Assembly (NCBI RefSeq): GCF_014279875.1
Contig: NZ_CP047952.1
Coordinates: 248,001-312,000, forward strand
Length of the DNA: 64,000 nt
Reading direction: 5' to 3'
Source: Synechococcus sp. MEDNS5
GTDB lineage: Bacteria; Cyanobacteriota; Cyanobacteriia; PCC-6307; Cyanobiaceae
Positions 1-64,000 of this stretch are shown here, piece after piece. The position numbers were made by a program, and so were the translations under genes. Within the stretch, counting starts at the first letter, position 1. Each line of letters starts with the position of its first letter. The notes beneath the pieces are model-generated. The model had not been told where the DNA came from, ran no database searches, and saw nothing but the letters and a program-made list of their open reading frames with translations.

Positions 1-172
1 TTCCGTAGATGTAGGGAGCTGTGGTGACGGTGCCCGAACCACCACTGCCGTAGAAATAATTGCCACTGCTTCCGCCGATGTTCTCGGTTTGGGCGATGCC
101 ACGACCCATTGACCCACACGCCAAAAGCAGGGTGGGCAACACGATCATCAGCCGTTGGGCAGAACTTCTCAA
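1..172 (-). CDS. N-terminal part of a secreted Gly/Tyr/Ser-rich protein (runs off left edge)
   Basis: The minus-strand frame opens with a TTG at 170-172, preceded by an AAGGA-like ribosome-binding site at a good distance. An ATG eight codons further in (146-148) is the alternative start. The first residues read like a Sec signal peptide: basic N-terminus (RSSAQR), hydrophobic core (LMIVLPTLLLAC), then GSMGRGIAQT. The mature part begins with a Gly/Ser/Tyr-rich stretch and is still open at the window edge. The Cys in LLLACGS could be a weak lipobox, but the surrounding residues fit ordinary signal peptidase I cleavage at least as well. I do not recognise the family. It points away from the Tic22-like gene and lies on the same strand as the giant autotransporter. 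Confidence 0.55.
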   Translation of the reverse strand, partial: MRSSAQRLMIVLPTLLLACGSMGRGIAQTENIGGSSGNYFYGSGGSGTVTTAPYIYG

Positions 173-405
173 TATTTTCCTTTTGCAGAGAGATTTTAAA
201 GTGTTTGAACCTGACTGCAGAAATTGCAGGATTTGCCCACATTGGTTTGTACAGCGCAATTGGCTGGTAGTTCGTAGTTGGCGCGCAGCATGGGGTGTGT
301 GGTAACGCGATTCGGGGCTTTGCGGCATCGTCTTTGTCGATCTCGCCGTGGTTGTTTGAGCGCAAGGTCTTGAAAGGAAGCGATGGCCTGTGATTTGTAA
401 GGCAG

Positions 406-426
406 AAGCATCGGTAATCGATGCTT
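406..426 (+). promoter_or_regulatory. Hairpin in the leader of the Tic22-like gene
   Basis: An 8-bp perfect inverted repeat (AAGCATCG / CGATGCTT) around the 5-nt loop GTAAT lies 22 nt before the ATG at 449. No T-run follows, so it is not a standard terminator. In the mRNA it would form a stem just upstream of the start region. The rest of 173-448 is a non-coding spacer between two divergent genes, where I see no other clear element. Confidence 0.3.
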
Positions 427-442
427 TAATTGGTGCGAGATT

Positions 443-1135
443 TTGATCATGATGGCCAAAACGATCTCTGCGGCTCTCGCACTCGTTGGAATGTCTTTGG
501 CGGCGCCAGTTGCGTATGCGTTGGAGCCTGAAATGGTGGACGGCAAATTTAAAGAGGTGAGGGTGCTGACGCCTGTCACCAAGGCAGGAGAGCTAAAGCC
601 ACTCAAGCAGGCAGGAATGGTGGCTTTTTTCTCGCCTCTTGCAGCTGATTTGTTTGCCCAGGAGTGGCGTAAGCGTCCTGGCAATGAAGGTGAATTTCGT
701 GTGGCTCCTTTGGCCTTGACGCAGTTTGAGTCTGCATACCTGGCGGCAAAAGAGAGCAATTCAGATCTTGCTAAGACTTACGTTCCTGACCCCGCGCAAA
801 TTCCTGCTGTGGTGGGTCTGCAACTTCAGCAAGGCCGGACCATGGAGGAGGCTCGATCATTAGCGCGCCGCGAGCCTTATGTGTTCTGCCCTGATCCTTT
901 GGTGCGCATCACCCAAACCCAGGATGGCAAGTCTTCCACTGTTGTTCCTTGTGCGTTCACATTTACATCCATGGCATTGCTGGTGAACCGCACCAACCAG
1001 AATGCCAAGGCTCCGACTGTTCTGCGGGCTTATTCCCTCCAGGAGATGGTGCAATTCTTGAGTGAGCAGTCTGGCGATGATGCTCGCAATCTGGTGATTG
1101 CCTCTCCAATTGCTGCTCCAACTGCCGAGAATTAA
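443..1135 (+). CDS. Exported Tic22-like family protein (putative OMP-biogenesis chaperone)
   Basis: This encodes about 230 aa with a clear Sec signal peptide: MMAKT, a hydrophobic core ALALVGMSLAAP, and probable cleavage after VAYA. The frame opens at TTG 443, but ATG 449 or 452 are more natural starts. The mature protein has the layout of cyanobacterial Tic22: an early VRVLTPVT strand, a short strand VAFFSP followed by a helix with FAQEW, RVAPLALTQFE, a run of short strands near CPDPLVRI, and a final helix before VIASP. In cyanobacteria, Tic22 proteins are periplasmic or lumenal and have been linked to Omp85-dependent outer-membrane biogenesis. The family call is from fold-level resemblance only. 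Being convergent with a giant autotransporter, a helper role in its export is an attractive but unproven inference. Two cysteines (in FCPDP and VPCAF) could form a disulfide. Confidence 0.5.
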   Translation: MIMMAKTISAALALVGMSLAAPVAYALEPEMVDGKFKEVRVLTPVTKAGELKPLKQAGMVAFFSPLAADLFAQEWRKRPGNEGEFRVAPLALTQFESAYLAAKESNSDLAKTYVPDPAQIPAVVGLQLQQGRTMEEARSLARREPYVFCPDPLVRITQTQDGKSSTVVPCAFTFTSMALLVNRTNQNAKAPTVLRAYSLQEMVQFLSEQSGDDARNLVIASPIAAPTAEN

Positions 1136-1161
1136 GGTTCATACGGTGTTTACACCTGAAT

Positions 1162-1190
1162 AAAAAAACGGCCCTAATGGCCGTTTTTTT
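1162..1190. terminator. Bidirectional intrinsic terminator
   Basis: ACGGCC (1168-1173), loop CTAAT, GGCCGT (1179-1184), with a run of A on the left and T on the right, so that the hairpin has a U-tract on both strands. It lies between the convergent Tic22-like gene (ends 1135) and the giant autotransporter gene (ends 1227) and can terminate both. Confidence 0.85.
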
Positions 1191-1226
1191 ATTGGAGGTT
1201 GTTTTGGTGAGAGACCTAAGGAGAGA

Positions 1227-4200
1227 TCAGAACTTCCAGCGGAAGCCACCGCCGTAGTTGATGGATTCAGTGCTGCCAGGAGAGAGCTGACCGAGACCGT
1301 TGACGTAGAGGCTGAGCTTGTCGTTCATGACGACATCAAGTCCAAGACCGATGTTCCACCAAGAGGAAGGAGCAGTAACACCTGCGACGGTGAACGAGGA
1401 GCCTGGAGCGGCAGTGAATTGTGCGGTGAGGTCTCGGTTGGTGTTACCGAGATCCCAGGCATAACCAACGGAGACGCGTGGGATGACGGTCATGCCGTTG
1501 GTTTGGAAGGGTTGCTTGAACTCAAGGGCGAGCTCAAGAGGAACGGAGCTGTAGGAGACGTTGTCGTAGCGGAGTGAGTAGCTGGCCTTGCCTGGATCGG
1601 GGTAGGCGATGAGGGGGTTGCCTGGCTGCTGGTAGGCGCGGTTGTTGGAGGAAGTGGATTCGGAGTAGCTGTTTTGGTTGAGTTGCAACCAGCTGAGTCC
1701 GAGTGAGGGGATGAGGCTGCCGCGGTTGCCTGTGTTGATGACCTGGCTGATTTGGAGAGTGCCGCCGAGAGCGGTGCTGTTGCTGGTGGCGTTTTCAGTG
1801 GCTGGGTAACCGGGGATATTGACTTGGCGTGTGATGTCGGTGTTAAAGCCACCAGCGCCAAAGGTGCCTGTGAGCCAGGTGGCGGAGCCGAGGCGTTGCT
1901 TGGCGTAGAGCATGCCACTCCAGCCTTCTGTTTCGCCAAAGGTGTTGGGTTCACCGGTGGTGGTCCAGAGGTTGTCAAAGCGTCCGGCGATACCGACCAG
2001 TGTGTTGGAACCGATCAGGGTGTCAGCGCCGATGGTGGTGTTGAAGGCCGTGGTGTTGTATCCGGCCTGATCAGAGCTGCCGCTGGCGGGAGTGGTGGCC
2101 CCTGATCCGCCGGCATTGACCCAGCTGCGCCACTTGCCGCAATCGGCGGGATCACCGGTGTAGTCCTGATCGGGCTGGAGCTGTTGAACCTCGGCGATGC
2201 AGCGCTGGAGTTGGTTGAGGATGGCGCTGTCGAGGGCGTTGTTGACGTCTTGCTGGAAGCCCAGACCAGCGGTGATGGTGGCTTGTGGGAAGGCGGCTGA
2301 TGTGGCGCCTGAGAGCTGGCGGTAGAGGGAGTTGAGATCGTTGGTGGTTTCTTGAGCAAAGATCAGCGCGGCAGTGGATTCAAACTTGTTGGTGCTGCCT
2401 GCGGCTTGGATGTCGTTGATGGCCTGGCCGACGGCTGTGCTGTTGGGATCGAGACCGCTGGGTGCGTAATCCACGGTGTAGAGGAAGCTGAGATCCTGGT
2501 TGTTGTCGATGAGATCGAAACTGAAGGATGCAACAGCTGATTTGGGAGCGACCAGTTTGAGATCACCGATGGTGATGCCTTGCTTGGCATCGACGATGCC
2601 TTCTGAGATGAAGGTGCCAGGCATGGCCTGACCGACCTGGTTGGCGAGGAGCTCAACGGTGCCGTTGAGGTTGGCGCGGAAGTTGGTGGTGAGGTTGTCG
2701 GTTTCGCCGGAGCGGAGGACGAGATCAGCCTCATAGAGGGAGGTGTCAGTGGTGTCGTAGTTGGCGTTGACCACGAGGTTGCCGATGCGGTATTCGCCGT
2801 TGGGGTTGATGACACCGCTTTGGGTGAGGGTGACGTTGCCGTTGGCATCAACGAGCTGTGATTCCATGCGGGCATCAGGAGCGTTGTAGATGTTGCGGGT
2901 GATGCCGGGGATGATGATGTCACCGGAGATTTCGCCGTAGTTATTGATTTCATCAGGGCCGCCTGGTCCTGTGATGGCAGGGCTGGTGCCATCGGAGCCG
3001 CCGATGATGGTGCCGTAGTTGTTGACGCGCTCCACCCGGCTGGTGGGGAGGTTGATGGCCGAGCCGCCATCACCACCTTGGATGACGGCACCAGCGGCGT
3101 TTTCAACGCGGAGGTTGCCGCTGCTGAGGAGGTTGGTGCTCTTGGTGATGCCGACGCCGCCTTGGCCTGTGGCCTGGATCACGCCGCTGTTGCGAACCAC
3201 GACTTCACCGGCTGGAGATGTGCCATCGATGACGCCCTCGGTGATGGCGCTGACTGAGCCATCGGGGTTTTGGTAGAGGAAAGCGCCGCCTGTGGCGTTT
3301 TGGAAGAGCAGTGCAACGGCATTGGTGCCAGAAGCGGTGATGACGCCGCTGTTGTCGATGTTGATATCACCGGAGGAACCGGTTGGATTGCCGAGCAGTG
3401 AGGTGCTGTCGTCTTTGCTGACGCCGCCAAAGACAAAGCCACCACCGCCGGCGATGGTTTGAGCGACGACGGCATGGGATCCGGTGCCGCTGGTGGCGAT
3501 GGTGCCTGTGTTGGAGAAGGAGATGGAACCGGAGTTGGAGGCTGTGTTGGTGTTGTTGAGGGAAACAGAACCAGAGGAGGACCCGCTGACACCGCCACCA
3601 CCGCCGATGGTCTGGAGGAGAAGGCCAAAGCTGTTGTCACCGGAGGTGGAGATGATGCCGGAGTTGGAGGCGGAGATGTCCGCAGAAGCGGTGGAAGTAC
3701 CGGCGTGGCCGGTGGCGGAGAAGGAAGTGCTGGTGCCGCCTGTGGTGTAGCCGCCACCGCCGCCGATGGTTTGAAGGACGACAGCAGGTGAGAGGTTTCC
3801 AGAGGTGGAGATAGCAGCGCCTGTATTGGAGAAGGAGATGGCGCCAGCGGAGGCATCAGCGTTGAGGGTGCCTGTGCCGCCAGCACCGAGTTGAACAGAG
3901 CCTGTGGTGGAGGCCGCGAAGCCACCACCACCACCGATGGATTGCGCGATGAAGGCTGGGCTGGTGTTACCGGAGGAGAAGAGCTGAGCGCCGGAGTTGA
4001 GGGAGAGGGAGAGAGCAGCGGCGGAGGTATTGCCTGAATTGGGAGAAGTGAGGGTTGTATTGCGTCCGAGGGAGAGGTTTCCGGCGACGGTATCGAGGCT
4101 GCCGCCACCACCACCGATGGATTGAGCGAGAAGGGCAGGGGAGTTGGAACCAGCGGAGCCAACGCGGTTATCGATGGAGAGAGCGAGGGAACCAGCGGAG

Positions 4201-7200
4201 CGATTGCCGCGTCCGAGGCCGCCGAGGTTGGCATTAGCGCCGATGGCACCGGCGAGGCCGCCACCGCCACCGATGGTTTGGATGATGGCGCCAGCGCTGC
4301 GATCACCAGCGCTTGTGAGATTGGAGTTCAGGGTGATCTCAAGATTGCCGGATTGACCATTGGGCGTGCCAAGGAGAGCAGAGGTGCCACCGAGGTTGGC
4401 GTTGCCGCCCACATCACCAACGCGGCCGCCGCCGCCGCCGAGGGTTTGAATCATCAGAGCAGCAGCATCAGTGCCGTTGGTGGCGGAATCGATCTGGCTG
4501 CTGAGGGTGAGGCTGGCGCCTGTGGAGGTGCCCCTGTAGAGGCCGCCGATCTGTGCGTCAGCACTGGTGCTGCCGGTGTAGCCACCACCACCACCGATGG
4601 ATTGATAGGTGAGGCCGCTGGAGCCAGTGCCGGTGGTGGTGATGGCACTGCTGCCACCGGCGGTAAAGCTGATGCTGCCACCGCTGCCCTCGCTTCCGAG
4701 GCTGCCGCCGCCGAGGAGCAGGTTGCCACTGCTTGTTTTGGAGCTTGGGAAGACGAGGCCGCCGCCACCACCGACGGACTGGAGAACGAAGGCAGGTGAT
4801 TGACGTCCAGTGGTGACGACGGAGCCGTTACCGCCATTGCTGGCGAGATCGAGGGAGACATTACCGGCGTTACCGCGACCTCCATTCGCACCGAGGGTGA
4901 CGCTTCCGCCAGCCGTGCCTGCGCGGCCACCACCTGCACCAATGGATTGAGCAGAGATTCCGATGGATTGATCACCGGTGGTGGTGATCGTGCCGGTGCT
5001 GCTAATGCTCAGATCGCCGGCATCGCCAGCACCTCCATTGCTGTTGCCAAGGTTGAGAGCGGTGGATGTTTCGCCGACGAGTCCACCACCACCACCAATG
5101 GATTGGGCGAGTAGAGCATCACTGCCGAATCCTGCTGTGAAGAGCTCACCGCTGAGATTGATGTTGATGGCACCGCCATCCAGCGCGGTGCTGGTACGTG
5201 CACCAGCGGTGGCGCTGGCGCTGTTGATGGGTGCATACCCGCCACCACCACCGATGGTCTGTGCGATCAGGGCTGGAGAGAGGGCTCCGAAGGTGGAGAG
5301 GGCATCCTCAATGCTGAGATCAAGATCGGCACCTGTGTTGCGTGTCGCGCGATCGCCACCAAGGTTGACTGTGGTGGCTTCTGCGCCTTTAAGGCCAAAG
5401 ACAGCGCCACCACCACCACCGATCGATTGGGCGACGACAGCTGCGGAATTGCTGCCACCAGTTGCGATCGGGGCGCTGGTGGAGAAGGTGATGCTTTCGG
5501 CGTCGTTGTTGCCGATGACGGAGCCGCCGAGGTTGATGGCATTGCCGCCGGCGGAGGTGGTGTAGAGGCCGCCTCCGGCGATCGATTGCAGGATCACGCC
5601 GGTGGAATTGTCGCCTGTGGTGCTGATGGCTCCGGCATTGGAGAAGGCGATGGCACCGGAGCGGCTGTCGCCGAAGCCAGAGCCACCAGCGGAGACTGCG
5701 GTGGGAGCACTACCGATGAGGCCGCCACTGCCGCCGATGGATTGAATGGTGAAGCCAGGTGAGCTGACGCCAGCGGTGGCGATGGGTGCGCCGCTGCTGG
5801 CGGTGATGGCACCAGCACGGACATCGCTGAGGAGTGCGGAGGTGCTGCCTGTGGTGAGGCTGCCGTCCACTGCGCCGAGCAGACCACCGCCACCACCGAT
5901 GGATTGCAGCACAACGCCCGGGCTGTCATTACCGGTGGTGGTGATGCTGCGGGAGAGCTGGGTGTAAGCGAGGGAGCCTGCGGAGGCATCAACCCCTGCT
6001 AGCTGGGTGCCACCGATGGTGACGTTGCCGCCGACATCGGCGACGATGCCGCCACCACCACCGATGGATTGCAGGACTGCACCGGGGCTGTTGGCCCCGA
6101 AGGTGGCGACTTCAAAGGGGAGCGTGAGCGCAAGGTCGGCACCTGTGGAGGTTCCAGTGGTGAGGCCGCCGAGCTGAACGGTGCCAGCGGGGACGCTGCC
6201 GATCCAGCCGCCGCCACCACCAATGGATTGGTGGATAACGCCAGGGGAGAAGGCGCCTGTGGCCTGGAGTGTGCCGCCGCCCTCGATGAGGGTGAGTGTG
6301 CCGCCGGAGCCTGCGGTGCCATTGGTGTTGCCGCCAAGGATGACGGTGCCGCTGCCACTGGAATTACCGAGGCCGACCATGCCGCCGCCGCCGCCAACGG
6401 ACTGCATGAGGTAGGTGGGTGAGTAGTCGCCGCTGGTGGCGATCACGCCGCCAGCATTGTTGAGGATGACGTTGCCGCCATCACCGCGCCCGTTGTCGGC
6501 GCCGAGGGTCATGGAGCCGCTGGCGGAACCGACGCGACCGCCACCCGCACCGACGGATTGGGCCACAACGCCGATGCTGTAGAGGCCTGCGGTGCTGATC
6601 GTGCCGCCCTGGTTGTTCACCACTACATCGCCGGCCTTGCCGCTGGCATTGACGGCACCGAGCCGGAGTGAGGAGCTGCTGGCGCCAGCGGTGCCCCCAC
6701 CGGCACCGATCGACTGGGCGAGTACACCTTCCGAGTTGTTGCCGAGGGTGGTGATCCGGCCGCGATTGTCGATGGCGACGTTGCTGGAATTGGCGACACC
6801 CCCATCCATCCCGAGGCGGATCGTTGCGCCGTTCTGGGAGGTAAAGCCACCGCCACCGCCCACGCTCTGGGCGATCACACCCTGCGATTGCACGCCGGCG
6901 GTGACCAGGTTGCTGCCGCTGCTGAAGAAGAGATCGACCGGGCCGCTGCTGCCGACCTGCTGTCCGGCGCCGCCAAGTTCCACCAGGGCCGCGCTGCCGC
7001 TGCCGTCACCGCCCACGTAACCGCCACCGCCACCGACCGACTGGGCGATCACCGCCGGAGAGGAGGTGCCGGTGGTTTGGATGCGGGAGTCGAATTTGGA
7101 GGTGAGGCTGACGCTGCCGGCTGTGGTGGTGCCGACCACATCCCCCCCCAAACTCACGGAACCGCTGGAGGTGAAGCCCACACCGCCACCGCCACCGATC

Positions 7201-10200
7201 GACTGCAGGGTGAGGCCGGGGCTGTTGCGGCCTTCCGTGCTGATCTGCCAGTTGCGACTGATCGCCTGGACGTTGCCGGCAGAGGTGTCGGCGATGCTCA
7301 CGGTGCCGAGGTTCAGCTGGTTGCCGGCCACATCAGCGGCGTAGCCGCCACCGCCACCGATTGACTGGAGCACAACTCCGGGGCTTTCAGCACCCTGAGT
7401 GATGGCTGTGAAGGGGCCGTTGAGGGAGATCGCGCCGGCACGCAGGGAGCCGCTGCCGTTGCCTCCGAGGATGAGATCACCGGCCACGGAGTTGACACTG
7501 CCCCCACCGCCACCGATCGATTGCACCACCAGAGCGGCGGAGTCGTCGCCTGTGGAGGTCATCGAGGCGCCGGCATTGCTGATCACGCGAATGGCACCGC
7601 CATCAGCGTTGCCGCTGCCGTTGGTCATGCCGAGCGTGGCGTTGCCGCCAACGGTGCCGAGTCGTCCGCCGCCGCCACCGATCGCCTGCACCAGCATCAC
7701 CGGGGAGGTGGAGCCGGTGGTGATGAGATCGCCTTGAATATCAATCAGGATGGCTTGCTCCACCGCTTGATCGGGGCAGCTGCCGAAGCGGCAGGCCACG
7801 GGGTAGAGCAGGCCGCTGTTGCCGGCGATGCCCAGATTTCCGCTGCTGCCGGAACTGCCGAGGGTGGCGTCGGTGGCGAGATCGCCGGCGAAACCGCCAC
7901 CGGCGCCAATCGATTGCACCACCAGGCCGGGGCTGATGTTCCCGGTGGTCTGCAGCTGGCCCCGCAGGATCACGCTCACGGCGCCACCGGTGCCGGAGCT
8001 GAGATCGCTGGCGCCGAGCGTCGCGGAAGAGAGGCTGTCCACAAGCGACCAACCACCACCACCACCGATCGATTGCAGAACGGCGGCTGTTGATCGTAGC
8101 CCGCTGGTGGCAATCGTGTTGCCGCCATTGGAGATGAAGTTGATGGCGCCGGCATTGGCACTGCTGCTGTTGCTGCTGCCTAACTGGATCAGGCCGCTGT
8201 TCGCCGATTGCAGTCCCTGTACGGCACCACCCCCGCCGGCGAGGCTCTGCAGCAGCACAGCAGGGGAGGCTACGCCGGAGGTGACAACGTCGGCGTTGTT
8301 GGTGACGGTCACAGCGCCGCTGTTCGCCCCGCTGGCGGTGCGGCTGCCGAGGATGAGGCTCTGACCGGTCACACCCTCGCTGAGCAGGGCGGCCAGACCA
8401 CCGCCTCCGCCCACCGATTGGGCCACCAGGCCGGCGGCGTTGTTGCCGGCTGTGCGGATCGCACCGCCGCTGGTGAGGCTGATGGCGCTGCCGCTGCTCA
8501 GCGAGGAGGTCTCGGCACCCAGCCAGCTGGAGTACAGCGAAGTGTTGATGCCGGCAATGCCACCACCACCACCGACGCTCTGGCTCAACAGGCCAGTGCT
8601 GTTTTCACCCAGGGTGGTGATGCTGGAGCTGCTGGTGATGGTCACAGCACCACCGCTCTGGCTCACGCTGCTGGCGTCGCTGCCCAATTGCAGCTCCCCA
8701 TCCACGTTGCCGATACGGCCGCCGCCGCCACCGATGCTCTGGGCCAGCAGACCCGGAGCGTTGTTGCCCTGGGTGCTGATCGATCCGCTGCTGCGCCCGG
8801 TGATGGCGCCGCCATCGAGAGAGCTGCCGCTGCTGGTGATGTCGGTGGCACCGAGCAGGGCGGCGCCGTCCACGTTGTCGGCCATGCCACCGCCACCGCC
8901 CACGCTTTGCAGCACCAGACCGATGCCGTAGTTGCCGCTGCTGCTAATCACGCCGCTGTAGTCGGCTTCGATCGCACCGCTTGCCATGTTGCCGCTGCTT
9001 TGCGACGCCCCCAGGCGGGTGATGTAGCGGGAGGAGCCGGCGTAGCCGCCGCCACCGCCGATGCTCTGGCTCACCAGCACTGGCGAGTTATCGCCCTGGC
9101 TGATGAGGTCGGCATCGATGGTCAAAGTGATAGAGCCACCATCTCCGCCATCAGACAGCAAGGAGCCGAGCAGGGAATAGGTGGAACCCTCGTCGATCAG
9201 CACCCAACCGCCGCCGCCGCCGATGCTTTGGGCCAGCACCACTGAGGAATTGTCGGCCTTGGTGCTGAACTGACTGCCTCGGGCATCGAGGTTGATGGCA
9301 CCACCGTCACCACCACCACCGGAACCTGTGATCAAGGCGGTTAAGCCGAGATCGATGTCGTCGAGGAAGGAGAGCTCGTAATTTTCGTTGGTGCTGATGC
9401 TTGATAGAAGATTGAGCCAGGACTGTTGCCAGGACGCAGCGGTATCCGCCAGGGAAGCGCTCACGCTGCCCTGGCTGCCCATCAGGATCGCCCCGGAATT
9501 GCTGGCATCGAGGTCCACATCACCAATGAAGCCGCCACCGCTACCGATGCTCTGCAGGATCAGGGCCTGGGAGCCAATCCCTTCGGTTTGGAGGATGCCG
9601 CTGGTGCTGATGGTCAGATCACCCGCTTGCGAGGAGCCGGCCCCATTGCTACCGAGCTTGATGAAGTTTGGGGTGTTGCTCAGGGGGATGTAGGCACCAG
9701 CACCGGCGATGCTCTGGCCGAGCAAGGCTGGGGAGGCGATGCCAACCGTGGTGATGTCGGCAGTGTTGTTCAGGCTGATCGCGCCGCTATCGCTGATGGC
9801 CTTGCCGCGGCTGCCCACATTCACCAGCTGGTCGGTGCTCCCCACGGAGCCGGTGATGGCGCCACCACCACCGGTGCTTAGCAGGATCAGACCGGGGGAA
9901 TAATCGCCTGCGGTGCTGATCCGGGAACTGTTGATGGCACTGATCGCCCCACCCCGGGCACTGCCGCTGCTGATCTGTGAACCAACGTTGAGGTCACCGC
10001 GAACATTCGCGATGAAGCCACCACCACCACCGTTGCTCATCATCGCCAAACCACTTGAGCCATCGCCCTCGGTGCGGATCAGGGCGCCGGTCTGCTGGAC
10101 GTTGACCGATCCAGCATCCGCCACCACGGCCGACTCTGTGACCGTGCCCATCTGCACCCTTTGACTCGCACCCCCAAATACAGTGCCGCCTCCGCCGCCG

Positions 10201-13200
10201 AGCGACAGCACATTCACACCCACCGAGGTGTCCCCGCTCGTGCCCACCGAACCGCTGTTGAGCAGGCTGATCGAGCCGCCGGAGAGGTTGCCGGCTGCAT
10301 CCAGGCTGCCCATGCGTATTTCGTTGGTGTAAGCGCTGATCGCACCGCCGCCACCACCGACACTCTGCAAACGGATGGCGTGGGAATCACTTCCCACGGT
10401 CACTACATCGGCACTGTTGGTGACGCCAAGGTCGCCGGCCTTGGCATTGGTTCCACTGCGACTCCCCAGCCGGGCATTGGCTGTGGTTTCGCCGACGAGG
10501 GCCGACCAACCACCGCCACCAGCCACACTCTGAACCAACATGCCGGGGGAACTGTTGGCGTTGGTGCGGATCAGAGTTGAAGTGTTGGTGATAGTGACAT
10601 CACCGGAATTCCCTTCGTTGCTGAAGTAGGAGGAGAGGTACAGGCGGTCGCTGCTGCTGAGGCTGGTGTCGGGATTGACGTAGGCATTGGCACCGCCGCC
10701 ACCGCCGATGCTCTGGGCGAGCAGGCCGATCGAGCCCACTCCGCTGGTCTGGAGGTTGCCGCTGTTGGTTACCGAAACATCGCCCGCTTCCGCCAGTTGG
10801 GCATACAGCGCTCCGAGGAACAGCTCATCGTTGCTGTCAGCGCTGGAGAAACCACCACCGCCACCGATGCTCTGGGCCAGCAGGGCGCTCGAGCCGATGC
10901 CGTTGGTGATCACCTGGCCGCTGTTGTCAACGCTCACGTCGCCGGCGCTGGCCCGGCCCGGTCCGTTCATGCCGTTGGTGAGGATGCCGTCGAGGATCAG
11001 GCCGGTGACGCCACCACCCCCGGCGACGCTCTGGGCGATGACCCCCGGAGAGGTTCCGCCGTTGGTGAGGATCTCAGCCCGGTTGGTGAGGTCCACCGCC
11101 CCGGAATTGAGCGTGTAATCGCTGCCGAGCTGGGGAATGGGAACTTCGGTGAGTCGGTTCCGGTCGTACGCACCACTGCCCAGACGCCCGCCGCGGTTCA
11201 TGGTCTGCTGGGAGCCGAGATAGCCGCCACCGCCGCCGATGCTTTGGCTCACCAGGGCAGGGGATCCTTCGCCACGGGTCACAATCGCGGCACCGCGGTT
11301 GGTCACACTCACATCGCCGCCATTGGCTGTGACGCTGCCGCCGGAACCGTCAAGCCCCAGGTCCAGATCTCCGTAGATCTGGTTGGCGAGGCCACCACCA
11401 CCACCGATGCTCTGGGCGATCAGACCGGCGGCGCCGTTACCGGAGGTGCTGATCGAGCCCGTGTTGGTGAGGTCAAGCGAGCCCCCACTGGCAAGGCCTG
11501 TGCTGTCCAGCATGCCCATGCTGATCGAGCCGGCTCGGTTGCCGATCACGCCGCCACCGCCACCGATGCTCTGCGCTGTGATCCCCGCTGCACTCAGGCC
11601 TGTGGTGATGATGTCGGCGCCGTTGGTGATGGTGAGATCGCCGGCCGCGAGCGTTCCCGATGATCCCTTGGCACCCAGCTGACTGGTGGTGTTGCTGCTC
11701 ACGTTGCCGGCAACCCAGCCGCCGCCGCCACCGATGCTCTGCACGAGCATTGGGCGGGCGTAATCCCCCTCGGTCTGGATCAGAGCACCGCTGTTGCGCA
11801 GGCTGATGGAGCCACCGGAACCGTTCACCAGACCCTCGGCGCCAAGCACGAGGTTGTTGGCGAGTTGTTGTTGTCCGAGCCGGCGGATGTTGCCGCCACC
11901 ACCGCCGATGCTCTGGGCGATCAGGCCGGTGGAGGAAGTGCCGGTGCTGATCAGGTTGCCGCTGTTGGTGATCGTCAGATCGCCGGCATTGGTGTTAAGG
12001 GAGTTGAGATCACCGAGGGTGAGCGGCGCTTGCTTCACCGTGTTGGCGTAGGTGGTGGTGAAACCGCCACCACCACCGAGCGTCTGCACGGTGAGGAGTG
12101 GTGAGGTGATGCCAGTGGAGCTCAGATCGCCGCTGTTGGTGATCGTGATGTCACCAGAGCTGGCATTGCTCAGATCATCACCACCCAGGATGACTTCATT
12201 GCCGTTGGTGAGACTCACCACACCACCGCCACCCCCGATGCTCTGGGCCAGCAGCACCGTGGCTGCATTTCCACTGGTGGTGATTGTGCTGGTGTTGGTC
12301 ACAGACACGTTGCCGGCCTGTGTGTTGCTGAGGTTCACACCACCGAGTTTGGTGGTCTTGGCGGAACTGCCGAGATAGCCACCACCCCCGCCGATGGTCT
12401 GGGCGATCAGGGCAAAGGAACCAGCACCACGTGTTTCGATCGCCAGCCCCCGATTGTTCACGCTGACATCTTCAGCGCTCTGCGATCCTTCGCTGTTGGC
12501 GATGGCGCCGCCCAGCCGCACATCGCCGCTGTCGCTGGCGGCGACGCTGCCTCCACCGCCACCAATGCTCTGCGCAAGCATGCCGCTCGACACATTGCCG
12601 AGTGTGAGCACCGAACCGCTGTTGGTGACTGACACGGAACCACCGCTGGCATTGCCGGTGAGGTTGAGCCCGCCCAGTAGCAGGCCGTTAGAAGCGGAGC
12701 TGATCACACCACCGCCACCACCGATGCTCTGCACCGTGAGTGCGGCCGAAGTCTCACCCGACGACACGAGATTGGCCGTATTGGTGACTTCAATAGCGCC
12801 ACCATTGGCATTCGCGCTGTTGTTGGATGCACCGATGCGGGTGCTGGCGAGGCTCTGGGCACTCACCAGGGCATAGCCGCCGCCGCCGCCGATGGATTGC
12901 ACCGTGAACACAGGAGAGAAATCCTTCAGGGTCTCTAGGCGTGACGCGGTGTTGTTGATCGTGACATCGCCGGCATTGGCAGTGACCGAGCCACGGCTGC
13001 CAACGCGCACTGTGTATTCATCGGTGCCGGCGGTTTGGGAGATGTAGCCACCACCACCACCGATGCTCTGGGCGATCAGGCCGGCGGAACCGTTGGCGGC
13101 GGTGAGCAGATCACCGCTGTTGGTGAGTGTGATGGCGCCACCCTGGGCGCGGGCGTTGCTGGCCTCGGAGGCATCGGCGCCGAGAATCACCTCGTTGCCG

Positions 13201-16200
13201 CTGTCGGTGGCGGAGGCACCACCACCGCCGCCGATGCTCTGCACCACCAGGGCCGCCGCGTTCAAGCCTTGGGTCGCGATGGACGATCGGCTGGTCAAGG
13301 CCACGTTGCTGGCCGAACTGACGCTGTTGGCGTTCAAAGTGCCACCGAGTGTTAAGACGTCTCCAGACGTGATCCCGGTGAAGCCACCACCTCCGGCGAT
13401 GCTCTGCGCCAAAAGACCTGTGCTGTTCTGGCCCTGGGTGACGATCGTGGTCACCGTATTCGTGAGGGTGATCGCTCCGGAGCTGGTGGCACCACCCATG
13501 TCATCACCGAGTCGGGCATTGCCGCCAACATCGCCGAGCCAGCCACCACCGCCGCCGATGCTCTGAATCACCATCGCCGGGGAGCTGTCGCCTCGGGTGA
13601 AGAGCCGATCGGCTTCGGTCACTGCGCTCAGATCTCCGGCCGTGGCCACACCGGAGCTGGTGCTGCTCATGCCGAGTACCGCATTGCCCAGCACTTGACC
13701 ACCCAGGCCGCCGCCGCCGCCGATCGATTGCACCACGAGGGCGGCGGAGTTCAGCCCACTGGTGCCGATGTTGCCGCTCTGGCGCAGGCTCACCGCGCCG
13801 GCGGAAAGGGCTCCGCTAATGCCGCTGGCACCCAGAGTGACGTTGCCGAGTGCGTTGCCGGTGACGCCACCGCCGCCGCCGATGGTCTGGATCACAGCCC
13901 CTGTGGAGTAATCCTCTGTGGTGATGATCGTGCTGTTGTTGATCACAGACACGTTGCCGGCGCCCAGGCTGGAGCCGCCTTGGCTGCCGAGTTGGGCATC
14001 GGGACTGCTGCGCAGCAGCGACCAGCCACCACCACCACCGATGCTCTGGGCGATAAGGCCGGGGCTGTAGGCACCGGCGGTGACGATGGCGTTGCCCGTG
14101 TTGTTCAGAGTCACATCGCCGGCGATCGCCTGGCCAAGGTCGCTGCCCGCCAGTGTCACGTCGTAGCTGGACAGGGCATTGGTTTCGGCGATCACACCGC
14201 CGCCACCAGCAATCGATTGGAGCAGCAGGGCCGGGGAACCGTTGCCGCTGGTCTGGAGCACCGCGCTGTTGCGCACCGTCACCGCGCCGGCGTTGGCAAG
14301 CGTGCTGCCGCTGGCACCAAGACGGCTCAGGGTGCCCGTGACCTTGGCGGCGGCACCACCGCCGCCGCCGATGCTCTGGGCCACGAGGCCGGCTGCATTG
14401 ACGCCTAGCGTGGTGATGACAGCGTTGTTGGTGACCGTCACAGAGCCGCCCTGGCTAGAGCCGCTCATCGAGCCGCCCAGGATTAGGGCGTCGCCGTATG
14501 TCTGGCCTGCGAGTCCACCGCCACCCCCGATCGACTGGGCCAGCAGGCCCATGGAATCAGCCCCTTCGGTACTGATCTGGCTGCGGTTGGTCACCACCAC
14601 GTTGCCTGCGTTGGCACTGCCGCTGCCGCTGGCGCCCATCGTCACGTTGCCCGTCACCTGGGCGGTGCTGCCGCCGCCGCCGCCGATCGATTGGGCCACC
14701 AGCGCCGGGGAGGCGGCTCCGGTGCTGGTGAGTGCTTCCCCGCTGAGGGTCATCGACACATCACCGGCATTGGCAGTGCCAAAAAGGTTGACCGCGCCCA
14801 GGTTGAGAGTGCGGTTGATCGATCCGGCCCGACCGCCGCCGCCGCCGATGCTCTGCAGATTGATCAGAGGACTGAAGTTGCCGGTGCTCAGGATCGAGGA
14901 TGTGTTGGTGAGGGTGACGGCATCAGCGTTCTGTGCGCCACCGCTGCTCAGGCTGCCCATCGAGGCGTTGCCATTCACAGCACCGGTGTAACCGCCGCCG
15001 CCGCCGATCGACTGCAGGGTGATGCCCGCCGAGGTGTTGCCCGTGGTGATAATCGTGGCGTTGTTAGTGAGTGAGATCGCGCCACCATTCATGGCGCTGG
15101 TGCTGTTAATCGCACCGAGCAGAAGATCACCTTCCACAGGGCCCACCCAGCCGCCGCCGCCACCGATGCTCTGAGCTGAGATCGCCGGGCTGAAGTCACC
15201 GCGGGTGATCAGTTGGTCCCCGTTCGACTGAATGCTGATGGCTGCACCCGAGAGATCGGCGCTGCTGCTGCCCGACACACTGCCGAGGCTGACGGCGCCG
15301 CCCTGGGTTTGGGCGACACGGCCACCACCGCCGCCGATGCTCTGGGTAAACATCGCGGGGGAGTAATCGGCCAGGGTTATGAGTGTGCCCCGGTTCACAA
15401 GACTCATGGCTTCGCCATTCTGAAGACCCTCGGCGTTGCGGGAGCCAAGCGCCACAGTGCCGTTGGCACTGTCGAGGCTGCCGCCTCCGCCACCGATTGC
15501 CTGGTACAGGATGGCTGGTGAAAACTGATCATTCGACACCAGGGTGCCAGTGTTGATCAGGCGGGTCGTTCCGGATTGGCCTTCCGCACCGTTGCTGCCG
15601 AGCACAGCGTCGCCGAAGCCACTCTGGGCGTCACCGCCGCCTCCGCCGATGCTGTGGAGATACACCGGGATCGACGACGGACCGTAGGTGGCGATGTTGC
15701 CGGTATTGGTGAGCACCACGCTGCCGGAATTGCCGCCAGCTCCTCCGCTGCCACCGAGGGAAATTGTGCCTTGATTGATGCTGGCAGTTGCGCGGCCGCC
15801 GCCTCCGCCGATGCTCTTGGCCACTACGCCATAGGAGCCTTTCCCAAAGGTTTCGATCGCTCCACGATTTGTGATCGTGATGTTGGCGGCACTTCCACCG
15901 TTGCCACCACTGGCCCCAAGGCTCAGGGCATCACGGGTACTGCCCACATCACCACCGCCCCCACCGATGGCCAAAGCCATGATGCCAATGCCGTTGGTGC
16001 CGGTGGTGGTGATGGTGCCGTCGTTGGTGATGGTGATGTTGCCGCTGTTGCCACCACCGCCACCACTGCCGCCGAGGGACACGCTCAAGGGAGCCGTGCT
16101 GGAGAGAGAGCCACCACCACCACCCACTGATTGGGCGTAAAGCCCGTAGGCCGCATCGCCGGTCGCGGTGATGGAACCACTGTTGTTCACGGTCACGTTG

Positions 16201-19200
16201 CCGGCATTGCCGCCGTCACCACCACTGCCGCCGAAGCTGAGCGAGGCGGTGGTGCCCTCCGTGTCGATTGCTGAATTGACACTGACACGGCCGCCGCCGC
16301 CGCCGATGGATTGGCTGAGTAAACCGTGCGATTGGCTCCCGGTGGTGACGATGACACCGGAGTTAGAAACGTTGACAGTTCCTCCCTCACCACCACTCCC
16401 TCCACTGCTGCCGACTTGAAGGGAGCCACTGAAGCTGTTGTTGCTGTCAGAACCTGGAGCGGCCAGGCTGGTGGCACCACCGCCGCCACCGATCGACTGC
16501 ACATAGAGGCCGATTGAGTTGTCTCCGGTTGTTTGCAGACGTGCCGCATTCGACACGGTCACTGCCCCACCAGATCCACCAGATCCACCGGAGCCACCGA
16601 TCGTGCCGTTCAGGCTCAGTGTGGAATTTCCTGTTCCGTTCACAAAGCTGGTGGCATCACCACCACCGCCACCAACGGACTGAATGAACATTGCTGTGGA
16701 GGCATTTCCGCTTGTGCTGATGAGGCCATCGCGGGTGGTGATGTTGATGATGTTGCCGTCACCACCGGCACCACCACTGGCGCCTATAGCAACGCTGAGC
16801 CCAACGTCACCCCCTTGAACGTTGTTCGTACTGCTGCCGGCGCTGCCACCGCCGCCACCGATGGATTGTGCGATGAGTCCTTTTGCGTTGTCGCCAGAGG
16901 TGCCAATGCGCAGATTCCCCATGTTCAGGTTCACCACACCGGCTCGTCCTCCACCGCCTCCACTCCCCGACACTGACGATGCCAGGCCTCCCAGTTGTGC
17001 ATTGGTGGTGCTGTTCGAGGCTTGCTCTGTGACGGAGCCACCTTGCCCACCACCGCCACCAATGGACTGAAGGAGGATTCCGTTGCTGCCGGTGCCGCTT
17101 GTGACGACCGTGAGGGTGTCGGAGGGTCCGTTCTGAAGCGTCACACGATTGCCACTTGCACCGGAACCACCGGAACCACCCATGGAGAAACCGGCACCAG
17201 CTGAGTAACTGGCGTTCCCACCTCCGGATGCCGCACTCGTGACAGCTCCACCAGAACCACCTCCACCACCGATGGATTGCAACAGCACACCCATTGATTG
17301 ATCACCACCAGTGGTGATCGCACCATTGAGAAGGGCCTCTACCGCACCGGCCTGACCGCCATTGCCACCGGATCCGCCAACGCCTCCGCTGGCACCGAAG
17401 GCGAAGCTGGAGTTGGCGGAATCGGCAGAAGCTGAGGCATTGGAGGTGATCGAACCACCCTGTCCGCCACCACCGCCGATCGATTGAAGCAATAAACCGT
17501 GGGAAACATTTCCACCCGTTACGACGGTGGCATCCGCGAACAGGCTCACATTGCTTGCGATACCTCCACTTCCTCCATCGCCACCCATTGCAAAGGCGGC
17601 AGACAGATTGCCACCAGAAGAGGCTGCGGAGTTCACTGAGCCTCCGGCACCTCCGCCACCTCCGATCGATTGCAGGAAGACGCCAATGGCATTGTCTCCT
17701 GCTGTTTGAACCGTGAGATCTGCGACCTGGCTGCCGCTGCCCAGCTGAACATCGCTGCCCATACCGCCGTTGCCACCGTCGGTGGTAACGGTGCCGCTGG
17801 CACCAAAGGAGAAGTTGGTGTTGGAGGCAGTGGTGCTGACATTGCTGCCGATCACGGATCCCGCCGTGCCACCACCACCGCCTACAGACTGGAGCAGGAT
17901 GCCATGGGCACCATCGCCACTCCCGGCCGTGCTGTTGCCGGTGGCGATGGAGAGGGCTTCAGGGGTGAATAAGTTGACCCTTCCGCCAGAACCACCGCTT
18001 CCACCGGCGCCACCCATCGCGAAACTTGCAGACGCTGTGATGGATGCATTGCCTGAGCCGGTGGCGTCATTGGTGACGGAACCACCAGCGCCACCACCGC
18101 CACCGATCGATTGGGCGAATAGACCGATGGAGCTGTCTCCTTCAGTGACGATTAACCCGGAAAGCGAGGCATTGACGGTTTGCCCCCAAGCACCTCCACC
18201 CCCATTGGCGCCAATCGCACCGCTGGCCCCGAAGGAGAAGACGGAATTGGCGGAATCGGCAGAAGCTGAGGCATTGGAGGTGACGGAGCCACCTTGTCCA
18301 CCACCGCCACCAACGGACTGGAGAAGAATGCCGTAGGAGCTCTTGCCAGCGGTAAGGAAGGTGCCGTCAGCGAAAAGATTGACGGTGTTGGCACTGCCGC
18401 CGCTGCCGCCAGCGCCGCCCATGGAGAAGGAGGCGGAGAGGTTGCCAGCAGCAGCCGAGGCGGAGTTAACGGAACCACCGACACCACCGCCACCGCCGAC
18501 GGATTGAAGGAAGAGTCCTGAGGCGTTATCGCCAGCGGTTTGGATCCCAAGATCAGCGCGTTGGCCGCTGCTGCCGAGTTGAACGGAACCTCCGACCCCT
18601 CCGCTGGCACCGGTTCCGGCGAGGGAGACTCCGCCACCAAAGGAGAAGTTGGTGTTGGAGGCGTTGGTGGTGGCATTGCTACCGGTGATCGAGCCACCTT
18701 GTCCGCCACCGCCACCAATGGACTGGAGGAGGATGCCAGTGGCGCCATCGCCCGTGCCAAGTGCGCTGTTGCCGGTGCTGACGACGAGCCTGGACGGAAC
18801 GGCGAAATTGATTGAACCACCTTGTCCGCCGATGCCACCGGAGGCACCCATGGCGAAGGACGCGGAGGCGGAAATGTTGGCACCACCGGCGCTACCGGCA
18901 TTGGTGACCGAACCAGCGGCACCACCACCGCCACCAACGGATTGGGCAAAGAGACCGATGGAGCCGTCGCCGAGGGTCTTGATGGTGCCAGCGATTGAGC
19001 CACCAACGGCTCCGCCTGACCCACCACCACCACCACTTCCGGAGACACCAGCGCTGGCCCCGAAGGAGAAGACGGAATTGGCAGTTTTGGCCTGGGAGGA
19101 CGCATTGGAGGTGACGGAGCCACCTTGTCCACCACCGCCACCAACGGACTGGAGAAGAATGCCGTAGGAGCTCTTGCCAGCGGTAAGGAAGGTGCCGTCA

Positions 19201-22200
19201 GCGAAAAGATTGACGGTGTTGGCACTGCCGCCGCTGCCGCCAGCGCCGCCCATGGAGAAGGAGGCGGAGAGGTTGCCAGCAGCAGCCGAGGCGGAGTTAA
19301 CGGAACCACCGACACCACCGCCACCGCCGACGGATTGAAGGAAGAGTCCTGAGGCGTTATCGCCAGCGGTTTGGATCCCAAGATCAGCGCGTTGGCCGCT
19401 GCTGCCGAGTTGAACAGAACCACCGCTGCCACCAGCCCCGCCTTGGCCAGCGAGGGAGACCTGCCCACCAAAGGAGAAGTTGGTGTTGGAGGCGTTGGTG
19501 GTGGCATTGCTACCGGTGATCGAGCCACCTTGTCCGCCACCGCCACCAATGGACTGGAGGAGGATGCCAGTGGCGCCATCGCCCGTGCCAAGTGCGCTGT
19601 TGCCGGTGCTGACGACGAGCCTGGACGGAACGGCGAAATTGATTGAACCACCTTGTCCGCCGATGCCACCGGAGGCACCCATGGCGAAGGACGCGGAGGC
19701 GGAAATGTTGGCACCACCGGCGCTACCGGCATTGGTGACCGAACCAGCGGCACCACCACCGCCACCAACGGATTGGGCAAAGAGACCGATGGAGCCGTCG
19801 CCGAGGGTCTTGATGGTGCCAGCGATTGAGCCACCAACGGCTCCGCCTGACCCACCACCACCACCACTTCCGGAGACACCAGCGCTGGCCCCGAAGGAGA
19901 AGACGGAATTGGCAGTTTTGGCCTGGGAGGACGCATTGGAGGTGACGGAGCCACCTTGTCCACCACCGCCACCAACGGACTGGAGAAGAATGCCGTAGGA
20001 GCTCTTGCCAGCGGTAAGGAAGGTGCCGTCAGCGAAAAGATTGACGGTGTTGGCACTGCCGCCGCTGCCGCCAGCGCCGCCCATGGAGAAGGAGGCGGAG
20101 AGGTTGCCAGCAGCAGCCGAGGCGGAGTTAACGGAACCACCGACACCACCGCCACCGCCGACGGATTGAAGGAAGAGTCCTGAGGCGTTATCGCCAGCGG
20201 TTTGGATCCCAAGATCAGCGCGTTGGCCGCTGCTGCCGAGTTGAACAGAACCACCGCTGCCACCAGCCCCGCCTTGGCCAGCGAGGGAGACCTGCCCACC
20301 AAAGGAGAAGTTGGTGTTGGAGGCGTTGGTGGTGGCATTGCTACCGGTGATCGAGCCACCTTGTCCGCCACCGCCACCAATGGACTGGAGGAGGATGCCA
20401 GTGGCGCCATCGCCCGTGCCAAGTGCGCTGTTGCCGGTGCTGACGACGAGCCTGGACGGAACGGCGAAATTGATTGAACCACCTTGTCCGCCGATGCCAC
20501 CGGAGGCACCCATGGCGAAGGACGCGGAGGCGGAAATGTTGGCACCACCGGCGCTACCGGCATTGGTGACCGAACCAGCGGCACCACCACCGCCACCAAC
20601 GGATTGGGCAAAGAGACCGATGGAGCCGTCGCCGAGGGTCTTGATGGTGCCAGCGATTGAGCCACCAACGGCTCCGCCTGACCCACCACCACCACCACTT
20701 CCGGAGACACCAGCGCTGGCCCCGAAGGAGAAGACGGAATTGGCAGTTTTGGCCTGGGAGGACGCATTGGAGGTGACGGAGCCACCTTGTCCACCACCGC
20801 CACCAACGGACTGGAGAAGAATGCCGTAGGAGCTCTTGCCAGCGGTAAGGAAGGTGCCGTCAGCGAAAAGATTGACGGTGTTGGCACTGCCGCCGCTGCC
20901 GCCAGCGCCGCCCATGGAGAAGGAGGCGGAGAGGTTGCCAGCAGCAGCCGAGGCGGAGTTAACGGAACCACCGACACCACCGCCACCGCCGACGGATTGA
21001 AGGAAGAGTCCTGAGGCGTTATCGCCAGCGGTTTGGATCCCAAGATCAGCGCGTTGGCCGCTGCTGCCGAGTTGAACAGAACCACCGCTGCCACCAGCCC
21101 CGCCTTGGCCAGCGAGGGAGACCTGCCCACCAAAGGAGAAGTTGGTGTTGGAGGCGTTGGTGGTGGCATTGCTACCGGTGATCGAGCCACCTTGTCCGCC
21201 ACCGCCACCAATGGACTGGAGGAGGATGCCAGTGGCGCCATCGCCCGTGCCAAGTGCGCTGTTGCCGGTGGAGACCACCAGACGACCAGGTACAGAAAGA
21301 TTGATGTTGCCTCCATCACCGCCATCGCCACCGGAGGCACCCATGGCGAAGGACGCGGAGGCGGAAATGTTTGCGCCTCCAGCTGAGGACTGGGCTTGGG
21401 TAACGGAACCACCCGCGCCACCGCCACCGCCGACCGACTGGCCGAAGAGTGCGAAGGATTGATCACCTTGGGTGATCACTTGGCCAACCAGGCTGCCGTT
21501 GATTGAACCGCCTGATCCACCGCCTCCACCCTCGCCGGCGACACCTGCTGATGCGCCGAAGGAAAACTCTGAATTGGCTGTTTTCGCTTGAGAGGACGCA
21601 TTGGAGGTGACGGAGCCTCCGGCGCCACCACCACCACCAACGGATTGAAGCAACACACCCGTGGCGTATTGGCCAGAGGTGAGGAAGGTGCCGTCTGCAA
21701 AAAGATTGACGCTGCCTGCTCCGCCACCGTTTCCGCCCTTTCCGCCTAGGCCGAAGGAGACAGAGAGATTTCCGGCAGACGATCCATTGTTGGTGGTCGA
21801 GCCAATTCCACCGCCGCCGCCAACTGATTGGAGCAGTAACGCAGTTGCATTGTCGCCAAACGTGGTGATGGCGGAATTGATGACATTGGAGCTGGATCCA
21901 AAGCTCACATTGCTGGCAGATCCTCCGGAACCACCAGACCCTCCAACACCAGCGGAAGCTCCAAATGTGAAGTTGGCGTTGGAGTCAGTCGAGGTAGTGG
22001 TTTTGACGTCACCTGCTCGTCCACCACCGCCACCCAAGCTCTGGAGGGTGATTCCAACCGAGGAATCACCACGAGTCAGCACATTGATTGGATCCAATCC
22101 AATCAGGCTCACGGATCCGCCAGAGCCTCCAGAGCCCCCGGAGCCTCCCATGGCAAAAGACACAGATCCAGAAACACTGCTGCCGCCGGATGCTGAGGCG

Positions 22201-25200
22201 TCGCTCAGGGATGAACCACCGGTGCCACCACCGCCCCCCACCGACTGGAGGAATAAGCCGTCGGCTGAAGACCCGCTGGTCGCGATGTTGCCCCCATAGC
22301 CGACAGACACCGCACTGGCGTTACCACCGCCTCCTCCGTTGCCTGAGACGCTGACACTGGCACCGAAGCTGAAGCTCGAATTTCCGGAATCGGAGGAGCT
22401 GTCACCACTGCTCGAGCTTGAACTCGACGATGAACTTGAGTTCCCTGATGGAGCGGATGCACTCGAACGTGTGGTGGTGCTTCCACCAGTACCACCGCCG
22501 CCGCCGATGGATTGGGCGATGAAGCCGGCTGCATTGTCACCCAGGGTGACGATGTCGGCCAAGGAATTAACTGTGACGGCTCCAGCATTGCCACCGGCGC
22601 CACCGCGGGCGCCCATGCTGAAGTTGACGTTGAGTGCACCACCCTGATTGTCAGTGCTCGCCCCACCACCTGCACCACCGCCGCCGCCGACAGACTGTGC
22701 CAAGAAGCCGATGGCGCTGTCACCGGCAGTCGTGATCGTGAGATCGAGGGGATTGGTCGTTCCATTCCCAACCCTTACTGCGCCTGAATTTCCGGCGGTA
22801 CCACCACCTCCTCCGAGAATGGCGCTGGCTCCAAACGAATAGCTGGATTCACTTTTGTTGTAACTCCTGTTGCTGGCACTACCGCCAGCACCTCCACCAC
22901 CGCCAACCGATTGGGCAACTAATCCATAGGCAAGCGCACCTTTAGTTTGAATGGTGAGATTGTTGCCGGTGGTGTCTGGCTGAACCGTCACATTGCCGGA
23001 CGTTGCACCAGTCCCTCCGGTGCCGCCCAGATTGACGTTGATGCTGCCTTGGATTGTGTCGTCTCCTTCTTTCGAAGCGGTGAGATTGAAGGATTCGCTG
23101 TTGCCACCAGCACCACCACCGCCACCAACGGATTGGGCGAGTAGACCAGTTGCCTGTTGGCCGGTGGTGCTGATGGCACCGGACACATTGACAACGACAT
23201 TTCCTGCGGAGCCGCCAGGGCCTCCAGCACTTGCAATATTGGCTCCAAGACTGATTGGACTGCCTGATTTAGAAACGGTGGCTGAATAGTTAGCCGTGGA
23301 GCCACCCGTTCCGCCACCGCCACCGATGGACTGCGCAAGGATGCCGTAAGCGAAGTCGCCGGTGACAGTGCCACCTGAGGTTTCAGCACCAGTAGTTATG
23401 GCGCTGCTCGACGAGACCGTCACATTGCCCGCTGAACTTCCGGCACCACCAGAGCCGCCCAGGTTGACCCCCGCCGTGATGGCGACTTCATCGGAATTGG
23501 TGGCGGTGGCTTGCAGGTTGAGGACATTCCCGCCTGAACCGCCACCGCCCCCGATCGACTGGGCAACGATGCCAGCGGCGTAGTTACCGAGGGTTGTAAT
23601 TGTTTCAGCGGTGTTGAGGACGGTGACGTTGCTGCCCCGACCACCTGCGGCACCAGTGCCACCGATGTTGACGCCGACATTGATCGATGGATCGGTTTTT
23701 GATGCAGAGAGAGACGCATTGATCGAACCACCGCCGCTGCCACCACCACCACCCACGGATTGGGCATAGATGCCATAGGAGAACTCTCCGTAAATGGTGT
23801 TGTCGTTATTAACGCCGGTGCTGATTGAGCCCGAGTTGGTCACGGTGACATCACCACCGTTGGATCCACTGCCACCATCTCCGCCTACGTTGGCACCTGC
23901 ATTGATAGTTTTTCCGCCTGAGGAAAGGTTGGCTTGAACATTGACAACCTGGCCGCCAGCGCCACCGCCACCGCCAAGTGATTGGGCATAGATCGCTGAA
24001 CTTTGACTATCCAGTGTGGTGATCGCACCGGAGTTTGTAACTGTTACGGATCCACCGATGCCACCACTGCTTCCACGACCACCGAGGCTGACGCCGAGGT
24101 TGACAGAATCGCCTTGAGACAGACTTAATCCACCAGACCAGGCATTGCCACCAGCACCACCACCGCCACCAACGGATTGGGCGAAGATTCCGTAAGAGTT
24201 GCTTCCGTAAATCTCTTCGTCGAAAAGTGCACCGGTATTAATGGTGGCATTGTTGGAGATCGAAACTGAATTGGCACTTGCTCCTGTGCCTCCCTCGCCT
24301 CCAATGTTGACGCCCATATTCACGGCGGTTCCGCCATCGCCGCCTGCAATTGCTGCCTGAATATTGAGAACGTTGCCGCCGACTCCACCGCCACCACCAA
24401 TGGATTGACCGAGAATTCCACTGGCGAAATCACCCAGTGTTCTGATCGAAGTGCCGGTGTTGGTGATTGAAACCCTGCCAGCAGTACCGCCAGTGCCGCC
24501 GCCGCCACCAATATTCACAGCTGCGTTGACCGCTGGATCACCTCCAAAGCCTGCGGAGAGTTGGGCATTAATGGCACTACCGCCAGCACCTCCACCACCG
24601 CCAATGGACTGGGCAAAGATGCCGGTGCCGTAGCTGCCGTACAGGGTGTCGCTGCTGACTGCACCTGTACTGAGGTTGCCGCTGCTTGTAACCGTGACAT
24701 CACCGCCGTTACCGCCGCCGCGACCCTTTCCACCGACAGCCGCACCAGCATTAATTGATGTGCCATCGCCTGATCCCGCGAGCTGCACATTGATCACACG
24801 GCCGCCGGAGCCACCTCCACCACCCAGAGATTGGGCATAGAGCGCTGCGGCTTGATCACCACGGGTGGTGATGTCACCGGTGTTATTGACCGTCACAGCT
24901 CCGCTGTTACCGCCAGTGCTTCCGTTTCCGCCCAGGCTGACTCCGACATTGACGGATGCGCTCTGGGAGAGAGCCAGGTTGCCGGCTATGGCCTCGCCAC
25001 CTGAGCCACCGCCACCACCCACGGATTGGGCATAGATGCCGTAGGCGTTGCCGCCATAAATCACATCATCGGTGAACAGCGTTCCGGTGGAGATGTTGGC
25101 GTTGTTGGTGACCGATACATTCCCAGCGGATGCACCCGTGCCCCCATCGCCGCCGAGGGTTACGCCAACCGTAATGGCCGTATCACTTCCTGAACCCTGA

Positions 25201-26825
25201 ATGTTGAGAGCAGAGCCCCCCGTACCACCGCCACCACCAACGGACTGAGCCAGGATTCCTGTGGCGAAGTCGCCGAGAGTCGACAGGCTTGTCGCAGTAT
25301 TGACGAGAGTGACATTGCCGGCGGTGTTCCCTGAGCCACCTTGGCCTCCTACAGCTGCTCCTGCAGAAACGGCAACATCTCCTCCAGCTGTGATGTTGGC
25401 CTGCAGGACAGAGCCACCTGTGCCCCCGCCCCCGCCAACAGACTGTCCGAAGAGGCCGTAGGAATAGGCCCCAGCGATGTAATCACGACCCAGTGCAGAC
25501 GACGACATCACGCTGCCCGTACTGATGTTGGCGCTGTTGGTTAGAGCAACATTGCCTGCACGCCCACCGGAACCACCTTTGCCACCCACGGTGGCTTGGG
25601 CACTAATGGGAACACCGTCAGCGCTGATGGCTAAGGACGCTGTGAGCGCTGAGCCTCCAGCTCCGCCTGAACCACCCACGGATTGGGCATAAATAGCTGG
25701 CGCTTGACTCCCTCGCGTCGTGATCGAAGTGCCACTGTTGACAACGGTCACGTTCCCTGACGTGTTGCCGCTACCTCCCTTACCTCCAACAGCAGCACCG
25801 GCATTCACGGATGCTCCTTGTGCGGAGAAGGAGAGTTGTCCGGTTAGGGCATTACCACCTGATCCGCCACCGCCACCGACAGATTGGGCAAAGATGCCTC
25901 CAGCGTTATCGCTTGTGGTGTCGATCACACCCGAGTTCGTCACTGAGACATTGCCGGAACGACCACCGCTGCCACCACCACCACCCACGGTGGCGCCAGC
26001 GTTGACTGCGGCACCCTGCCCTGTGAAGGCCAGTTGGAGATTGAGTGCAGAACCTCCGGAACCACCAGAGCCACCGACCGACTGGGCGAAGAGAGCGGCT
26101 GCGTTACTTCCGAAAGTGGTGATGGCACCGCTGTTGTTGACCGTGACGTTGCCTGCAGTGGCGCCACTGCCTGCCGTTCCGCCGACGCTGGCACTGGCAT
26201 TCACCGAGGCACCCTGACCGCTGATGGACAACTGCCCGGCGATTGCGTTCCCCCCATCACCGCCTGATCCACCAACAGATTGAGCAAACAAACCTCTGGA
26301 GCTGTCGCCGAAGGTGCTCAGCACAGAGGAATTGCTCACTGTGACGTTGCCACCACTGCCGCCGCGCCCCCCATCACCACCGAGGGTCACTCCAGCGTTG
26401 ACGCCAGCAAAGTAGCCTCCAGCAACTTGGAAGTTCATGGCACTGCCGCCTGCGCCGCCGCCACCGCCTACCGACTGTGCGTAGAGAGCTGTGGACAGAT
26501 TCTTGAGCGTGGTGATGCTTGCGCCCGATGACGTCACGCTCACGGAGCTGCCACTGCCCCCACCACTGCCACTGCCTCCAACCGCCGCATTGGCATTTAC
26601 AGCTGCAGCGCCAACGGATGCGGACGCACTAATCGCGTTACCACCTGAACCACCGCCACCTCCGACGGACTGGGCAAAGATTCCGTAAGAGCGAACCTGC
26701 TCGGTTCGAATGATGCTGCCGCTATTCACCGTCACGGCGCCAGCATTTCCGCCCCCTGCCCCGCTTCCGCCAACGGTGGCCCCCACATTGATGCCGGCTC
26801 CTCCACCGGAGGCTTGGATGTTCAC
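1227..26825 (-). CDS. Giant autotransporter: repeat passenger and C-terminal beta-barrel (3' fragment of a frameshifted gene)
   Basis: This frame codes for 8,532 aa from a GTG at 26825, but it is open and in register back to about 27005, so it is really the continuation of the 26822-29839 frame. I count about 129 repeats of roughly 55-80 residues. Each has a beta-rich half (V-T-V-x-N-x-G-x-I-x-T-x-G-x-x-S-x-G-I) ending in (A/L)QS(I/V)GGGGG and then a variable Gly/Ser-rich loop, the pattern expected of a beta-solenoid passenger. After about 2.9 kb the repeats stop. A linker follows, then a C-terminal barrel of about 300 aa from KWRSWVNAGG (near 2140), with alternating amphipathic strands and a terminal GGGFRWKF, as in the autotransporter (PF03797) family. 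Role by family: the barrel inserts in the outer membrane and the passenger is displayed. The adhesin, S-layer-like or anti-grazing functions remain guesses. Cysteines are almost absent (two near 7.76-7.80 kb, two before the barrel). Confidence 0.85.
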   Translation of the reverse strand: MNIQASGGGAGINVGATVGGSGAGGGNAGAVTVNSGSIIRTEQVRSYGIFAQSVGGGGGSGGNAISASASVGAAAVNANAAVGGSGSGGGSGSSVSVTSSGASITTLKNLSTALYAQSVGGGGGAGGSAMNFQVAGGYFAGVNAGVTLGGDGGRGGSGGNVTVSNSSVLSTFGDSSRGLFAQSVGGSGGDGGNAIAGQLSISGQGASVNASASVGGTAGSGATAGNVTVNNSGAITTFGSNAAALFAQSVGGSGGSGGSALNLQLAFTGQGAAVNAGATVGGGGGSGGRSGNVSVTNSGVIDTTSDNAGGIFAQSVGGGGGSGGNALTGQLSFSAQGASVNAGAAVGGKGGSGNTSGNVTVVNSGTSITTRGSQAPAIYAQSVGGSGGAGGSALTASLAISADGVPISAQATVGGKGGSGGRAGNVALTNSANISTGSVMSSSALGRDYIAGAYSYGLFGQSVGGGGGTGGSVLQANITAGGDVAVSAGAAVGGQGGSGNTAGNVTLVNTATSLSTLGDFATGILAQSVGGGGGTGGSALNIQGSGSDTAITVGVTLGGDGGTGASAGNVSVTNNANISTGTLFTDDVIYGGNAYGIYAQSVGGGGGSGGEAIAGNLALSQSASVNVGVSLGGNGSTGGNSGAVTVNNTGDITTRGDQAAALYAQSLGGGGGSGGRVINVQLAGSGDGTSINAGAAVGGKGRGGGNGGDVTVTSSGNLSTGAVSSDTLYGSYGTGIFAQSIGGGGGAGGSAINAQLSAGFGGDPAVNAAVNIGGGGGTGGTAGRVSITNTGTSIRTLGDFASGILGQSIGGGGGVGGNVLNIQAAIAGGDGGTAVNMGVNIGGEGGTGASANSVSISNNATINTGALFDEEIYGSNSYGIFAQSVGGGGGAGGNAWSGGLSLSQGDSVNLGVSLGGRGSSGGIGGSVTVTNSGAITTLDSQSSAIYAQSLGGGGGAGGQVVNVQANLSSGGKTINAGANVGGDGGSGSNGGDVTVTNSGSISTGVNNDNTIYGEFSYGIYAQSVGGGGGSGGGSINASLSASKTDPSINVGVNIGGTGAAGGRGSNVTVLNTAETITTLGNYAAGIVAQSIGGGGGSGGNVLNLQATATNSDEVAITAGVNLGGSGGAGSSAGNVTVSSSSAITTGAETSGGTVTGDFAYGILAQSIGGGGGTGGSTANYSATVSKSGSPISLGANIASAGGPGGSAGNVVVNVSGAISTTGQQATGLLAQSVGGGGGAGGNSESFNLTASKEGDDTIQGSINVNLGGTGGTGATSGNVTVQPDTTGNNLTIQTKGALAYGLVAQSVGGGGGAGGSASNRSYNKSESSYSFGASAILGGGGGTAGNSGAVRVGNGTTNPLDLTITTAGDSAIGFLAQSVGGGGGAGGGASTDNQGGALNVNFSMGARGGAGGNAGAVTVNSLADIVTLGDNAAGFIAQSIGGGGGTGGSTTTRSSASAPSGNSSSSSSSSSSSGDSSSDSGNSSFSFGASVSVSGNGGGGGNASAVSVGYGGNIATSGSSADGLFLQSVGGGGGTGGSSLSDASASGGSSVSGSVSFAMGGSGGSGGSGGSVSLIGLDPINVLTRGDSSVGITLQSLGGGGGRAGDVKTTTSTDSNANFTFGASAGVGGSGGSGGSASNVSFGSSSNVINSAITTFGDNATALLLQSVGGGGGIGSTTNNGSSAGNLSVSFGLGGKGGNGGGAGSVNLFADGTFLTSGQYATGVLLQSVGGGGGAGGSVTSNASSQAKTANSEFSFGASAGVAGEGGGGGSGGSINGSLVGQVITQGDQSFALFGQSVGGGGGAGGSVTQAQSSAGGANISASASFAMGASGGDGGDGGNINLSVPGRLVVSTGNSALGTGDGATGILLQSIGGGGGQGGSITGSNATTNASNTNFSFGGQVSLAGQGGAGGSGGSVQLGSSGQRADLGIQTAGDNASGLFLQSVGGGGGVGGSVNSASAAAGNLSASFSMGGAGGSGGSANTVNLFADGTFLTAGKSSYGILLQSVGGGGGQGGSVTSNASSQAKTANSVFSFGASAGVSGSGGGGGSGGAVGGSIAGTIKTLGDGSIGLFAQSVGGGGGAAGSVTNAGSAGGANISASASFAMGASGGIGGQGGSINFAVPSRLVVSTGNSALGTGDGATGILLQSIGGGGGQGGSITGSNATTNASNTNFSFGGQVSLAGQGGAGGSGGSVQLGSSGQRADLGIQTAGDNASGLFLQSVGGGGGVGGSVNSASAAAGNLSASFSMGGAGGSGGSANTVNLFADGTFLTAGKSSYGILLQSVGGGGGQGGSVTSNASSQAKTANSVFSFGASAGVSGSGGGGGSGGAVGGSIAGTIKTLGDGSIGLFAQSVGGGGGAAGSVTNAGSAGGANISASASFAMGASGGIGGQGGSINFAVPSRLVVSTGNSALGTGDGATGILLQSIGGGGGQGGSITGSNATTNASNTNFSFGGQVSLAGQGGAGGSGGSVQLGSSGQRADLGIQTAGDNASGLFLQSVGGGGGVGGSVNSASAAAGNLSASFSMGGAGGSGGSANTVNLFADGTFLTAGKSSYGILLQSVGGGGGQGGSVTSNASSQAKTANSVFSFGASAGVSGSGGGGGSGGAVGGSIAGTIKTLGDGSIGLFAQSVGGGGGAAGSVTNAGSAGGANISASASFAMGASGGIGGQGGSINFAVPSRLVVSTGNSALGTGDGATGILLQSIGGGGGQGGSITGSNATTNASNTNFSFGGGVSLAGTGASGGVGGSVQLGSSGQRADLGIQTAGDNASGLFLQSVGGGGGVGGSVNSASAAAGNLSASFSMGGAGGSGGSANTVNLFADGTFLTAGKSSYGILLQSVGGGGGQGGSVTSNASASADSANSVFSFGASGAIGANGGGGAWGQTVNASLSGLIVTEGDSSIGLFAQSIGGGGGAGGSVTNDATGSGNASITASASFAMGGAGGSGGSGGRVNLFTPEALSIATGNSTAGSGDGAHGILLQSVGGGGGTAGSVIGSNVSTTASNTNFSFGASGTVTTDGGNGGMGSDVQLGSGSQVADLTVQTAGDNAIGVFLQSIGGGGGAGGSVNSAASSGGNLSAAFAMGGDGGSGGIASNVSLFADATVVTGGNVSHGLLLQSIGGGGGQGGSITSNASASADSANSSFAFGASGGVGGSGGNGGQAGAVEALLNGAITTGGDQSMGVLLQSIGGGGGSGGAVTSAASGGGNASYSAGAGFSMGGSGGSGASGNRVTLQNGPSDTLTVVTSGTGSNGILLQSIGGGGGQGGSVTEQASNSTTNAQLGGLASSVSGSGGGGGRAGVVNLNMGNLRIGTSGDNAKGLIAQSIGGGGGSAGSSTNNVQGGDVGLSVAIGASGGAGGDGNIINITTRDGLISTSGNASTAMFIQSVGGGGGDATSFVNGTGNSTLSLNGTIGGSGGSGGSGGAVTVSNAARLQTTGDNSIGLYVQSIGGGGGATSLAAPGSDSNNSFSGSLQVGSSGGSGGEGGTVNVSNSGVIVTTGSQSHGLLSQSIGGGGGRVSVNSAIDTEGTTASLSFGGSGGDGGNAGNVTVNNSGSITATGDAAYGLYAQSVGGGGGSLSSTAPLSVSLGGSGGGGGNSGNITITNDGTITTTGTNGIGIMALAIGGGGGDVGSTRDALSLGASGGNGGSAANITITNRGAIETFGKGSYGVVAKSIGGGGGRATASINQGTISLGGSGGAGGNSGSVVLTNTGNIATYGPSSIPVYLHSIGGGGGDAQSGFGDAVLGSNGAEGQSGTTRLINTGTLVSNDQFSPAILYQAIGGGGGSLDSANGTVALGSRNAEGLQNGEAMSLVNRGTLITLADYSPAMFTQSIGGGGGRVAQTQGGAVSLGSVSGSSSADLSGAAISIQSNGDQLITRGDFSPAISAQSIGGGGGWVGPVEGDLLLGAINSTSAMNGGAISLTNNATIITTGNTSAGITLQSIGGGGGYTGAVNGNASMGSLSSGGAQNADAVTLTNTSSILSTGNFSPLINLQSIGGGGGRAGSINRTLNLGAVNLFGTANAGDVSMTLSGEALTSTGAASPALVAQSIGGGGGSTAQVTGNVTMGASGSGSANAGNVVVTNRSQISTEGADSMGLLAQSIGGGGGLAGQTYGDALILGGSMSGSSQGGSVTVTNNAVITTLGVNAAGLVAQSIGGGGGAAAKVTGTLSRLGASGSTLANAGAVTVRNSAVLQTSGNGSPALLLQSIAGGGGVIAETNALSSYDVTLAGSDLGQAIAGDVTLNNTGNAIVTAGAYSPGLIAQSIGGGGGWSLLRSSPDAQLGSQGGSSLGAGNVSVINNSTIITTEDYSTGAVIQTIGGGGGVTGNALGNVTLGASGISGALSAGAVSLRQSGNIGTSGLNSAALVVQSIGGGGGLGGQVLGNAVLGMSSTSSGVATAGDLSAVTEADRLFTRGDSSPAMVIQSIGGGGGWLGDVGGNARLGDDMGGATSSGAITLTNTVTTIVTQGQNSTGLLAQSIAGGGGFTGITSGDVLTLGGTLNANSVSSASNVALTSRSSIATQGLNAAALVVQSIGGGGGASATDSGNEVILGADASEASNARAQGGAITLTNSGDLLTAANGSAGLIAQSIGGGGGYISQTAGTDEYTVRVGSRGSVTANAGDVTINNTASRLETLKDFSPVFTVQSIGGGGGYALVSAQSLASTRIGASNNSANANGGAIEVTNTANLVSSGETSAALTVQSIGGGGGVISSASNGLLLGGLNLTGNASGGSVSVTNSGSVLTLGNVSSGMLAQSIGGGGGSVAASDSGDVRLGGAIANSEGSQSAEDVSVNNRGLAIETRGAGSFALIAQTIGGGGGYLGSSAKTTKLGGVNLSNTQAGNVSVTNTSTITTSGNAATVLLAQSIGGGGGVVSLTNGNEVILGGDDLSNASSGDITITNSGDLSSTGITSPLLTVQTLGGGGGFTTTYANTVKQAPLTLGDLNSLNTNAGDLTITNSGNLISTGTSSTGLIAQSIGGGGGNIRRLGQQQLANNLVLGAEGLVNGSGGSISLRNSGALIQTEGDYARPMLVQSIGGGGGWVAGNVSSNTTSQLGAKGSSGTLAAGDLTITNGADIITTGLSAAGITAQSIGGGGGVIGNRAGSISMGMLDSTGLASGGSLDLTNTGSISTSGNGAAGLIAQSIGGGGGLANQIYGDLDLGLDGSGGSVTANGGDVSVTNRGAAIVTRGEGSPALVSQSIGGGGGYLGSQQTMNRGGRLGSGAYDRNRLTEVPIPQLGSDYTLNSGAVDLTNRAEILTNGGTSPGVIAQSVAGGGGVTGLILDGILTNGMNGPGRASAGDVSVDNSGQVITNGIGSSALLAQSIGGGGGFSSADSNDELFLGALYAQLAEAGDVSVTNSGNLQTSGVGSIGLLAQSIGGGGGANAYVNPDTSLSSSDRLYLSSYFSNEGNSGDVTITNTSTLIRTNANSSPGMLVQSVAGGGGWSALVGETTANARLGSRSGTNAKAGDLGVTNSADVVTVGSDSHAIRLQSVGGGGGAISAYTNEIRMGSLDAAGNLSGGSISLLNSGSVGTSGDTSVGVNVLSLGGGGGTVFGGASQRVQMGTVTESAVVADAGSVNVQQTGALIRTEGDGSSGLAMMSNGGGGGFIANVRGDLNVGSQISSGSARGGAISAINSSRISTAGDYSPGLILLSTGGGGAITGSVGSTDQLVNVGSRGKAISDSGAISLNNTADITTVGIASPALLGQSIAGAGAYIPLSNTPNFIKLGSNGAGSSQAGDLTISTSGILQTEGIGSQALILQSIGSGGGFIGDVDLDASNSGAILMGSQGSVSASLADTAASWQQSWLNLLSSISTNENYELSFLDDIDLGLTALITGSGGGGDGGAINLDARGSQFSTKADNSSVVLAQSIGGGGGWVLIDEGSTYSLLGSLLSDGGDGGSITLTIDADLISQGDNSPVLVSQSIGGGGGYAGSSRYITRLGASQSSGNMASGAIEADYSGVISSSGNYGIGLVLQSVGGGGGMADNVDGAALLGATDITSSGSSLDGGAITGRSSGSISTQGNNAPGLLAQSIGGGGGRIGNVDGELQLGSDASSVSQSGGAVTITSSSSITTLGENSTGLLSQSVGGGGGIAGINTSLYSSWLGAETSSLSSGSAISLTSGGAIRTAGNNAAGLVAQSVGGGGGLAALLSEGVTGQSLILGSRTASGANSGAVTVTNNADVVTSGVASPAVLLQSLAGGGGAVQGLQSANSGLIQLGSSNSSSANAGAINFISNGGNTIATSGLRSTAAVLQSIGGGGGWSLVDSLSSATLGASDLSSGTGGAVSVILRGQLQTTGNISPGLVVQSIGAGGGFAGDLATDATLGSSGSSGNLGIAGNSGLLYPVACRFGSCPDQAVEQAILIDIQGDLITTGSTSPVMLVQAIGGGGGRLGTVGGNATLGMTNGSGNADGGAIRVISNAGASMTSTGDDSAALVVQSIGGGGGSVNSVAGDLILGGNGSGSLRAGAISLNGPFTAITQGAESPGVVLQSIGGGGGYAADVAGNQLNLGTVSIADTSAGNVQAISRNWQISTEGRNSPGLTLQSIGGGGGVGFTSSGSVSLGGDVVGTTTAGSVSLTSKFDSRIQTTGTSSPAVIAQSVGGGGGYVGGDGSGSAALVELGGAGQQVGSSGPVDLFFSSGSNLVTAGVQSQGVIAQSVGGGGGFTSQNGATIRLGMDGGVANSSNVAIDNRGRITTLGNNSEGVLAQSIGAGGGTAGASSSSLRLGAVNASGKAGDVVVNNQGGTISTAGLYSIGVVAQSVGAGGGRVGSASGSMTLGADNGRGDGGNVILNNAGGVIATSGDYSPTYLMQSVGGGGGMVGLGNSSGSGTVILGGNTNGTAGSGGTLTLIEGGGTLQATGAFSPGVIHQSIGGGGGWIGSVPAGTVQLGGLTTGTSTGADLALTLPFEVATFGANSPGAVLQSIGGGGGIVADVGGNVTIGGTQLAGVDASAGSLAYTQLSRSITTTGNDSPGVVLQSIGGGGGLLGAVDGSLTTGSTSALLSDVRAGAITASSGAPIATAGVSSPGFTIQSIGGSGGLIGSAPTAVSAGGSGFGDSRSGAIAFSNAGAISTTGDNSTGVILQSIAGGGLYTTSAGGNAINLGGSVIGNNDAESITFSTSAPIATGGSNSAAVVAQSIGGGGGAVFGLKGAEATTVNLGGDRATRNTGADLDLSIEDALSTFGALSPALIAQTIGGGGGYAPINSASATAGARTSTALDGGAININLSGELFTAGFGSDALLAQSIGGGGGLVGETSTALNLGNSNGGAGDAGDLSISSTGTITTTGDQSIGISAQSIGAGGGRAGTAGGSVTLGANGGRGNAGNVSLDLASNGGNGSVVTTGRQSPAFVLQSVGGGGGLVFPSSKTSSGNLLLGGGSLGSEGSGGSISFTAGGSSAITTTGTGSSGLTYQSIGGGGGYTGSTSADAQIGGLYRGTSTGASLTLSSQIDSATNGTDAAALMIQTLGGGGGRVGDVGGNANLGGTSALLGTPNGQSGNLEITLNSNLTSAGDRSAGAIIQTIGGGGGLAGAIGANANLGGLGRGNRSAGSLALSIDNRVGSAGSNSPALLAQSIGGGGGSLDTVAGNLSLGRNTTLTSPNSGNTSAAALSLSLNSGAQLFSSGNTSPAFIAQSIGGGGGFAASTTGSVQLGAGGTGTLNADASAGAISFSNTGAAISTSGNLSPAVVLQTIGGGGGYTTGGTSTSFSATGHAGTSTASADISASNSGIISTSGDNSFGLLLQTIGGGGGVSGSSSGSVSLNNTNTASNSGSISFSNTGTIATSGTGSHAVVAQTIAGGGGFVFGGVSKDDSTSLLGNPTGSSGDINIDNSGVITASGTNAVALLFQNATGGAFLYQNPDGSVSAITEGVIDGTSPAGEVVVRNSGVIQATGQGGVGITKSTNLLSSGNLRVENAAGAVIQGGDGGSAINLPTSRVERVNNYGTIIGGSDGTSPAITGPGGPDEINNYGEISGDIIIPGITRNIYNAPDARMESQLVDANGNVTLTQSGVINPNGEYRIGNLVVNANYDTTDTSLYEADLVLRSGETDNLTTNFRANLNGTVELLANQVGQAMPGTFISEGIVDAKQGITIGDLKLVAPKSAVASFSFDLIDNNQDLSFLYTVDYAPSGLDPNSTAVGQAINDIQAAGSTNKFESTAALIFAQETTNDLNSLYRQLSGATSAAFPQATITAGLGFQQDVNNALDSAILNQLQRCIAEVQQLQPDQDYTGDPADCGKWRSWVNAGGSGATTPASGSSDQAGYNTTAFNTTIGADTLIGSNTLVGIAGRFDNLWTTTGEPNTFGETEGWSGMLYAKQRLGSATWLTGTFGAGGFNTDITRQVNIPGYPATENATSNSTALGGTLQISQVINTGNRGSLIPSLGLSWLQLNQNSYSESTSSNNRAYQQPGNPLIAYPDPGKASYSLRYDNVSYSSVPLELALEFKQPFQTNGMTVIPRVSVGYAWDLGNTNRDLTAQFTAAPGSSFTVAGVTAPSSWWNIGLGLDVVMNDKLSLYVNGLGQLSPGSTESINYGGGFRWKF
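18281..21270 (-). repeat. Near-perfect 831-bp (277-codon) tandem repeat, about 3.6 copies
   Basis: The same sequence returns at 18294, 19125, 19956 and 20787, with a constant 831-bp step. Each unit encodes four QS(I/V)GGGGG repeats, so the amplified module is a four-repeat block. The three copies from about 18640 to 21270 look identical base for base. The copy at the low-coordinate (C-terminal) end differs in a patch near 18575-18640 (FGGGVSLAGTGASGG instead of FGGQVSLAGQGGAGG) and diverges below about 18281. Identity stops abruptly near 21270. Confidence 0.9.
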
Positions 26826-29800
26826 ACTGGTTCCGCCGTTGCCACCACCCCCGCCGATCGACTGGGCGTAAATGCCCGAGGATTGCTCACCAAACGTGGC
26901 AATGGTCCCGGACTGGGTGCTGACCGTGACGTTGCCACTGTTCGCTCCGCTTCCACCAGAGCCACCGACCGATCCCCCGAGATTGATCCCCCCGGCGCCA
27001 CCACCTGAAGTTGCACATTCACGGTGGAGCCGCCTTGTCCACCGCCACCACCGATGGATTGGGCGAGGATCCCTGGAGAGAAGGCGCCCCTGTCGGATTG
27101 GCCTTGGATGCCCGTGAAAATATCGGCGTTTTGCAGTGCCAGGTTCACGGTGCCGCTGTTAACACCAGAACCCCCTGCACCACCGATCGCAAAATTGGCG
27201 GTAATTCCCCCTCCACCCACAGCGGCTGATCCGGTGGATGCTCGGCCGCCATTGCCACCACCACCACCGATCGACTGAGCCAGGATTCCTGGGGAGAATG
27301 AAGTCTCAGCTGCGGTTGCTGTTCGGATGGCTCCGTCGCGATAAGTGAGGTTGACGTCACGCCCAAAACCGCCTTGACCGCCGGAGCCTCCGATGCCAAC
27401 GGAAACGGCAGCTGACCCCGCTGGGCTAACTGAGATGGCTCCCGAAGTGGCTGAACCACCCGAGCCACCACCACCGCCAACGGACTGGATGATGATTCCA
27501 GGTGAGAAGCTCTCAGCTGTGCTGATGTTTCCGGCAATGGTGCCGGTGGCAGTGCCCGCTGATCCGCCTGACGAACCGCTGCCGCCAACTGCAACGCCTA
27601 CCGAAATCGCTGGAGATGCCGATGCGCTGACAGAGCTACCCCCGGCACCACCACCACCGCCGATGCTGCTGATGCTGACGCCTGGTGAAAATTGTCCAAA
27701 TGTCGAGATGGTGCCGCTGTAATCGACATCGACGGTGTTTCCGCTACCACCGGCATTGCCACTGCCACCGATGGATGGCGAAACAGCTCCAAGCCCCGCC
27801 GAGACACTGACGGAATTACCGCCTGATCCACCGCCGCCTCCAATGCTCGCAGCAGTGAGGCCGGGAGACATGAAGCCATACGTGGTAATCGCTCCACCCG
27901 CGTCAACATCGACGGTTCCAGAATTGGCTCCTGTGCCACCGGAGCCGCCAACACTGGTGGAAACGCTGATACCACCGACGGACACTGATGTGGCTGAGCC
28001 ACCGGAACCACCACCACCACCGATGGACTGGGCGTTAATGCCAGGTGAGAACTCGCCTTTGTCGGGATCGCCTTCAACACCAGTGGTGATCGAAGCGAGG
28101 AAGGGAGTGCTCGTGCTCCCGATCGTGACATCGCCTCCAACAGCACCAGAGCCACCGGAACCGCCGACGGAGACGCTTACGGATATGCCGCCTGCAGCAA
28201 CAGATGTGCTGCTACCACCATTTCCGCCACCCCCACCGATCGATTGAACCAATACGCCTGGAGAGTTCGATCCCTGGGTCGTGATTTCAATGGGTTCAGC
28301 TCCGTTGATGCCGAATAAGGAGCTCGACCCGCCAGTTCCTCCAGCAGCACCAGAGCCTCCAACGGACACACTGATGGAGCCGACTGAGTTGGCATTGCCG
28401 CCGTTTCCACCACCACCACCGATGGATTGAACAATGGCACCCGGAGCGAACTGACCAGAGGTGCTAATCGAGCCATTCCCCATCAAGGCGGTGGCCGTTC
28501 CACCATTGCCGCCGCCGCCGCCTTCGGAACCGAAGGAAATAATGCCGTTACTGGTTCCGCCGGATCCACCACCACCGCCCACGGATTGCACGAGGACACC
28601 AGTGGCGAGGTCTCCCCGCGTCGTAATCCTGCCACCACTGAAGGTGAGGTTGGCGTTACCACCAGCACCGCCGTTACCGGCCTCGCCCCCGAGTGTGATG
28701 AGTGATGTTTGTGTGCCGATCGAGCCACCACCACCACCAATCGCCTGGACAATGATGCCTTGAGAATTAAGTCCAGAGGTGGTGATGGATCCGCCGGTCA
28801 TTGAGGCACTTGCTGAACCTGCGCCGCCGCCTATCCCACCTTGTTGAGTTCCAAGGTTGAGTAACGACACGCTCGATGGAACGGCCCCGCCACCGCCGCC
28901 AACAGATTGAGCATTGATCCCTGGGGTGCTCCCTCCGGAGGTGGTAATTGCTCCGGAATTGAACGCCGTTACGTCTCCAGCAAGCCCACCGGTGCCCCCA
29001 AGCCCGCCGAAAGTAACGAGTACGCCGCCCGAACCTGCGGTGCCGCCCTGCCCGCCAACTGACTGCACCAAGATTCCGGCGCCACCCCGGGTTCCGGATG
29101 AGGACACAACGATGTTGCCCTCATTATTGGCTGTCGATACTCCTGAATAACCACCAGTGCCACCTGCACCACCACTGGCAAAAGTCCCGCGACCACCCTT
29201 TCCACCAATGCCTCCAGTGTTCTGAGAAAGAACACCAATTGCGCCACCTGATGATCTATTGGTGACGTTAACGGAACCACCTGATTGCACAGTGATGGAC
29301 GATGTTTGGCCGGTTGAAGACCCTCCAGCTCCGCCAGCCCCACCCCCTGCTAACCCAGCGCCACCGCCGTTGCCGCCATTTCCTGCTATTGCCGAAGACT
29401 GCACACTTGCAATCGGATTTCCACTGGACGTGGAAACGGTGATGGAAGCCCCTGAACTGATTGTGACTTGAACATTTCCAGGAGATCCGCCCTGACCCCC
29501 AGCTCCACCATTGCCTACAGAAGTGCCGCCAGTACCACCGGCGCCGCCAGTAGATCGAGAACCAACTGTCGAATTGAAAGAACCGGTGACGGTTTGGGTG
29601 ATCGCTGGACCCTGGCCTCCGGTACCCCCCGTACGCCCGGTGCTGCTCCAAGCGTCATATCCTTGGCTATTGCCAGGTCCACCGGTGCCCTGAAGCAGGG
29701 CAGCAGAAGGTGGTGATTGATAACTTCCGGAACTAACCCCAGTCTGGGCCAGCACACTCGTCGTCTTGCCCGCCATTAGTAGGAAGGCAGGAAGAAGCGC

Positions 29801-29839
29801 TAGAGCTGACGATGTGCGACGGTTCACTTGTCTACCCAA
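26822..29839 (-). CDS. Giant autotransporter: signal peptide and first passenger repeats (5' fragment of a frameshifted gene)
   Basis: This frame codes for 1,005 aa from TTG 29839; GTG 29827 is an alternative start and neither has a strong ribosome-binding site. A signal peptide is evident: NRRTSSALALLPAFLLMAG followed by KTTSVLAQTG, with cleavage near VLAQ. The first 250 or so residues are PGRS-like GGx runs (GGTGGTSVGNGGAGGQGG), followed by about 13 QS(I/V)GGGGG repeats. Residues up to about 945 fit the repeat. After that the frame reads SISGDRSVALVEAERTV and on to a stop at 26822, with no repeat character. The -1 frame over the same bases (27005-26822) encodes perfect repeat sequence (GGGAGGINLGGSVGGSGG), so this tail is a frameshift artefact or a real mutation. 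Alone, this product would be exported but would lack any anchor. Joined, the protein is about 9,537 aa. Confidence 0.8.
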   Translation of the reverse strand: MGRQVNRRTSSALALLPAFLLMAGKTTSVLAQTGVSSGSYQSPPSAALLQGTGGPGNSQGYDAWSSTGRTGGTGGQGPAITQTVTGSFNSTVGSRSTGGAGGTGGTSVGNGGAGGQGGSPGNVQVTISSGASITVSTSSGNPIASVQSSAIAGNGGNGGGAGLAGGGAGGAGGSSTGQTSSITVQSGGSVNVTNRSSGGAIGVLSQNTGGIGGKGGRGTFASGGAGGTGGYSGVSTANNEGNIVVSSSGTRGGAGILVQSVGGQGGTAGSGGVLVTFGGLGGTGGLAGDVTAFNSGAITTSGGSTPGINAQSVGGGGGAVPSSVSLLNLGTQQGGIGGGAGSASASMTGGSITTSGLNSQGIIVQAIGGGGGSIGTQTSLITLGGEAGNGGAGGNANLTFSGGRITTRGDLATGVLVQSVGGGGGSGGTSNGIISFGSEGGGGGNGGTATALMGNGSISTSGQFAPGAIVQSIGGGGGNGGNANSVGSISVSVGGSGAAGGTGGSSSLFGINGAEPIEITTQGSNSPGVLVQSIGGGGGNGGSSTSVAAGGISVSVSVGGSGGSGAVGGDVTIGSTSTPFLASITTGVEGDPDKGEFSPGINAQSIGGGGGSGGSATSVSVGGISVSTSVGGSGGTGANSGTVDVDAGGAITTYGFMSPGLTAASIGGGGGSGGNSVSVSAGLGAVSPSIGGSGNAGGSGNTVDVDYSGTISTFGQFSPGVSISSIGGGGGAGGSSVSASASPAISVGVAVGGSGSSGGSAGTATGTIAGNISTAESFSPGIIIQSVGGGGGSGGSATSGAISVSPAGSAAVSVGIGGSGGQGGFGRDVNLTYRDGAIRTATAAETSFSPGILAQSIGGGGGNGGRASTGSAAVGGGGITANFAIGGAGGSGVNSGTVNLALQNADIFTGIQGQSDRGAFSPGILAQSIGGGGGQGGSTVNVQLQVVAPGGSISGDRSVALVEAERTVATSRSAPSPGPLPRLVSNPRAFTPSRSAGVVATAEPV
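27003..27007 (-). other. Frameshift point (one base apparently missing) in the giant autotransporter gene
   Basis: On the coding strand the bases read CAA CTT CAG GTG GTG GCG. Repeat-consistent reading needs CAA CTT CAG GGT GGT GGC, so one extra G in the GG run opposite 27004-27005 would restore 9,537 codons. There is no X-XXY-YYZ slippery heptamer and the run is too short for phase variation. The two frames overlap for about 180 nt, and the downstream GTG (26825) overlaps the upstream TGA as GTGA. Confidence 0.8.
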
Positions 29840-30114
29840 CGAAGAGAGACTAAGGGATTTTCTTCCTTGTGAACGAAATTTCTGGAAATCGTGAATAAGC
29901 AGTTCGCTTTTTCAACGCATTAAGGTTGATTTGTCTTGTATTTGGACTTCCGGGACTCATTCAATAGCCTTAGAGTTTGTCCTACAAGAAAAAGGCGCAA
30001 TTCAAGACTAACTATAATTTATCCAATCTCAGTCATTATCTGTTGTTTATATGTTTTTGATCTATGGTTGCTTAAAGTATGACGATTTCTTTGAGTCTTT
30101 TTCAGGCTTAAAGC
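29840..30114 (-). other. AT-rich spacer upstream of the giant autotransporter gene
   Basis: This 275-bp non-coding spacer is clearly richer in A+T than its surroundings. It separates the end of the small DUF6447-like gene from the start of the giant gene, so the giant gene's promoter should lie here. One minus-strand TATAGT hexamer (30011-30016) could be a -10 box, but I find no matching -35. There is no convincing terminator for the upstream operon and no RNA gene. Confidence 0.35.
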
Positions 30115-30426
30115 TCAGGCTGCTTCTTCTTTGCTGTTGCTTTCGTTATTCTCGATTGTGGAAATTGGCGCAATACCAGCGTTTTCAACCAATTTGTTCA
30201 AGGCAACGGTCAGGGTTTGTTGTGCTGCAGACAACTGACGCATCCGGAAACGATGCTCGTTCAATTCGGTCTCAGAGCGAATGAGGTCGTTGAGAACATT
30301 GATGGCTTCTGCTGGCAGTGCATTCATGGGATAGACGCGACCATCGAGAGTCAAGGTCTGCTGATCACTACCAGTGGATTGCTCGCTGACCGCCGTGTTG
30401 TCCTGAACGTTCTCGAAATCGCTCAT
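30115..30426 (-). CDS. Small conserved protein, DUF6447-like
   Basis: This codes for 103 aa from ATG 30426, which overlaps the stop of the upstream dioxygenase gene as ATGA, so translation is probably coupled. A longer frame from 30639 is just the other gene read in another frame. After an acidic, disordered N-terminus, the sequence LTLDGRVYPMNALPAEA is followed by a helix of about 45 residues (NVLNDLIRSETELNE, RFRMRQLSAAQQTLTVAL) and an acidic/basic tail. The short LDG-x-x-Y strand motif with one long helix resembles DUF6447-type proteins, which I recall from marine cyanobacteria and their phages. Function unknown. Confidence 0.6.
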   Translation of the reverse strand: MSDFENVQDNTAVSEQSTGSDQQTLTLDGRVYPMNALPAEAINVLNDLIRSETELNEHRFRMRQLSAAQQTLTVALNKLVENAGIAPISTIENNESNSKEEAA

Positions 30427-31280
30427 GATGGTTTTGTAGTGTCGGCCGATTGTATGGGTAATTTTGCCGATGGTAAACAACGAATCCAAGGATTGTGATG
30501 ACTGGGGACAGGATCCCCCTCTTGAAGACCTTGAAAACACGAGTGATGTAGACCGTTTCTCAGCAAATGAACTTGATCGCGTAATTGGCGTGGGGCATGG
30601 GGCATGGCAGGCGCCAGTTGCAGATGTCCTTCTCCGCATCCGTACACAGCGACAAAAGCGAGTCGGTCCTCCAGGGCCTTGTGCTCATCGCTGCCATGAA
30701 TGGTCCAACCATCGTGAAAACTGCAGTCACCAGGCTTGAGGCCAACGGTGGTGAGGTGCGTCCAGCCCCCATTGCTCCATCTGTGTTGATGTTTCACGTA
30801 ACTGGCTTTCGCGCTTCCGCCATCGAGGAACTGACAGGCGGGAGCTAGAGGTGACCAATATTCCAGGGGTGAATCTCTTTCAGTATGGATCGGACTCAGA
30901 GGAATCCAGAGAGTTAGAAATGTGCATCCTTGAACTGGGATGAACATGGCATCCTGGTGCCACGGTGTTCGTTGGCTGCCAGGTTTTTTGAAGTAGGTCT
31001 GATCCCGCAACAGCCAGATGCGATCGGTACCAAGGAGATTGGCGGCGAGTTGTGCTGGTTCTTCTTCCAGCAACCAGGTGCTGATTGTGGTTTGTTCTCT
31101 CCAGATGTTTTCCCGAAAATCCCACTGTTGGCCATAACTGCGCACACTGTCCTCGAGGCTGGTGCCGCGGCCTTGGCTCTGAGAGTCGGCGTTGTTTTTG
31201 GCGATCAAATCAGTGATCACTGCCAATTTTTGAATTGAGCAGAATTCACGCATAATCCCCTGCAAGTTTGCCGAGGTCAT
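30423..31280 (-). CDS. PhyH-family Fe(II)/2-oxoglutarate dioxygenase
   Basis: This codes for 285 aa. The start at ATG 31280 is supported by an AAGGAG box 4 nt upstream. Phytanoyl-CoA dioxygenase (PhyH) features are visible: the first metal ligands in PWHQDAMF (His108, Asp110), a strand FLTLWIPLSP, and GDCSFHDGWTIHGS with the distal metal His (His195), followed by the 2-oxoglutarate-binding Arg in EDRLAF (about 206). Such enzymes hydroxylate or otherwise oxidise a small molecule or a side chain; the substrate cannot be told from sequence. It heads an operon with the small DUF6447-like gene. Its start codon overlaps the first possible start of the divergent gene within the palindrome CATG. The toroid protein and Nif11 peptide nearby suggest a shared small pathway (inference). 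Confidence 0.8.
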   Translation of the reverse strand: MTSANLQGIMREFCSIQKLAVITDLIAKNNADSQSQGRGTSLEDSVRSYGQQWDFRENIWREQTTISTWLLEEEPAQLAANLLGTDRIWLLRDQTYFKKPGSQRTPWHQDAMFIPVQGCTFLTLWIPLSPIHTERDSPLEYWSPLAPACQFLDGGSAKASYVKHQHRWSNGGWTHLTTVGLKPGDCSFHDGWTIHGSDEHKALEDRLAFVAVYGCGEGHLQLAPAMPHAPRQLRDQVHLLRNGLHHSCFQGLQEGDPVPSHHNPWIRCLPSAKLPIQSADTTKPS

Positions 31281-31305
31281 GCCACTCCTTGATCAGGCTG
31301 CCATT

Positions 31306-33312
31306 ATGTCTGCCCAGAGTGGGATCGGCATGCGAGGGAGCTGGAGCACGTTTTGGCGCGATGGTTCAGAGCTAGCCAATCTCTTTGACACTCTCGCACC
31401 GTCTGACTTGCAACGCTCTTTTTTGGCGGGGTTGAGTCCGGTTGAGGCTCCAGCGATTGGGCTTGAGGTTTCGAGGCGAGGGATTCGTCGTAAGCCTCAA
31501 ATGGCTGTTTTGTTATTGAGTCGACGACTCTTGCGTTGGAGGGCCTTGCTTGCTCCTCTCCTTCAGGCCGATGGCAGCTTTGCTGGTGGCTTGCAACTCA
31601 CGGATCTCAGTCCTTTCTTCCAATCCCTGCATGGGGAAGACGTTTGGTTTGACCAAGCCACCTGGGTGGAGTACACCCAGCCACCTCGGCGGGGAGCAGG
31701 TCAGCCTTTTCTCCTTTTTCGGCGGACAATGCAGCCCTGGTCCGTTGCCCAGATGAAACTGCGATTAAAGCGAATCCATGTTGCATTCCCTGAAACTTTG
31801 CGGCAGCGCTTGCCGTTGCCTAGCGTCGATTGGTGGGATGCAGTTGATGCTCTGCCGATTGACGGTTTAGATCAACTTGGCGTGGACTTCAGTGTTGATT
31901 CAGGTTGTTGGCGTTTTCTGTTTGGCGTGTCAAAACCTAAAAGTTTGTGTTCGGCTTTGCGATTCCCGGATGATGTGACTCATGCCTTGCAGGGCTGCCC
32001 TATTGCATTAGCTCTTGATAGTAGACATCGTCCTGTCGATCGCTACGCCATCGAGGTCTTCCCTCGTTACCGCCAAGAACACACTGTGACTGCCTATCCA
32101 GGTGAGGTTCCCGCCGAGCCAGGTCAATGGCCAAGATGGCCTGAGAACCCAGCCTATTTGCCTCCAAAGCGTCTAGCGGCCTTGATGCGGAAAAGCGTGC
32201 ATGCTCCTGCAGTTGAGTTCGGAGTGCAGACCCTGTCTCTCCGAGGAGGCCTAAGTCATCAAAAGCTGGTTGTGGAGGCTGGTGAATTGGTCGATCACAA
32301 GGCTTATCTCGGCGTGATGGTTGCTGCTTCGAGAGCAAAATCGCATGCTTCTTATGGCGGTTCCACATCAAGCAAGAATTCGCCGGCTGTGCATCATGCA
32401 CTTGACCTTTTAGTTGAGGCAGACAGATGGACGGGGTTTGCCCTCAACCCTGGATCATCGGATCTCTGGGTTCCGTTGGCCTGCCTCACATTGTTGGCGC
32501 CTTGGCGCCAACACCCTCGCTTGCGTGGTGCCTACGCGCGTCAGTGCAAGAGCATGAAGGCAATTCTGGACGCACCGGCTCCTGTTGGCTACTGCCAAGC
32601 CACACCAGCGGATTCCGATAGTTCGCTGTGGTTGAAACGCTGCCTTGTGGCCCTAGGGCTGCCGTCATCTTCGTCTTTGGATGCTTACCTCGAGGAAGCG
32701 TGGCGTCCGCAAGTCGGCATTCGCACTTACGCAACACCTCAGGCTATAGCGGCTTACATTCAGCGGCCAACATCAGCGCTGAATGGCTGGTGCTCGCCTC
32801 ACGACTGTGTTCTAGCGAATCTCGCGGCTACCCATGAGTTGCCCGATGCCACGCAGGCGTTGGCGTTATTGCGAGGGCGATTGGAATTGAACCAATTCAA
32901 GAGCTACTGGTGGCCTTTGGATGGGTTGATGCTCAGCCTTCTCCCTAGAGGAGCTCTCCCGCGGTTTGCTGTTGAGCGCGTGATCGCTCAACAGCTCAGT
33001 CCTGCGGTTCGTGCGCAGATGCCTCCAGATCGTGCCGAGGGTTTGTTGATCTTCTCGCGTTCGTTGATGCAACTGGTGCACGGCACCTCGGAGGAGCAAC
33101 AGATTGCCTTGGCCAAGATAGATCATCTGCTCATTTCGCCGAAAAGCTTCAGCGAGCTGCTGGTGATGCAACTGCCGGATCCGGATTGCTGCGATCCCAG
33201 GGGCCAGGAGCGCTGGATCTGGTCTGGAGGAATGGAAGGGGCATTGGCACCAGAGAATCAGGGTTGTTTGGCAGCTGCTTTGCTATTAGCGGCTCAGGTG
33301 CGTTCTAGGTAA
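31306..33312 (+). CDS. Uncharacterised protein; C-terminal half resembles a terpenoid-cyclase-like alpha/alpha toroid
   Basis: This codes for 668 aa from ATG 31306 (an AGG lies 8 nt upstream). ATG 31279 would add nine residues but has poor spacing and overlaps the divergent start. No signal peptide or membrane segment is seen. The N-terminal half (with GLDQLGVDFSVDSGCWRFLF and DRYAIEVFPRYR) is unfamiliar. From about residue 360 the protein has helix-pair repeats with WVPLACLTLLA, then GYCQATPADSDSSLWLKRCL, a segment VGIRTYATPQAIAAYI, GWCSPHDCVLANLAA, and a terminal GCLAAALLLAA. This is the order and spacing typical of squalene-cyclase/prenyltransferase-like toroids attached to natural-product genes. 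The DxDD catalytic motif of squalene-hopene cyclases is not evident, so catalysis as a cyclase is doubtful. Its 3' end overlaps the convergent Nif11 gene by 19 nt. Confidence 0.5.
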   Translation: MSAQSGIGMRGSWSTFWRDGSELANLFDTLAPSDLQRSFLAGLSPVEAPAIGLEVSRRGIRRKPQMAVLLLSRRLLRWRALLAPLLQADGSFAGGLQLTDLSPFFQSLHGEDVWFDQATWVEYTQPPRRGAGQPFLLFRRTMQPWSVAQMKLRLKRIHVAFPETLRQRLPLPSVDWWDAVDALPIDGLDQLGVDFSVDSGCWRFLFGVSKPKSLCSALRFPDDVTHALQGCPIALALDSRHRPVDRYAIEVFPRYRQEHTVTAYPGEVPAEPGQWPRWPENPAYLPPKRLAALMRKSVHAPAVEFGVQTLSLRGGLSHQKLVVEAGELVDHKAYLGVMVAASRAKSHASYGGSTSSKNSPAVHHALDLLVEADRWTGFALNPGSSDLWVPLACLTLLAPWRQHPRLRGAYARQCKSMKAILDAPAPVGYCQATPADSDSSLWLKRCLVALGLPSSSSLDAYLEEAWRPQVGIRTYATPQAIAAYIQRPTSALNGWCSPHDCVLANLAATHELPDATQALALLRGRLELNQFKSYWWPLDGLMLSLLPRGALPRFAVERVIAQQLSPAVRAQMPPDRAEGLLIFSRSLMQLVHGTSEEQQIALAKIDHLLISPKSFSELLVMQLPDPDCCDPRGQERWIWSGGMEGALAPENQGCLAAALLLAAQVRSR

Positions 33313-33557
33313 GCCTGAAAGTCATTCATATCGAATAGGTCGTCAAGCCCTCCTTCCACCAAGAGATCGAGCTCGTCGTCGCTCATGGCCATGATTTGCT
33401 CAGCCTGAGCTCTGAGAAGATCTGCAGCTCTCACTTGGAATCCTTGCTGTTCGGCTAGCTTTAAAATTCCAAGCAGGTCGAGCTGACTGAGCTGCTCTTG
33501 AAGATTGGGATCCTGCTCAACTTTGGCAAGGAATGATTGAAGATCCTTAACGGCCAC
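33294..33557 (-). CDS. Nif11-like leader peptide (possible RiPP precursor)
   Basis: This codes for 87 aa from GTG 33557, with no obvious ribosome-binding site. It follows the Nif11 leader plan: DLQSFLAKVEQDPNLQEQL at the start, a second helix with LAEQQGF, then SDDELDLLVEGG, which ends in a Gly-Gly (69-70) as in Nif11/prochlorosin leaders. The 17-residue tail after GG is acidic and aromatic (LDDLFDMNDFQAYLERT), with no Cys and only a terminal Thr. It therefore cannot be a lanthionine core of the prochlorosin kind. It may be a core modified in another way (for example by the nearby dioxygenase), or a stand-alone Nif11 protein with no product. It lies antisense to and overlaps the 3' end of the toroid gene, and is divergent from the glycosyltransferase. 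Confidence 0.7.
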   Translation of the reverse strand: MAVKDLQSFLAKVEQDPNLQEQLSQLDLLGILKLAEQQGFQVRAADLLRAQAEQIMAMSDDELDLLVEGGLDDLFDMNDFQAYLERT

Positions 33558-33642
33558 GTCAGTACTGGTTCAGGCAATCTCGGGAATTTTGCCATTGCTT
33601 CGCTGAAATTCCCATAAGATTGCTCTGCTTTGCCCGATCATC

Positions 33643-34659
33643 GTGCATATCCATTTTCTGATTCCTTGCTATGGCGGTCAGATTTCGGAAGCTACCTTCA
33701 CGAGTTTTGTCCGTTTTATCGCACGTGCACCCCAATGGGGCTTGGAGTGGAGCTTGGACACCTTGGTGAACGAAAGCCTGATCCCTCGAGGACGTAATGC
33801 ATTGGTGGCACGGGCAATGCATAACCCCCGTGCCACTCATTTAATGTTCCTAGATGCAGATATAGGTTTTGATCCGGAATATATCCTGATGCTTCTGCAA
33901 GAGGATGTGGATGTGATTGGTGGTGGTTATCCAAAGAAAAGCTTGCCCATCGACTATGTGATCAACCCAATTGTTGGTGGGATTGCTGATGACGTGAAGG
34001 CTGAAGTTGAGCGTATTGGGACCGGGTTTTTGCTGCTGAAAAAAAATGTATTCTCGCGAATGGCGAAAGCGATGCCGGAGTTGAAGTATATCGATGACTG
34101 CGGGTTAGACCCTTCCATTAATCAACATCTCTATGCCTTTTTCGAATGCGGGCTATTTGGAGAGAAAGTATTTATGAGTGAAGACTGGCTTTTTTGTAAT
34201 CGTTGGCGATCCCTTGGCGGAAAAATCTTTATTTCCAAGCGTTTCGCCCTCACTCACATAGGGTCATATGCCTTCTCAGAGGCTGCCCAAGCTTCGCTTC
34301 TAGCCCGTCTTAGCGCGCAGCTTACGGCTCCAGCTGCAGCGGCTTCCACTTCTCCACTGAGTGCGCCTTCCGCTTCAACATCCAGTTCGACCGAAGGCTC
34401 AGCATCGGTCACTCAAGCAAGCGCTACACATGATGCTCCAGCAAAGGTTGCTTCGAAGGCAAAGGCTGCTTCGAAGGCAAAGGCTGCTCCCAAGACGAAG
34501 GCTGCTCCCAAGACGAAGGCTGCTCCCAAGACGAAGGCTGCTCCCAAGACGAAGGCTGCTCCCAAGACGACAGCCAAGCCAGCTGCTAATGAGCAATCAG
34601 CCTCGAAGCCCACGCGCGCTTCTCGCCGTAAGCCGAAAGACAGCTCACCGGCAAACTGA
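33643..34659 (+). CDS. GT-A type glycosyltransferase with a Lys/Ala/Pro repeat tail
   Basis: This codes for 338 aa from GTG 33643. The catalytic part (residues 1-220) starts with the strand HIHFLIPCYGG, has SLIPRGRNALVARAM, the metal-binding LMFLDADIGFD (DAD at about 70-72), VIGGGYPKK and a C-terminal FMSEDWLFCNRW acceptor-side motif, as in small GT-A enzymes common in marine cyanobacteria and cyanophages. From about residue 222 the sequence becomes Ala/Ser/Thr/Pro-rich, then strongly basic with hexapeptide repeats KAAPKT (residues 268-309), resembling histone H1 tails. No membrane segment is seen. The next gene is hisS, 21 nt downstream. The sugar donor is unknown. Confidence 0.75.
   Translation: MHIHFLIPCYGGQISEATFTSFVRFIARAPQWGLEWSLDTLVNESLIPRGRNALVARAMHNPRATHLMFLDADIGFDPEYILMLLQEDVDVIGGGYPKKSLPIDYVINPIVGGIADDVKAEVERIGTGFLLLKKNVFSRMAKAMPELKYIDDCGLDPSINQHLYAFFECGLFGEKVFMSEDWLFCNRWRSLGGKIFISKRFALTHIGSYAFSEAAQASLLARLSAQLTAPAAAASTSPLSAPSASTSSSTEGSASVTQASATHDAPAKVASKAKAASKAKAAPKTKAAPKTKAAPKTKAAPKTKAAPKTTAKPAANEQSASKPTRASRRKPKDSSPAN
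34444..34569 (+). repeat. Seven 18-bp coding repeats (K-A-A-P-K-T type)
   Basis: Five identical copies of AAGGCTGCTCCCAAGACG at 34480-34569 are preceded by two variant copies at 34444-34479 ending in TCGAAGGCA. They encode a Lys/Ala/Pro-rich tail of the glycosyltransferase. Base-perfect copies suggest recent slippage and likely length variation between strains. Confidence 0.9.
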
Positions 34660-34680
34660 TCGCAGTTGTTTTCCGTTGCC

Positions 34681-35991
34681 ATGACGCAACTGCAAAGCCT
34701 GCGCGGCATGGTTGATCTCTTGCCCGGGCAAACCCAGCGCTGGCAGGCGGTGGAATCAATGGCCCGTAGCCATTTTCGGCGGTCGGGGTGCCTCGAGATC
34801 CGCACGCCTTTGCTCGAGGTCACTGAGTTGTTTGCCCGTGGCATCGGTGAAGCCACTGATGTGGTGGGTAAGGAGATGTACAGCTTTCAGGATCGTGGTG
34901 AGCGCTCTTGCACCCTTAGGCCAGAGGGAACGGCTTCCGTCGTGCGAGCAGCCTTGCAGCATGGCCTTCTTGCCCAAGGCGGTCAGCGGCTGTGGTACGC
35001 CGGGCCGATGTTCCGCTATGAGCGGCCTCAGGCAGGTCGTCAGCGTCAGTTTCATCAAATTGGAGTGGAGTGGCTCGGAGTTGCATCACCTGTCAGTGAT
35101 GCCGAAGTGATCGCTTTGGCTTGGGATTTGCTTGCGGATTGTGGAGTTGAAGGTCTGGCTTTGGAGCTCAACAGCCTGGGCACCCCTGCTGATCGCAAGG
35201 CGTATCGCACCACACTTGTGAACTGGCTTGACGCGCGGCGGGAGCATTTGGATGCCGATTCTCAGCAACGTTTGAACACGAATCCCTTGCGCATTCTCGA
35301 TAGCAAGATCCCCGAAACGCAGTCCCTACTCCAGGACGCCCCGATGTTGGAACAAAGCTTGTGTGATGAGAGCCGGGAGCGTCACCAAGCGGTTATTGAG
35401 GCTCTCGATGCTCTAGCAATTCCTTATCAGCTCAATCCTCGTTTGGTGCGTGGTCTGGACTACTACGGCCATACAGCATTTGAAATCACTAGCGATCAAC
35501 TTGGAGCTCAGGCCACGGTCTGCGGTGGTGGGCGTTACGACGGGCTGGTTGAGCAGCTGGGGGGTGGACCAACGCCCGCCATTGGTTGGGCTTTGGGCAT
35601 GGAACGTTTGCTGCTGGTCCTGGCGGCGGCAGCAGAGGCCAATCCGTCAGGGAGAGCCTCTCGCTTGGTTCAGCCGGCTGCACCGGATGTGTATGTGGTG
35701 AATCGGGGCGATGCCGCGACTCATCAGGCGTTGGTGCTGTGTCGTCGTCTTCGTGGCTTTGGTTTGGTTGTTGAAAGGGATGAATCCGGTTCAGCCTTTG
35801 GCAAGCAGTTCAAGCGTGCTGACCGCAGTGGTGCTGCATTTGCCCTCGTGCTGGGCGATGAGGAGGCGGCCCGTGGCGTCGTTCGGTTGAAAGCGCTTCA
35901 GGCTGCCTCCGGAGCTGAGACGGCATTCCCCCAGGCGGACTGGAGTCTCAATGATCTCGATGCACTTGTGGCTCAGCTCAGAAAGGGGTGA
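34681..35991 (+). CDS. hisS: Histidine-tRNA ligase
   Basis: This codes for 436 aa from ATG 34681; a frame start at 34666 would add five residues. Class II synthetase motifs are present: [13 protein letters not shown] at the start, motif 2 in [21 protein letters not shown], the histidine-specific [23 protein letters not shown], and motif 3 in [15 protein letters not shown]-terminal anticodon-binding domain follows ([21 protein letters not shown]). It charges tRNA-His with histidine in the cytoplasm. It lies between two glycosyltransferase genes on the same strand, probably by co-transcription rather than shared function. Confidence 0.97.
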
Positions 35992-36042
35992 TAGTTCTGG
36001 TGCGGCTTCGATCTCAGCCCTTTGAGCAGGGAGTTTTCGCCC

Positions 36043-36915
36043 ATGGCTTTCGATGACTTTTCGCGGCGGTTCGGCGGCGCTCAGGTGATGGGTCCTCGGG
36101 GGGCTGCGGTCATCACGCCTTACTACAAAGAATCTTTAGAGGTTCTGGAGCGCTGCCATCGCAGTTGCCTTGCGCAAGAAGGGGACTGGCCTCTCCGCCA
36201 TGTGATGGTGGCGGATGGCTTTGCTCGGCCGGAAATCGAGGGCTGGGATGTCGAGCACATCAGCTTGGCGAGGGGGCATGGCGATAACGGCAACACGCCC
36301 CGTTGCATCGGGGCGATCTCAGCCATTAATCAGGGCTATTGGCCCATTCTTTTTCTAGATGCCGATAACTGGTTCCATCCTTGGCATATCAGCGCTGTGG
36401 TGACGCTGCGCCATCGTCATCCCAGTGCCGATGTGTTGGCGATGGGGCGTGAATGTGCCCTCCCTGATGGCACGTTGATTCCAGGGCTGCCTGAGGAAGA
36501 TTTAGGGCTTCGTCATGTGGATACATCGTCGTATGTGTTTTATCCATCAGCCTTCAGGGTGTTGCCGCTTTGGGGAATGATGCCCCCCTATTTGGGCCCT
36601 ATTTGCGATCGCTTCATACGGCAGGCAATTGATGACTACGGCTTGGTGATGGCCGGCACCCACCAACCCAGTGTGGTCTTTACAGCCCACTACAGCTGGG
36701 GGTATCAGGCGCTTGGTCGCCCTGTGCCTGAAGACGTTCATGACATCGATTGGGGCCGTCTTCGAGCTCAATTCGACCCCGGGGATGTGTATCGCCGAAC
36801 CGGTCTGCACCTGGCTCTCACCACGCCGGCGAGTGCATCAGGTGCTGCCGGTACTGTTCATCAGGGGTCTAGCCTCAGTGGCCCTCGGCTGTCTCCGATT
36901 GCAGAACAGTCCTAG
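36043..36915 (+). CDS. GT2-like glycosyltransferase
   Basis: This codes for 290 aa from ATG 36043, which has a GGGAG ribosome-binding site. The GT-A fold is recognisable from AVITPYYKESLEVLERC at the N-terminus, RHVMVADGFA, and LFLDADNWFHPWHI carrying the metal-binding Asp-x-Asp (about residue 106). No membrane segments are seen, so it is probably cytoplasmic, adding sugars to a nucleotide-sugar-fed glycan. It lies between hisS and UDP-glucose dehydrogenase/UDP-glucuronate epimerase on the same strand, suggesting a role in surface polysaccharide or glycoprotein decoration. Donor and acceptor are unknown. Confidence 0.75.
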   Translation: MAFDDFSRRFGGAQVMGPRGAAVITPYYKESLEVLERCHRSCLAQEGDWPLRHVMVADGFARPEIEGWDVEHISLARGHGDNGNTPRCIGAISAINQGYWPILFLDADNWFHPWHISAVVTLRHRHPSADVLAMGRECALPDGTLIPGLPEEDLGLRHVDTSSYVFYPSAFRVLPLWGMMPPYLGPICDRFIRQAIDDYGLVMAGTHQPSVVFTAHYSWGYQALGRPVPEDVHDIDWGRLRAQFDPGDVYRRTGLHLALTTPASASGAAGTVHQGSSLSGPRLSPIAEQS

Positions 36916-36956
36916 CCGTTGAGGCTCTATCAACACCACCCTTCACCGTATTGCTC

Positions 36957-38387
36957 GTGCCTTCGATTCGCTCCATTTGCTGCATTGGCGCCGGCTATGT
37001 GGGCGGGCCAACCATGGCCGTGATTGCCGACCGCTGCCCCGGCGTGCAGGTGACGGTGGTGGACATCAACCAGGCGCGTATCGACGCCTGGAATGATGCC
37101 GACCTCAGCAAGCTGCCGGTGTACGAACCCGGCCTGGATGCCGTGGTGGGCCGTGCCCGGGGCCGCAATCTGCGCTTTTCCACGGCTGTGGATGAGGCCA
37201 TCGCTGCGGCCGACATGGTGTTCATTTCTGTGAACACCCCCACCAAAACGAAGGGCCTGGGTGCCGGCCAGGCCAGTGATCTGCGCTGGGTTGAGGCCTG
37301 TGCTCGCCAGGTGGCCAAGTCCGCCACCGGCCACACGATCGTGGTGGAGAAGAGCACCCTGCCGGTGCGCACCGCTGAAGCGATTAAGGCGATCCTGGCC
37401 TCGGCGGAAGCGTCCGGGGGAGATCGCTCCTTCGCCGTTCTCTCCAATCCGGAATTCCTCGCCGAAGGCACCGCCATCCCTGACCTGGAATCACCCGATC
37501 GCGTGTTGATCGGCGGCGAGCACCCCGAGGCAATCGATGCCCTGGCCTGCGTGTATAGCCACTGGGTTCCGCAGGAGCGCATTCTCCGCACCAACCTCTG
37601 GAGCAGTGAGCTCTCCAAGCTCACCGCCAATGCCTTTCTGGCCCAGCGCATCAGTTCGATCAATTCCGTGGCGGCCCTCTGCGAAGCCACCGGCGCGGAT
37701 GTGCGCGAGGTGGCCCGGGCGATCGGCACCGACAGCCGCATCGGTCCCAAATTCCTCAATGCCGGCCCTGGCTTCGGGGGCAGCTGCTTTCAGAAGGACA
37801 TTCTCAATCTGGTGTATCTCTGCCGTCATTTCGGTCTGCCGGATGTGGCCGATTACTGGGAATCGGTGGTGCAGCTCAACACCTGGCAGCAGCACCGGAT
37901 TGCACGCCTGGTGGTGCAGAAGCTTTTCGGCACCGTGACCGGCAAGCGCCTGGCGATCCTTGGCTTTGCCTTCAAGGCCGACACCAACGACACCCGCGAA
38001 GCGCCGGCGATCCGCATCGCCAAGGACCTGCTGGAGGAAGGGGCGCAACTGGCAATCCACGATCCCAAGGTGGAGCCCGAGCAGATCGCCCGCGATCTGA
38101 GCCTGCCCGCCAGTGAAGCCCCTAATGCCGAGTCTGGCCCCACCCGAGCCTCTCTCAGCGGCGAGGGCACCTGGTGGCCGAGCGCGTCTGTGGCGGCTGC
38201 CCTGGAAGGGGCTGATTCCGTGTTGATTCTCACGGAGTGGAACCAGTACCGGCAGCTCGACTGGACTGATCTTGCCCAGCGCATGCGTCAGCCCGCCTGG
38301 GTGTTCGATGCGCGCTCGGTGGTGGATCCCGATCAGGTGCATGCCGCCGGCCTGAAGCTCTGGCGCATCGGCGAGGGCCAACCATGA
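36957..38387 (+). CDS. ugd: UDP-glucose 6-dehydrogenase
   Basis: This codes for 476 aa from GTG 36957; a TTG at 36951 would add two residues. It oxidises UDP-glucose to UDP-glucuronate with two NAD+. The N-terminal Rossmann motif is CCIGAGYVGGPT (about residue 10). The family signatures SVNTPT, SNPEFLAEGTA and the catalytic GPGFGGSCFQKD (Cys near 277) are all intact, as is the C-terminal Rossmann half with LGFAFKADTNDTREAPA. Length and the GGP-type nucleotide loop fit the longer eukaryote-like UGDH subgroup. The stop overlaps the first ATG of the epimerase gene, so the two enzymes are coupled and make UDP-glucuronate and then UDP-galacturonate for surface glycans. Confidence 0.95.
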   Translation: MPSIRSICCIGAGYVGGPTMAVIADRCPGVQVTVVDINQARIDAWNDADLSKLPVYEPGLDAVVGRARGRNLRFSTAVDEAIAAADMVFISVNTPTKTKGLGAGQASDLRWVEACARQVAKSATGHTIVVEKSTLPVRTAEAIKAILASAEASGGDRSFAVLSNPEFLAEGTAIPDLESPDRVLIGGEHPEAIDALACVYSHWVPQERILRTNLWSSELSKLTANAFLAQRISSINSVAALCEATGADVREVARAIGTDSRIGPKFLNAGPGFGGSCFQKDILNLVYLCRHFGLPDVADYWESVVQLNTWQQHRIARLVVQKLFGTVTGKRLAILGFAFKADTNDTREAPAIRIAKDLLEEGAQLAIHDPKVEPEQIARDLSLPASEAPNAESGPTRASLSGEGTWWPSASVAAALEGADSVLILTEWNQYRQLDWTDLAQRMRQPAWVFDARSVVDPDQVHAAGLKLWRIGEGQP

Positions 38388-38423
38388 GCGAGGGAACATC
38401 CATGAGCGAGGGAACAGCCATGA
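38371..38423 (+). repeat. Three tandem ribosome-binding-site plus ATG modules at the epimerase start
   Basis: Three successive units read GCGAGGG, five or six bases, then CCATGA: 38371-38387 (17 bp), 38388-38405 and 38406-38423 (18 bp each). Each has a GAGGG box 5-6 nt before an in-frame ATG (38384, 38402, 38420). The first unit is the end of ugd. The two copies downstream look like duplications of it. Confidence 0.9.
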
Positions 38424-39448
38424 GAACCGTTCTGGTGACCGGCGCCGCAGGCTTCATCGGCGCTGATCTCTGTCTGCGCCTGCTGGAGCGGGGCGAGCGG
38501 GTGATCGGCATCGACAACCTCAACAGCTACTACGACCCGGCGCTCAAGCGCGCCCGCCTTGCGCGCATCGATGCGGTGGCGGCCACGGCATCGGCCGGTC
38601 GTTGGCGCTTTGAACCCCTGGCTCTGGAGGAGGGCGGGGCGCTGATGGACCTGTTTGCCGCTGAGCGGCCCGAGGTGGTGGTGAATCTCGCCGCCCAGGC
38701 CGGCGTGCGTTACTCCCTCGAGAATCCTGCCGCTTACATCCAGAGCAATCTGGTGGGCTTCGGCAACATCCTCGAAGGTTGCCGGCATCACGGTGTGGAG
38801 AACCTGGTGTATGCCTCCAGCAGTTCGGTATACGGCGGTAACCGCAATCTCCCTTTCCATGAGCGACAGCCGGTGAACCACCCGGTAAGCCTCTATGCGG
38901 CCAGCAAGAAGGCCAATGAGCTCATGGCCCACACCTACAGCCATCTTTATGGTCTGCCCGCCACCGGTCTGCGCTTCTTTACCGTCTATGGCCCTTGGGG
39001 CCGGCCTGATATGGCGCCGATGTTGTTCGCCAAGGCCATCCTCGCTGGTGAGCCGATCAAAGTGTTCAACCACGGCAAAATGCAGCGCGACTTCACGTAC
39101 ATCGACGACATCGTGGAGGGGGTGCTTCGCTGCTGCGACAAGCCGGCCACCGCCAATCCCGAGTTCGACCCGATGGCGCCCGATCCAGCCACGGCAGCGG
39201 CTCCTCATCGCGTGTTCAACATCGGCAACAGCCAGCCCACGGAGCTTCTGCGCTTCATCGAGGTGATGGAGCAGGCACTCGGGCGGGAGGCGATCAAGCA
39301 GTTTCAGCCAATGCAGCCGGGGGATGTGGTGGCGACAGCCGCTGATACAGCCGCCCTGGAAGCCTGGGTGGGCTTCAAGCCTTCCACTCCGATCGAAGAT
39401 GGTGTGGAGCGCTTCGCTTGCTGGTATCGGGAGTTTTACAAGGCTTAG
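38420..39448 (+). CDS. UDP-glucuronate 4-epimerase (NAD-dependent epimerase/dehydratase)
   Basis: This codes for 342 aa from ATG 38420. In-frame ATGs at 38402 and 38384 would add 6 or 12 residues (MSEGTS/MSEGTA), created by the duplicated start modules. The start at 38420 gives the normal family N-terminus MRTVLVTGAAGFIG. Extended short-chain dehydrogenase features: GAAGFIG nucleotide loop, NLAAQAGVRYSLENP, SSSSVYGGN, catalytic YAASK (Tyr about 159, Lys about 163), and GPWGRPDMAP, a block typical of UDP-GlcA 4-epimerases. It interconverts UDP-glucuronate and UDP-galacturonate, directly after ugd. Its stop overlaps the convergent gene's stop by 4 nt. Confidence 0.9.
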   Translation: MRTVLVTGAAGFIGADLCLRLLERGERVIGIDNLNSYYDPALKRARLARIDAVAATASAGRWRFEPLALEEGGALMDLFAAERPEVVVNLAAQAGVRYSLENPAAYIQSNLVGFGNILEGCRHHGVENLVYASSSSVYGGNRNLPFHERQPVNHPVSLYAASKKANELMAHTYSHLYGLPATGLRFFTVYGPWGRPDMAPMLFAKAILAGEPIKVFNHGKMQRDFTYIDDIVEGVLRCCDKPATANPEFDPMAPDPATAAAPHRVFNIGNSQPTELLRFIEVMEQALGREAIKQFQPMQPGDVVATAADTAALEAWVGFKPSTPIEDGVERFACWYREFYKA

Positions 39449-39918
39449 TCGTAAAACCGCTTGCCATCGACTCGTTTCTGGCGATGACGTCGCGCTTCCC
39501 GGCGGCTGTATTCGCTCGCGGTCGGGTTGGCCACGGTGGGGTCCACATGGGCTACCTGTTCCCAGAGGTTACGGGGTGCCCAGCGCACCGTGTGCTCTAC
39601 ACGGTCGTGCTTGATGACGTGGCACCATCGTGATGTGCCGCACTGGGGGCAGAACAGCTCCTCGAGCCATTCATTGCTCAGCACCAGTACCGGATAGGCA
39701 TGGATGATCAGTTGGGCTCGCTTCGCGGACATTCCGCGCTGCTGGAGCTCTTCGGGGCTAAGCAGGTGCAGGAAATACTTTTTGCCGTTGCCCTCGATCC
39801 GTTGCTCGGGATGGGCTGGGCAGAACAGTTCGCGACGCTTCGGGCGACGGTTGCGACGGCCAGTGCTCTTTGCGCTGGGAACGGGGCGGCCCTGAGGGAC
39901 GGCAACCATGGGACCCAT
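39445..39918 (-). CDS. Conserved hypothetical basic protein with a CxxC pair
   Basis: This codes for 157 aa from ATG 39918 (an internal start is possible, as the first 25 residues are low-complexity and basic). It has a cysteine/histidine arrangement, LFCPAHPEQ followed about 65 residues later by LFCPQCGTSRWCH, which looks like a small zinc-binding site. Between them is a helix-rich segment with LLSPEELQQRG. The C-terminus is rich in Arg/Lys (SRREARRHRQKR). No signal peptide or membrane segment is seen. I recognise no function; nucleic-acid binding would fit the charge. It is convergent with the epimerase gene. Confidence 0.7.
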   Translation of the reverse strand: MGPMVAVPQGRPVPSAKSTGRRNRRPKRRELFCPAHPEQRIEGNGKKYFLHLLSPEELQQRGMSAKRAQLIIHAYPVLVLSNEWLEELFCPQCGTSRWCHVIKHDRVEHTVRWAPRNLWEQVAHVDPTVANPTASEYSRREARRHRQKRVDGKRFYD

Positions 39919-39996
39919 GCATCTGGAATCAGCTTATGGGATGGATGAGATCAAAAAAGTGGCCAGAGTGCGCTGATCACCAGAGTTTGAGACCGT

Positions 39997-40028
39997 AAAA
40001 AAAATTCCGCCTGATCACACAGGCGGAA
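39997..40028 (-). terminator. Intrinsic terminator of the psbEFLJ operon
   Basis: An 8-bp perfect stem TTCCGCCT (40005-40012) / AGGCGGAA (40021-40028) with an 8-nt loop, followed on the minus strand by eight T residues (opposite 39997-40004). It lies about 40 nt after the psbJ stop. Confidence 0.9.
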
Positions 40029-40066
40029 GAAGTGAGTCTGACTTGTCTCGAAAATGATCCAGGGAT

Positions 40067-40267
40067 TCAGGCGGAACCAACACCCGTGTAGGAGCCGTAG
40101 AAGAACAGGCCCACCACGAACAGCACAGCCATGCCACCGGCAGTAGCCACGAGCCAGAGGGGCAGGGTGCCTTCAGTCCAGCGGGAACGCCAGGCCACAG
40201 CAGGGCGACCATCAGGAAGGCGATCGGGAATGCGGCCGTCAGGAAGACCTGATTTCTTACCACTCAT
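40067..40267 (-). CDS. psbJ: Photosystem II protein J
   Basis: This codes for 66 aa from ATG 40267. There is a hydrophilic stromal N-terminus with [16 protein letters not shown], then [31 protein letters not shown]: the single membrane helix and C-terminus typical of PsbJ. It helps with the plastoquinone region and assembly of photosystem II. It is the last gene of psbE-psbF-psbL-psbJ and is followed by a strong terminator. Confidence 0.96.
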
Positions 40268-40278
40268 GATTGGAGTCC

Positions 40279-40398
40279 TCAGTTGAAGAAGTAGCTGGAG
40301 AAGAGGATGCCCGTGGTGAACACCACCAACAAGCCGAGATAGAGGCTTGTGCGGTTCAGCTCAACCGGCAGGTTGTTGGGGTTGGGATTGCGCTCCAT
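40279..40398 (-). CDS. psbL: Photosystem II protein L
   Basis: This codes for 39 aa, exactly the usual PsbL length, from ATG 40398. It starts [20 protein letters not shown] and continues into one membrane helix ending ILFSSYFFN. PsbL sits at the monomer-monomer interface of photosystem II and supports the acceptor side. It lies 11 nt upstream of psbJ and 18 nt downstream of psbF, in the conserved order. Confidence 0.97.
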
Positions 40399-40416
40399 GG
40401 GGATGTCAGGAAGGAA

Positions 40417-40554
40417 TCAACGACGGATGAACTGCATGGCGGCCAGGGCGCCAAGGAAAAACACGGTTGGTACACCCAGGGTGTGAACAGCGAGCCAACG
40501 CACCGTGAAGATCGGATAGTTGCGCGGTGTGGATGTGGCGGGGGATTGGGTCAT
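40417..40554 (-). CDS. psbF: Cytochrome b559 subunit beta
   Basis: This codes for 45 aa from ATG 40554. The short stromal segment is followed by [20 protein letters not shown], where the His in AVHTLG is the heme ligand, and the protein ends MQFIRR. It forms the b559 heterodimer with PsbE in the photosystem II core. It lies 10 nt downstream of psbE. Confidence 0.98.
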
Positions 40555-40564
40555 GGTTCAGGCT

Positions 40565-40813
40565 TTATTGCAGACGGTCGTCGAGTTGAGACTTGCCCTC
40601 GTAGCGCTGGCTCACGACCGGAGCTTTGCTTTCGGTGGCCTGGAAGTAGGCGTCAGGACGGGGAGTTCCGAAAGCGTCGTAGGCCAGGCCGGTGGACACA
40701 AACAGGAAACCCGCCAAAAAGATGGAGGGCAATGTGATGGCGTGGATCACCCAGTAGCGGATGCTGGTGATGATCTCGAAAAACGGGCGTTCCCCGGTGG
40801 AGCCGGCGGCCAT
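40565..40813 (-). CDS. psbE: Cytochrome b559 subunit alpha
   Basis: This codes for 82 aa, the standard PsbE length, from ATG 40813. It has [24 protein letters not shown] at the start, with the heme-ligand His in [10 protein letters not shown], one membrane helix ([16 protein letters not shown]) and the lumenal tail with PRPDAYF and [11 protein letters not shown]. It heads the psbEFLJ operon. The 87-bp gap from ycf48 has a GC-rich inverted repeat but no promoter I can name. Confidence 0.98.
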
Positions 40814-40900
40814 GACTTCGGGCGTATCAGCATGGTGATCCTAGGGGTAGGGCTCCGGCCATCGCGGCCGGCGCCTCCCCATGGTTACGAAGCGTTGTCC

Positions 40901-41911
40901 TCAGCTCACCGCCGTCCAGTGCAGCAGCAAGCCACGCTCCCCGAGGAGAAACGCGTGCTCCTGCCCTTCACTGTCGTCGAAGACGAAGCGATTGAAATTG
41001 GTCGGTGCCTGCCGGCTTTCGGGGTCGCGCTCCCAGCTGTCGCCTCCATCACGGCTCACCAGCAGGGTGCCGTTGCCGCCACCGGCCCAGATGGCGCCAT
41101 CGTTCGACCAGGCCATGTCCATATAGCCGTAGCCGTTGGTGATGGGAATGATTGGCTTGTTCCAGCTCTCAGGGTCCTCAGAGTTGTCATTGAGACGGAT
41201 CTGAGCGCCCCGGGCCACCATCCAGAGGTTTCCATCCGGCTGGTAGCCAATGCTTTGAAGCCTCTGGCTGCTCACGCGCTGGTGCACCTGCCAAACCTCT
41301 TGCCCGGGAATCCAGGTGGCGTAGAAATTGCCCAGGCTGCTCACACTCACGTAGCCGCCGTCAGCACTGCGGCGCAGGTCGCGCACCGCACCTGCTGCAT
41401 CACTCACCTCCGCTTCCCAACTGCCGCCGCCATCGCGGGTGCGATAAACCGCACCAACGTTGGTGGCCAGTTCAGCGCTGTCAGGTCCCAGGGCGGTGAT
41501 CAGGTAAGGCTCACCAGGAAGCTTGGTGTCCAGGAACAAGCGGGTCCAGTTCTGGCCGCCATCGGTGGTGTGCATCAGCAGGCCAGGCTGGCCTGCGATC
41601 CAGCCGTCCTCACCTTCAAAGGCGATGCTGAGCAGGCGGAAGTTCTCCTCATCGGGGAGATCAAGGCTGCGTTCGTTCCAACTGGAACCACCGTCGTTGG
41701 TTTCAAGGATCAAGCGGTTGCTGCCCACCAGAAAGCCGTGATCCGCACTGGTGAAGGCCACATCCAGAGGATTGGCGTCGGTGTTGAGATCCACAACCTG
41801 CCAGGGACTGCTCGTGGCCACCGGAACACGGGTGGTGACACAGCCGCCAAGGCCGAAGCCGATGCAGGCCACCAGCACGAGCTGGATCAGGGATTTGAGC
41901 AGAGAAGACAT
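40901..41911 (-). CDS. ycf48: Photosystem II assembly factor Ycf48 (lipoprotein)
   Basis: This codes for 336 aa from ATG 41911; a longer open frame upstream overlaps rubA and is not needed. The N-terminus SLLKSLIQLVLVACIGFGLGGC ends in a lipobox (LGGC), so the protein is lipid-anchored in the thylakoid lumen or periplasm. Repeated strand-turn units with DGGxSW (NDGGSSWNE, DGGQNWT, DGGGSWE, DGGDSWE) mark the seven-bladed propeller of the Ycf48/HCF136 family. It binds precursor D1 early in photosystem II assembly and repair. It lies between rubA and psbEFLJ, the widely conserved cyanobacterial order. Confidence 0.95.
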   Translation of the reverse strand: MSSLLKSLIQLVLVACIGFGLGGCVTTRVPVATSSPWQVVDLNTDANPLDVAFTSADHGFLVGSNRLILETNDGGSSWNERSLDLPDEENFRLLSIAFEGEDGWIAGQPGLLMHTTDGGQNWTRLFLDTKLPGEPYLITALGPDSAELATNVGAVYRTRDGGGSWEAEVSDAAGAVRDLRRSADGGYVSVSSLGNFYATWIPGQEVWQVHQRVSSQRLQSIGYQPDGNLWMVARGAQIRLNDNSEDPESWNKPIIPITNGYGYMDMAWSNDGAIWAGGGNGTLLVSRDGGDSWERDPESRQAPTNFNRFVFDDSEGQEHAFLLGERGLLLHWTAVS

Positions 41912-41942
41912 GCCGGGCACAGAAAACAACGGGGCGACGCGA

Positions 41943-42359
41943 TCAACGCAGGGAGTACAGCGAAAGGAAAAAGGCAAAGCCGAGAAGCAGGCCACCGAAG
42001 ATCAGAACATTCTTCTGTCCCGGCGTGAGGCGATTGACGCCCAGGCCGTAGTTGAGGTTCTCCTCGAAGCCACTGGCCTTGGAACGGGGGCCGATGTCGC
42101 GGAAGGCGCCGACCCTGCTGCGGCATACCGGGCATCGGAAGCTGGCTGCATCCAGATCTTCAAAGGCGGTGCCGCTGGCGATCGCCAGCTTCTTCACCCC
42201 CTCATCGGGGTCGTACACGTAGCCACAACTGCGGCATTCGAAACGGTGCGTGCGCGGATCAGTCGCTTCGGCGAGGGTCTGTTCGGCGGGCGCCTGGGGA
42301 GCTCCGGATTCGGCGTCCGCAGCTGCAACGTTGTCTGGGGCCTGTGATTTCTCGCTCAC
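41943..42359 (-). CDS. rubA: Membrane-anchored rubredoxin
   Basis: This codes for 138 aa from GTG 42359. After an Ala/Pro/Glu-rich N-terminal extension of about 35 residues, the rubredoxin fold carries its two CxxC knuckles in FECRSCGYVYDPDEG and FRCPVCRSRVGAF, which bind one iron. A C-terminal membrane helix (NVLIFGGLLLGFAFFLSL) anchors it. Cyanobacterial RubA takes part in photosystem II (and photosystem I) assembly, in keeping with ycf48 31 bp downstream. It diverges from ndhC across a 100-bp gap that must hold promoters for both. Confidence 0.95.
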   Translation of the reverse strand: MSEKSQAPDNVAAADAESGAPQAPAEQTLAEATDPRTHRFECRSCGYVYDPDEGVKKLAIASGTAFEDLDAASFRCPVCRSRVGAFRDIGPRSKASGFEENLNYGLGVNRLTPGQKNVLIFGGLLLGFAFFLSLYSLR

Positions 42360-42459
42360 CGTCGCTCATCCGGGCTGCATCACTCTATCGGCGTGATCAC
42401 GGCAAACGTCAGATGGCGCCTGCAAATGCCAGACTGACCCGCAGATCGGAGCCCCTTGG

Positions 42460-42822
42460 ATGTTTGTGCTTCCGGGATACGACGCCTTCCTCGGCTTTCT
42501 GCTGATCGCAGCAGCCGTTCCTGTGCTGGCGTTGGTGACCAACAAACTGCTGGCTCCCCGCAGTCAGGCCGGAGAGCGACAGCTCACTTACGAATCCGGG
42601 ATGGAGCCTATTGGCGGTGCCTGGATTCAGTTCAACATCCGCTATTACATGTTTGCGCTGGTCTTCGTGATCTTCGATGTGGAGACAGTGTTTCTGTATC
42701 CCTGGGCAGTGGCCTTCCACCGCCTGGGCTTGCTGGCGTTCATCGAAGCGCTGATTTTCATCGCCATCCTCGTGGTGGCTCTCGCCTACGCCTGGCGCAA
42801 GGGCGCTCTGGAGTGGAGCTGA
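42460..42822 (+). CDS. ndhC: NDH-1 complex subunit 3
   Basis: This codes for 120 aa from ATG 42460. Three membrane helices are visible ([56 protein letters not shown]). The conserved loop [20 protein letters not shown] and [11 protein letters not shown] are those of NdhC/NuoA. It belongs to the membrane arm of the photosynthetic NDH-1 complex (ferredoxin-plastoquinone oxidoreductase), used in cyclic electron flow and respiration. It is first in ndhC-ndhK-ndhJ. Confidence 0.98.
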
Positions 42823-42826
42823 CCCC

Positions 42827-43600
42827 ATGACCTCATCCCCTGATCGTTCTGCCATGGCCGGAGACTCCCCTTCCATTCAGGCGCTGCGCGATCTGCGCGA
42901 GGCCAGCTGCGGGCCTGTTGCTGGTGCTGCCGACGGCGTCCCCACGGTGACTCAGGACCTGAGTGAGAACGTGATTCTCACCAGCCTTGATGATCTCCAC
43001 AACTGGGCCCGCTTGAGCAGCCTCTGGCCGCTTCTCTACGGCACGGCTTGCTGCTTCATTGAATTTGCGGCGTTGCTCGGGTCCCGTTTCGATTTCGATC
43101 GTTTCGGGCTTGTGCCTCGCAGCTCACCGCGCCAAGCCGATCTGCTCATCGTGGCTGGCACGGTGACGATGAAAATGGCTCCGGCCCTGGTGCGGCTCTA
43201 CGAACAGATGCCTGAGCCGAAGTATGTCATTGCCATGGGCGCCTGCACGATCACCGGTGGGATGTTCAGTGCCGATTCCACAACAGCTGTGCGCGGCGTC
43301 GACAAGCTCATTCCCGTGGATCTCTACATGCCCGGTTGCCCCCCCCGCCCGGAGGCGATCTTTGATGCGGTGATCAAGCTCAGAAAGAAGGTGGCCAACG
43401 AATCCGTTGCCGATCGTCGTCAGCTGAAGCAGACCCACCGGTATTGCACCGTTGCGCACGCGATGACCCCAGTGGAACCCATCGTGACGGGTGCCTATCT
43501 TCGTGCTGAAACCCAGGTGGCTGCGCTCAAGCCTGGCGCGGGCCTGCCCATGCCCGCCCTGGAAACCGCGGACGCTGTTCAAACATCTGAGCCCTCATGA
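42827..43600 (+). CDS. ndhK: NDH-1 complex subunit K ([4Fe-4S] N2 subunit)
   Basis: This codes for 257 aa from ATG 42827, four bases after ndhC. Cluster N2 ligands are visible: the Cys pair in [11 protein letters not shown], Cys in [12 protein letters not shown], and Cys in [12 protein letters not shown]. The N-terminal 40 residues are a variable extension, and the Ala-rich C-terminus is normal for the marine Synechococcus form. The stop overlaps the start of ndhJ by 4 nt. Confidence 0.98.
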
Positions 43601-44145
43601 GTACCACTCCTGACAAGCAAGTGAATGCTGACGCTCCAGTGGCCGTGGCCCCTGTCCCTGGCCCCGTCAGCCAATGGCTCAGCCAGCAGGGCTTCGAGCA
43701 TGAGTTGCTTGAGCCCGATCACGTGGGTGTTGAGCAGATCGCTGTTGAGGCTCTGTTTCTGCCAGTGATCGCTGCGGCACTTAAGAGCCATGGGTTTGAT
43801 TATCTGCAATGCCAGGGCGGCTACGACGAAGGTCCCGGAGAGCGACTGGTGTGCTTCTACCACTTGCTGGCCATGGCGGAAGTCACCGAAGGTGGCGCCG
43901 ACCAGGTGCGAGAGGTGCGCTTGAAAGTGTTCCTGTCCCGTGAAGGGCAGCCCAGCGTTCCCAGCCTCTATGGGCTCTTCCGAGGTGCCGACTGGCAGGA
44001 GCGGGAAACCTTCGACATGTTCGGCATTCAGTTCGAAGGCCATCCCCATCCCAAGCGCCTGCTCATGCCAGAAGATTGGACTGGCTGGCCCCTGCGCAAG
44101 GACTACGTGCAACCTGATTTCTACGAAATGCAGGACGCTTACTAG
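43597..44145 (+). CDS. ndhJ: NDH-1 complex subunit J
   Basis: This codes for 182 aa from ATG 43597, overlapping ndhK by 4 nt. The NuoC-like core is clear: [11 protein letters not shown], a segment ending [19 protein letters not shown], the signature [20 protein letters not shown], and PLRKDY near the end. The N-terminal 25 residues are Ala/Pro-rich. It is part of the hydrophilic connecting arm of NDH-1. Its 3' end overlaps that of the convergent YvcK-like gene by 4 nt. Confidence 0.97.
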
Positions 44146-45590
44146 TGAGCCGCTTGCTGGGACGCTGATCCCTGAACATCTTTTTTGTGTTTTCGGTAGA
44201 AGCGCATCACAGCCAGTGCCAGGGAACGTGGATCGTGTCGCAGGGTGGCCGTGGGTCTGCTGCCCTGAAGTGGGGCCTCCATCACGTCGTACCCCTCGAC
44301 GATCAACTGCCGACGGTTGCAGACAACCGGTTCAGCACCTCTGGATCGGTAGTGAGCGATCAAAGGAGAATCCGCGATCGCTTCCTGGGCCAGCACTGCG
44401 TCGAACAGCCGCTGATTGATGCCGAGAGAGGCCAACTGCGCTTCGATCGCCCGCAGATGGCCGCTCACATCGAGCCCATCGGTTTCACCGGGCTGGGTCA
44501 TCAGATTGCAGATGTAAAGCCTTGGAGCACGGCTGCGTTGAATCGCTGTGACCAGTTCGGGCACCAGCAGATTCGGAAGCAGTGAGGTGTACAGGCTCCC
44601 TGGTCCCAGCAGGATCAGATCTGCCTGGGAAATGGCCTCCAGAGCTCTCGGGAGAGCCGGTGGTCGCTCCGGCAAACAGCCCAGACGCACAATCGGGCTC
44701 GGCGCTTTGCCGATGGCGGATTCCCCCTCGATCCGGCGCCCGTCCTCCAGTTCTGCCCACAGCCGTACATCGGCATTGGTGGCCGGTACCACCTGGCCCT
44801 GTACGGCCAGCACGCGGCTCGAGGCGGTGATGGCCGTTTCGAGATTGCCTGTAATCGCTGTCAGTGCCGAGAGAAAGAGGTTGCCGAAGCTGTGGCCTTC
44901 CAGTCCTGTTCCCGAGGAGAAGCGGTACTGAAACAGGCGCGTTAACAGCGGCTCTTCGGTGGAAAGGGCAGCCAGACAATTGCGGATGTCGCCCGGTGGT
45001 TGAACCCCAAGTTCGCGGCGCAGCACGCCGCTGCTGCCTCCGTCGTCGGCCACCGTGACAATGGCGGTGATATGGCTGCTGTAGCGCTTCAAACCACTGA
45101 GCAGGGTGGACAAACCGGTGCCACCGCCGATGGCCACGATGTTCGGTCCGCGGTTCAGCCGGCTCTTGGCGCGTAGAGCATCCACCAGAACGGTGTCTTT
45201 TTCAGGAGCAAGAGCCTGTTGGATCGACCCGAAGCTGCGGCTTTGGCCCCAGAGAAGTAGACCGATCCCCAAGAGCAACAGGAGAGGACCCGTGAATCCA
45301 CGGGGCATTACCCGTGTGATCCAGCCAAGGGCTTCCTGGATGGCCCAGAGAGTCCAGTAAATCGGCTGCAGGTCGGCCCACACGGCTGCGCCGAGCAGAG
45401 CCAGCACCAGTCCGATGCCTGAGGTGAGCAGCCAGCGCTTCACCACCAGTCCGGGCTGCAGCCAGCGCATGGCTCTCCGGGAGCGCAGCATCAGATCGCG
45501 CTGCCGCTGCGCCTGCATCGCGCGGATGCGTTGACGGTTTCCGCGGCGTGGAGGACTGGTCAAGTGCGATCCGAAGCGAGGGGTTCGCAT
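44142..45590 (-). CDS. YvcK/CofD-like protein (gluconeogenesis factor family)
   Basis: This codes for about 482 aa from ATG 45590; a TTG at 45599 adds three residues. A basic N-terminus is followed by two membrane segments ([19 protein letters not shown] and [14 protein letters not shown]). The cytosolic YvcK domain follows, with [57 protein letters not shown] and [15 protein letters not shown]. In other bacteria YvcK binds UDP-sugars and affects cell shape and carbon metabolism; the membrane-anchored form is seen in cyanobacteria and Actinobacteria-like relatives. Convergent to ndhJ and divergent from the ABC ATPase gene. Confidence 0.9.
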
Positions 45591-45658
45591 CCCTTGCAAT
45601 CAGCAAACTCTACGGAAGCTGGCCCCAATGGCCATCCCCCAATGCCAAACGCGGCAGG

Positions 45659-46495
45659 ATGGTGCAACTTGCCACGCGGCCCCTGATGAGCCGGCCGAGC
45701 TCAACCCCAGCATCAACCCAGACGCCCGTGGTGGAGTTGCGCGACCTCACCATGCAATGGGGCCCCCGGCCCGTGCTCGATCGTGTGTCGCTCACCATGA
45801 AACCGGGCGAGCGGATTGCTGTTGTCGGTCCCTCCGGTGCCGGTAAATCCACGGTGTTGCGTCTACTAGCCGGTCTGCAGTTGCCAACGGGTGGTGAACT
45901 GCGCCTCTTCGGTGAACCGCAGACCTACCTGCGTCTCGACCAGCGCCGCCCCCCGGATGTGCGACTGGTGTTTCAGAACCCTGCTCTGCTGGCGTCTCTC
46001 ACGGTGGAGGAGAACGTTGGTTTTTTGCTGACACGCCTGGGACGCCTCAATCCAGCCCAGATCAGAGAGCGGGTGCAGCAGTGCCTGGAAGCTGTCGGGC
46101 TTCATGAAGTGGCCGACAAGTACCCAGGACAGTTGAGTGGCGGCATGCAGAAACGGGTGAGCTTCGCCCGGGCCCTGATCGATGATCCTGACCGGGAGGA
46201 GGGGGCCATGCCCCTGCTTCTCTACGACGAGCCCACCGCCGGCCTGGATCCGGTGGCCTCCACACGGATTGAAGATCTGATCGTGAAAACCACCACCGTG
46301 GCCCGTGGCTGTTCGGTGGTGGTGAGTCACGTGCACAGCACGATTGAGCGCTCAGCGGAACGGATCGTGATGCTGTATGGCGGGCGCTTCCAGTGGGATG
46401 GAACCGTTGAGGAATACCGCAATTCAGACAATCCTTACGTCGTTCAGTTCAGGACGGGTAATCTGCGCGGACCGATGCAACCCTCCGACCACTAA
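45659..46495 (+). CDS. MlaF-like ABC transporter ATPase (lipid transport)
   Basis: This codes for 278 aa from ATG 45659. Other in-frame starts (45686, or upstream to 45548 inside the divergent gene) are possible and none has a good ribosome-binding site. ABC motifs: Walker A VVGPSGAGKSTVLR, Q-loop LVFQNPAL, signature LSGGMQKRVSFARAL, Walker B LLLYDEPTAGLDP, H-loop VVSHVHS. The ABC family's closest matches are MlaF/TGD3-type ATPases, which power phospholipid movement between the membranes. The next gene encodes the MCE (MlaD/TGD2) partner, 3 nt downstream. No permease (MlaE) gene is in the window. Confidence 0.88.
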   Translation: MVQLATRPLMSRPSSTPASTQTPVVELRDLTMQWGPRPVLDRVSLTMKPGERIAVVGPSGAGKSTVLRLLAGLQLPTGGELRLFGEPQTYLRLDQRRPPDVRLVFQNPALLASLTVEENVGFLLTRLGRLNPAQIRERVQQCLEAVGLHEVADKYPGQLSGGMQKRVSFARALIDDPDREEGAMPLLLYDEPTAGLDPVASTRIEDLIVKTTTVARGCSVVVSHVHSTIERSAERIVMLYGGRFQWDGTVEEYRNSDNPYVVQFRTGNLRGPMQPSDH

Positions 46496-46498
46496 TTC

Positions 46499-47428
46499 AT
46501 GCGCCGTAGTGTTCGCGAAGCCCTCGTTGGTTTTTCGCTTGTTGGAGCGATCGCCGGATTTGCAGGCACCATGCTCTGGCTGAGGGGTGTGCGTCTGGGC
46601 TCGGAAACCTGGACGGTTCAGGCGGATTTTCAGAATGCCGGTGGTCTGGCTGACCGCTCACCCGTCACCTTCAGGGGAATCACCGTGGGAACGGTGCGAT
46701 CCATTGAAGTGACTCCTCAGGCGGTGAGGGCCACGCTTGAAATCAACCAAGACGACCTCAAACTTCCTCTGCCGGTTACGGCCACCGTTTCGGAGGCGTC
46801 CTTGCTCGGTGGTGACGCCCAGGTTGAACTGAAAACCACGAGTTCAACGCTGATCAAGGATGCTCCATCCCCCAAATCGCGCAGGTGCAAAAACAGTGGG
46901 CTGCTGTGCGACGGTGCCACGATTCGCGGCCAGTCGGGATCCAGCCTCACGTCGGTGACCGCCAGTTTGGAGAAACTGCTCGATCAGGCGCAGAAAACCA
47001 ACCTGATCCCTGAACTGGTGAAATCCACCAAGGAGTTCGGAACGACCAGCCAGGACGCCTCCAAATTCCTCGACACCGCCGACGTGGCAGCCCAAAACGT
47101 TGATGCTCTCGTTCAGCAACTGCGCGCTGAGGTCTCCCGTGCCCAGCCCACGATCGATAACCTCAATCGGGCCACAGCCGAAGCCGCCTCTGCGGCAGCC
47201 AGCATCAACAATCTCGCCAAGGCGTTTGATAATCCGGAAACGGTGAGTGATCTCAAGCAGACCGTCACAAATGCCAAGGTCCTCACGGCCCGCATCGATG
47301 CGGTGGGCGGAGACATCGAACAGCTCACGGATGACCGTCAGTTCATGCAAGGCCTGCGCAGCGTGATGATCGGCCTCGGCGCCTTCTTCGATGAGGTCTA
47401 CCCGGCCAAGACAGGTACCTCGAACTAG
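46499..47428 (+). CDS. MCE-domain protein, MlaD/TGD2-like
   Basis: This codes for 309 aa from ATG 46499, three bases after the ATPase gene. There is one N-terminal membrane anchor (ALVGFSLVGAIAGFAGTMLWL). The MCE domain follows at about residues 38-120, with VQADFQNAGGLADRSPVTFRGITVGTV and ASLLGGDAQVEL, and then a long helical region (about 150-300) with heptad-like Ala/Leu spacing that probably forms the periplasmic tunnel or a coiled coil. It carries lipid between the inner and outer membranes with the ATPase next door. Its end is 10 bp from the convergent chlD end. Confidence 0.9.
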   Translation: MRRSVREALVGFSLVGAIAGFAGTMLWLRGVRLGSETWTVQADFQNAGGLADRSPVTFRGITVGTVRSIEVTPQAVRATLEINQDDLKLPLPVTATVSEASLLGGDAQVELKTTSSTLIKDAPSPKSRRCKNSGLLCDGATIRGQSGSSLTSVTASLEKLLDQAQKTNLIPELVKSTKEFGTTSQDASKFLDTADVAAQNVDALVQQLRAEVSRAQPTIDNLNRATAEAASAAASINNLAKAFDNPETVSDLKQTVTNAKVLTARIDAVGGDIEQLTDDRQFMQGLRSVMIGLGAFFDEVYPAKTGTSN

Positions 47429-47438
47429 CGGTTCAGGT

Positions 47439-49622
47439 TCAGGTCACGGAATTGATGGCCTCCATGGCCACCGCTGCGATTGCCTGATCACTGGCTTTCG
47501 GAAGCTGGACGTATTTACCCCCAGCCGCTTCCGCCAGATCCTTGCCCATGCCACTGCCGATGAACTTGCGTTCGGTGTCGATCACCAGCAGCTTGAGACC
47601 GAGCATCCGGTAGCGACTGGCCACGTCGAGCACTTCCTGCTTGAGATCGGGCTTCTCGTCCCCTTCAAGCTCCGGCTGGCCCAGGGAGGTGCTGAGGGGT
47701 ACGTTGCCGCGCCCGTCAGTGATGGCCACCACCACCACCTGCCCGAGATCGCCGGTGGCCAGAGCATTGGCGCCGACGCGAGCCGCCTGAGTGAGTCCAT
47801 GGGCCAGAGGGGAACCGCCGCCGCAGGGCATGGATTCCAGCCGCCGGCGGGCGGCTGTGATTGAGCGGGTGGGGGGCAGCAGCACCTCCGCCTGATCGCC
47901 GCGGAAGGGAATCAGGGCCACTTCATCGCGGTTTTCATAGGCCTCGGTGAGCAGCCTGATCACCGCGCCCTTGGCGCTTTGCATCCGGTTGAGAGCCATG
48001 GATCCGCTGGCATCCACCAGGAAGATCACCAAGGCTCCTGCTTGACGCTGCAGCAGCTTGGCGCGCAGATCCGCCTCTTCAACGATCACCGTGCGATCCG
48101 GTTGGCGTGTCCGGCGTGCTTTTTGATACGGCGCGGCTGCTCGAAGCGTTGCATCGACGGCGATGCGCCGGACGGGACCGCGGGGGAGCATCGGCTTCAC
48201 ATAGCGGCCACGGCTGTCACTGAGCACCACGGAACGGCTGCCACTGTTGCCGCTCTTGCTCTTGGCGGCATTGAACAGCAGCAGGTCGGGATCGATCGCC
48301 ACCGCCTCCGGATCCAGCATGAACTCTTCCGGCACCGATGGAGGTGCCTCGTCCTGCTCCGAGTCCTCGTCTTCGTCGCTGTTGTCGTCTTCGCTGTCGC
48401 TGTCGTCGCTGTTGTCCTCCGGTGGATCGTTATCGTCTTCACCGGATCCCTCGGGTGGGGGAGGCGTGTCGTCATCGTTCTGCTCACCGGAGTCCGGCGG
48501 CGGCGGGGTCTGATCGTCCGGTTGCTCGGGCGGTGGCGGTGGCTCCATCTGCTGATCCGGCGGCGGCAGCTGGGAGGCGCGTGGTGCAATCACCAGGGCC
48601 ACCGCCACCTGCAGGTCGTCGGCCTCCACCTGATCGCGGCCACTGAGGGCCGCATGGGCCTTGGCTACGCGCACGGCATACAACTCGGAGCGATGCCCTT
48701 CGACCCCACCGCGGATGGCTTCGGTGACCAGGTATTCGATCTGCTCGCGGCTGATCTGCACATCCGGAAGCCATTGCCGGGCCAGCAGCAGCTGGGTGGC
48801 CAGGGCATCGGTGTCCTCCTTCCAGCGCTCCGCGAAGCTGCGGCTGCACTGTCCATGGCTGAGCACCGCGTTGGTGATCTCAACACGCTGCTCAGTGCTT
48901 ACGAGTTGATCAGCCGAGAGTGCGATCGCGAAGCGATCGAGTAAATGGTCGCGGACGTTGCCTTCCTCTGGGTTGTAAGTGGCAATCAACAGGGGCCGGC
49001 AGGGGTGGCTGAGGCTCAGCCCCTCACGTTCCACCCGGTTCTCGCCGGCTCCAACGGCGGCCAAGAGCAGATTGACGATGCCGTCATCCAACAGGTTGAG
49101 TTCGTCCACATACAGCACACCCCTATGGGCCTCGGCCAGAAGGCCCGGTTGAAACACAGGGCTGCCACTGCTGAGGGATGCGGTCACGTCCACGGCACCC
49201 ACGAGGCGGTCTTCCGTGATGCCGAGGGGAACCTGCACGAATGGAGCCGGAATGACCCGTGCCGGTGGATCAGCGCTCAGCTGCTTGCGGCTCGCTGCGT
49301 CCCATTCCTCCGGGCGAGTGGGATCGAGGTTGCGCCCTGGGCCTGAGGGAAGACCTGCCGCTTCTGGATCCAGGACTTCGATCGGAGGCAGAAGCGCATG
49401 CAGTCCCCGCGCCAGCACTGACTTTCCGGTGCCGCGTCCTCCGGCGATGATCACGCCGCCCAATCCCGGGTCGACGGCTGCCAGCATTAACGCCAGTTTG
49501 AGCGTGCCGTGGCCTGTGATCGCTGCCAGGGGGAACGCGCGGTTCGCCTGGTCCTGAGCGGCCGTGCTTCTCACTCCATCGGCAACCCCTCCACCTGAAA
49601 CCATGAACGTTGTCCGACCCAT
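47439..49622 (-). CDS. chlD: Magnesium chelatase subunit D
   Basis: This codes for 727 aa from ATG 49622 (a GGAG box lies 8 nt upstream); an internal ATG at 49604 is the alternative. The N-terminal AAA+ domain has a modified Walker A ([16 protein letters not shown]) and [20 protein letters not shown] Pro-rich then Asp/Glu/Ser-rich linker spans about residues 365-440. The C-terminal integrin-I (VWA) domain carries the MIDAS motif [15 protein letters not shown]. With ChlI and ChlH it inserts Mg2+ into protoporphyrin IX, the first committed step of chlorophyll synthesis. Its start is 3 nt from the divergent folK start, so the promoters must overlap coding sequence. Confidence 0.97.
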
Positions 49623-49625
49623 CGC

Positions 49626-50138
49626 GTGAGCTCCAGTCTCGCTGATCAGCCCAACGATCTGGCCGTGGCCCTTGGTGGCAATCGTCCAGGTCCTGCCGGT
49701 GATCCTCGCCGCACCCTGATCGCTGTCCGCCCCAGGCTCGAGCAGCTGTTGCTGCGCTGGTCTGAGTCAGGTGATGCCTCAAGGCTGGTGTGCTCCTGGT
49801 CGCCTCTGCTGATGACCGACCCTGTGGGCGGACCCAGCGGTCAGCCCCCGTATTGCAACGCAGTGGTGCTCCTCAGGGGCGTCCAGCGCGCCTGCAACGC
49901 CCGCGATGCCTTGCAGCTACTCGATCAGTTGGATGACCTGGAGCGTGCGTTCGGCCGCGATCGGGCCCGCGAACAGCGCTGGGGACCGCGCACCCTGGAT
50001 CTTGATCTGCTGTTCTGGGGCGCCTGGCGCCTGGATCATCCGCGCCTAGTGCTTCCCCACCCTCGCCTGCATCTGCGGTCTTTTGTGATGGAGCCTTTGC
50101 TGGCTGCCATGGGGGAATCCGTGAACTGGAATGGATGA
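49626..50138 (+). CDS. folK: 2-amino-4-hydroxy-6-hydroxymethyldihydropteridine pyrophosphokinase (HPPK)
   Basis: This codes for 170 aa from GTG 49626 (start not certain; no ribosome-binding site). HPPK blocks: [18 protein letters not shown] at the N-terminus, [25 protein letters not shown] (the metal- and ATP-binding signature), and [14 protein letters not shown]. It transfers pyrophosphate from ATP to the pterin in folate synthesis. It overlaps the following Nudix gene by 8 nt and diverges from chlD. Confidence 0.93.
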
Positions 50139-50748
50139 GAGTCTCTGGATTCATGCGCCATGCTGGGGCACCCTGAGCCCCTGCTCCATGGCACCGCTGC
50201 CAGCCCCCGAGCCCTTCGAGCTGCTGGAAACCATCGAGGTGATGCAGGCGCGCAAGATCCGCTTCGAGCGCAATCGCATCAAGTTGCCCCTGGGCGTGGA
50301 GGGCACCTTTGGGCTGATCCGGCATCCGGGCGCATCCCTGGCGGTGCCGATCACTGATGCGGGCCGGGTGGTGGTGCTGCGTCAATACCGTTTCGCCGTT
50401 CAGGCCCGCCTGTTGGAATTCCCTGCCGGCACCCTGGAGGATGGCGAGGATCCGCTGGAGTCGATGCAGCGCGAACTCGGAGAGGAAGCCGGTTACAGCG
50501 CTGCCCGTTGGGATTCCTTGGGTCCGATGTTGCCTTGCCCGGGCTATTCCGATGAGGTGATCCACTGCTTCCTCGCCCGCGAGCTCACCGCTTTGGAACA
50601 CCCACCAGCTGGTGACGATGATGAGGATTTGGAGGTGTTAGAGATGACGCCGGCTGAGCTCGACGCTGCCCTGGCCTCCGGTGAGGAATGGCTCGATGGC
50701 AAGAGTGTCACGGCCTGGTTCCGTGCCAAGCAACTTCTGGATCTGTGA
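50131..50748 (+). CDS. Nudix hydrolase (ADP-ribose pyrophosphatase-like)
   Basis: This codes for 205 aa from ATG 50131, overlapping folK. ATG 50188 would remove 19 residues and may be the true start, since the family core begins at FELLETIEVMQARKIRFER. The Nudix box is complete: GTLEDGEDPLESMQRELGEE followed by AGY (pattern G-x5-E-x7-R-E-x2-E-E-x-G). The preceding VVVLRQYRF and LEFPAGTLE match ADP-sugar pyrophosphatases. Probably hydrolyses ADP-ribose or a related nucleotide sugar, though the true substrate is not predictable. Its TGA shares bases with the ATG of the photolyase gene. Confidence 0.9.
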   Translation: MDESLWIHAPCWGTLSPCSMAPLPAPEPFELLETIEVMQARKIRFERNRIKLPLGVEGTFGLIRHPGASLAVPITDAGRVVVLRQYRFAVQARLLEFPAGTLEDGEDPLESMQRELGEEAGYSAARWDSLGPMLPCPGYSDEVIHCFLARELTALEHPPAGDDDEDLEVLEMTPAELDAALASGEEWLDGKSVTAWFRAKQLLDL

Positions 50749-52226
50749 TGGCGTCTGCACGCACCCTCTTCTGGCATCGGCGTGACCTGCGACTGGCGGA
50801 CAACACTGGTCTTCAGGCTGCTGCTGCTCTCGGTCCTGCGCTGACAGGGGTTTATGTCCTCGACCCGGCCATCATCACGCCACCGCCGCAGTTGCCGCCG
50901 ATGGCCCCGGCGCGGCTGTGGTTCCTGGTGGAGAGCCTGATCGAACTCCAGGAGCGCTGGCGCGAGGCGGGAAGTCGCCTGCTGGTGTTGCAGGGGGATC
51001 CGCTCACGTTGCTTCCCCAGCTGGCGGCGCTCTTGGACTGTTTCACCGTGGTGTGGAGCCGGGATGTGGAGCCTTACGCCCGTGAACGTGATCGTGGGGT
51101 GGCGAAGGCTCTGCAGGCGGATGGACGCCAGGTGCTTGTGGATTGGGATCAGCTGTTGGTGGCTCCGGAGCTGCTGAAAACCGGCAACGGTGATCCCTAT
51201 CGCGTGTATGGCCCCTTCCTGCGCAACTGGCGTGGGCAGGTGGAACGCCAGCGTCCCGGCACTGTGGCTGCGCCCACAGCCCTGCAGGATCTGACCGCTG
51301 AGCAGCGGCAGGCGATCAGCTCCACGGAGACGGCGCTTGGCCGCCTGTGCGCGGATGGGCAGCAGACGTTGCAGCGCCTGCAAACGGAGCATGGATTCGC
51401 CGGTACGGATCTCTGTCCTTGCCGTCCAGGTGAAGCGGCCGCTGCCGATCAGCTGGCGGTCTTTGCGGATGGTCCTCTGCTGGGTTACGAGCCCGATCGC
51501 AATTTCCCCGGCACCGTTGGCACCTCCGGCCTGAGTGCCGCACTCAGCGTGGGTACGGTGAGTCCGAGGCAGGCCTGGTGCGCGGCGCAGGCCGCAAAGG
51601 ATCTGGCCCGCAGTGATGAACAGCGTCAGGCCATCGCCGTGTGGGAACAGGAGCTGGGCTGGCGTGAGTTCTACCAGCAGGCCCTGTTCCATTTCCCAGA
51701 GCTGGCTGATGGTCCTTACAGGGAACAGTGGCGCAGATTCCCCTGGGAGAACAACGAGAACTGGTTTGACGTCTGGAAGCAGGGTCAGACCGGTATGCCG
51801 ATCATTGACGCGGCCATGCGTCAGCTCCAGCAGAGCGGCTGGATGCACAACCGCTGTCGCATGATCGTGGCCTCATTCCTGGTGAAGGACCTGATCTGTG
51901 ACTGGCGCTGGGGTGAACGGGCCTTCATGGAGCTGGAAGTGGATGGCGATCTGGCTGCCAACAACGGCGGCTGGCAGTGGAGTGCCAGCAGTGGCATGGA
52001 TCCCAAGCCCCTGCGCATCTTCAATCCCGCTACCCAGGCCTCCAAATTCGATGCCGATGGGGAGTACATCCGCCGCTGGGTGCCGGAGCTGAGGCATGTG
52101 TGCACCAAGGATCTACTCAGCGGTGAGATCGGTGCTCTGGAGCGCAGGGGGTATCCGGAACCACTTGTGAATCACAAGATTCAGCAGGCCAAATTCAAAG
52201 CGCTCTACGCCACGATTAAAGCCTGA
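50748..52226 (+). CDS. phrA: Deoxyribodipyrimidine photolyase (class I CPD photolyase)
   Basis: This codes for 492 aa from ATG 50748, which overlaps the Nudix stop (TGATG). The N-terminal antenna domain starts LFWHRRDLRLADNTGL. The C-terminal FAD domain has ELGWREFYQQALFHFP, NWFDVWKQGQTGMPIIDAAMRQL, GWMHNRCRMIVASFLVKDL, NNGGWQWSASSGMDPKPLRIFNP and KFDADGEYIRRWVPEL, all hallmarks of active CPD photolyases. It repairs UV cyclobutane dimers using blue light. The N-terminal signature and overall length fit the deazaflavin-antenna group. It converges on the aminotransferase gene with 12 bp between. Confidence 0.95.
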   Translation: MASARTLFWHRRDLRLADNTGLQAAAALGPALTGVYVLDPAIITPPPQLPPMAPARLWFLVESLIELQERWREAGSRLLVLQGDPLTLLPQLAALLDCFTVVWSRDVEPYARERDRGVAKALQADGRQVLVDWDQLLVAPELLKTGNGDPYRVYGPFLRNWRGQVERQRPGTVAAPTALQDLTAEQRQAISSTETALGRLCADGQQTLQRLQTEHGFAGTDLCPCRPGEAAAADQLAVFADGPLLGYEPDRNFPGTVGTSGLSAALSVGTVSPRQAWCAAQAAKDLARSDEQRQAIAVWEQELGWREFYQQALFHFPELADGPYREQWRRFPWENNENWFDVWKQGQTGMPIIDAAMRQLQQSGWMHNRCRMIVASFLVKDLICDWRWGERAFMELEVDGDLAANNGGWQWSASSGMDPKPLRIFNPATQASKFDADGEYIRRWVPELRHVCTKDLLSGEIGALERRGYPEPLVNHKIQQAKFKALYATIKA

Positions 52227-52238
52227 AGCAGGTAGCGA

Positions 52239-53462
52239 TCAGGCTGCAACGCCGCAGGACTGGTCGGCCTTGAAGTCGCGCTGATTCAGCAGGGTTTCGA
52301 GCACGGTGATCACCCGGTCTTGTTGTTCCAGGGTGAGTTCGGGGAAAATCGGCAGGCTGAGCACCTCACTGCAGAGCTGTTCGGTGATCGGTAGAGACCC
52401 AGGAGCCAGATTCAGATCGCTGTAAGCAGGCTGGCGATGAATGGGGATCGGGTAGTAGATGATCGTGTTCACACCCTGTTGCTGAAGACTCTGCTTGAGC
52501 CAGTCGCGGCAGCGGCTGTCGGGAAGTCCATGCTCGTTGCACACCGCCGGGCAACTGCCGCCGCACAGTTCCTGCCCGCTCGCGCAGAGACGGACGCGGA
52601 TCACGAACTGATTCCAGCCATGGCCCTCGAAAGCGTCTGGCCCAGGAAGCTGCAAACCAGGAAGATCCTGGAGGGCTTCGCTGTAGCGGGCTGCGATGGC
52701 AGCACGACGCTCCACCCAGCGACTGAGATGGGGCAGCTTCACATTGAGCACAGCCGCCTGAAGAGCATCGAGCCGGCTGTTGTAACCGAGCTCGGTGTGC
52801 AGATAGCGGCGCGGCATGCCGTGCACAGCCAGTTCGCGCATCCGCTGAGCCAGTTCAGGGCTGTGACAGCAAACGGCTCCCCCGTCCCCGGCAGCGCCGA
52901 GGTTCTTGGTGGGGAAGAAGCTGAAGCAACCCACATCTCCCCAACTGCCCACGCCCCGTTCGTTCCACTGGGCACCGGTGGCCTGGGCGCAGTCTTCCAC
53001 CACCCGCAAGCCATGGCGTTCAGCGATGGCCATCAGCCGTGTCATGTCCACCGGCCTGCCGAACAGATGCACCGGCAGCAGTGCACGGGTTCTGGGGGTG
53101 ATCGCCGCCTCGATGCGGTTCAGGTCGATCAGGTAGGTCGACGGGTCTACGTCCACGAACACCGGCGTGGCGCCCACCGCACTGATCGCCTCAGCCGTGG
53201 CAAAAAAACTGAACGATGCGGTGATCACTTCATCGCCGCTGCCGATGCCCAGGCCTCTCAGGGCCAGGACGAGGGCATCCGTACCGCTGTTGCAGCCCAC
53301 AGCATGAGCTGTACCGACAGCTTCTGCGAAGGAGCGCTCGAACGCCTGGATTTCGGAACCACCGATGTACTGGCCGCTGTGCAGCACCCGAAGCGCTGCG
53401 TCATCGAGTTCCTGCCCGAGATCCGCGAGCTGTTGGCTGAGACTGAAGGGTGGCACCTGCAT
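52239..53462 (-). CDS. PLP-dependent sugar aminotransferase (DegT/DnrJ/EryC1 family)
   Basis: This codes for 407 aa from ATG 53462 (the longer frame to 53543 overlaps the upstream gene and is not needed). Fold type I features: GCNSGTDALVLALRGLGIGSGDEVI, the conserved Asp in VVEDCAQATGA, the PLP-binding Lys in SFFPTKNLGAAGDGGAV, and the C-terminal YYPIPIHRQPAY. It makes amino sugars on nucleotide-sugar carriers, for example for surface polysaccharide, with glutamate as donor. An extra loop with several Cys (RLCASGQELCGGSCPAVCNE, about residues 297-316) is unusual for the family. It starts 10 nt after the stop of the thioredoxin-fold gene, on the same strand. Confidence 0.9.
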   Translation of the reverse strand: MQVPPFSLSQQLADLGQELDDAALRVLHSGQYIGGSEIQAFERSFAEAVGTAHAVGCNSGTDALVLALRGLGIGSGDEVITASFSFFATAEAISAVGATPVFVDVDPSTYLIDLNRIEAAITPRTRALLPVHLFGRPVDMTRLMAIAERHGLRVVEDCAQATGAQWNERGVGSWGDVGCFSFFPTKNLGAAGDGGAVCCHSPELAQRMRELAVHGMPRRYLHTELGYNSRLDALQAAVLNVKLPHLSRWVERRAAIAARYSEALQDLPGLQLPGPDAFEGHGWNQFVIRVRLCASGQELCGGSCPAVCNEHGLPDSRCRDWLKQSLQQQGVNTIIYYPIPIHRQPAYSDLNLAPGSLPITEQLCSEVLSLPIFPELTLEQQDRVITVLETLLNQRDFKADQSCGVAA

Positions 53463-53472
53463 GCAGGGCACC

Positions 53473-54093
53473 TTAAGCCTGGCTCCCGAACCACGGGGGT
53501 TCCTGTCCGGGATGCCATTTGATGTTGCAACCGATCGAGGCATGCTGCTGGCCCTCCAGCGGCTGACCAGCCAGGACGGTATCCATGGCCTTCCTCAGAT
53601 CACAACCATCGAGGTCTGCCCCGTTCCCCGGCCGACTCCGATCCAGCTGCCCCCGATAGCGCAGAGTCTGCTGCGCGTTGGAATCCGGTGCGAACAGGTA
53701 AAACTCCGGCGTGCAGGCGCCGCGAAGATCCCTCGCCAGGCTCTGCTGCTCGTCGAAGAGGTAAGGAAATGTCCAGCCCATGCGTTCGGCCTGCTGGCGA
53801 AGGCCTTCAGGTCCGTCCTGGGGGTGGGTGATCACGCTGTTGCTCGAGACGGCGAGCAGCGAGACTCGCTGGCCGTAGTCGCCTTCAAGGCGGCTCAGTT
53901 CCGGTTCCACGTGCTTCACAAACGGGCAGTGGGAGCAGATCAGCATCACCAGCACCGGACGCTTCTTCGGCAGGTCGTCGCTCTCCAGGGTTGCGTCAGG
54001 GGATTGCTGCGCCAGCGCGCCGCTCACCTTGGGCAAACGGAACGTGGGGAGTGGATGCCCAAGGGGAAGCATCGTGGAGGGAGTGAGCACCAT
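53473..54093 (-). CDS. Thioredoxin-fold redoxin (AhpC/TSA-like) protein
   Basis: This codes for 206 aa from ATG 54093. After LPLGHPLPTFRLPKVSG, the active-site region is VLVMLICSHCPFVKHVEPEL: a Cys-Ser-His-Cys pair at the start of the helix, followed by SLLAVSSNSVITHPQDGPE, FPYLFDEQQSLARDLRGACTPEFYLF and YRGQLD. This is the conserved peroxiredoxin/thiol-disulfide family widely seen as 'thioredoxin family protein' with CxxC. No signal peptide, so probably cytoplasmic. It precedes the aminotransferase gene by 10 nt but has no clear link to it. Confidence 0.85.
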   Translation of the reverse strand: MVLTPSTMLPLGHPLPTFRLPKVSGALAQQSPDATLESDDLPKKRPVLVMLICSHCPFVKHVEPELSRLEGDYGQRVSLLAVSSNSVITHPQDGPEGLRQQAERMGWTFPYLFDEQQSLARDLRGACTPEFYLFAPDSNAQQTLRYRGQLDRSRPGNGADLDGCDLRKAMDTVLAGQPLEGQQHASIGCNIKWHPGQEPPWFGSQA

Positions 54094-54163
54094 GCGACCT
54101 GCCAGAAGCCTGCAGTGTCGCTGATCTTGGTTCAGAATCCTGCAGAACGTTGGTGGGGCGTTG

Positions 54164-54685
54164 GTGCGCTGGGTTCAGACGGCTCCTGCAGGTTTTGCTG
54201 CAATGGCGTTCACCCTGGCGGGGTGTGGTGCATCTCCTGAAGCTTCCTGGGCGGTGTTCCCTCTGCAGCGAAGTGTTCCCCATGACGGGTTAGCGGTGGT
54301 CAGCCAGCCCGATGGATTCGGTCTTCACTTGTTCCTGGAAACGGATACCCGTGATCCGGCGGTCTGCAAACCCCGCTGGTTTGCGGATGCCGCTCGTCTC
54401 TTCAACGGAAATGGCACGGCTCCGTTCAGTGCTGGCCTGGCTCCGCGTTCGGAGTTTTTTGACGTTGTTCAGCGTGGTTCTGTTCTGAAGGCGCTCCAAG
54501 AGGAGTTGAAGGCTTTGTGTGCAGACCGGGCGCCGAAGGCCCGCTGGCAGTGGGTTCAGCCACCCACCAAGGCCTCGGAGGTGGTCCCCGTTGCGCTGCC
54601 TGCCTTCGAGCAGGAAGACTTGCTCACCGATCCCGCCGAGGAGCTCAAGCGGGAAGAGGCACTGCTGAAGGACGATGCGTCGTAA
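54164..54685 (+). CDS. Putative lipoprotein of unknown function
   Basis: This codes for 173 aa from GTG 54164 (TTG 54161 is an alternative). The N-terminus VRWVQTAPAGFAAMAFTLAGCGAS ends in a lipobox (LAGC), so it is likely lipid-anchored. The rest has VVSQPDGFGLHLFLETDTRDPAVCKPRWF and a Glu/Lys-rich C-terminal helix. I recognise no family; it has the look of conserved picocyanobacterial proteins. It is divergent from the redoxin gene and its 3' end is 2 nt from the convergent photolyase-like gene. Confidence 0.65.
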   Translation: MRWVQTAPAGFAAMAFTLAGCGASPEASWAVFPLQRSVPHDGLAVVSQPDGFGLHLFLETDTRDPAVCKPRWFADAARLFNGNGTAPFSAGLAPRSEFFDVVQRGSVLKALQEELKALCADRAPKARWQWVQPPTKASEVVPVALPAFEQEDLLTDPAEELKREEALLKDDAS

Positions 54686-54687
54686 AC

Positions 54688-55116
54688 CTAAAAGCCTTCC
54701 CAGACCACGGGTTCTGCTTCACGCCAATAACGGCTGAAGCGGCCCAGGCGCGGTGGCCGCGGCAGGCTTACGAAGGGCTCCGGTTCAAGTCGTTCCAGGG
54801 GGTATTGGCTCTCAACCCGTGCTGCGATTCCCGCCAGACGGGGATCCACGGGCACGCTGGTGATGATTCCATCGGCCTGATGCCGCTGGGCAAAACTGAT
54901 CACCTCGGCCGCAACATCGCCCTTTCGCAACGTCACGGCACAGTCGAGGGCGCTCTCGTAGAGAAAGCCCAGACGTTTGCGGCTGATGCCGGCGTTCTCG
55001 ATCCACTGCGTGTCGAACACGAACAGGGCTGGGGCGTTCGGCCAGGCGAGCCGGGCAGGGTTGCGGGGGCCAAGGGCTTCCTCGTGGATCCAGAGGATTG
55101 GATTTTGGAATGGCAT
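54688..55116 (-). CDS. Photolyase/cryptochrome antenna-domain-like protein (small partner of a split photolyase)
   Basis: This codes for 142 aa from ATG 55116. The sequence follows the N-terminal alpha/beta domain of photolyases: PILWIHEEALGPRNPAR in place of the usual WFRDDLR-type strand, ALFVFDTQW, SRKRLGFLYESALDCAVTLRKGD, and a segment ADGIITSVPVDP. It lacks an FAD domain; that is encoded by the gene 30 nt upstream (55147-56076). The pair may assemble into a two-chain cryptochrome or photolyase. No other domain or signal is visible. Confidence 0.7.
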   Translation of the reverse strand: MPFQNPILWIHEEALGPRNPARLAWPNAPALFVFDTQWIENAGISRKRLGFLYESALDCAVTLRKGDVAAEVISFAQRHQADGIITSVPVDPRLAGIAARVESQYPLERLEPEPFVSLPRPPRLGRFSRYWREAEPVVWEGF

Positions 55117-55146
55117 GGGGTGATCGGAGACTGGCGGATTGAAGGC

Positions 55147-56076
55147 TCAGCGCTTCGGTCGGGCGAAGGCGGCGCTGGCACTGCCTCGGGTGTTGCCGTT
55201 GCGTCGCCGGCTGAGCACATCCCGGATCGCGGGCTGGGGTGCGAACAGCTGCGACTCCAGCTGGTCGTAACTTCCCTCGAACGGGCAGGTTTGCGCGCTT
55301 GGGCAGGTGCTGCAGTACTGCCCGTCGCTGTAGCGCTCCAGGTTGCCGCGGTTGAAGAAGTACGGCTTGTGACTGAAGCAGCTGGCAACCCATTGCCAGC
55401 TGAGGTGGTTGCTTGCGGGATCGCCGTCGAGCAAATGCTCCAGGAACCAGTCGGCGCCTGCTTTCCAATGCACCCTGCGCCAGTGCACCAGATAGGCCGC
55501 CATCCACATCCGCGCGTGGTTGTGAAGCCAGCCGCTGCTCACCAGCTCTTCTCTGAATCCATCCATGCAGGCCAGCCCCGTGCGGCCTTCGCGCACGTCG
55601 TCTGGAAGCTCCCGGCAGTAACTGGCTGGATCGTGGCCGGTCTTCAGCTCCTCCTGGCTCTCGTGGATGGCATCGCCGAGATCGCTCCACATCCGCTGCC
55701 AGAAATCACGCCATCCCAGTTCATTGATCAGCTTGCCGCCGTCCTCCCTGCCCTGGCCGCGATCCCGCAGTTGGGCAAACACCACCTCTCTGATCTCCGC
55801 CAGGGTGAGGACGCCGTGTCGGATCCAGGGGGACAAGCGGGTGACGGCACCCTTGAGATGGTTGCGGCTGCGGCCATAACGCTTCGCATCCATCCGGCGT
55901 AATTGGCTTTCGGCCGCTCGTCGTCCACCTTGGATCCCACTGAGTGGCCCCTGGGCGGTGGGGAATTCGCTAGCCAGGAGTCGATCGAGCGCGCTGCGAT
56001 CCGGCAGGTCTCGCGGCAGATCCCCTGGCTTTTCAGGCCAGGACAGGGGTGTGACAGGGGGTAAGGGCAGCACCAC
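55147..56076 (-). CDS. FAD-binding domain protein of the photolyase/cryptochrome family
   Basis: This codes for 309 aa from GTG 56076. It contains only the C-terminal helical part of a photolyase: HLKGAVTRLSPWIRHGVLT, LINELGWRDFWQRMWSDLGD, GLACMDGFREELVSSGWLHNHARMWMAAYLVHW, and SNHLSWQWVASCFSHKPYFFN. These are the FAD- and lesion-pocket segments. The usual N-D-x-x-R-x-x-R region is replaced by YFFNRGNLERYSDGQYCSTC, followed by PSAQTCPFEGSYDQLE, giving three closely spaced Cys (CxxCx5C) that could bind a metal or cluster. Activity (repair versus signalling) is open. Next gene downstream: the antenna-domain-like protein. Confidence 0.8.
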   Translation of the reverse strand: MVLPLPPVTPLSWPEKPGDLPRDLPDRSALDRLLASEFPTAQGPLSGIQGGRRAAESQLRRMDAKRYGRSRNHLKGAVTRLSPWIRHGVLTLAEIREVVFAQLRDRGQGREDGGKLINELGWRDFWQRMWSDLGDAIHESQEELKTGHDPASYCRELPDDVREGRTGLACMDGFREELVSSGWLHNHARMWMAAYLVHWRRVHWKAGADWFLEHLLDGDPASNHLSWQWVASCFSHKPYFFNRGNLERYSDGQYCSTCPSAQTCPFEGSYDQLESQLFAPQPAIRDVLSRRRNGNTRGSASAAFARPKR

Positions 56077-56192
56077 GGGATCACAGGAACGCCGCCATCC
56101 TGTCGATCGCTGCAGACAACTGCGACAGGCTTCTCAGGGCAGGGGTGCGGAATAAGAGAGAATTCCAACACTGTTCAACGTCAGCCGGTCCG

Positions 56193-56975
56193 ATGCTTCT
56201 CGATCTCACGGGCAAGAAGATTCTCGTTACCGGCATTGCCAACAACCGATCGATCGCCTGGGGGATCGCTCAGCAGCTCAAAGCCGCAGGGGCTGAGCTG
56301 GGCATCACCTATCTCCCTGACGACAAGGGTCGTTTCGAGGCGAAGGTGCGTGAGCTCACCGCACCCCTGGAGCCGTCTCTGTTCCTCCCTTTGAACGTGC
56401 AGGATTCGGCCCAGATGGAGGCCGTGTTCAGTGAGATCAAGAGCCAGTGGGGCGTCCTCGACGGACTGGTGCACTGTCTGGCCTTCGCTGGTAAGGAGGA
56501 GTTGGTGGGCGACTACAGCGCCACCACGGCTGAAGGCTTCGCCCGTGCCCTGGAGATCAGTGCCTATTCCCTGGCTCCGCTTTGTCGCCATGCCAAGCCC
56601 CTGTTCAGTGAAAAGGCAGGGGTCGTCACCCTCACCTATCTCGGCGCTGAGCGGGCCATCCCCAATTACAACGTGATGGGTGTGGCCAAAGCGGCCCTCG
56701 AAGCATCCGTGCGCTATCTCTCCGCCGAACTTGGTCCCGAGAAGCAAGTGCGCGTGAATGCCATCAGTGCCGGTCCGATCCGCACCCTGGCCAGTTCGGC
56801 CATCGGCGGCATTCTCGACATGATCCACAACGTGGAGGAGAAGGCTCCTCTGCGCCGCACGGTCACGCAGACCGAGGTGGGCAACACGGCGGCTTTCCTC
56901 CTCAGCGAGCTCTCCAGCGGGATCTCTGGGCAAACCCTTTACGTGGATGCCGGTTACTGCATCAATGGCATGTGA
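56193..56975 (+). CDS. fabI: Enoyl-[acyl-carrier-protein] reductase (NADH)
   Basis: This codes for 260 aa from ATG 56193. It is a short-chain dehydrogenase of the FabI type: ILVTGIANNRSIAWGIAQQL at the N-terminus, the catalytic Tyr and Lys in IPNYNVMGVAKAALEASVRYL (Tyr-x6-Lys), NAISAGPIRTLASSAI, and C-terminal SGQTLYVDAGYCINGM. It performs the last reduction of each fatty-acid elongation cycle. FabI is the usual triclosan target, and no deviating residue is evident. Followed 40 nt later by hisB. Confidence 0.97.
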   Translation: MLLDLTGKKILVTGIANNRSIAWGIAQQLKAAGAELGITYLPDDKGRFEAKVRELTAPLEPSLFLPLNVQDSAQMEAVFSEIKSQWGVLDGLVHCLAFAGKEELVGDYSATTAEGFARALEISAYSLAPLCRHAKPLFSEKAGVVTLTYLGAERAIPNYNVMGVAKAALEASVRYLSAELGPEKQVRVNAISAGPIRTLASSAIGGILDMIHNVEEKAPLRRTVTQTEVGNTAAFLLSELSSGISGQTLYVDAGYCINGM

Positions 56976-57015
56976 GCCGGCATGATCAGCGCAGGCGTCC
57001 CCGATCCTGAGGCCG

Positions 57016-57627
57016 ATGAGCATGCGTACAGGTGAAATCCACCGGGTCACCGGAGAAACCGATGTGCAGGTGCGCCTGAACCTCGATGGCAGCGGTCAAT
57101 GCCAGGCCAGCACCGGAGTGTCGTTTCTCGATCACATGCTCCATCAGATCAGCAGCCACGGTCTGATTGATCTGGAGATCAGCGCGCAAGGCGATACGCA
57201 CATCGATGATCACCACACCAATGAAGATGTGGGCATCGCCGTGGGCCAGGCCCTGGCTCAGGCGCTCGGAGATCGCCGCGGCATTCATCGCTTTGGCCAT
57301 TTCCTTGCGCCTCTCGATGAGGCCTTGGTGCAGGTGGCGTTGGATTGCTCCGGTCGTCCCCACCTGAGTTACAGCCTCAGCATTCCCAGCCAGAAAATCG
57401 GCACCTACGACACTGAGCTGGTGAAGGAGTTCTTCGTGGCTGTGGTGAACAACAGCGGGCTCACCCTGCACATCCGCCAGCTTGATGGCGCCAATTCCCA
57501 CCACATCGTGGAGGCTTGTTTCAAAGCCTTCGCCAGAGCGCTGCGCCAGGCCACAGAGATCGACCCACGCCGAGCCAATGCGGTGCCAAGCAGTAAGGGG
57601 GTGCTGGAACAGGCCGGAATGAATTGA
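57016..57627 (+). CDS. hisB: Imidazoleglycerol-phosphate dehydratase
   Basis: This codes for 203 aa; ATG 57016 or 57022 are both possible, and the GAGG box suits the second better. Metal-site motifs are conserved: [46 protein letters not shown], and [17 protein letters not shown]. It catalyses the sixth step of histidine synthesis and is the monofunctional form, without the phosphatase. It lies between fabI and the carotenoid oxygenase gene, the same strand as both. Confidence 0.97.
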
Positions 57628-57657
57628 AGCGCGCGCTTCACAGTCCGTTACGAGAGG

Positions 57658-59169
57658 ATGGAAGCAACTGCTTCGTCTTCTGTGACCGTTGCTCCCGCCG
57701 TTGACCGTTTCGAACGGTCGGAATGGGCCAGTGCCTTTCGCAATGTGGAGCAGGAGCTCACTGATGTGCCTCTGACCCCGGTGCGCGGCACCATTCCTGC
57801 TGAGTTATTGGGAACCCTGTATCGCAACGGTCCCGGTCGGCTCGAGCGCAACGGCCAGCGGGTGCATCACCCATTTGATGGCGATGGGATGATCACGGCC
57901 CTTCGCTTTGAAGAGGGTGCGCTTGCCTTGAGCAATCGCTTTGTGCGAACGGTCGGTTGGCAGGAAGAAGAAGCGGCGGGAAAGGTGCTGTATCGCGGTG
58001 TGTTCGGCAGCCAGAAGCCCGGTGGGCCCCTGGCGAATGCCTTTGATCTTCGTCTGAAAAACATCGCCAACACCGGGGTGGTGCAGCTGGGTGATCAATT
58101 GCTGGCGCTCTGGGAAGCGGCGGAACCACATGCGCTGGATCCCCGCACCCTGGAAACCCATGGCATCAGCCTTCTGGGCGGCGTGCTCAAGAAAGGTGAG
58201 GCCTTCAGTGCGCACCCGCGCTTCGATCCCGGCCATCACGATCGTCCGCGCATGGTCACCTTCGGGGTGAAAACCGGACCGCGCAGCACCATCCGCTTGA
58301 TGGAGTTCGCCACTGAAACCGATGCCGCTGCAGGCATCAAGGCCGGCGATCTTCTCTGTGAACGCAAAGACAGTTTCAACGGCTTCGCCTTTCTGCACGA
58401 TTTCGCGATCACACCCAACTGGGCGGTGTTCCTTCAGAACGCCATCGCCTTCAATCCTCTGCCGTTTGTACTCGGCCAGAAGGGGGCTGCTCAGTGCCTG
58501 CAGTCGAAGCCCGATGGTCAGGCCAAGTTTTGGTTGATTCCCCGCGAAAGTGGTGCCTTTGCAGGGCAGGCGCCACGCATCGTCGATGCCCCGGACGGAT
58601 TTGTGTTCCATCACCTCAACGCCTGGGAAGACGACGGTGATGTGGTGGTGGAAAGCATCTATTACAGCGACTTCCCTTCTGTTGGCCCGGAGATGGACTT
58701 CACCGCGGTGGATTTCGATCTGATCCCAGAAGGTTTGCTGGAGCAATGCCGCATCACCTTGGACAGTGGCGAAGTGCAAACCACTCGCTTAAGCGAACGC
58801 TGCTGCGAATTCGCCATGGTGAATCCTGACAAGGAAGGTCTGCCATGCCGTTATGCATGGATGGCTGCCGCCGCCCGTGAGCAGGGCAATGATCCCCTGC
58901 AGGTGATCAAGAAGCTGGACCTCCATAGCGGGGAACGCCAGATCTGGAGTGCCGCACCCCATGGTTTCGTCAGTGAACCGCTGATGGTTCCCCGAGCCGG
59001 TGCCACCGCTGAGGACGATGGCTGGGTTCTGGAACTGGTCTGGAACGGGGCCCGGGAAGGCTCTGATCTGGTGATTCTCGATGCGTCCGATCTCAGGGAG
59101 GTCGCCGTCATCGAGTTGCCTCTGGCGATTCCCCATGGGCTGCACGGCAGCTGGGTTGAGGCCCGATGA
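57658..59169 (+). CDS. Carotenoid oxygenase (RPE65/CCD family)
   Basis: This codes for 503 aa from ATG 57658. The four Fe(II)-binding histidines lie in the expected settings: AHPRFDPGHHDRPR, FLHDFAITPNW, VFHHLNAWEDDGD and IPHGLHGSW. GTLYRNGPGRLERNG with HPFDGDGM is the family N-terminal signature. Such cyanobacterial enzymes cleave carotenoids or apocarotenoids to shorter aldehydes or ketones, and the exact bond is not predictable from sequence. No signal peptide. It follows hisB by 30 nt. Confidence 0.92.
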   Translation: MEATASSSVTVAPAVDRFERSEWASAFRNVEQELTDVPLTPVRGTIPAELLGTLYRNGPGRLERNGQRVHHPFDGDGMITALRFEEGALALSNRFVRTVGWQEEEAAGKVLYRGVFGSQKPGGPLANAFDLRLKNIANTGVVQLGDQLLALWEAAEPHALDPRTLETHGISLLGGVLKKGEAFSAHPRFDPGHHDRPRMVTFGVKTGPRSTIRLMEFATETDAAAGIKAGDLLCERKDSFNGFAFLHDFAITPNWAVFLQNAIAFNPLPFVLGQKGAAQCLQSKPDGQAKFWLIPRESGAFAGQAPRIVDAPDGFVFHHLNAWEDDGDVVVESIYYSDFPSVGPEMDFTAVDFDLIPEGLLEQCRITLDSGEVQTTRLSERCCEFAMVNPDKEGLPCRYAWMAAAAREQGNDPLQVIKKLDLHSGERQIWSAAPHGFVSEPLMVPRAGATAEDDGWVLELVWNGAREGSDLVILDASDLREVAVIELPLAIPHGLHGSWVEAR

Positions 59170-59215
59170 CCGGGGGGATTTAGACATCACCAAGGCCCTG
59201 TCTTCGCCCTCAGTC

Positions 59216-59920
59216 ATGCGCTCTTTGATGTCTGCTGTTCGTGTGCTCGCCGTTCCGATGGCAGTCCTCGGGTCTCCCGCATGGTCACCGTCGGCTCGGG
59301 CGCAAGTTCAGGGACCGCGCTGCAGCGGGACCGTGCTGCAGCTGACAGTGCAGGAGCGAGGTGACACGCGCACCGCCCGTTTTCGTTTCACGCTGCGTCT
59401 GGAGGCTGAAACCTCCAGCACGGCTGCCGCTCTAGACCAGCTCAATGGTCGTCTCGCGCGTGTGCGCACTGATCTCACGGCGTTGGTGCAAGGCGATCTG
59501 AACGTGTCTGCGCCGAGCACAGTCCCCATCCGTCGATCGGAGTCCCCTGATCGCTACCGAGCGTCCACATCCATCAGTGGCTTGGTGAGCCGCAGCAATT
59601 ACGACACGCTGATTCAGCGGGCCGGCCGGCTGCCCGGGGTTCGCCTCCAGGGCATGACCTCCCTGGCTTCGGCGCAGGGCCAGAAGGAGCTGGAGGAGCG
59701 CTTGCTGAAGCGGGCACTGGAGCGTGGTCAGTCGCAGGCGGCGAGCACGGCTTCAGCCCTGGGGCTGTCCCAGGTGCAGTTGTTGCGCATTGATCAGCGC
59801 AGTCAGCCCGCGACCCATGGGCTGACGATGGCGGCAACGGCCGTTCCTCGCTTCAGGCCCGGGGAGGCTCCTCCTCCCACCGGGAGTCTGAGGCTCACCC
59901 TGGACTACTGCCTGTCTTAA
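59216..59920 (+). CDS. SIMPL (DUF541) domain protein, exported
   Basis: This codes for 234 aa from ATG 59216. The signal peptide (MRSLMSAVRVLAVPMAVLGSPAW, cleavage probably after SARA) precedes the SIMPL-type domain: a long alternating-strand start (TVLQLTVQERGDTRTARFRFTL), a helix with AALDQLNGRLARVRTDL, ending LRLTLDYCLS. SIMPL proteins are mostly periplasmic or outer-membrane-linked and of uncertain role. It lies 46 nt downstream of the carotenoid oxygenase stop. Confidence 0.8.
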   Translation: MRSLMSAVRVLAVPMAVLGSPAWSPSARAQVQGPRCSGTVLQLTVQERGDTRTARFRFTLRLEAETSSTAAALDQLNGRLARVRTDLTALVQGDLNVSAPSTVPIRRSESPDRYRASTSISGLVSRSNYDTLIQRAGRLPGVRLQGMTSLASAQGQKELEERLLKRALERGQSQAASTASALGLSQVQLLRIDQRSQPATHGLTMAATAVPRFRPGEAPPPTGSLRLTLDYCLS

Positions 59921-59977
59921 GCCGCGAAGCGCAACCCAACGATCCCTTCACACTGGGGTTGATGTTGCACGCTCGCT

Positions 59978-61210
59978 GTGCGTGATCGTCTGCTCTGGCT
60001 GTTCAGTCTTCTCTTTGTTCTCTGGTTGGTCTGGGTGGAGACCGGCTTTCAGTACTACGAACGGGCGCTCGGTTTGGAGTTGCTTGTACGGCCAGCGGGT
60101 CTGGCCCTGATTGCCGGGAGCTTTCTGGTGCCCTACGGGCTCGTGCAGGTTCCCGTGGGGCGACTGATCGATCGGGGGCGGGTTGAGCTCTGGCTGCTTC
60201 TTGCCGCGATGGTCGCTGCCAGCTGCAGCGTGGTGTTTGCCCGCAGTGAAACCCTGACTGGATTGTTGCTGTCCCGCATCGGCACCGGGATGGCCTGTGC
60301 GGTTGCATTCCCGGCTTCGGCGGTCTTGGCGCGACGCACTTTGCCCGCCAACCGCTTTGCCTTGGCGATGGGATTCACCGATGCTCTGGTTGGTTTGGGG
60401 GCTGCGCTCGCTGCGGTGGTTCCCCTGCTTCTGGGCCGCTCAGCCTGGCGTGGTTTGGTGCTGCTGCAGAGCCTTGCGTTGCTGCTGTTGGTGGCATTGC
60501 CGGTGTTGCTGTTGAGTGTGTCGAGGCGTTCGCGGGCCAGGGTGGATCGGCTGCCGATCGTCGCTCCTCCGGTGGACGTGCCGCGCTGGAGCCGGGGGGG
60601 AGTGCTGCGACTGATTCAGTGCTGCATGCTGTACGCCTGGGGACTGGGGTTTGTGTTCGGAATGGCCCAGTACGGCCTTCTTTCCACCCTGAAGGGATGG
60701 TCCAGCCCTTTGATGGAAGGACTCACCCTCACCATGTCCATCGGTTTGATGGTAGGCATGGTCGGCAGTGGGGCTCTCGGTGGCAGGCCCCAGCGACGCG
60801 GCCGTGTGCTGCTGCTGGGAACCCTCATCACTCTGTTGTCACTGCTTCTCCTGCTTGCACCTTGGATTCCCCAACCTCTGCTGCAACTGCCGGCGCTCAC
60901 ATTCGGCATCGGCATTGGTTCAGCGGTCTTGGCCTTTCCGATCGCGGAGGCCTCGGCCCCTCCTGGTCAGACGGCGATGACCGTTTCAATCGTCAATACC
61001 TGCGGAACCTTGATGGGTGGAGTGATGACGGTGGTGTCAGGGTTAATCCTGCAGGCTTCGCCCCGCGGTGATGTGTCGCTGGTGCTGGTGATTTATGGCG
61101 CGCTAGCCCTGTTTGGGGTGGTGATGGCGGGCTGGATCAGCTGGAACTCGGAGCTTGTTGACGCTGCTGCCATTCCTTCCATGCCAGACGCGGTGCCGTC
61201 CAAAGAGTGA
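59978..61210 (+). CDS. MFS transporter
   Basis: This codes for 410 aa from GTG 59978. About 12 membrane helices are visible in two groups of six, with the MFS motif A-like loop VGRLIDRGRVELW between helices 2 and 3. The substrate cannot be told from sequence. The final 25 codons lie opposite the 3' end of the convergent BCCT gene, a 74-bp antisense overlap. No companion gene suggests a substrate. Confidence 0.85.
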   Translation: MRDRLLWLFSLLFVLWLVWVETGFQYYERALGLELLVRPAGLALIAGSFLVPYGLVQVPVGRLIDRGRVELWLLLAAMVAASCSVVFARSETLTGLLLSRIGTGMACAVAFPASAVLARRTLPANRFALAMGFTDALVGLGAALAAVVPLLLGRSAWRGLVLLQSLALLLLVALPVLLLSVSRRSRARVDRLPIVAPPVDVPRWSRGGVLRLIQCCMLYAWGLGFVFGMAQYGLLSTLKGWSSPLMEGLTLTMSIGLMVGMVGSGALGGRPQRRGRVLLLGTLITLLSLLLLLAPWIPQPLLQLPALTFGIGIGSAVLAFPIAEASAPPGQTAMTVSIVNTCGTLMGGVMTVVSGLILQASPRGDVSLVLVIYGALALFGVVMAGWISWNSELVDAAAIPSMPDAVPSKE

Positions 61211-62717
61211 TCAGCACCAGAGGGGTGACCGGAACGGCTGAAATCACAATGAAGGCCTGCAGGGCATTGATGGAAGTGCTGTCACCCAGACTGGTTCCGA
61301 TGCGCAGCAGCACCAAGGTGAGGCTTCCAATCATCAAGGCCCAGAACAAGCGCAGAAGTGCTGGTGGCTTTCGCTGGGCGCTGACCACCATGGCGGCGGC
61401 GTAGCTCATCGAGTCGGCGCTGGTGGCCATGAACAGCACCACCAGGATCAGGCCCACAGGGATCAACAGCCAGGGGAGTGGAAGCTGGCCAAGGATTGCG
61501 AGCAAAGCGCCTGCTTCTCCGCTGGCAGCAAGAGGTCCACTGATGGCCCCTGGGTTGCTCAGCTCCAGTTGCATGCCTGTGCCTCCCAGCAGCGTGAACC
61601 AGACATTGGTCACGATCGGGCAGAGAATCGCCACCGCCAGCACCAGTTCGCGCAGGGTTCGGCCCCGGCTGACCCCAGCAGTGAACAGCCCCATCAAAGG
61701 GGCGTAGCCCAGAAACCAACCCCAGTAGAACACCGTCCAGGCATTCACCCAGTTGTCGGGCCCACGGTTGGGAGCCAGGGCCATCGGCACCAGGTTGCGC
61801 ACGTAGAGCGTGAAGGAACTGGCGAAGTGTTGAATCAGCCAAAGACCCGGCCCCAGCAGAAGCAAGGCCGCGGCGAGGCCGAGCGTGAGCCACACGTTCA
61901 CTTCCGAAAGCCACTTGATGCCCCGTTGAATCCCGCTCACCGTGGAGGTGGCGAACACGGCGGTGAGCAGCACCACTACCAGCGACTGCAGGCCTGCGCT
62001 GTCGCTAAGGCCCGGCAGCATGCCCGCGGCGTTGCTGAGCTGCAGGGACAGGAAGCCGAGAGGCCCCACCGTGCCGGCAATGGCTGCCACCACAGAGAGT
62101 CCGTCGGCGAGGTCTCCAAGAGGACCTTCCACCCACCGTTGGGGGAGCAGTCCCACCAGCAGGGTGCGAGGCCGCAGTGGTTCGCCCCGTTGTTCCTGGA
62201 TCGAGAGCGTGATCGTGACCGTGGTGGCCACAAGTGCCCAGGCCAGGAACCCCCAGTGCAGGAAGCTCACGGCCAACGAGGGATCGACAGCTGCTGCTGT
62301 GGAACCTTTGACGTCGCTGAAGTAAGGCGCTGGCGTGCGGAAGTGGAATAGCGGTTCGGCCGCTGACCAGAACACTCCACCACCGGCCAACAGCGTGCAG
62401 ATCAGCACGGCGCACCAGTCAAAGAATTTCAGACTTGGCTGGGCGTCGACTCCTCCCAGGCGCAGCCGTCCTACTGGACTGATCGCCATCACCACGGCAA
62501 TCACGAACAGCAACAGCACCATCCACTGCCACAAGCCGCCAAGGGATCCACTGACGATTGCTTTGCCGGAGCTGGTGAATTGCTGGGCCAGTGTGAGGTC
62601 AACGGCCGCCAGCACCAGAAAGGCCAGCAGAGGGCCCGCACCGATCCAAAGGGGCGGGCGACGCCACCATGGCCCTGTTGAAACGGGACCATCGTTGAAA
62701 TTGGTTTGATCGCTCAC
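61137..62717 (-). CDS. BCCT-family transporter (betaine/choline/carnitine type)
   Basis: This codes for 526 aa from GTG 62717 (the open frame to 62786 overlaps the next gene). There are 12 or so membrane helices. BCCT features are ALLLLGPGLWLIQHF, AWTVFYWGWFLGYAPLMGLFTAGVSRGRTLREL (the conserved Trp-rich substrate region) and FMATSADSMSYAAAMV. The family carries quaternary ammonium compounds such as glycine betaine by sodium or proton symport or exchange. A flavoprotein resembling sarcosine oxidase is encoded 35 nt upstream on the same strand, which points to uptake and use, or synthesis, of methylated glycines. The 3' end overlaps the MFS gene by 74 bp. Confidence 0.9.
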   Translation of the reverse strand: MSDQTNFNDGPVSTGPWWRRPPLWIGAGPLLAFLVLAAVDLTLAQQFTSSGKAIVSGSLGGLWQWMVLLLFVIAVVMAISPVGRLRLGGVDAQPSLKFFDWCAVLICTLLAGGGVFWSAAEPLFHFRTPAPYFSDVKGSTAAAVDPSLAVSFLHWGFLAWALVATTVTITLSIQEQRGEPLRPRTLLVGLLPQRWVEGPLGDLADGLSVVAAIAGTVGPLGFLSLQLSNAAGMLPGLSDSAGLQSLVVVLLTAVFATSTVSGIQRGIKWLSEVNVWLTLGLAAALLLLGPGLWLIQHFASSFTLYVRNLVPMALAPNRGPDNWVNAWTVFYWGWFLGYAPLMGLFTAGVSRGRTLRELVLAVAILCPIVTNVWFTLLGGTGMQLELSNPGAISGPLAASGEAGALLAILGQLPLPWLLIPVGLILVVLFMATSADSMSYAAAMVVSAQRKPPALLRLFWALMIGSLTLVLLRIGTSLGDSTSINALQAFIVISAVPVTPLVLITLWTAPRLAWKEWQQRQQAPSSS

Positions 62718-62752
62718 GAAAACGCTGTAACGAAGAACTAGCGGGTCGCGCT

Positions 62753-63940
62753 TCAGGCGCGCACGGCCTCGCGCTGGTGACTCCAACAGGAGAGATCCAC
62801 GGCCGGTGACTCTCCGCAGGCCAGTTGGGCGAGGGAATCGCCGACAAGTGGAGCGAACTTGAAAGCCTGGCCGGAGCCCCCGGCAAACAGGCTGAGTTTT
62901 GGCGTGAGGCGGTCGAGAACGAAGTTCACATCACTCGTCATGGAGTACGGACTCATCACGGTTTCCACCCGTTCCTGCACACCATCAAGTTCGTTGAACA
63001 GAAAGCTGTCGAGAAGTTCGACCAGTCGAGCTGGGGGTTCACTGCACATGGCATTGGGTTCAGCGACCCGCAGCTCCTTTGGAGCCCAGTCGATGCCGGC
63101 CTTGATGCGCGGCCGTCCATCCGCTGTGCGGCTGAGAACAGGGAATCCGTAGTACAGGCCACCATCGTCGCCGCGTTCCCGTTGGAAGCAGAACCATTGC
63201 GGATAGCGATCCGCCAGGGAGGGATCAACGGTGTAGTGCGCCCACAACATCGGCCAGATCTCGAGCTTCGGTGAAAGACCAAGCGGGGCCAGCAACAGAT
63301 CACTCCAAATACCACACGCGACCACCACCTGATCGGCGGCGATGTGATGACCGTCGGCCAGAGTCACGCCCCCGCCGTTGGCGTCAACCCCTTTTACCGG
63401 AGTTTCCTCCAGGAGCTGATGACCCGCCTGTTCCGCTGTGCGCCGCCAGTGGGCGATCACCTTGTCGCTGCGCACCGCCCCGGCGGTGGGCTCGAACAGA
63501 CCGGTGAAGTCGGGTTTGGGTTTAAGCGGAAACCGTTCGGATATTTGTTTTGCGTTCAGAGCCTCATAGGGAATGTTCTGTTCATCCATCACCCGTCGGG
63601 CGCCAGGGATGGACCCCTCGATGGTTTCTTCATCCCAGCTTTCGCCGTAAAACAGCAATCCGTGGGTTTCCCGCAGATGCTGTCCAGCGTGCTGCTCCTC
63701 CTCCCGCCAGAGCCGATTGGCTTCCTGGGCCAGGCGGCAGAGCACCGGGTCGGAATACATCTCCCGGAACATGCGGGTTTCGCCGAAGCTGCTGGCCCGT
63801 GCATGGGCCAGGGTCTTCGCTTCCAGCAGCACCACATCACGCACTCCCCGCCGAGCAAGAGCTGCTGCACAGCTCAGACCGGCCATGCCGCCACCGACGA
63901 TCACGACCTCGGCTTGGACAGGCATTGGTGGTTGGCTCAT
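62753..63940 (-). CDS. FAD-dependent oxidoreductase, sarcosine oxidase (MSOX/solA) family
   Basis: This codes for 395 aa from ATG 63940, overlapping the preceding stop (ATGA). The dinucleotide-binding start is EVVIVGGGMAGLSCAAALARRG, then SSFGETRMFREMY, matching the MSOX/N-methyltryptophan oxidase group. In MSOX the flavin is covalently bound to a Cys in a C-M-Y segment; the corresponding place here reads MSPYSMTSDVNF, with Ser-Pro instead, so FAD is probably held non-covalently. The C-terminal GGSGQAFKFAPLVGDSL is a conserved FAD contact. It may oxidise an N-methyl amino acid; the exact substrate is unknown. It is coupled to a further upstream gene and precedes the BCCT gene. Confidence 0.85.
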   Translation of the reverse strand: MSQPPMPVQAEVVIVGGGMAGLSCAAALARRGVRDVVLLEAKTLAHARASSFGETRMFREMYSDPVLCRLAQEANRLWREEEQHAGQHLRETHGLLFYGESWDEETIEGSIPGARRVMDEQNIPYEALNAKQISERFPLKPKPDFTGLFEPTAGAVRSDKVIAHWRRTAEQAGHQLLEETPVKGVDANGGGVTLADGHHIAADQVVVACGIWSDLLLAPLGLSPKLEIWPMLWAHYTVDPSLADRYPQWFCFQRERGDDGGLYYGFPVLSRTADGRPRIKAGIDWAPKELRVAEPNAMCSEPPARLVELLDSFLFNELDGVQERVETVMSPYSMTSDVNFVLDRLTPKLSLFAGGSGQAFKFAPLVGDSLAQLACGESPAVDLSCWSHQREAVRA

Positions 63941-64000
63941 GCCGCGTCTCCGAAACTCAGACCGATCGGATCATTTTCCGGTTCTGCGGCCACTTCCACA
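63937..64000 (-). CDS. C-terminal end of a gene continuing beyond the right edge
   Basis: Reading leftward from the window edge, the minus strand is open and ends in VEVAAEPENDPIGLSFGDAA and a TGA at 63937-63939 that overlaps the ATG of the sarcosine-oxidase-like gene. The overlap is the usual sign of co-transcription and coupling. Only 20 residues are seen, so the family cannot be named. Confidence 0.6.
   Translation of the reverse strand, partial: VEVAAEPENDPIGLSFGDAA

Follow-up and report, generated by a model that had tools for sequence, protein, structure and literature searches.

The four genes described here probably, though not securely, form a minimal pathway for isoprenylation of a ribosomal peptide, in which P0003 would first prenylate a substrate, for which P0004 is the likeliest candidate, and then cyclise the chain it has attached, with P0002 carrying out an oxidation. 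They lie in the window, by which we mean the whole 64-kb stretch of the Synechococcus sp. MEDNS5 genome that was analysed. The proposal is based on domain homologies, conserved motifs, synteny and the presence of Nif11/NHLP precursors beside homologous enzymes. From these we infer the enzyme activities, the chain length, the substrate and its acceptor residue, the order of the steps, the removal of the leader and the product.

All four open reading frames (ORFs) that the earlier note had placed within 3.4 kb were confirmed at their positions. P0001 (30115..30426, minus strand), a DUF6447-like small protein of 103 aa, overlaps the stop of P0002 by 4 nt, in agreement with the tight coupling claimed for this pair. 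P0002 (30423..31280, minus strand), a PhyH-type Fe(II)/2-oxoglutarate dioxygenase of 285 aa, is transcribed divergently from P0003 (31306..33312, plus strand), a putative fused prenyltransferase-terpene cyclase of 668 aa. The equivalent ORFs in genomes G484 and G490 contain no start upstream of the Met corresponding to position 31330, and the true start of P0003 may therefore be 31330. Convergent to P0003 is P0004 (33294..33557, minus strand), a Nif11-leader protein of 87 aa and the candidate substrate. The tail-to-tail overlap of these two genes spans 19 nt (33294..33312) and has an identical length in 6/6 genomes.

Conservation of the gene neighbourhood, which the earlier note had suggested as a check, was found in six genomes of the genus, all with the same four-gene arrangement. 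Among the 31 genus genomes searched, orthologues of P0002 (62-64% identity) occur in six, and orthologues of P0001 (58-71%) and P0004 (72-83%) in the same six; no close orthologues of these three proteins were found in the remaining genomes. P0003 itself was searched in 10 of the 31 genomes, five with and five without it, and relatives with 53-55% identity are present in all six genomes with the gene set; the one in G501, a locus found through PhyH, was read beside its P0002 match. The co-occurrence of orthologues in the same 6/31 genomes, in the same arrangement, indicates that the cluster is more than a chance assembly. P0004 is the best conserved of the four proteins and is kept with the gene set in every case. 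A contig search with the marine P0003 alignment gave matches only in Synechococcus sp. UW105 and UW140, and the same search with the P0003 sequence alone gave none. P0003 had no match in plasmids, and P0001 no tblastn match in phages.

By eye, each of the six marine genomes has a long low-complexity region next to the cluster, and glycosyltransferase-like genes occupy the opposite flank; in the 64-kb window this low-complexity neighbour is a giant Gly-rich protein with a terminal autotransporter domain (128.3 bits). The LanM profile had no match in the window or in five related loci of ~20 kb, as the earlier note had said of LanM here. A full C39 exporter was not found nearby, where the exporter profile matched only a 315-aa ABC-type ORF (45548-46495), and C39 gave no match in G484, one of the genomes carrying the gene set.

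The C-terminal half of P0003 (32383..33312, plus strand) is, as predicted from profile homology, an MstE-like class II terpene cyclase of the monodomain type with an alpha/alpha toroid fold. In comparisons with PDB sequences, its profile matches 6ij1 (E=1.7e-11) and MstE (E=1.3e-7), and it also matches the stand-alone cyclase of a distant locus, L028 (E=1.4e-14); against MstE, the P0003 domain scores 34 bits and the stand-alone L028 cyclase 263.5 bits. A DSDSS motif (32611..32625, plus strand) occupies the class II acid motif site, where relatives carry DADTT or DADST, and both of its Asp residues are invariant in the six marine orthologues. The toroid that the earlier note had read as a terpenoid cyclase or prenyltransferase is thus borne out for the C half; what that reading missed is the N half, most likely an ABBA prenyltransferase.

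This assignment of the N half (P domain, 31330..32322, plus strand) draws on a low-confidence AF2 model together with invariant positions common to its relatives. The model (pLDDT 55.5, pTM 0.56) displays a secondary structure consistent with the ABBA fold. Foldseek returned aromatic prenyltransferases at all of ranks 1-43, as did VIA in the 50 rows shown (best Z 8.3), with a TM of 0.33 between the low-confidence model and its best match. The nearest ABBA folds include AmbP1/3, FAMD1, CloQ and NphB. A 10-row alignment with relatives holds 12 invariant columns, and the shared positions comprise WLE(Y/F), an Arg, a second Glu, HxK and KxY; the Arg, Lys and Tyr positions, candidates for the basic and Tyr residues that bind diphosphate, are invariant within the family. 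By hhalign, the marine N domain matches the distant prenyltransferase family weakly (prob 53, E=1.4e-4, 145 columns), and the profile of that family found nothing meaningful among PDB sequences. AF2 of full-length P0003 with a 3-row alignment reached a pLDDT of 42.4. In the P-domain tree, the marine domain clusters with marine prenyltransferases of a second locus type, locus B (FastTree support 0.942), apart from the distant fusions, which suggests that the fusion may be independent or that the tree is distorted by long branches; such branches occur in the trees of this analysis, which serve as leads only.

For P0002, the reading as an Fe/2-oxoglutarate dioxygenase holds, with a PhyH score of 37.6 bits (cut-off 22) and an HxD...H triad and downstream Arg that are invariant in an 8-row alignment; this Arg we take to be the usual 2OG ligand. 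The closest solved structure by sequence is MysH (E=1.2e-6). P0001 scores 24.2 bits against DUF6447, below the cut-off of 27. Weaker homologues of it are common, with some match in 23/31 genus genomes, and DUF6447 is not mentioned in the accessible literature that was searched.

P0004 exceeds the cut-offs of both Nif11 (34.4 bits, cut-off 23.8) and TIGR03798 (42 bits, cut-off 32.3), and its Gly-Gly occupies residues 69-70, which upholds the convergent Nif11 leader described earlier. In genome G000, 15 TIGR03798 matches occur at E <= 0.1, 10 of them above the cut-off and several without a Gly-Gly leader end; a Nif11 domain by itself therefore says little in this genus. The P0004 orthologue in G484 is, by eye, the sole protein with Gly-Gly at the usual leader end and a tail among the 14 Nif11 ORFs read (of 15). 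The tail past Gly-Gly in P0004 (33297..33347, minus strand) has 17 residues, with no Cys, as had been noted, and no Trp. Both residues are absent from the whole of P0004, and Trp also from its five orthologues. Across six genomes, 11/17 tail and 44/69 leader residues are invariant, so that the tail is conserved like the leader, unlike the variable core of typical RiPPs. Synonymous exceed non-synonymous differences among codon pairs in the leader (385 to 200), in residues 71-81 (47 vs 26) and in residues 82-87 (34 vs 14). The single Tyr of the tail, Tyr83, is the best acceptor candidate in P0004. Its invariance is confounded because the 19-nt overlap couples it to the stop codon of P0003, which lies opposite; reasoning from the overlap, the possible codons there are Tyr, His, Gln or stop. 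The last residues of the tail as a whole are constrained by this overlap.

Homologous enzymes elsewhere place the gene set in a RiPP-like setting, as the earlier note had supposed. Fusions of 707 and 730 aa from two distant cyanobacteria match P0003 along its whole length. A global profile alignment of P0003 with the L131 and L133 proteins and the joined L028 pair covers 619 columns (prob 99.9, E=2.4e-31), with most of the score coming from the C half. The 707- and 730-aa fusions adjoin NHLP precursors that score 128.7 and 77.9 bits (cut-off 50.9), and their loci also encode PhyH, LanM and a C39 exporter. Adjoining NHLP precursors were found at 4/4 distant loci with prenyltransferase and cyclase; our NHLP profile drew its sequences from these same loci (L028, L128, L131, L133), where its matches are by construction. 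The NHLP nature of these precursors accordingly rests on their TIGR03793 scores, which are above the cut-off of 50.9 for L131 and L133 and below it for L028 (41.4 bits) and L128 (39.5-40.0 bits). At all four loci, at least one precursor tail contains Trp.

A Nif11/NHLP ORF is present in 10/14 windows around prenyltransferases alone vs 0/20 control windows. The controls were hand-placed, two per genome in ten genomes (9 of the 13 source genomes of the prenyltransferase-only windows, plus G214), and the Nif11 profile comprised P0004 and 19 ORFs from other genus genomes. Three of the prenyltransferase-only relatives (L091, L093, L094) adjoin Nif11 precursors with a Lys-Trp terminus. Two sequences appear truncated, namely the precursor of L103 and, in L133, the ORF at 1525-1758. 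PhyH accompanies prenyltransferase and cyclase at 4/4 distant and 6/6 marine loci, G501 having been found by PhyH, and occurs in 0/14 prenyltransferase-only windows. Locus B pairs a prenyltransferase with PhyH and no cyclase in five genomes, indicating that PhyH is not bound to the cyclase alone. Three cyclase loci (L129, L130, L132) have no prenyltransferase, PhyH or precursor.

With the N half most likely a prenyltransferase, isoprenoid attachment and cyclisation, and not only the side-chain hydroxylation suggested earlier, become the central chemistry. We hypothesize that the ABBA domain of P0003 would take a long prenyl chain (C15-C20, by analogy) from the diphosphate donor and attach it to a nucleophilic side chain. 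The recipient would be a ribosomal substrate with a leader, for which P0004 is the likeliest candidate and, within it, Tyr83 the likeliest residue. The MstE-like domain, through its DxDSS motif, would then protonate and cyclise the attached chain, and P0002 may hydroxylate or otherwise oxidise the cyclised terpenoid, with P0001 as a putative accessory protein. Both the role of P0004 as substrate and the formation of any product are proposals here.

The lack of Trp and Cys in P0004, of LanM nearby and of a C39 match in G484 implies either that the acceptor is not Trp or that the substrate lies elsewhere. An unlikely variant of the first case is cyclic-terpenoid lipidation at Tyr83 of an uncleaved Nif11 protein, which would remain in the cell, anchored in the membrane, instead of being secreted as a peptide. 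The conservation of the P0004 tail and the missing C39 match in G484 fit this reading; if true, it would represent a branch of the fusion enzymes that uses a new acceptor and involves no macrocycle. It is also unlikely that P0003 is a peptide prenyltransferase-cyclase acting on a substrate encoded elsewhere, with P0004 as helper or regulator. Such a substrate might be sought in G000 in a tandem pair of Nif11 precursors with a GSGW terminus (near 1,866,665 and 1,867,023), whose C-terminal Trp is the acceptor residue of the characterised fusions, or in a Nif11 protein with two Trp past Ala-Gly that is common to G000 and G484 (L160, L159); the Lys-Trp precursors beside L091, L093 and L094 point the same way. 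However, none of the 14 Nif11 ORFs read in G484, out of 15 matches, has a Trp tail after Gly-Gly, and a protein 93% identical to the L160 type is also present in G499, which has no PhyH of the set, so that this type does not track the system, whereas P0004 stays with the set in 6/6.

We also regard it as unlikely that the genes make a meroterpenoid from a small aromatic compound, with the Nif11 neighbour being incidental. MstE, the best characterised relative of the C domain, reportedly acts on a prenylated small molecule in merosterol formation, the enzymes with the nearest ABBA folds act on small molecules, and the cyclase relatives L129, L130 and L132 stand without a nearby precursor. Against this, relatives of both domains adjoin NHLP precursors in 4/4 loci, and precursors accompany 10/14 prenyltransferases that stand without a cyclase compared with 0/20 controls. 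There is very little to be expected from a modification of the giant Gly-rich autotransporter or of a surface glycan by the dioxygenase and cyclase. The constancy of the low-complexity neighbour in the marine genomes, its autotransporter domain and the glycosyltransferase-like genes would agree with it, but by eye the distant loci have no such neighbour, and a prenyltransferase-cyclase would have no evident role there. Equally improbable is that a lanthipeptide cluster has decayed or been repurposed here, leaving a remnant with no prenyl-transfer activity: no LanM was found nearby, P0004 has neither Cys nor Trp, and the P domain is very divergent, on a long branch, yet the frames are intact at 53-55% identity in six genomes, the shared positions are retained, and synonymous outnumber non-synonymous differences in P0004.

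Isoprenylation and cyclisation of a ribosomal peptide by P0003, our preferred reading, has described counterparts, and to call the pathway undescribed was too strong as far as the enzyme type is concerned. The accessible text of PMC13290415 presents NctPC and ChrPC as prenyltransferase-cyclase fusions that mature RiPPs, both acting on Trp; NctPC places a C20 chain on Trp, with cyclisation following. Passages of PMC13290415 and PMC12715784 credit NctPC-type maturases to Hubrich et al. 2024. Compared by the architecture described there, P0003 has in common with NctPC the fusion of a probable ABBA prenyltransferase domain to an MstE-like cyclase domain, with a RiPP-type leader protein encoded next to it. 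The marine system differs in its picocyanobacterial host, in a candidate substrate with neither Trp nor Cys, in the absence of LanM from the surroundings searched, in the partner pair of PhyH and DUF6447-like genes, and in a P domain set apart from the distant fusions. The Trp acceptor missing from P0004 is seen in the characterised members but does not define the architecture. The P0003 C domain is homologous by profile to MstE (PDB 6sbb-6sbg) and retains both acid-motif Asp residues; MstE is a monodomain enzyme according to a title cited in PMC13290415, whereas the domain is fused in P0003.

Lanthipeptide prenylation by MppC/MppE, as far as described in the text seen of PMC12715784, likewise joins an ABBA prenyltransferase with a Nif11-leader peptide, a role for which P0004 is the candidate. 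MppC activity requires the Nif11 leader; its substrate differs in being a LanM-macrocyclised core with Trp, and the word cyclase is absent from the main text of that paper. Prochlorosins share the marine picocyanobacterial Nif11 leader with Gly-Gly and differ in that here no LanM was found nearby, Cys is absent and the tail is conserved, not variable. The class II lanthipeptide hallmarks, LanM and a Cys core, are likewise lacking in the window and the five marine loci for LanM, and in P0004 for Cys. In Nif11 cluster 1 of marine Synechococcus, a precursor adjoins a "conserved terpene synthetase" (PMC10783134); the likeness is by description only, as the accessible text does not describe this gene further. 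Among titles and abstract openings, none was found to describe the present system, with supplements and subscription papers outside the search.

The enzyme type is thus already in print, and what is unusual is the Trp-free candidate substrate with no LanM nearby. P0003 and P0004 constitute a minimal candidate enzyme-substrate pair. A four-gene set of this kind, for which no machinery for lanthionine formation was found nearby, would add a new acceptor to prenyltransferase-cyclase RiPP chemistry and bring that chemistry to ocean phototrophs.

The predicted prenyltransferase-cyclase fusion P0003 (668 aa) is the centre of a four-gene set at 30115-33557 of the window, which lies in a single-contig genome of 2,435,869 bases. 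The P0003 gene is divergent from two minus-strand genes with a 4-nt overlap, which encode the DUF6447-like small protein P0001 and the PhyH dioxygenase P0002, and convergent with the gene of the Nif11-leader protein P0004, which it overlaps by 19 nt. A Pfam search with P0003 gave no match. With phmmer, its residues 383-537 match MstE (E = 1.8e-5), and a C-domain profile from six marine proteins matches the 'prenylcyclase' 6ij1 (E = 1.7e-11) as well as MstE (E = 1.3e-7). The acid motif reads DxDSS in the marine proteins, compared with DADTT or DADST in relatives. These C-half matches confirm in outline the toroid that the earlier note had read in this protein.

The N half resembles a 358-aa protein of a distantly related cyanobacterium (G214, locus L028), where its gene adjoins that of an MstE-like cyclase; the likeness is weak when sequence alone is compared (prob 53, E = 1.4e-4, 145 columns). 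When marine locus A (the P0003-type locus), marine locus B (a second prenyltransferase locus of the genus) and distant relatives are aligned in 10 rows, 12 columns are invariant; among them are the Glu of WLE(F/Y), an Arg, a further Glu, HxK and KxY. The AF2 model of this half, which used three sequences, has low confidence (pLDDT 55.5, pTM 0.56). Searched with this model, Foldseek placed aromatic ABBA prenyltransferases at all of ranks 1-43 of the best 50, headed by AmbP3 (E = 3.8e-4, TM 0.33), and the best 50 rows of VIA-align were all of this class (best Z 8.3). A Z near 8 alone is weak; it is the uniformity of the match lists that carries weight and argues persuasively for a predicted ABBA prenyltransferase fold.

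Relatives of the whole protein are found far from the genus. An MstE-like match at E <= 1e-10 occurs in 7 of the 388 genomes of G214's order, and two of the seven, G776 and G663, encode fusions of both domains (L131 and L133; 707 and 730 aa). Aligned with these fusions and the joined L028 pair, the P0003 family matches over 619 columns (prob 99.9, E = 2.4e-31), with most of the score from the C half. Beside the fusion, L131 and L133 carry NHLP precursors, PhyH, LanM and a C39-peptidase exporter. At L028 the prenyltransferase and the cyclase are separate proteins, accompanied by two PhyH, LanM and an NHLP-like precursor. L128 is similar to L028, with no LanM noticed; another ORF, itself without a Pfam match, interrupts its prenyltransferase frame. 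At L129, L130 and L132 a cyclase is present, and prenyltransferase, PhyH and precursor were not detected.

Of 386 genomes of the phylum, 14, among them G214, contain a match to the 358-aa prenyltransferase. A Nif11 or NHLP ORF lies in 10 of 14 windows around such matches (from the 13 genomes other than G214); in 20 control windows, drawn from ten genomes, there is none. The RiPP-like reading made from the sequence alone holds in outline. PhyH was found in none of these 14 prenyltransferase-only windows and is present at 4/4 distant prenyltransferase-cyclase loci and 6/6 marine loci. Two prenyltransferases of these windows (L093 7558-9267, by Pfam; L094 8012-9781, by alignment) carry at their C-terminus a fused 2OG-Fe(II) oxygenase domain different from PhyH; each adjoins six Nif11 precursors, all with a Lys-Trp end. 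Locus B counts against a simple rule pairing PhyH with the cyclase: in five of 31 genus genomes, G000 (the window's genome) not among them, a prenyltransferase of the same family adjoins PhyH without a cyclase (L029 5453-7705, L030 3358-5616, L031 5565-8017, L134 5996-8137, L135 5385-7837). A neighbouring protein exceeds the cut-off for the WelO5 halogenase family at all four loci tested (L029, L030, L031 and L134), and no Nif11 or NHLP ORF was detected in the locus B windows. Locus B is a separate, candidate system for prenylation/halogenation.

Close orthologues of P0001, P0002 and P0004 share one distribution: six of 31 genus genomes (G000, G437, G477, G484, G490 and G501) have all three, in identical gene order, and the others none. 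Each of the six also has a P0003 relative; the search with P0003 itself covered ten of the 31 (5 with, 5 without), and the G501 relative was located via P0002. Weaker homologues are commoner, with some match to P0001 in 23 and to P0004 in 21 of the 31. The six occurrences are not independent events, since G484 and G490 have P0003 proteins that agree at 594 of 642 residues. DUF6447-like paralogues, small ORFs of genus genomes at L059, L062, L063, L064 and L068, lie, by eye, between transporter-like and ABC-transporter-like genes, unlike P0001.

On one side, the set is flanked by a giant Gly-rich autotransporter gene (1227-29839, minus strand) in two frames of 8532 and 1005 aa, with an autotransporter domain at the C-terminus (Pfam, 128.3 bits; cut-off 26). 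Where the two join, near 27 kb, the reading frame shifts; the downstream frame is open up to 27158, and the repeat is lost at the end of the 1005-aa frame. The shift is either a sequence error or the mark of a broken giant adhesin. On the other side lies a plus-strand gene (33643-34659) for a protein that by eye is glycosyltransferase-like, with a long Ala/Lys/Pro-rich tandem tail; Pfam gave nothing over cut-off, and the gene is kept adjoining the cluster in relatives. A Tic22-like ORF of 251-257 aa (L023 9266-10039, with equivalents in L024-L026; weak at E = 3.3e-4, L023 alone tested) separates the low-complexity region from P0001 in those loci and is absent there in the window.

P0003 would act on a leader-bearing peptide, for which P0004 is the candidate. 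The tail of P0004 is conserved as much as its leader (11/17 and 44/69 residues invariant), and the G484 orthologue is the sole one of 14 Nif11 ORFs examined there in which Gly-Gly stands at the usual leader end and a tail follows. A rival reading assigns P0003 instead to two tandem Nif11 precursors of G000 with tails ending GSGW, near 1866665 and 1867023 (L170, L166). Trp occurs in at least one precursor tail at all four distant prenyltransferase-cyclase loci and in neither P0004 nor its five orthologues. The single C39 match of G000 is at 1851326; no C39 peptidase was found in G484, and at least one in each of the other five set-bearing genomes.

For P0004 as substrate, a non-Trp acceptor has family precedent, by neighbourhood only, because Tyr-bearing, Trp-free tails occur at the prenyltransferase-only loci L092, L095 and L097 (eight of nine precursor ORFs, the ninth having neither residue). 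Tyr83 does not vary among the P0004 proteins, but its codon lies opposite the P0003 stop (TAA or TAG in 6/6 genomes), where the register permits Tyr, His, Gln or stop only. A further Nif11 protein, which carries two Trp in its C-terminal part and lacks Gly-Gly, is found at L160 (G000), L159 (G484) and L043 (G499), 76-93% identical. It does not track the system, because G499 is without P0002 yet has it, and it is one example of Nif11 proteins of the genus that look unlike RiPP precursors.

In marine Synechococcus, a 'conserved terpene synthetase' has been reported within a Nif11 cluster, possibly the present locus (PMC10783134), and MppC prenylation is described as dependent on a Nif11 leader (PMC12715784); general background is found in PMC10853753 and PMC11002830. 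The closest parallel is NctPC, described as an ABBA prenyltransferase domain joined to an MstE-like cyclase domain that transfers a C20 unit onto Trp, with cyclisation next (PMC13290415). If P0004 is the substrate, the acceptor would differ, as P0004 and its orthologues are without Trp. The architecture is alike: in one protein, P0003 joins an MstE-like cyclase domain to a predicted ABBA prenyltransferase domain.
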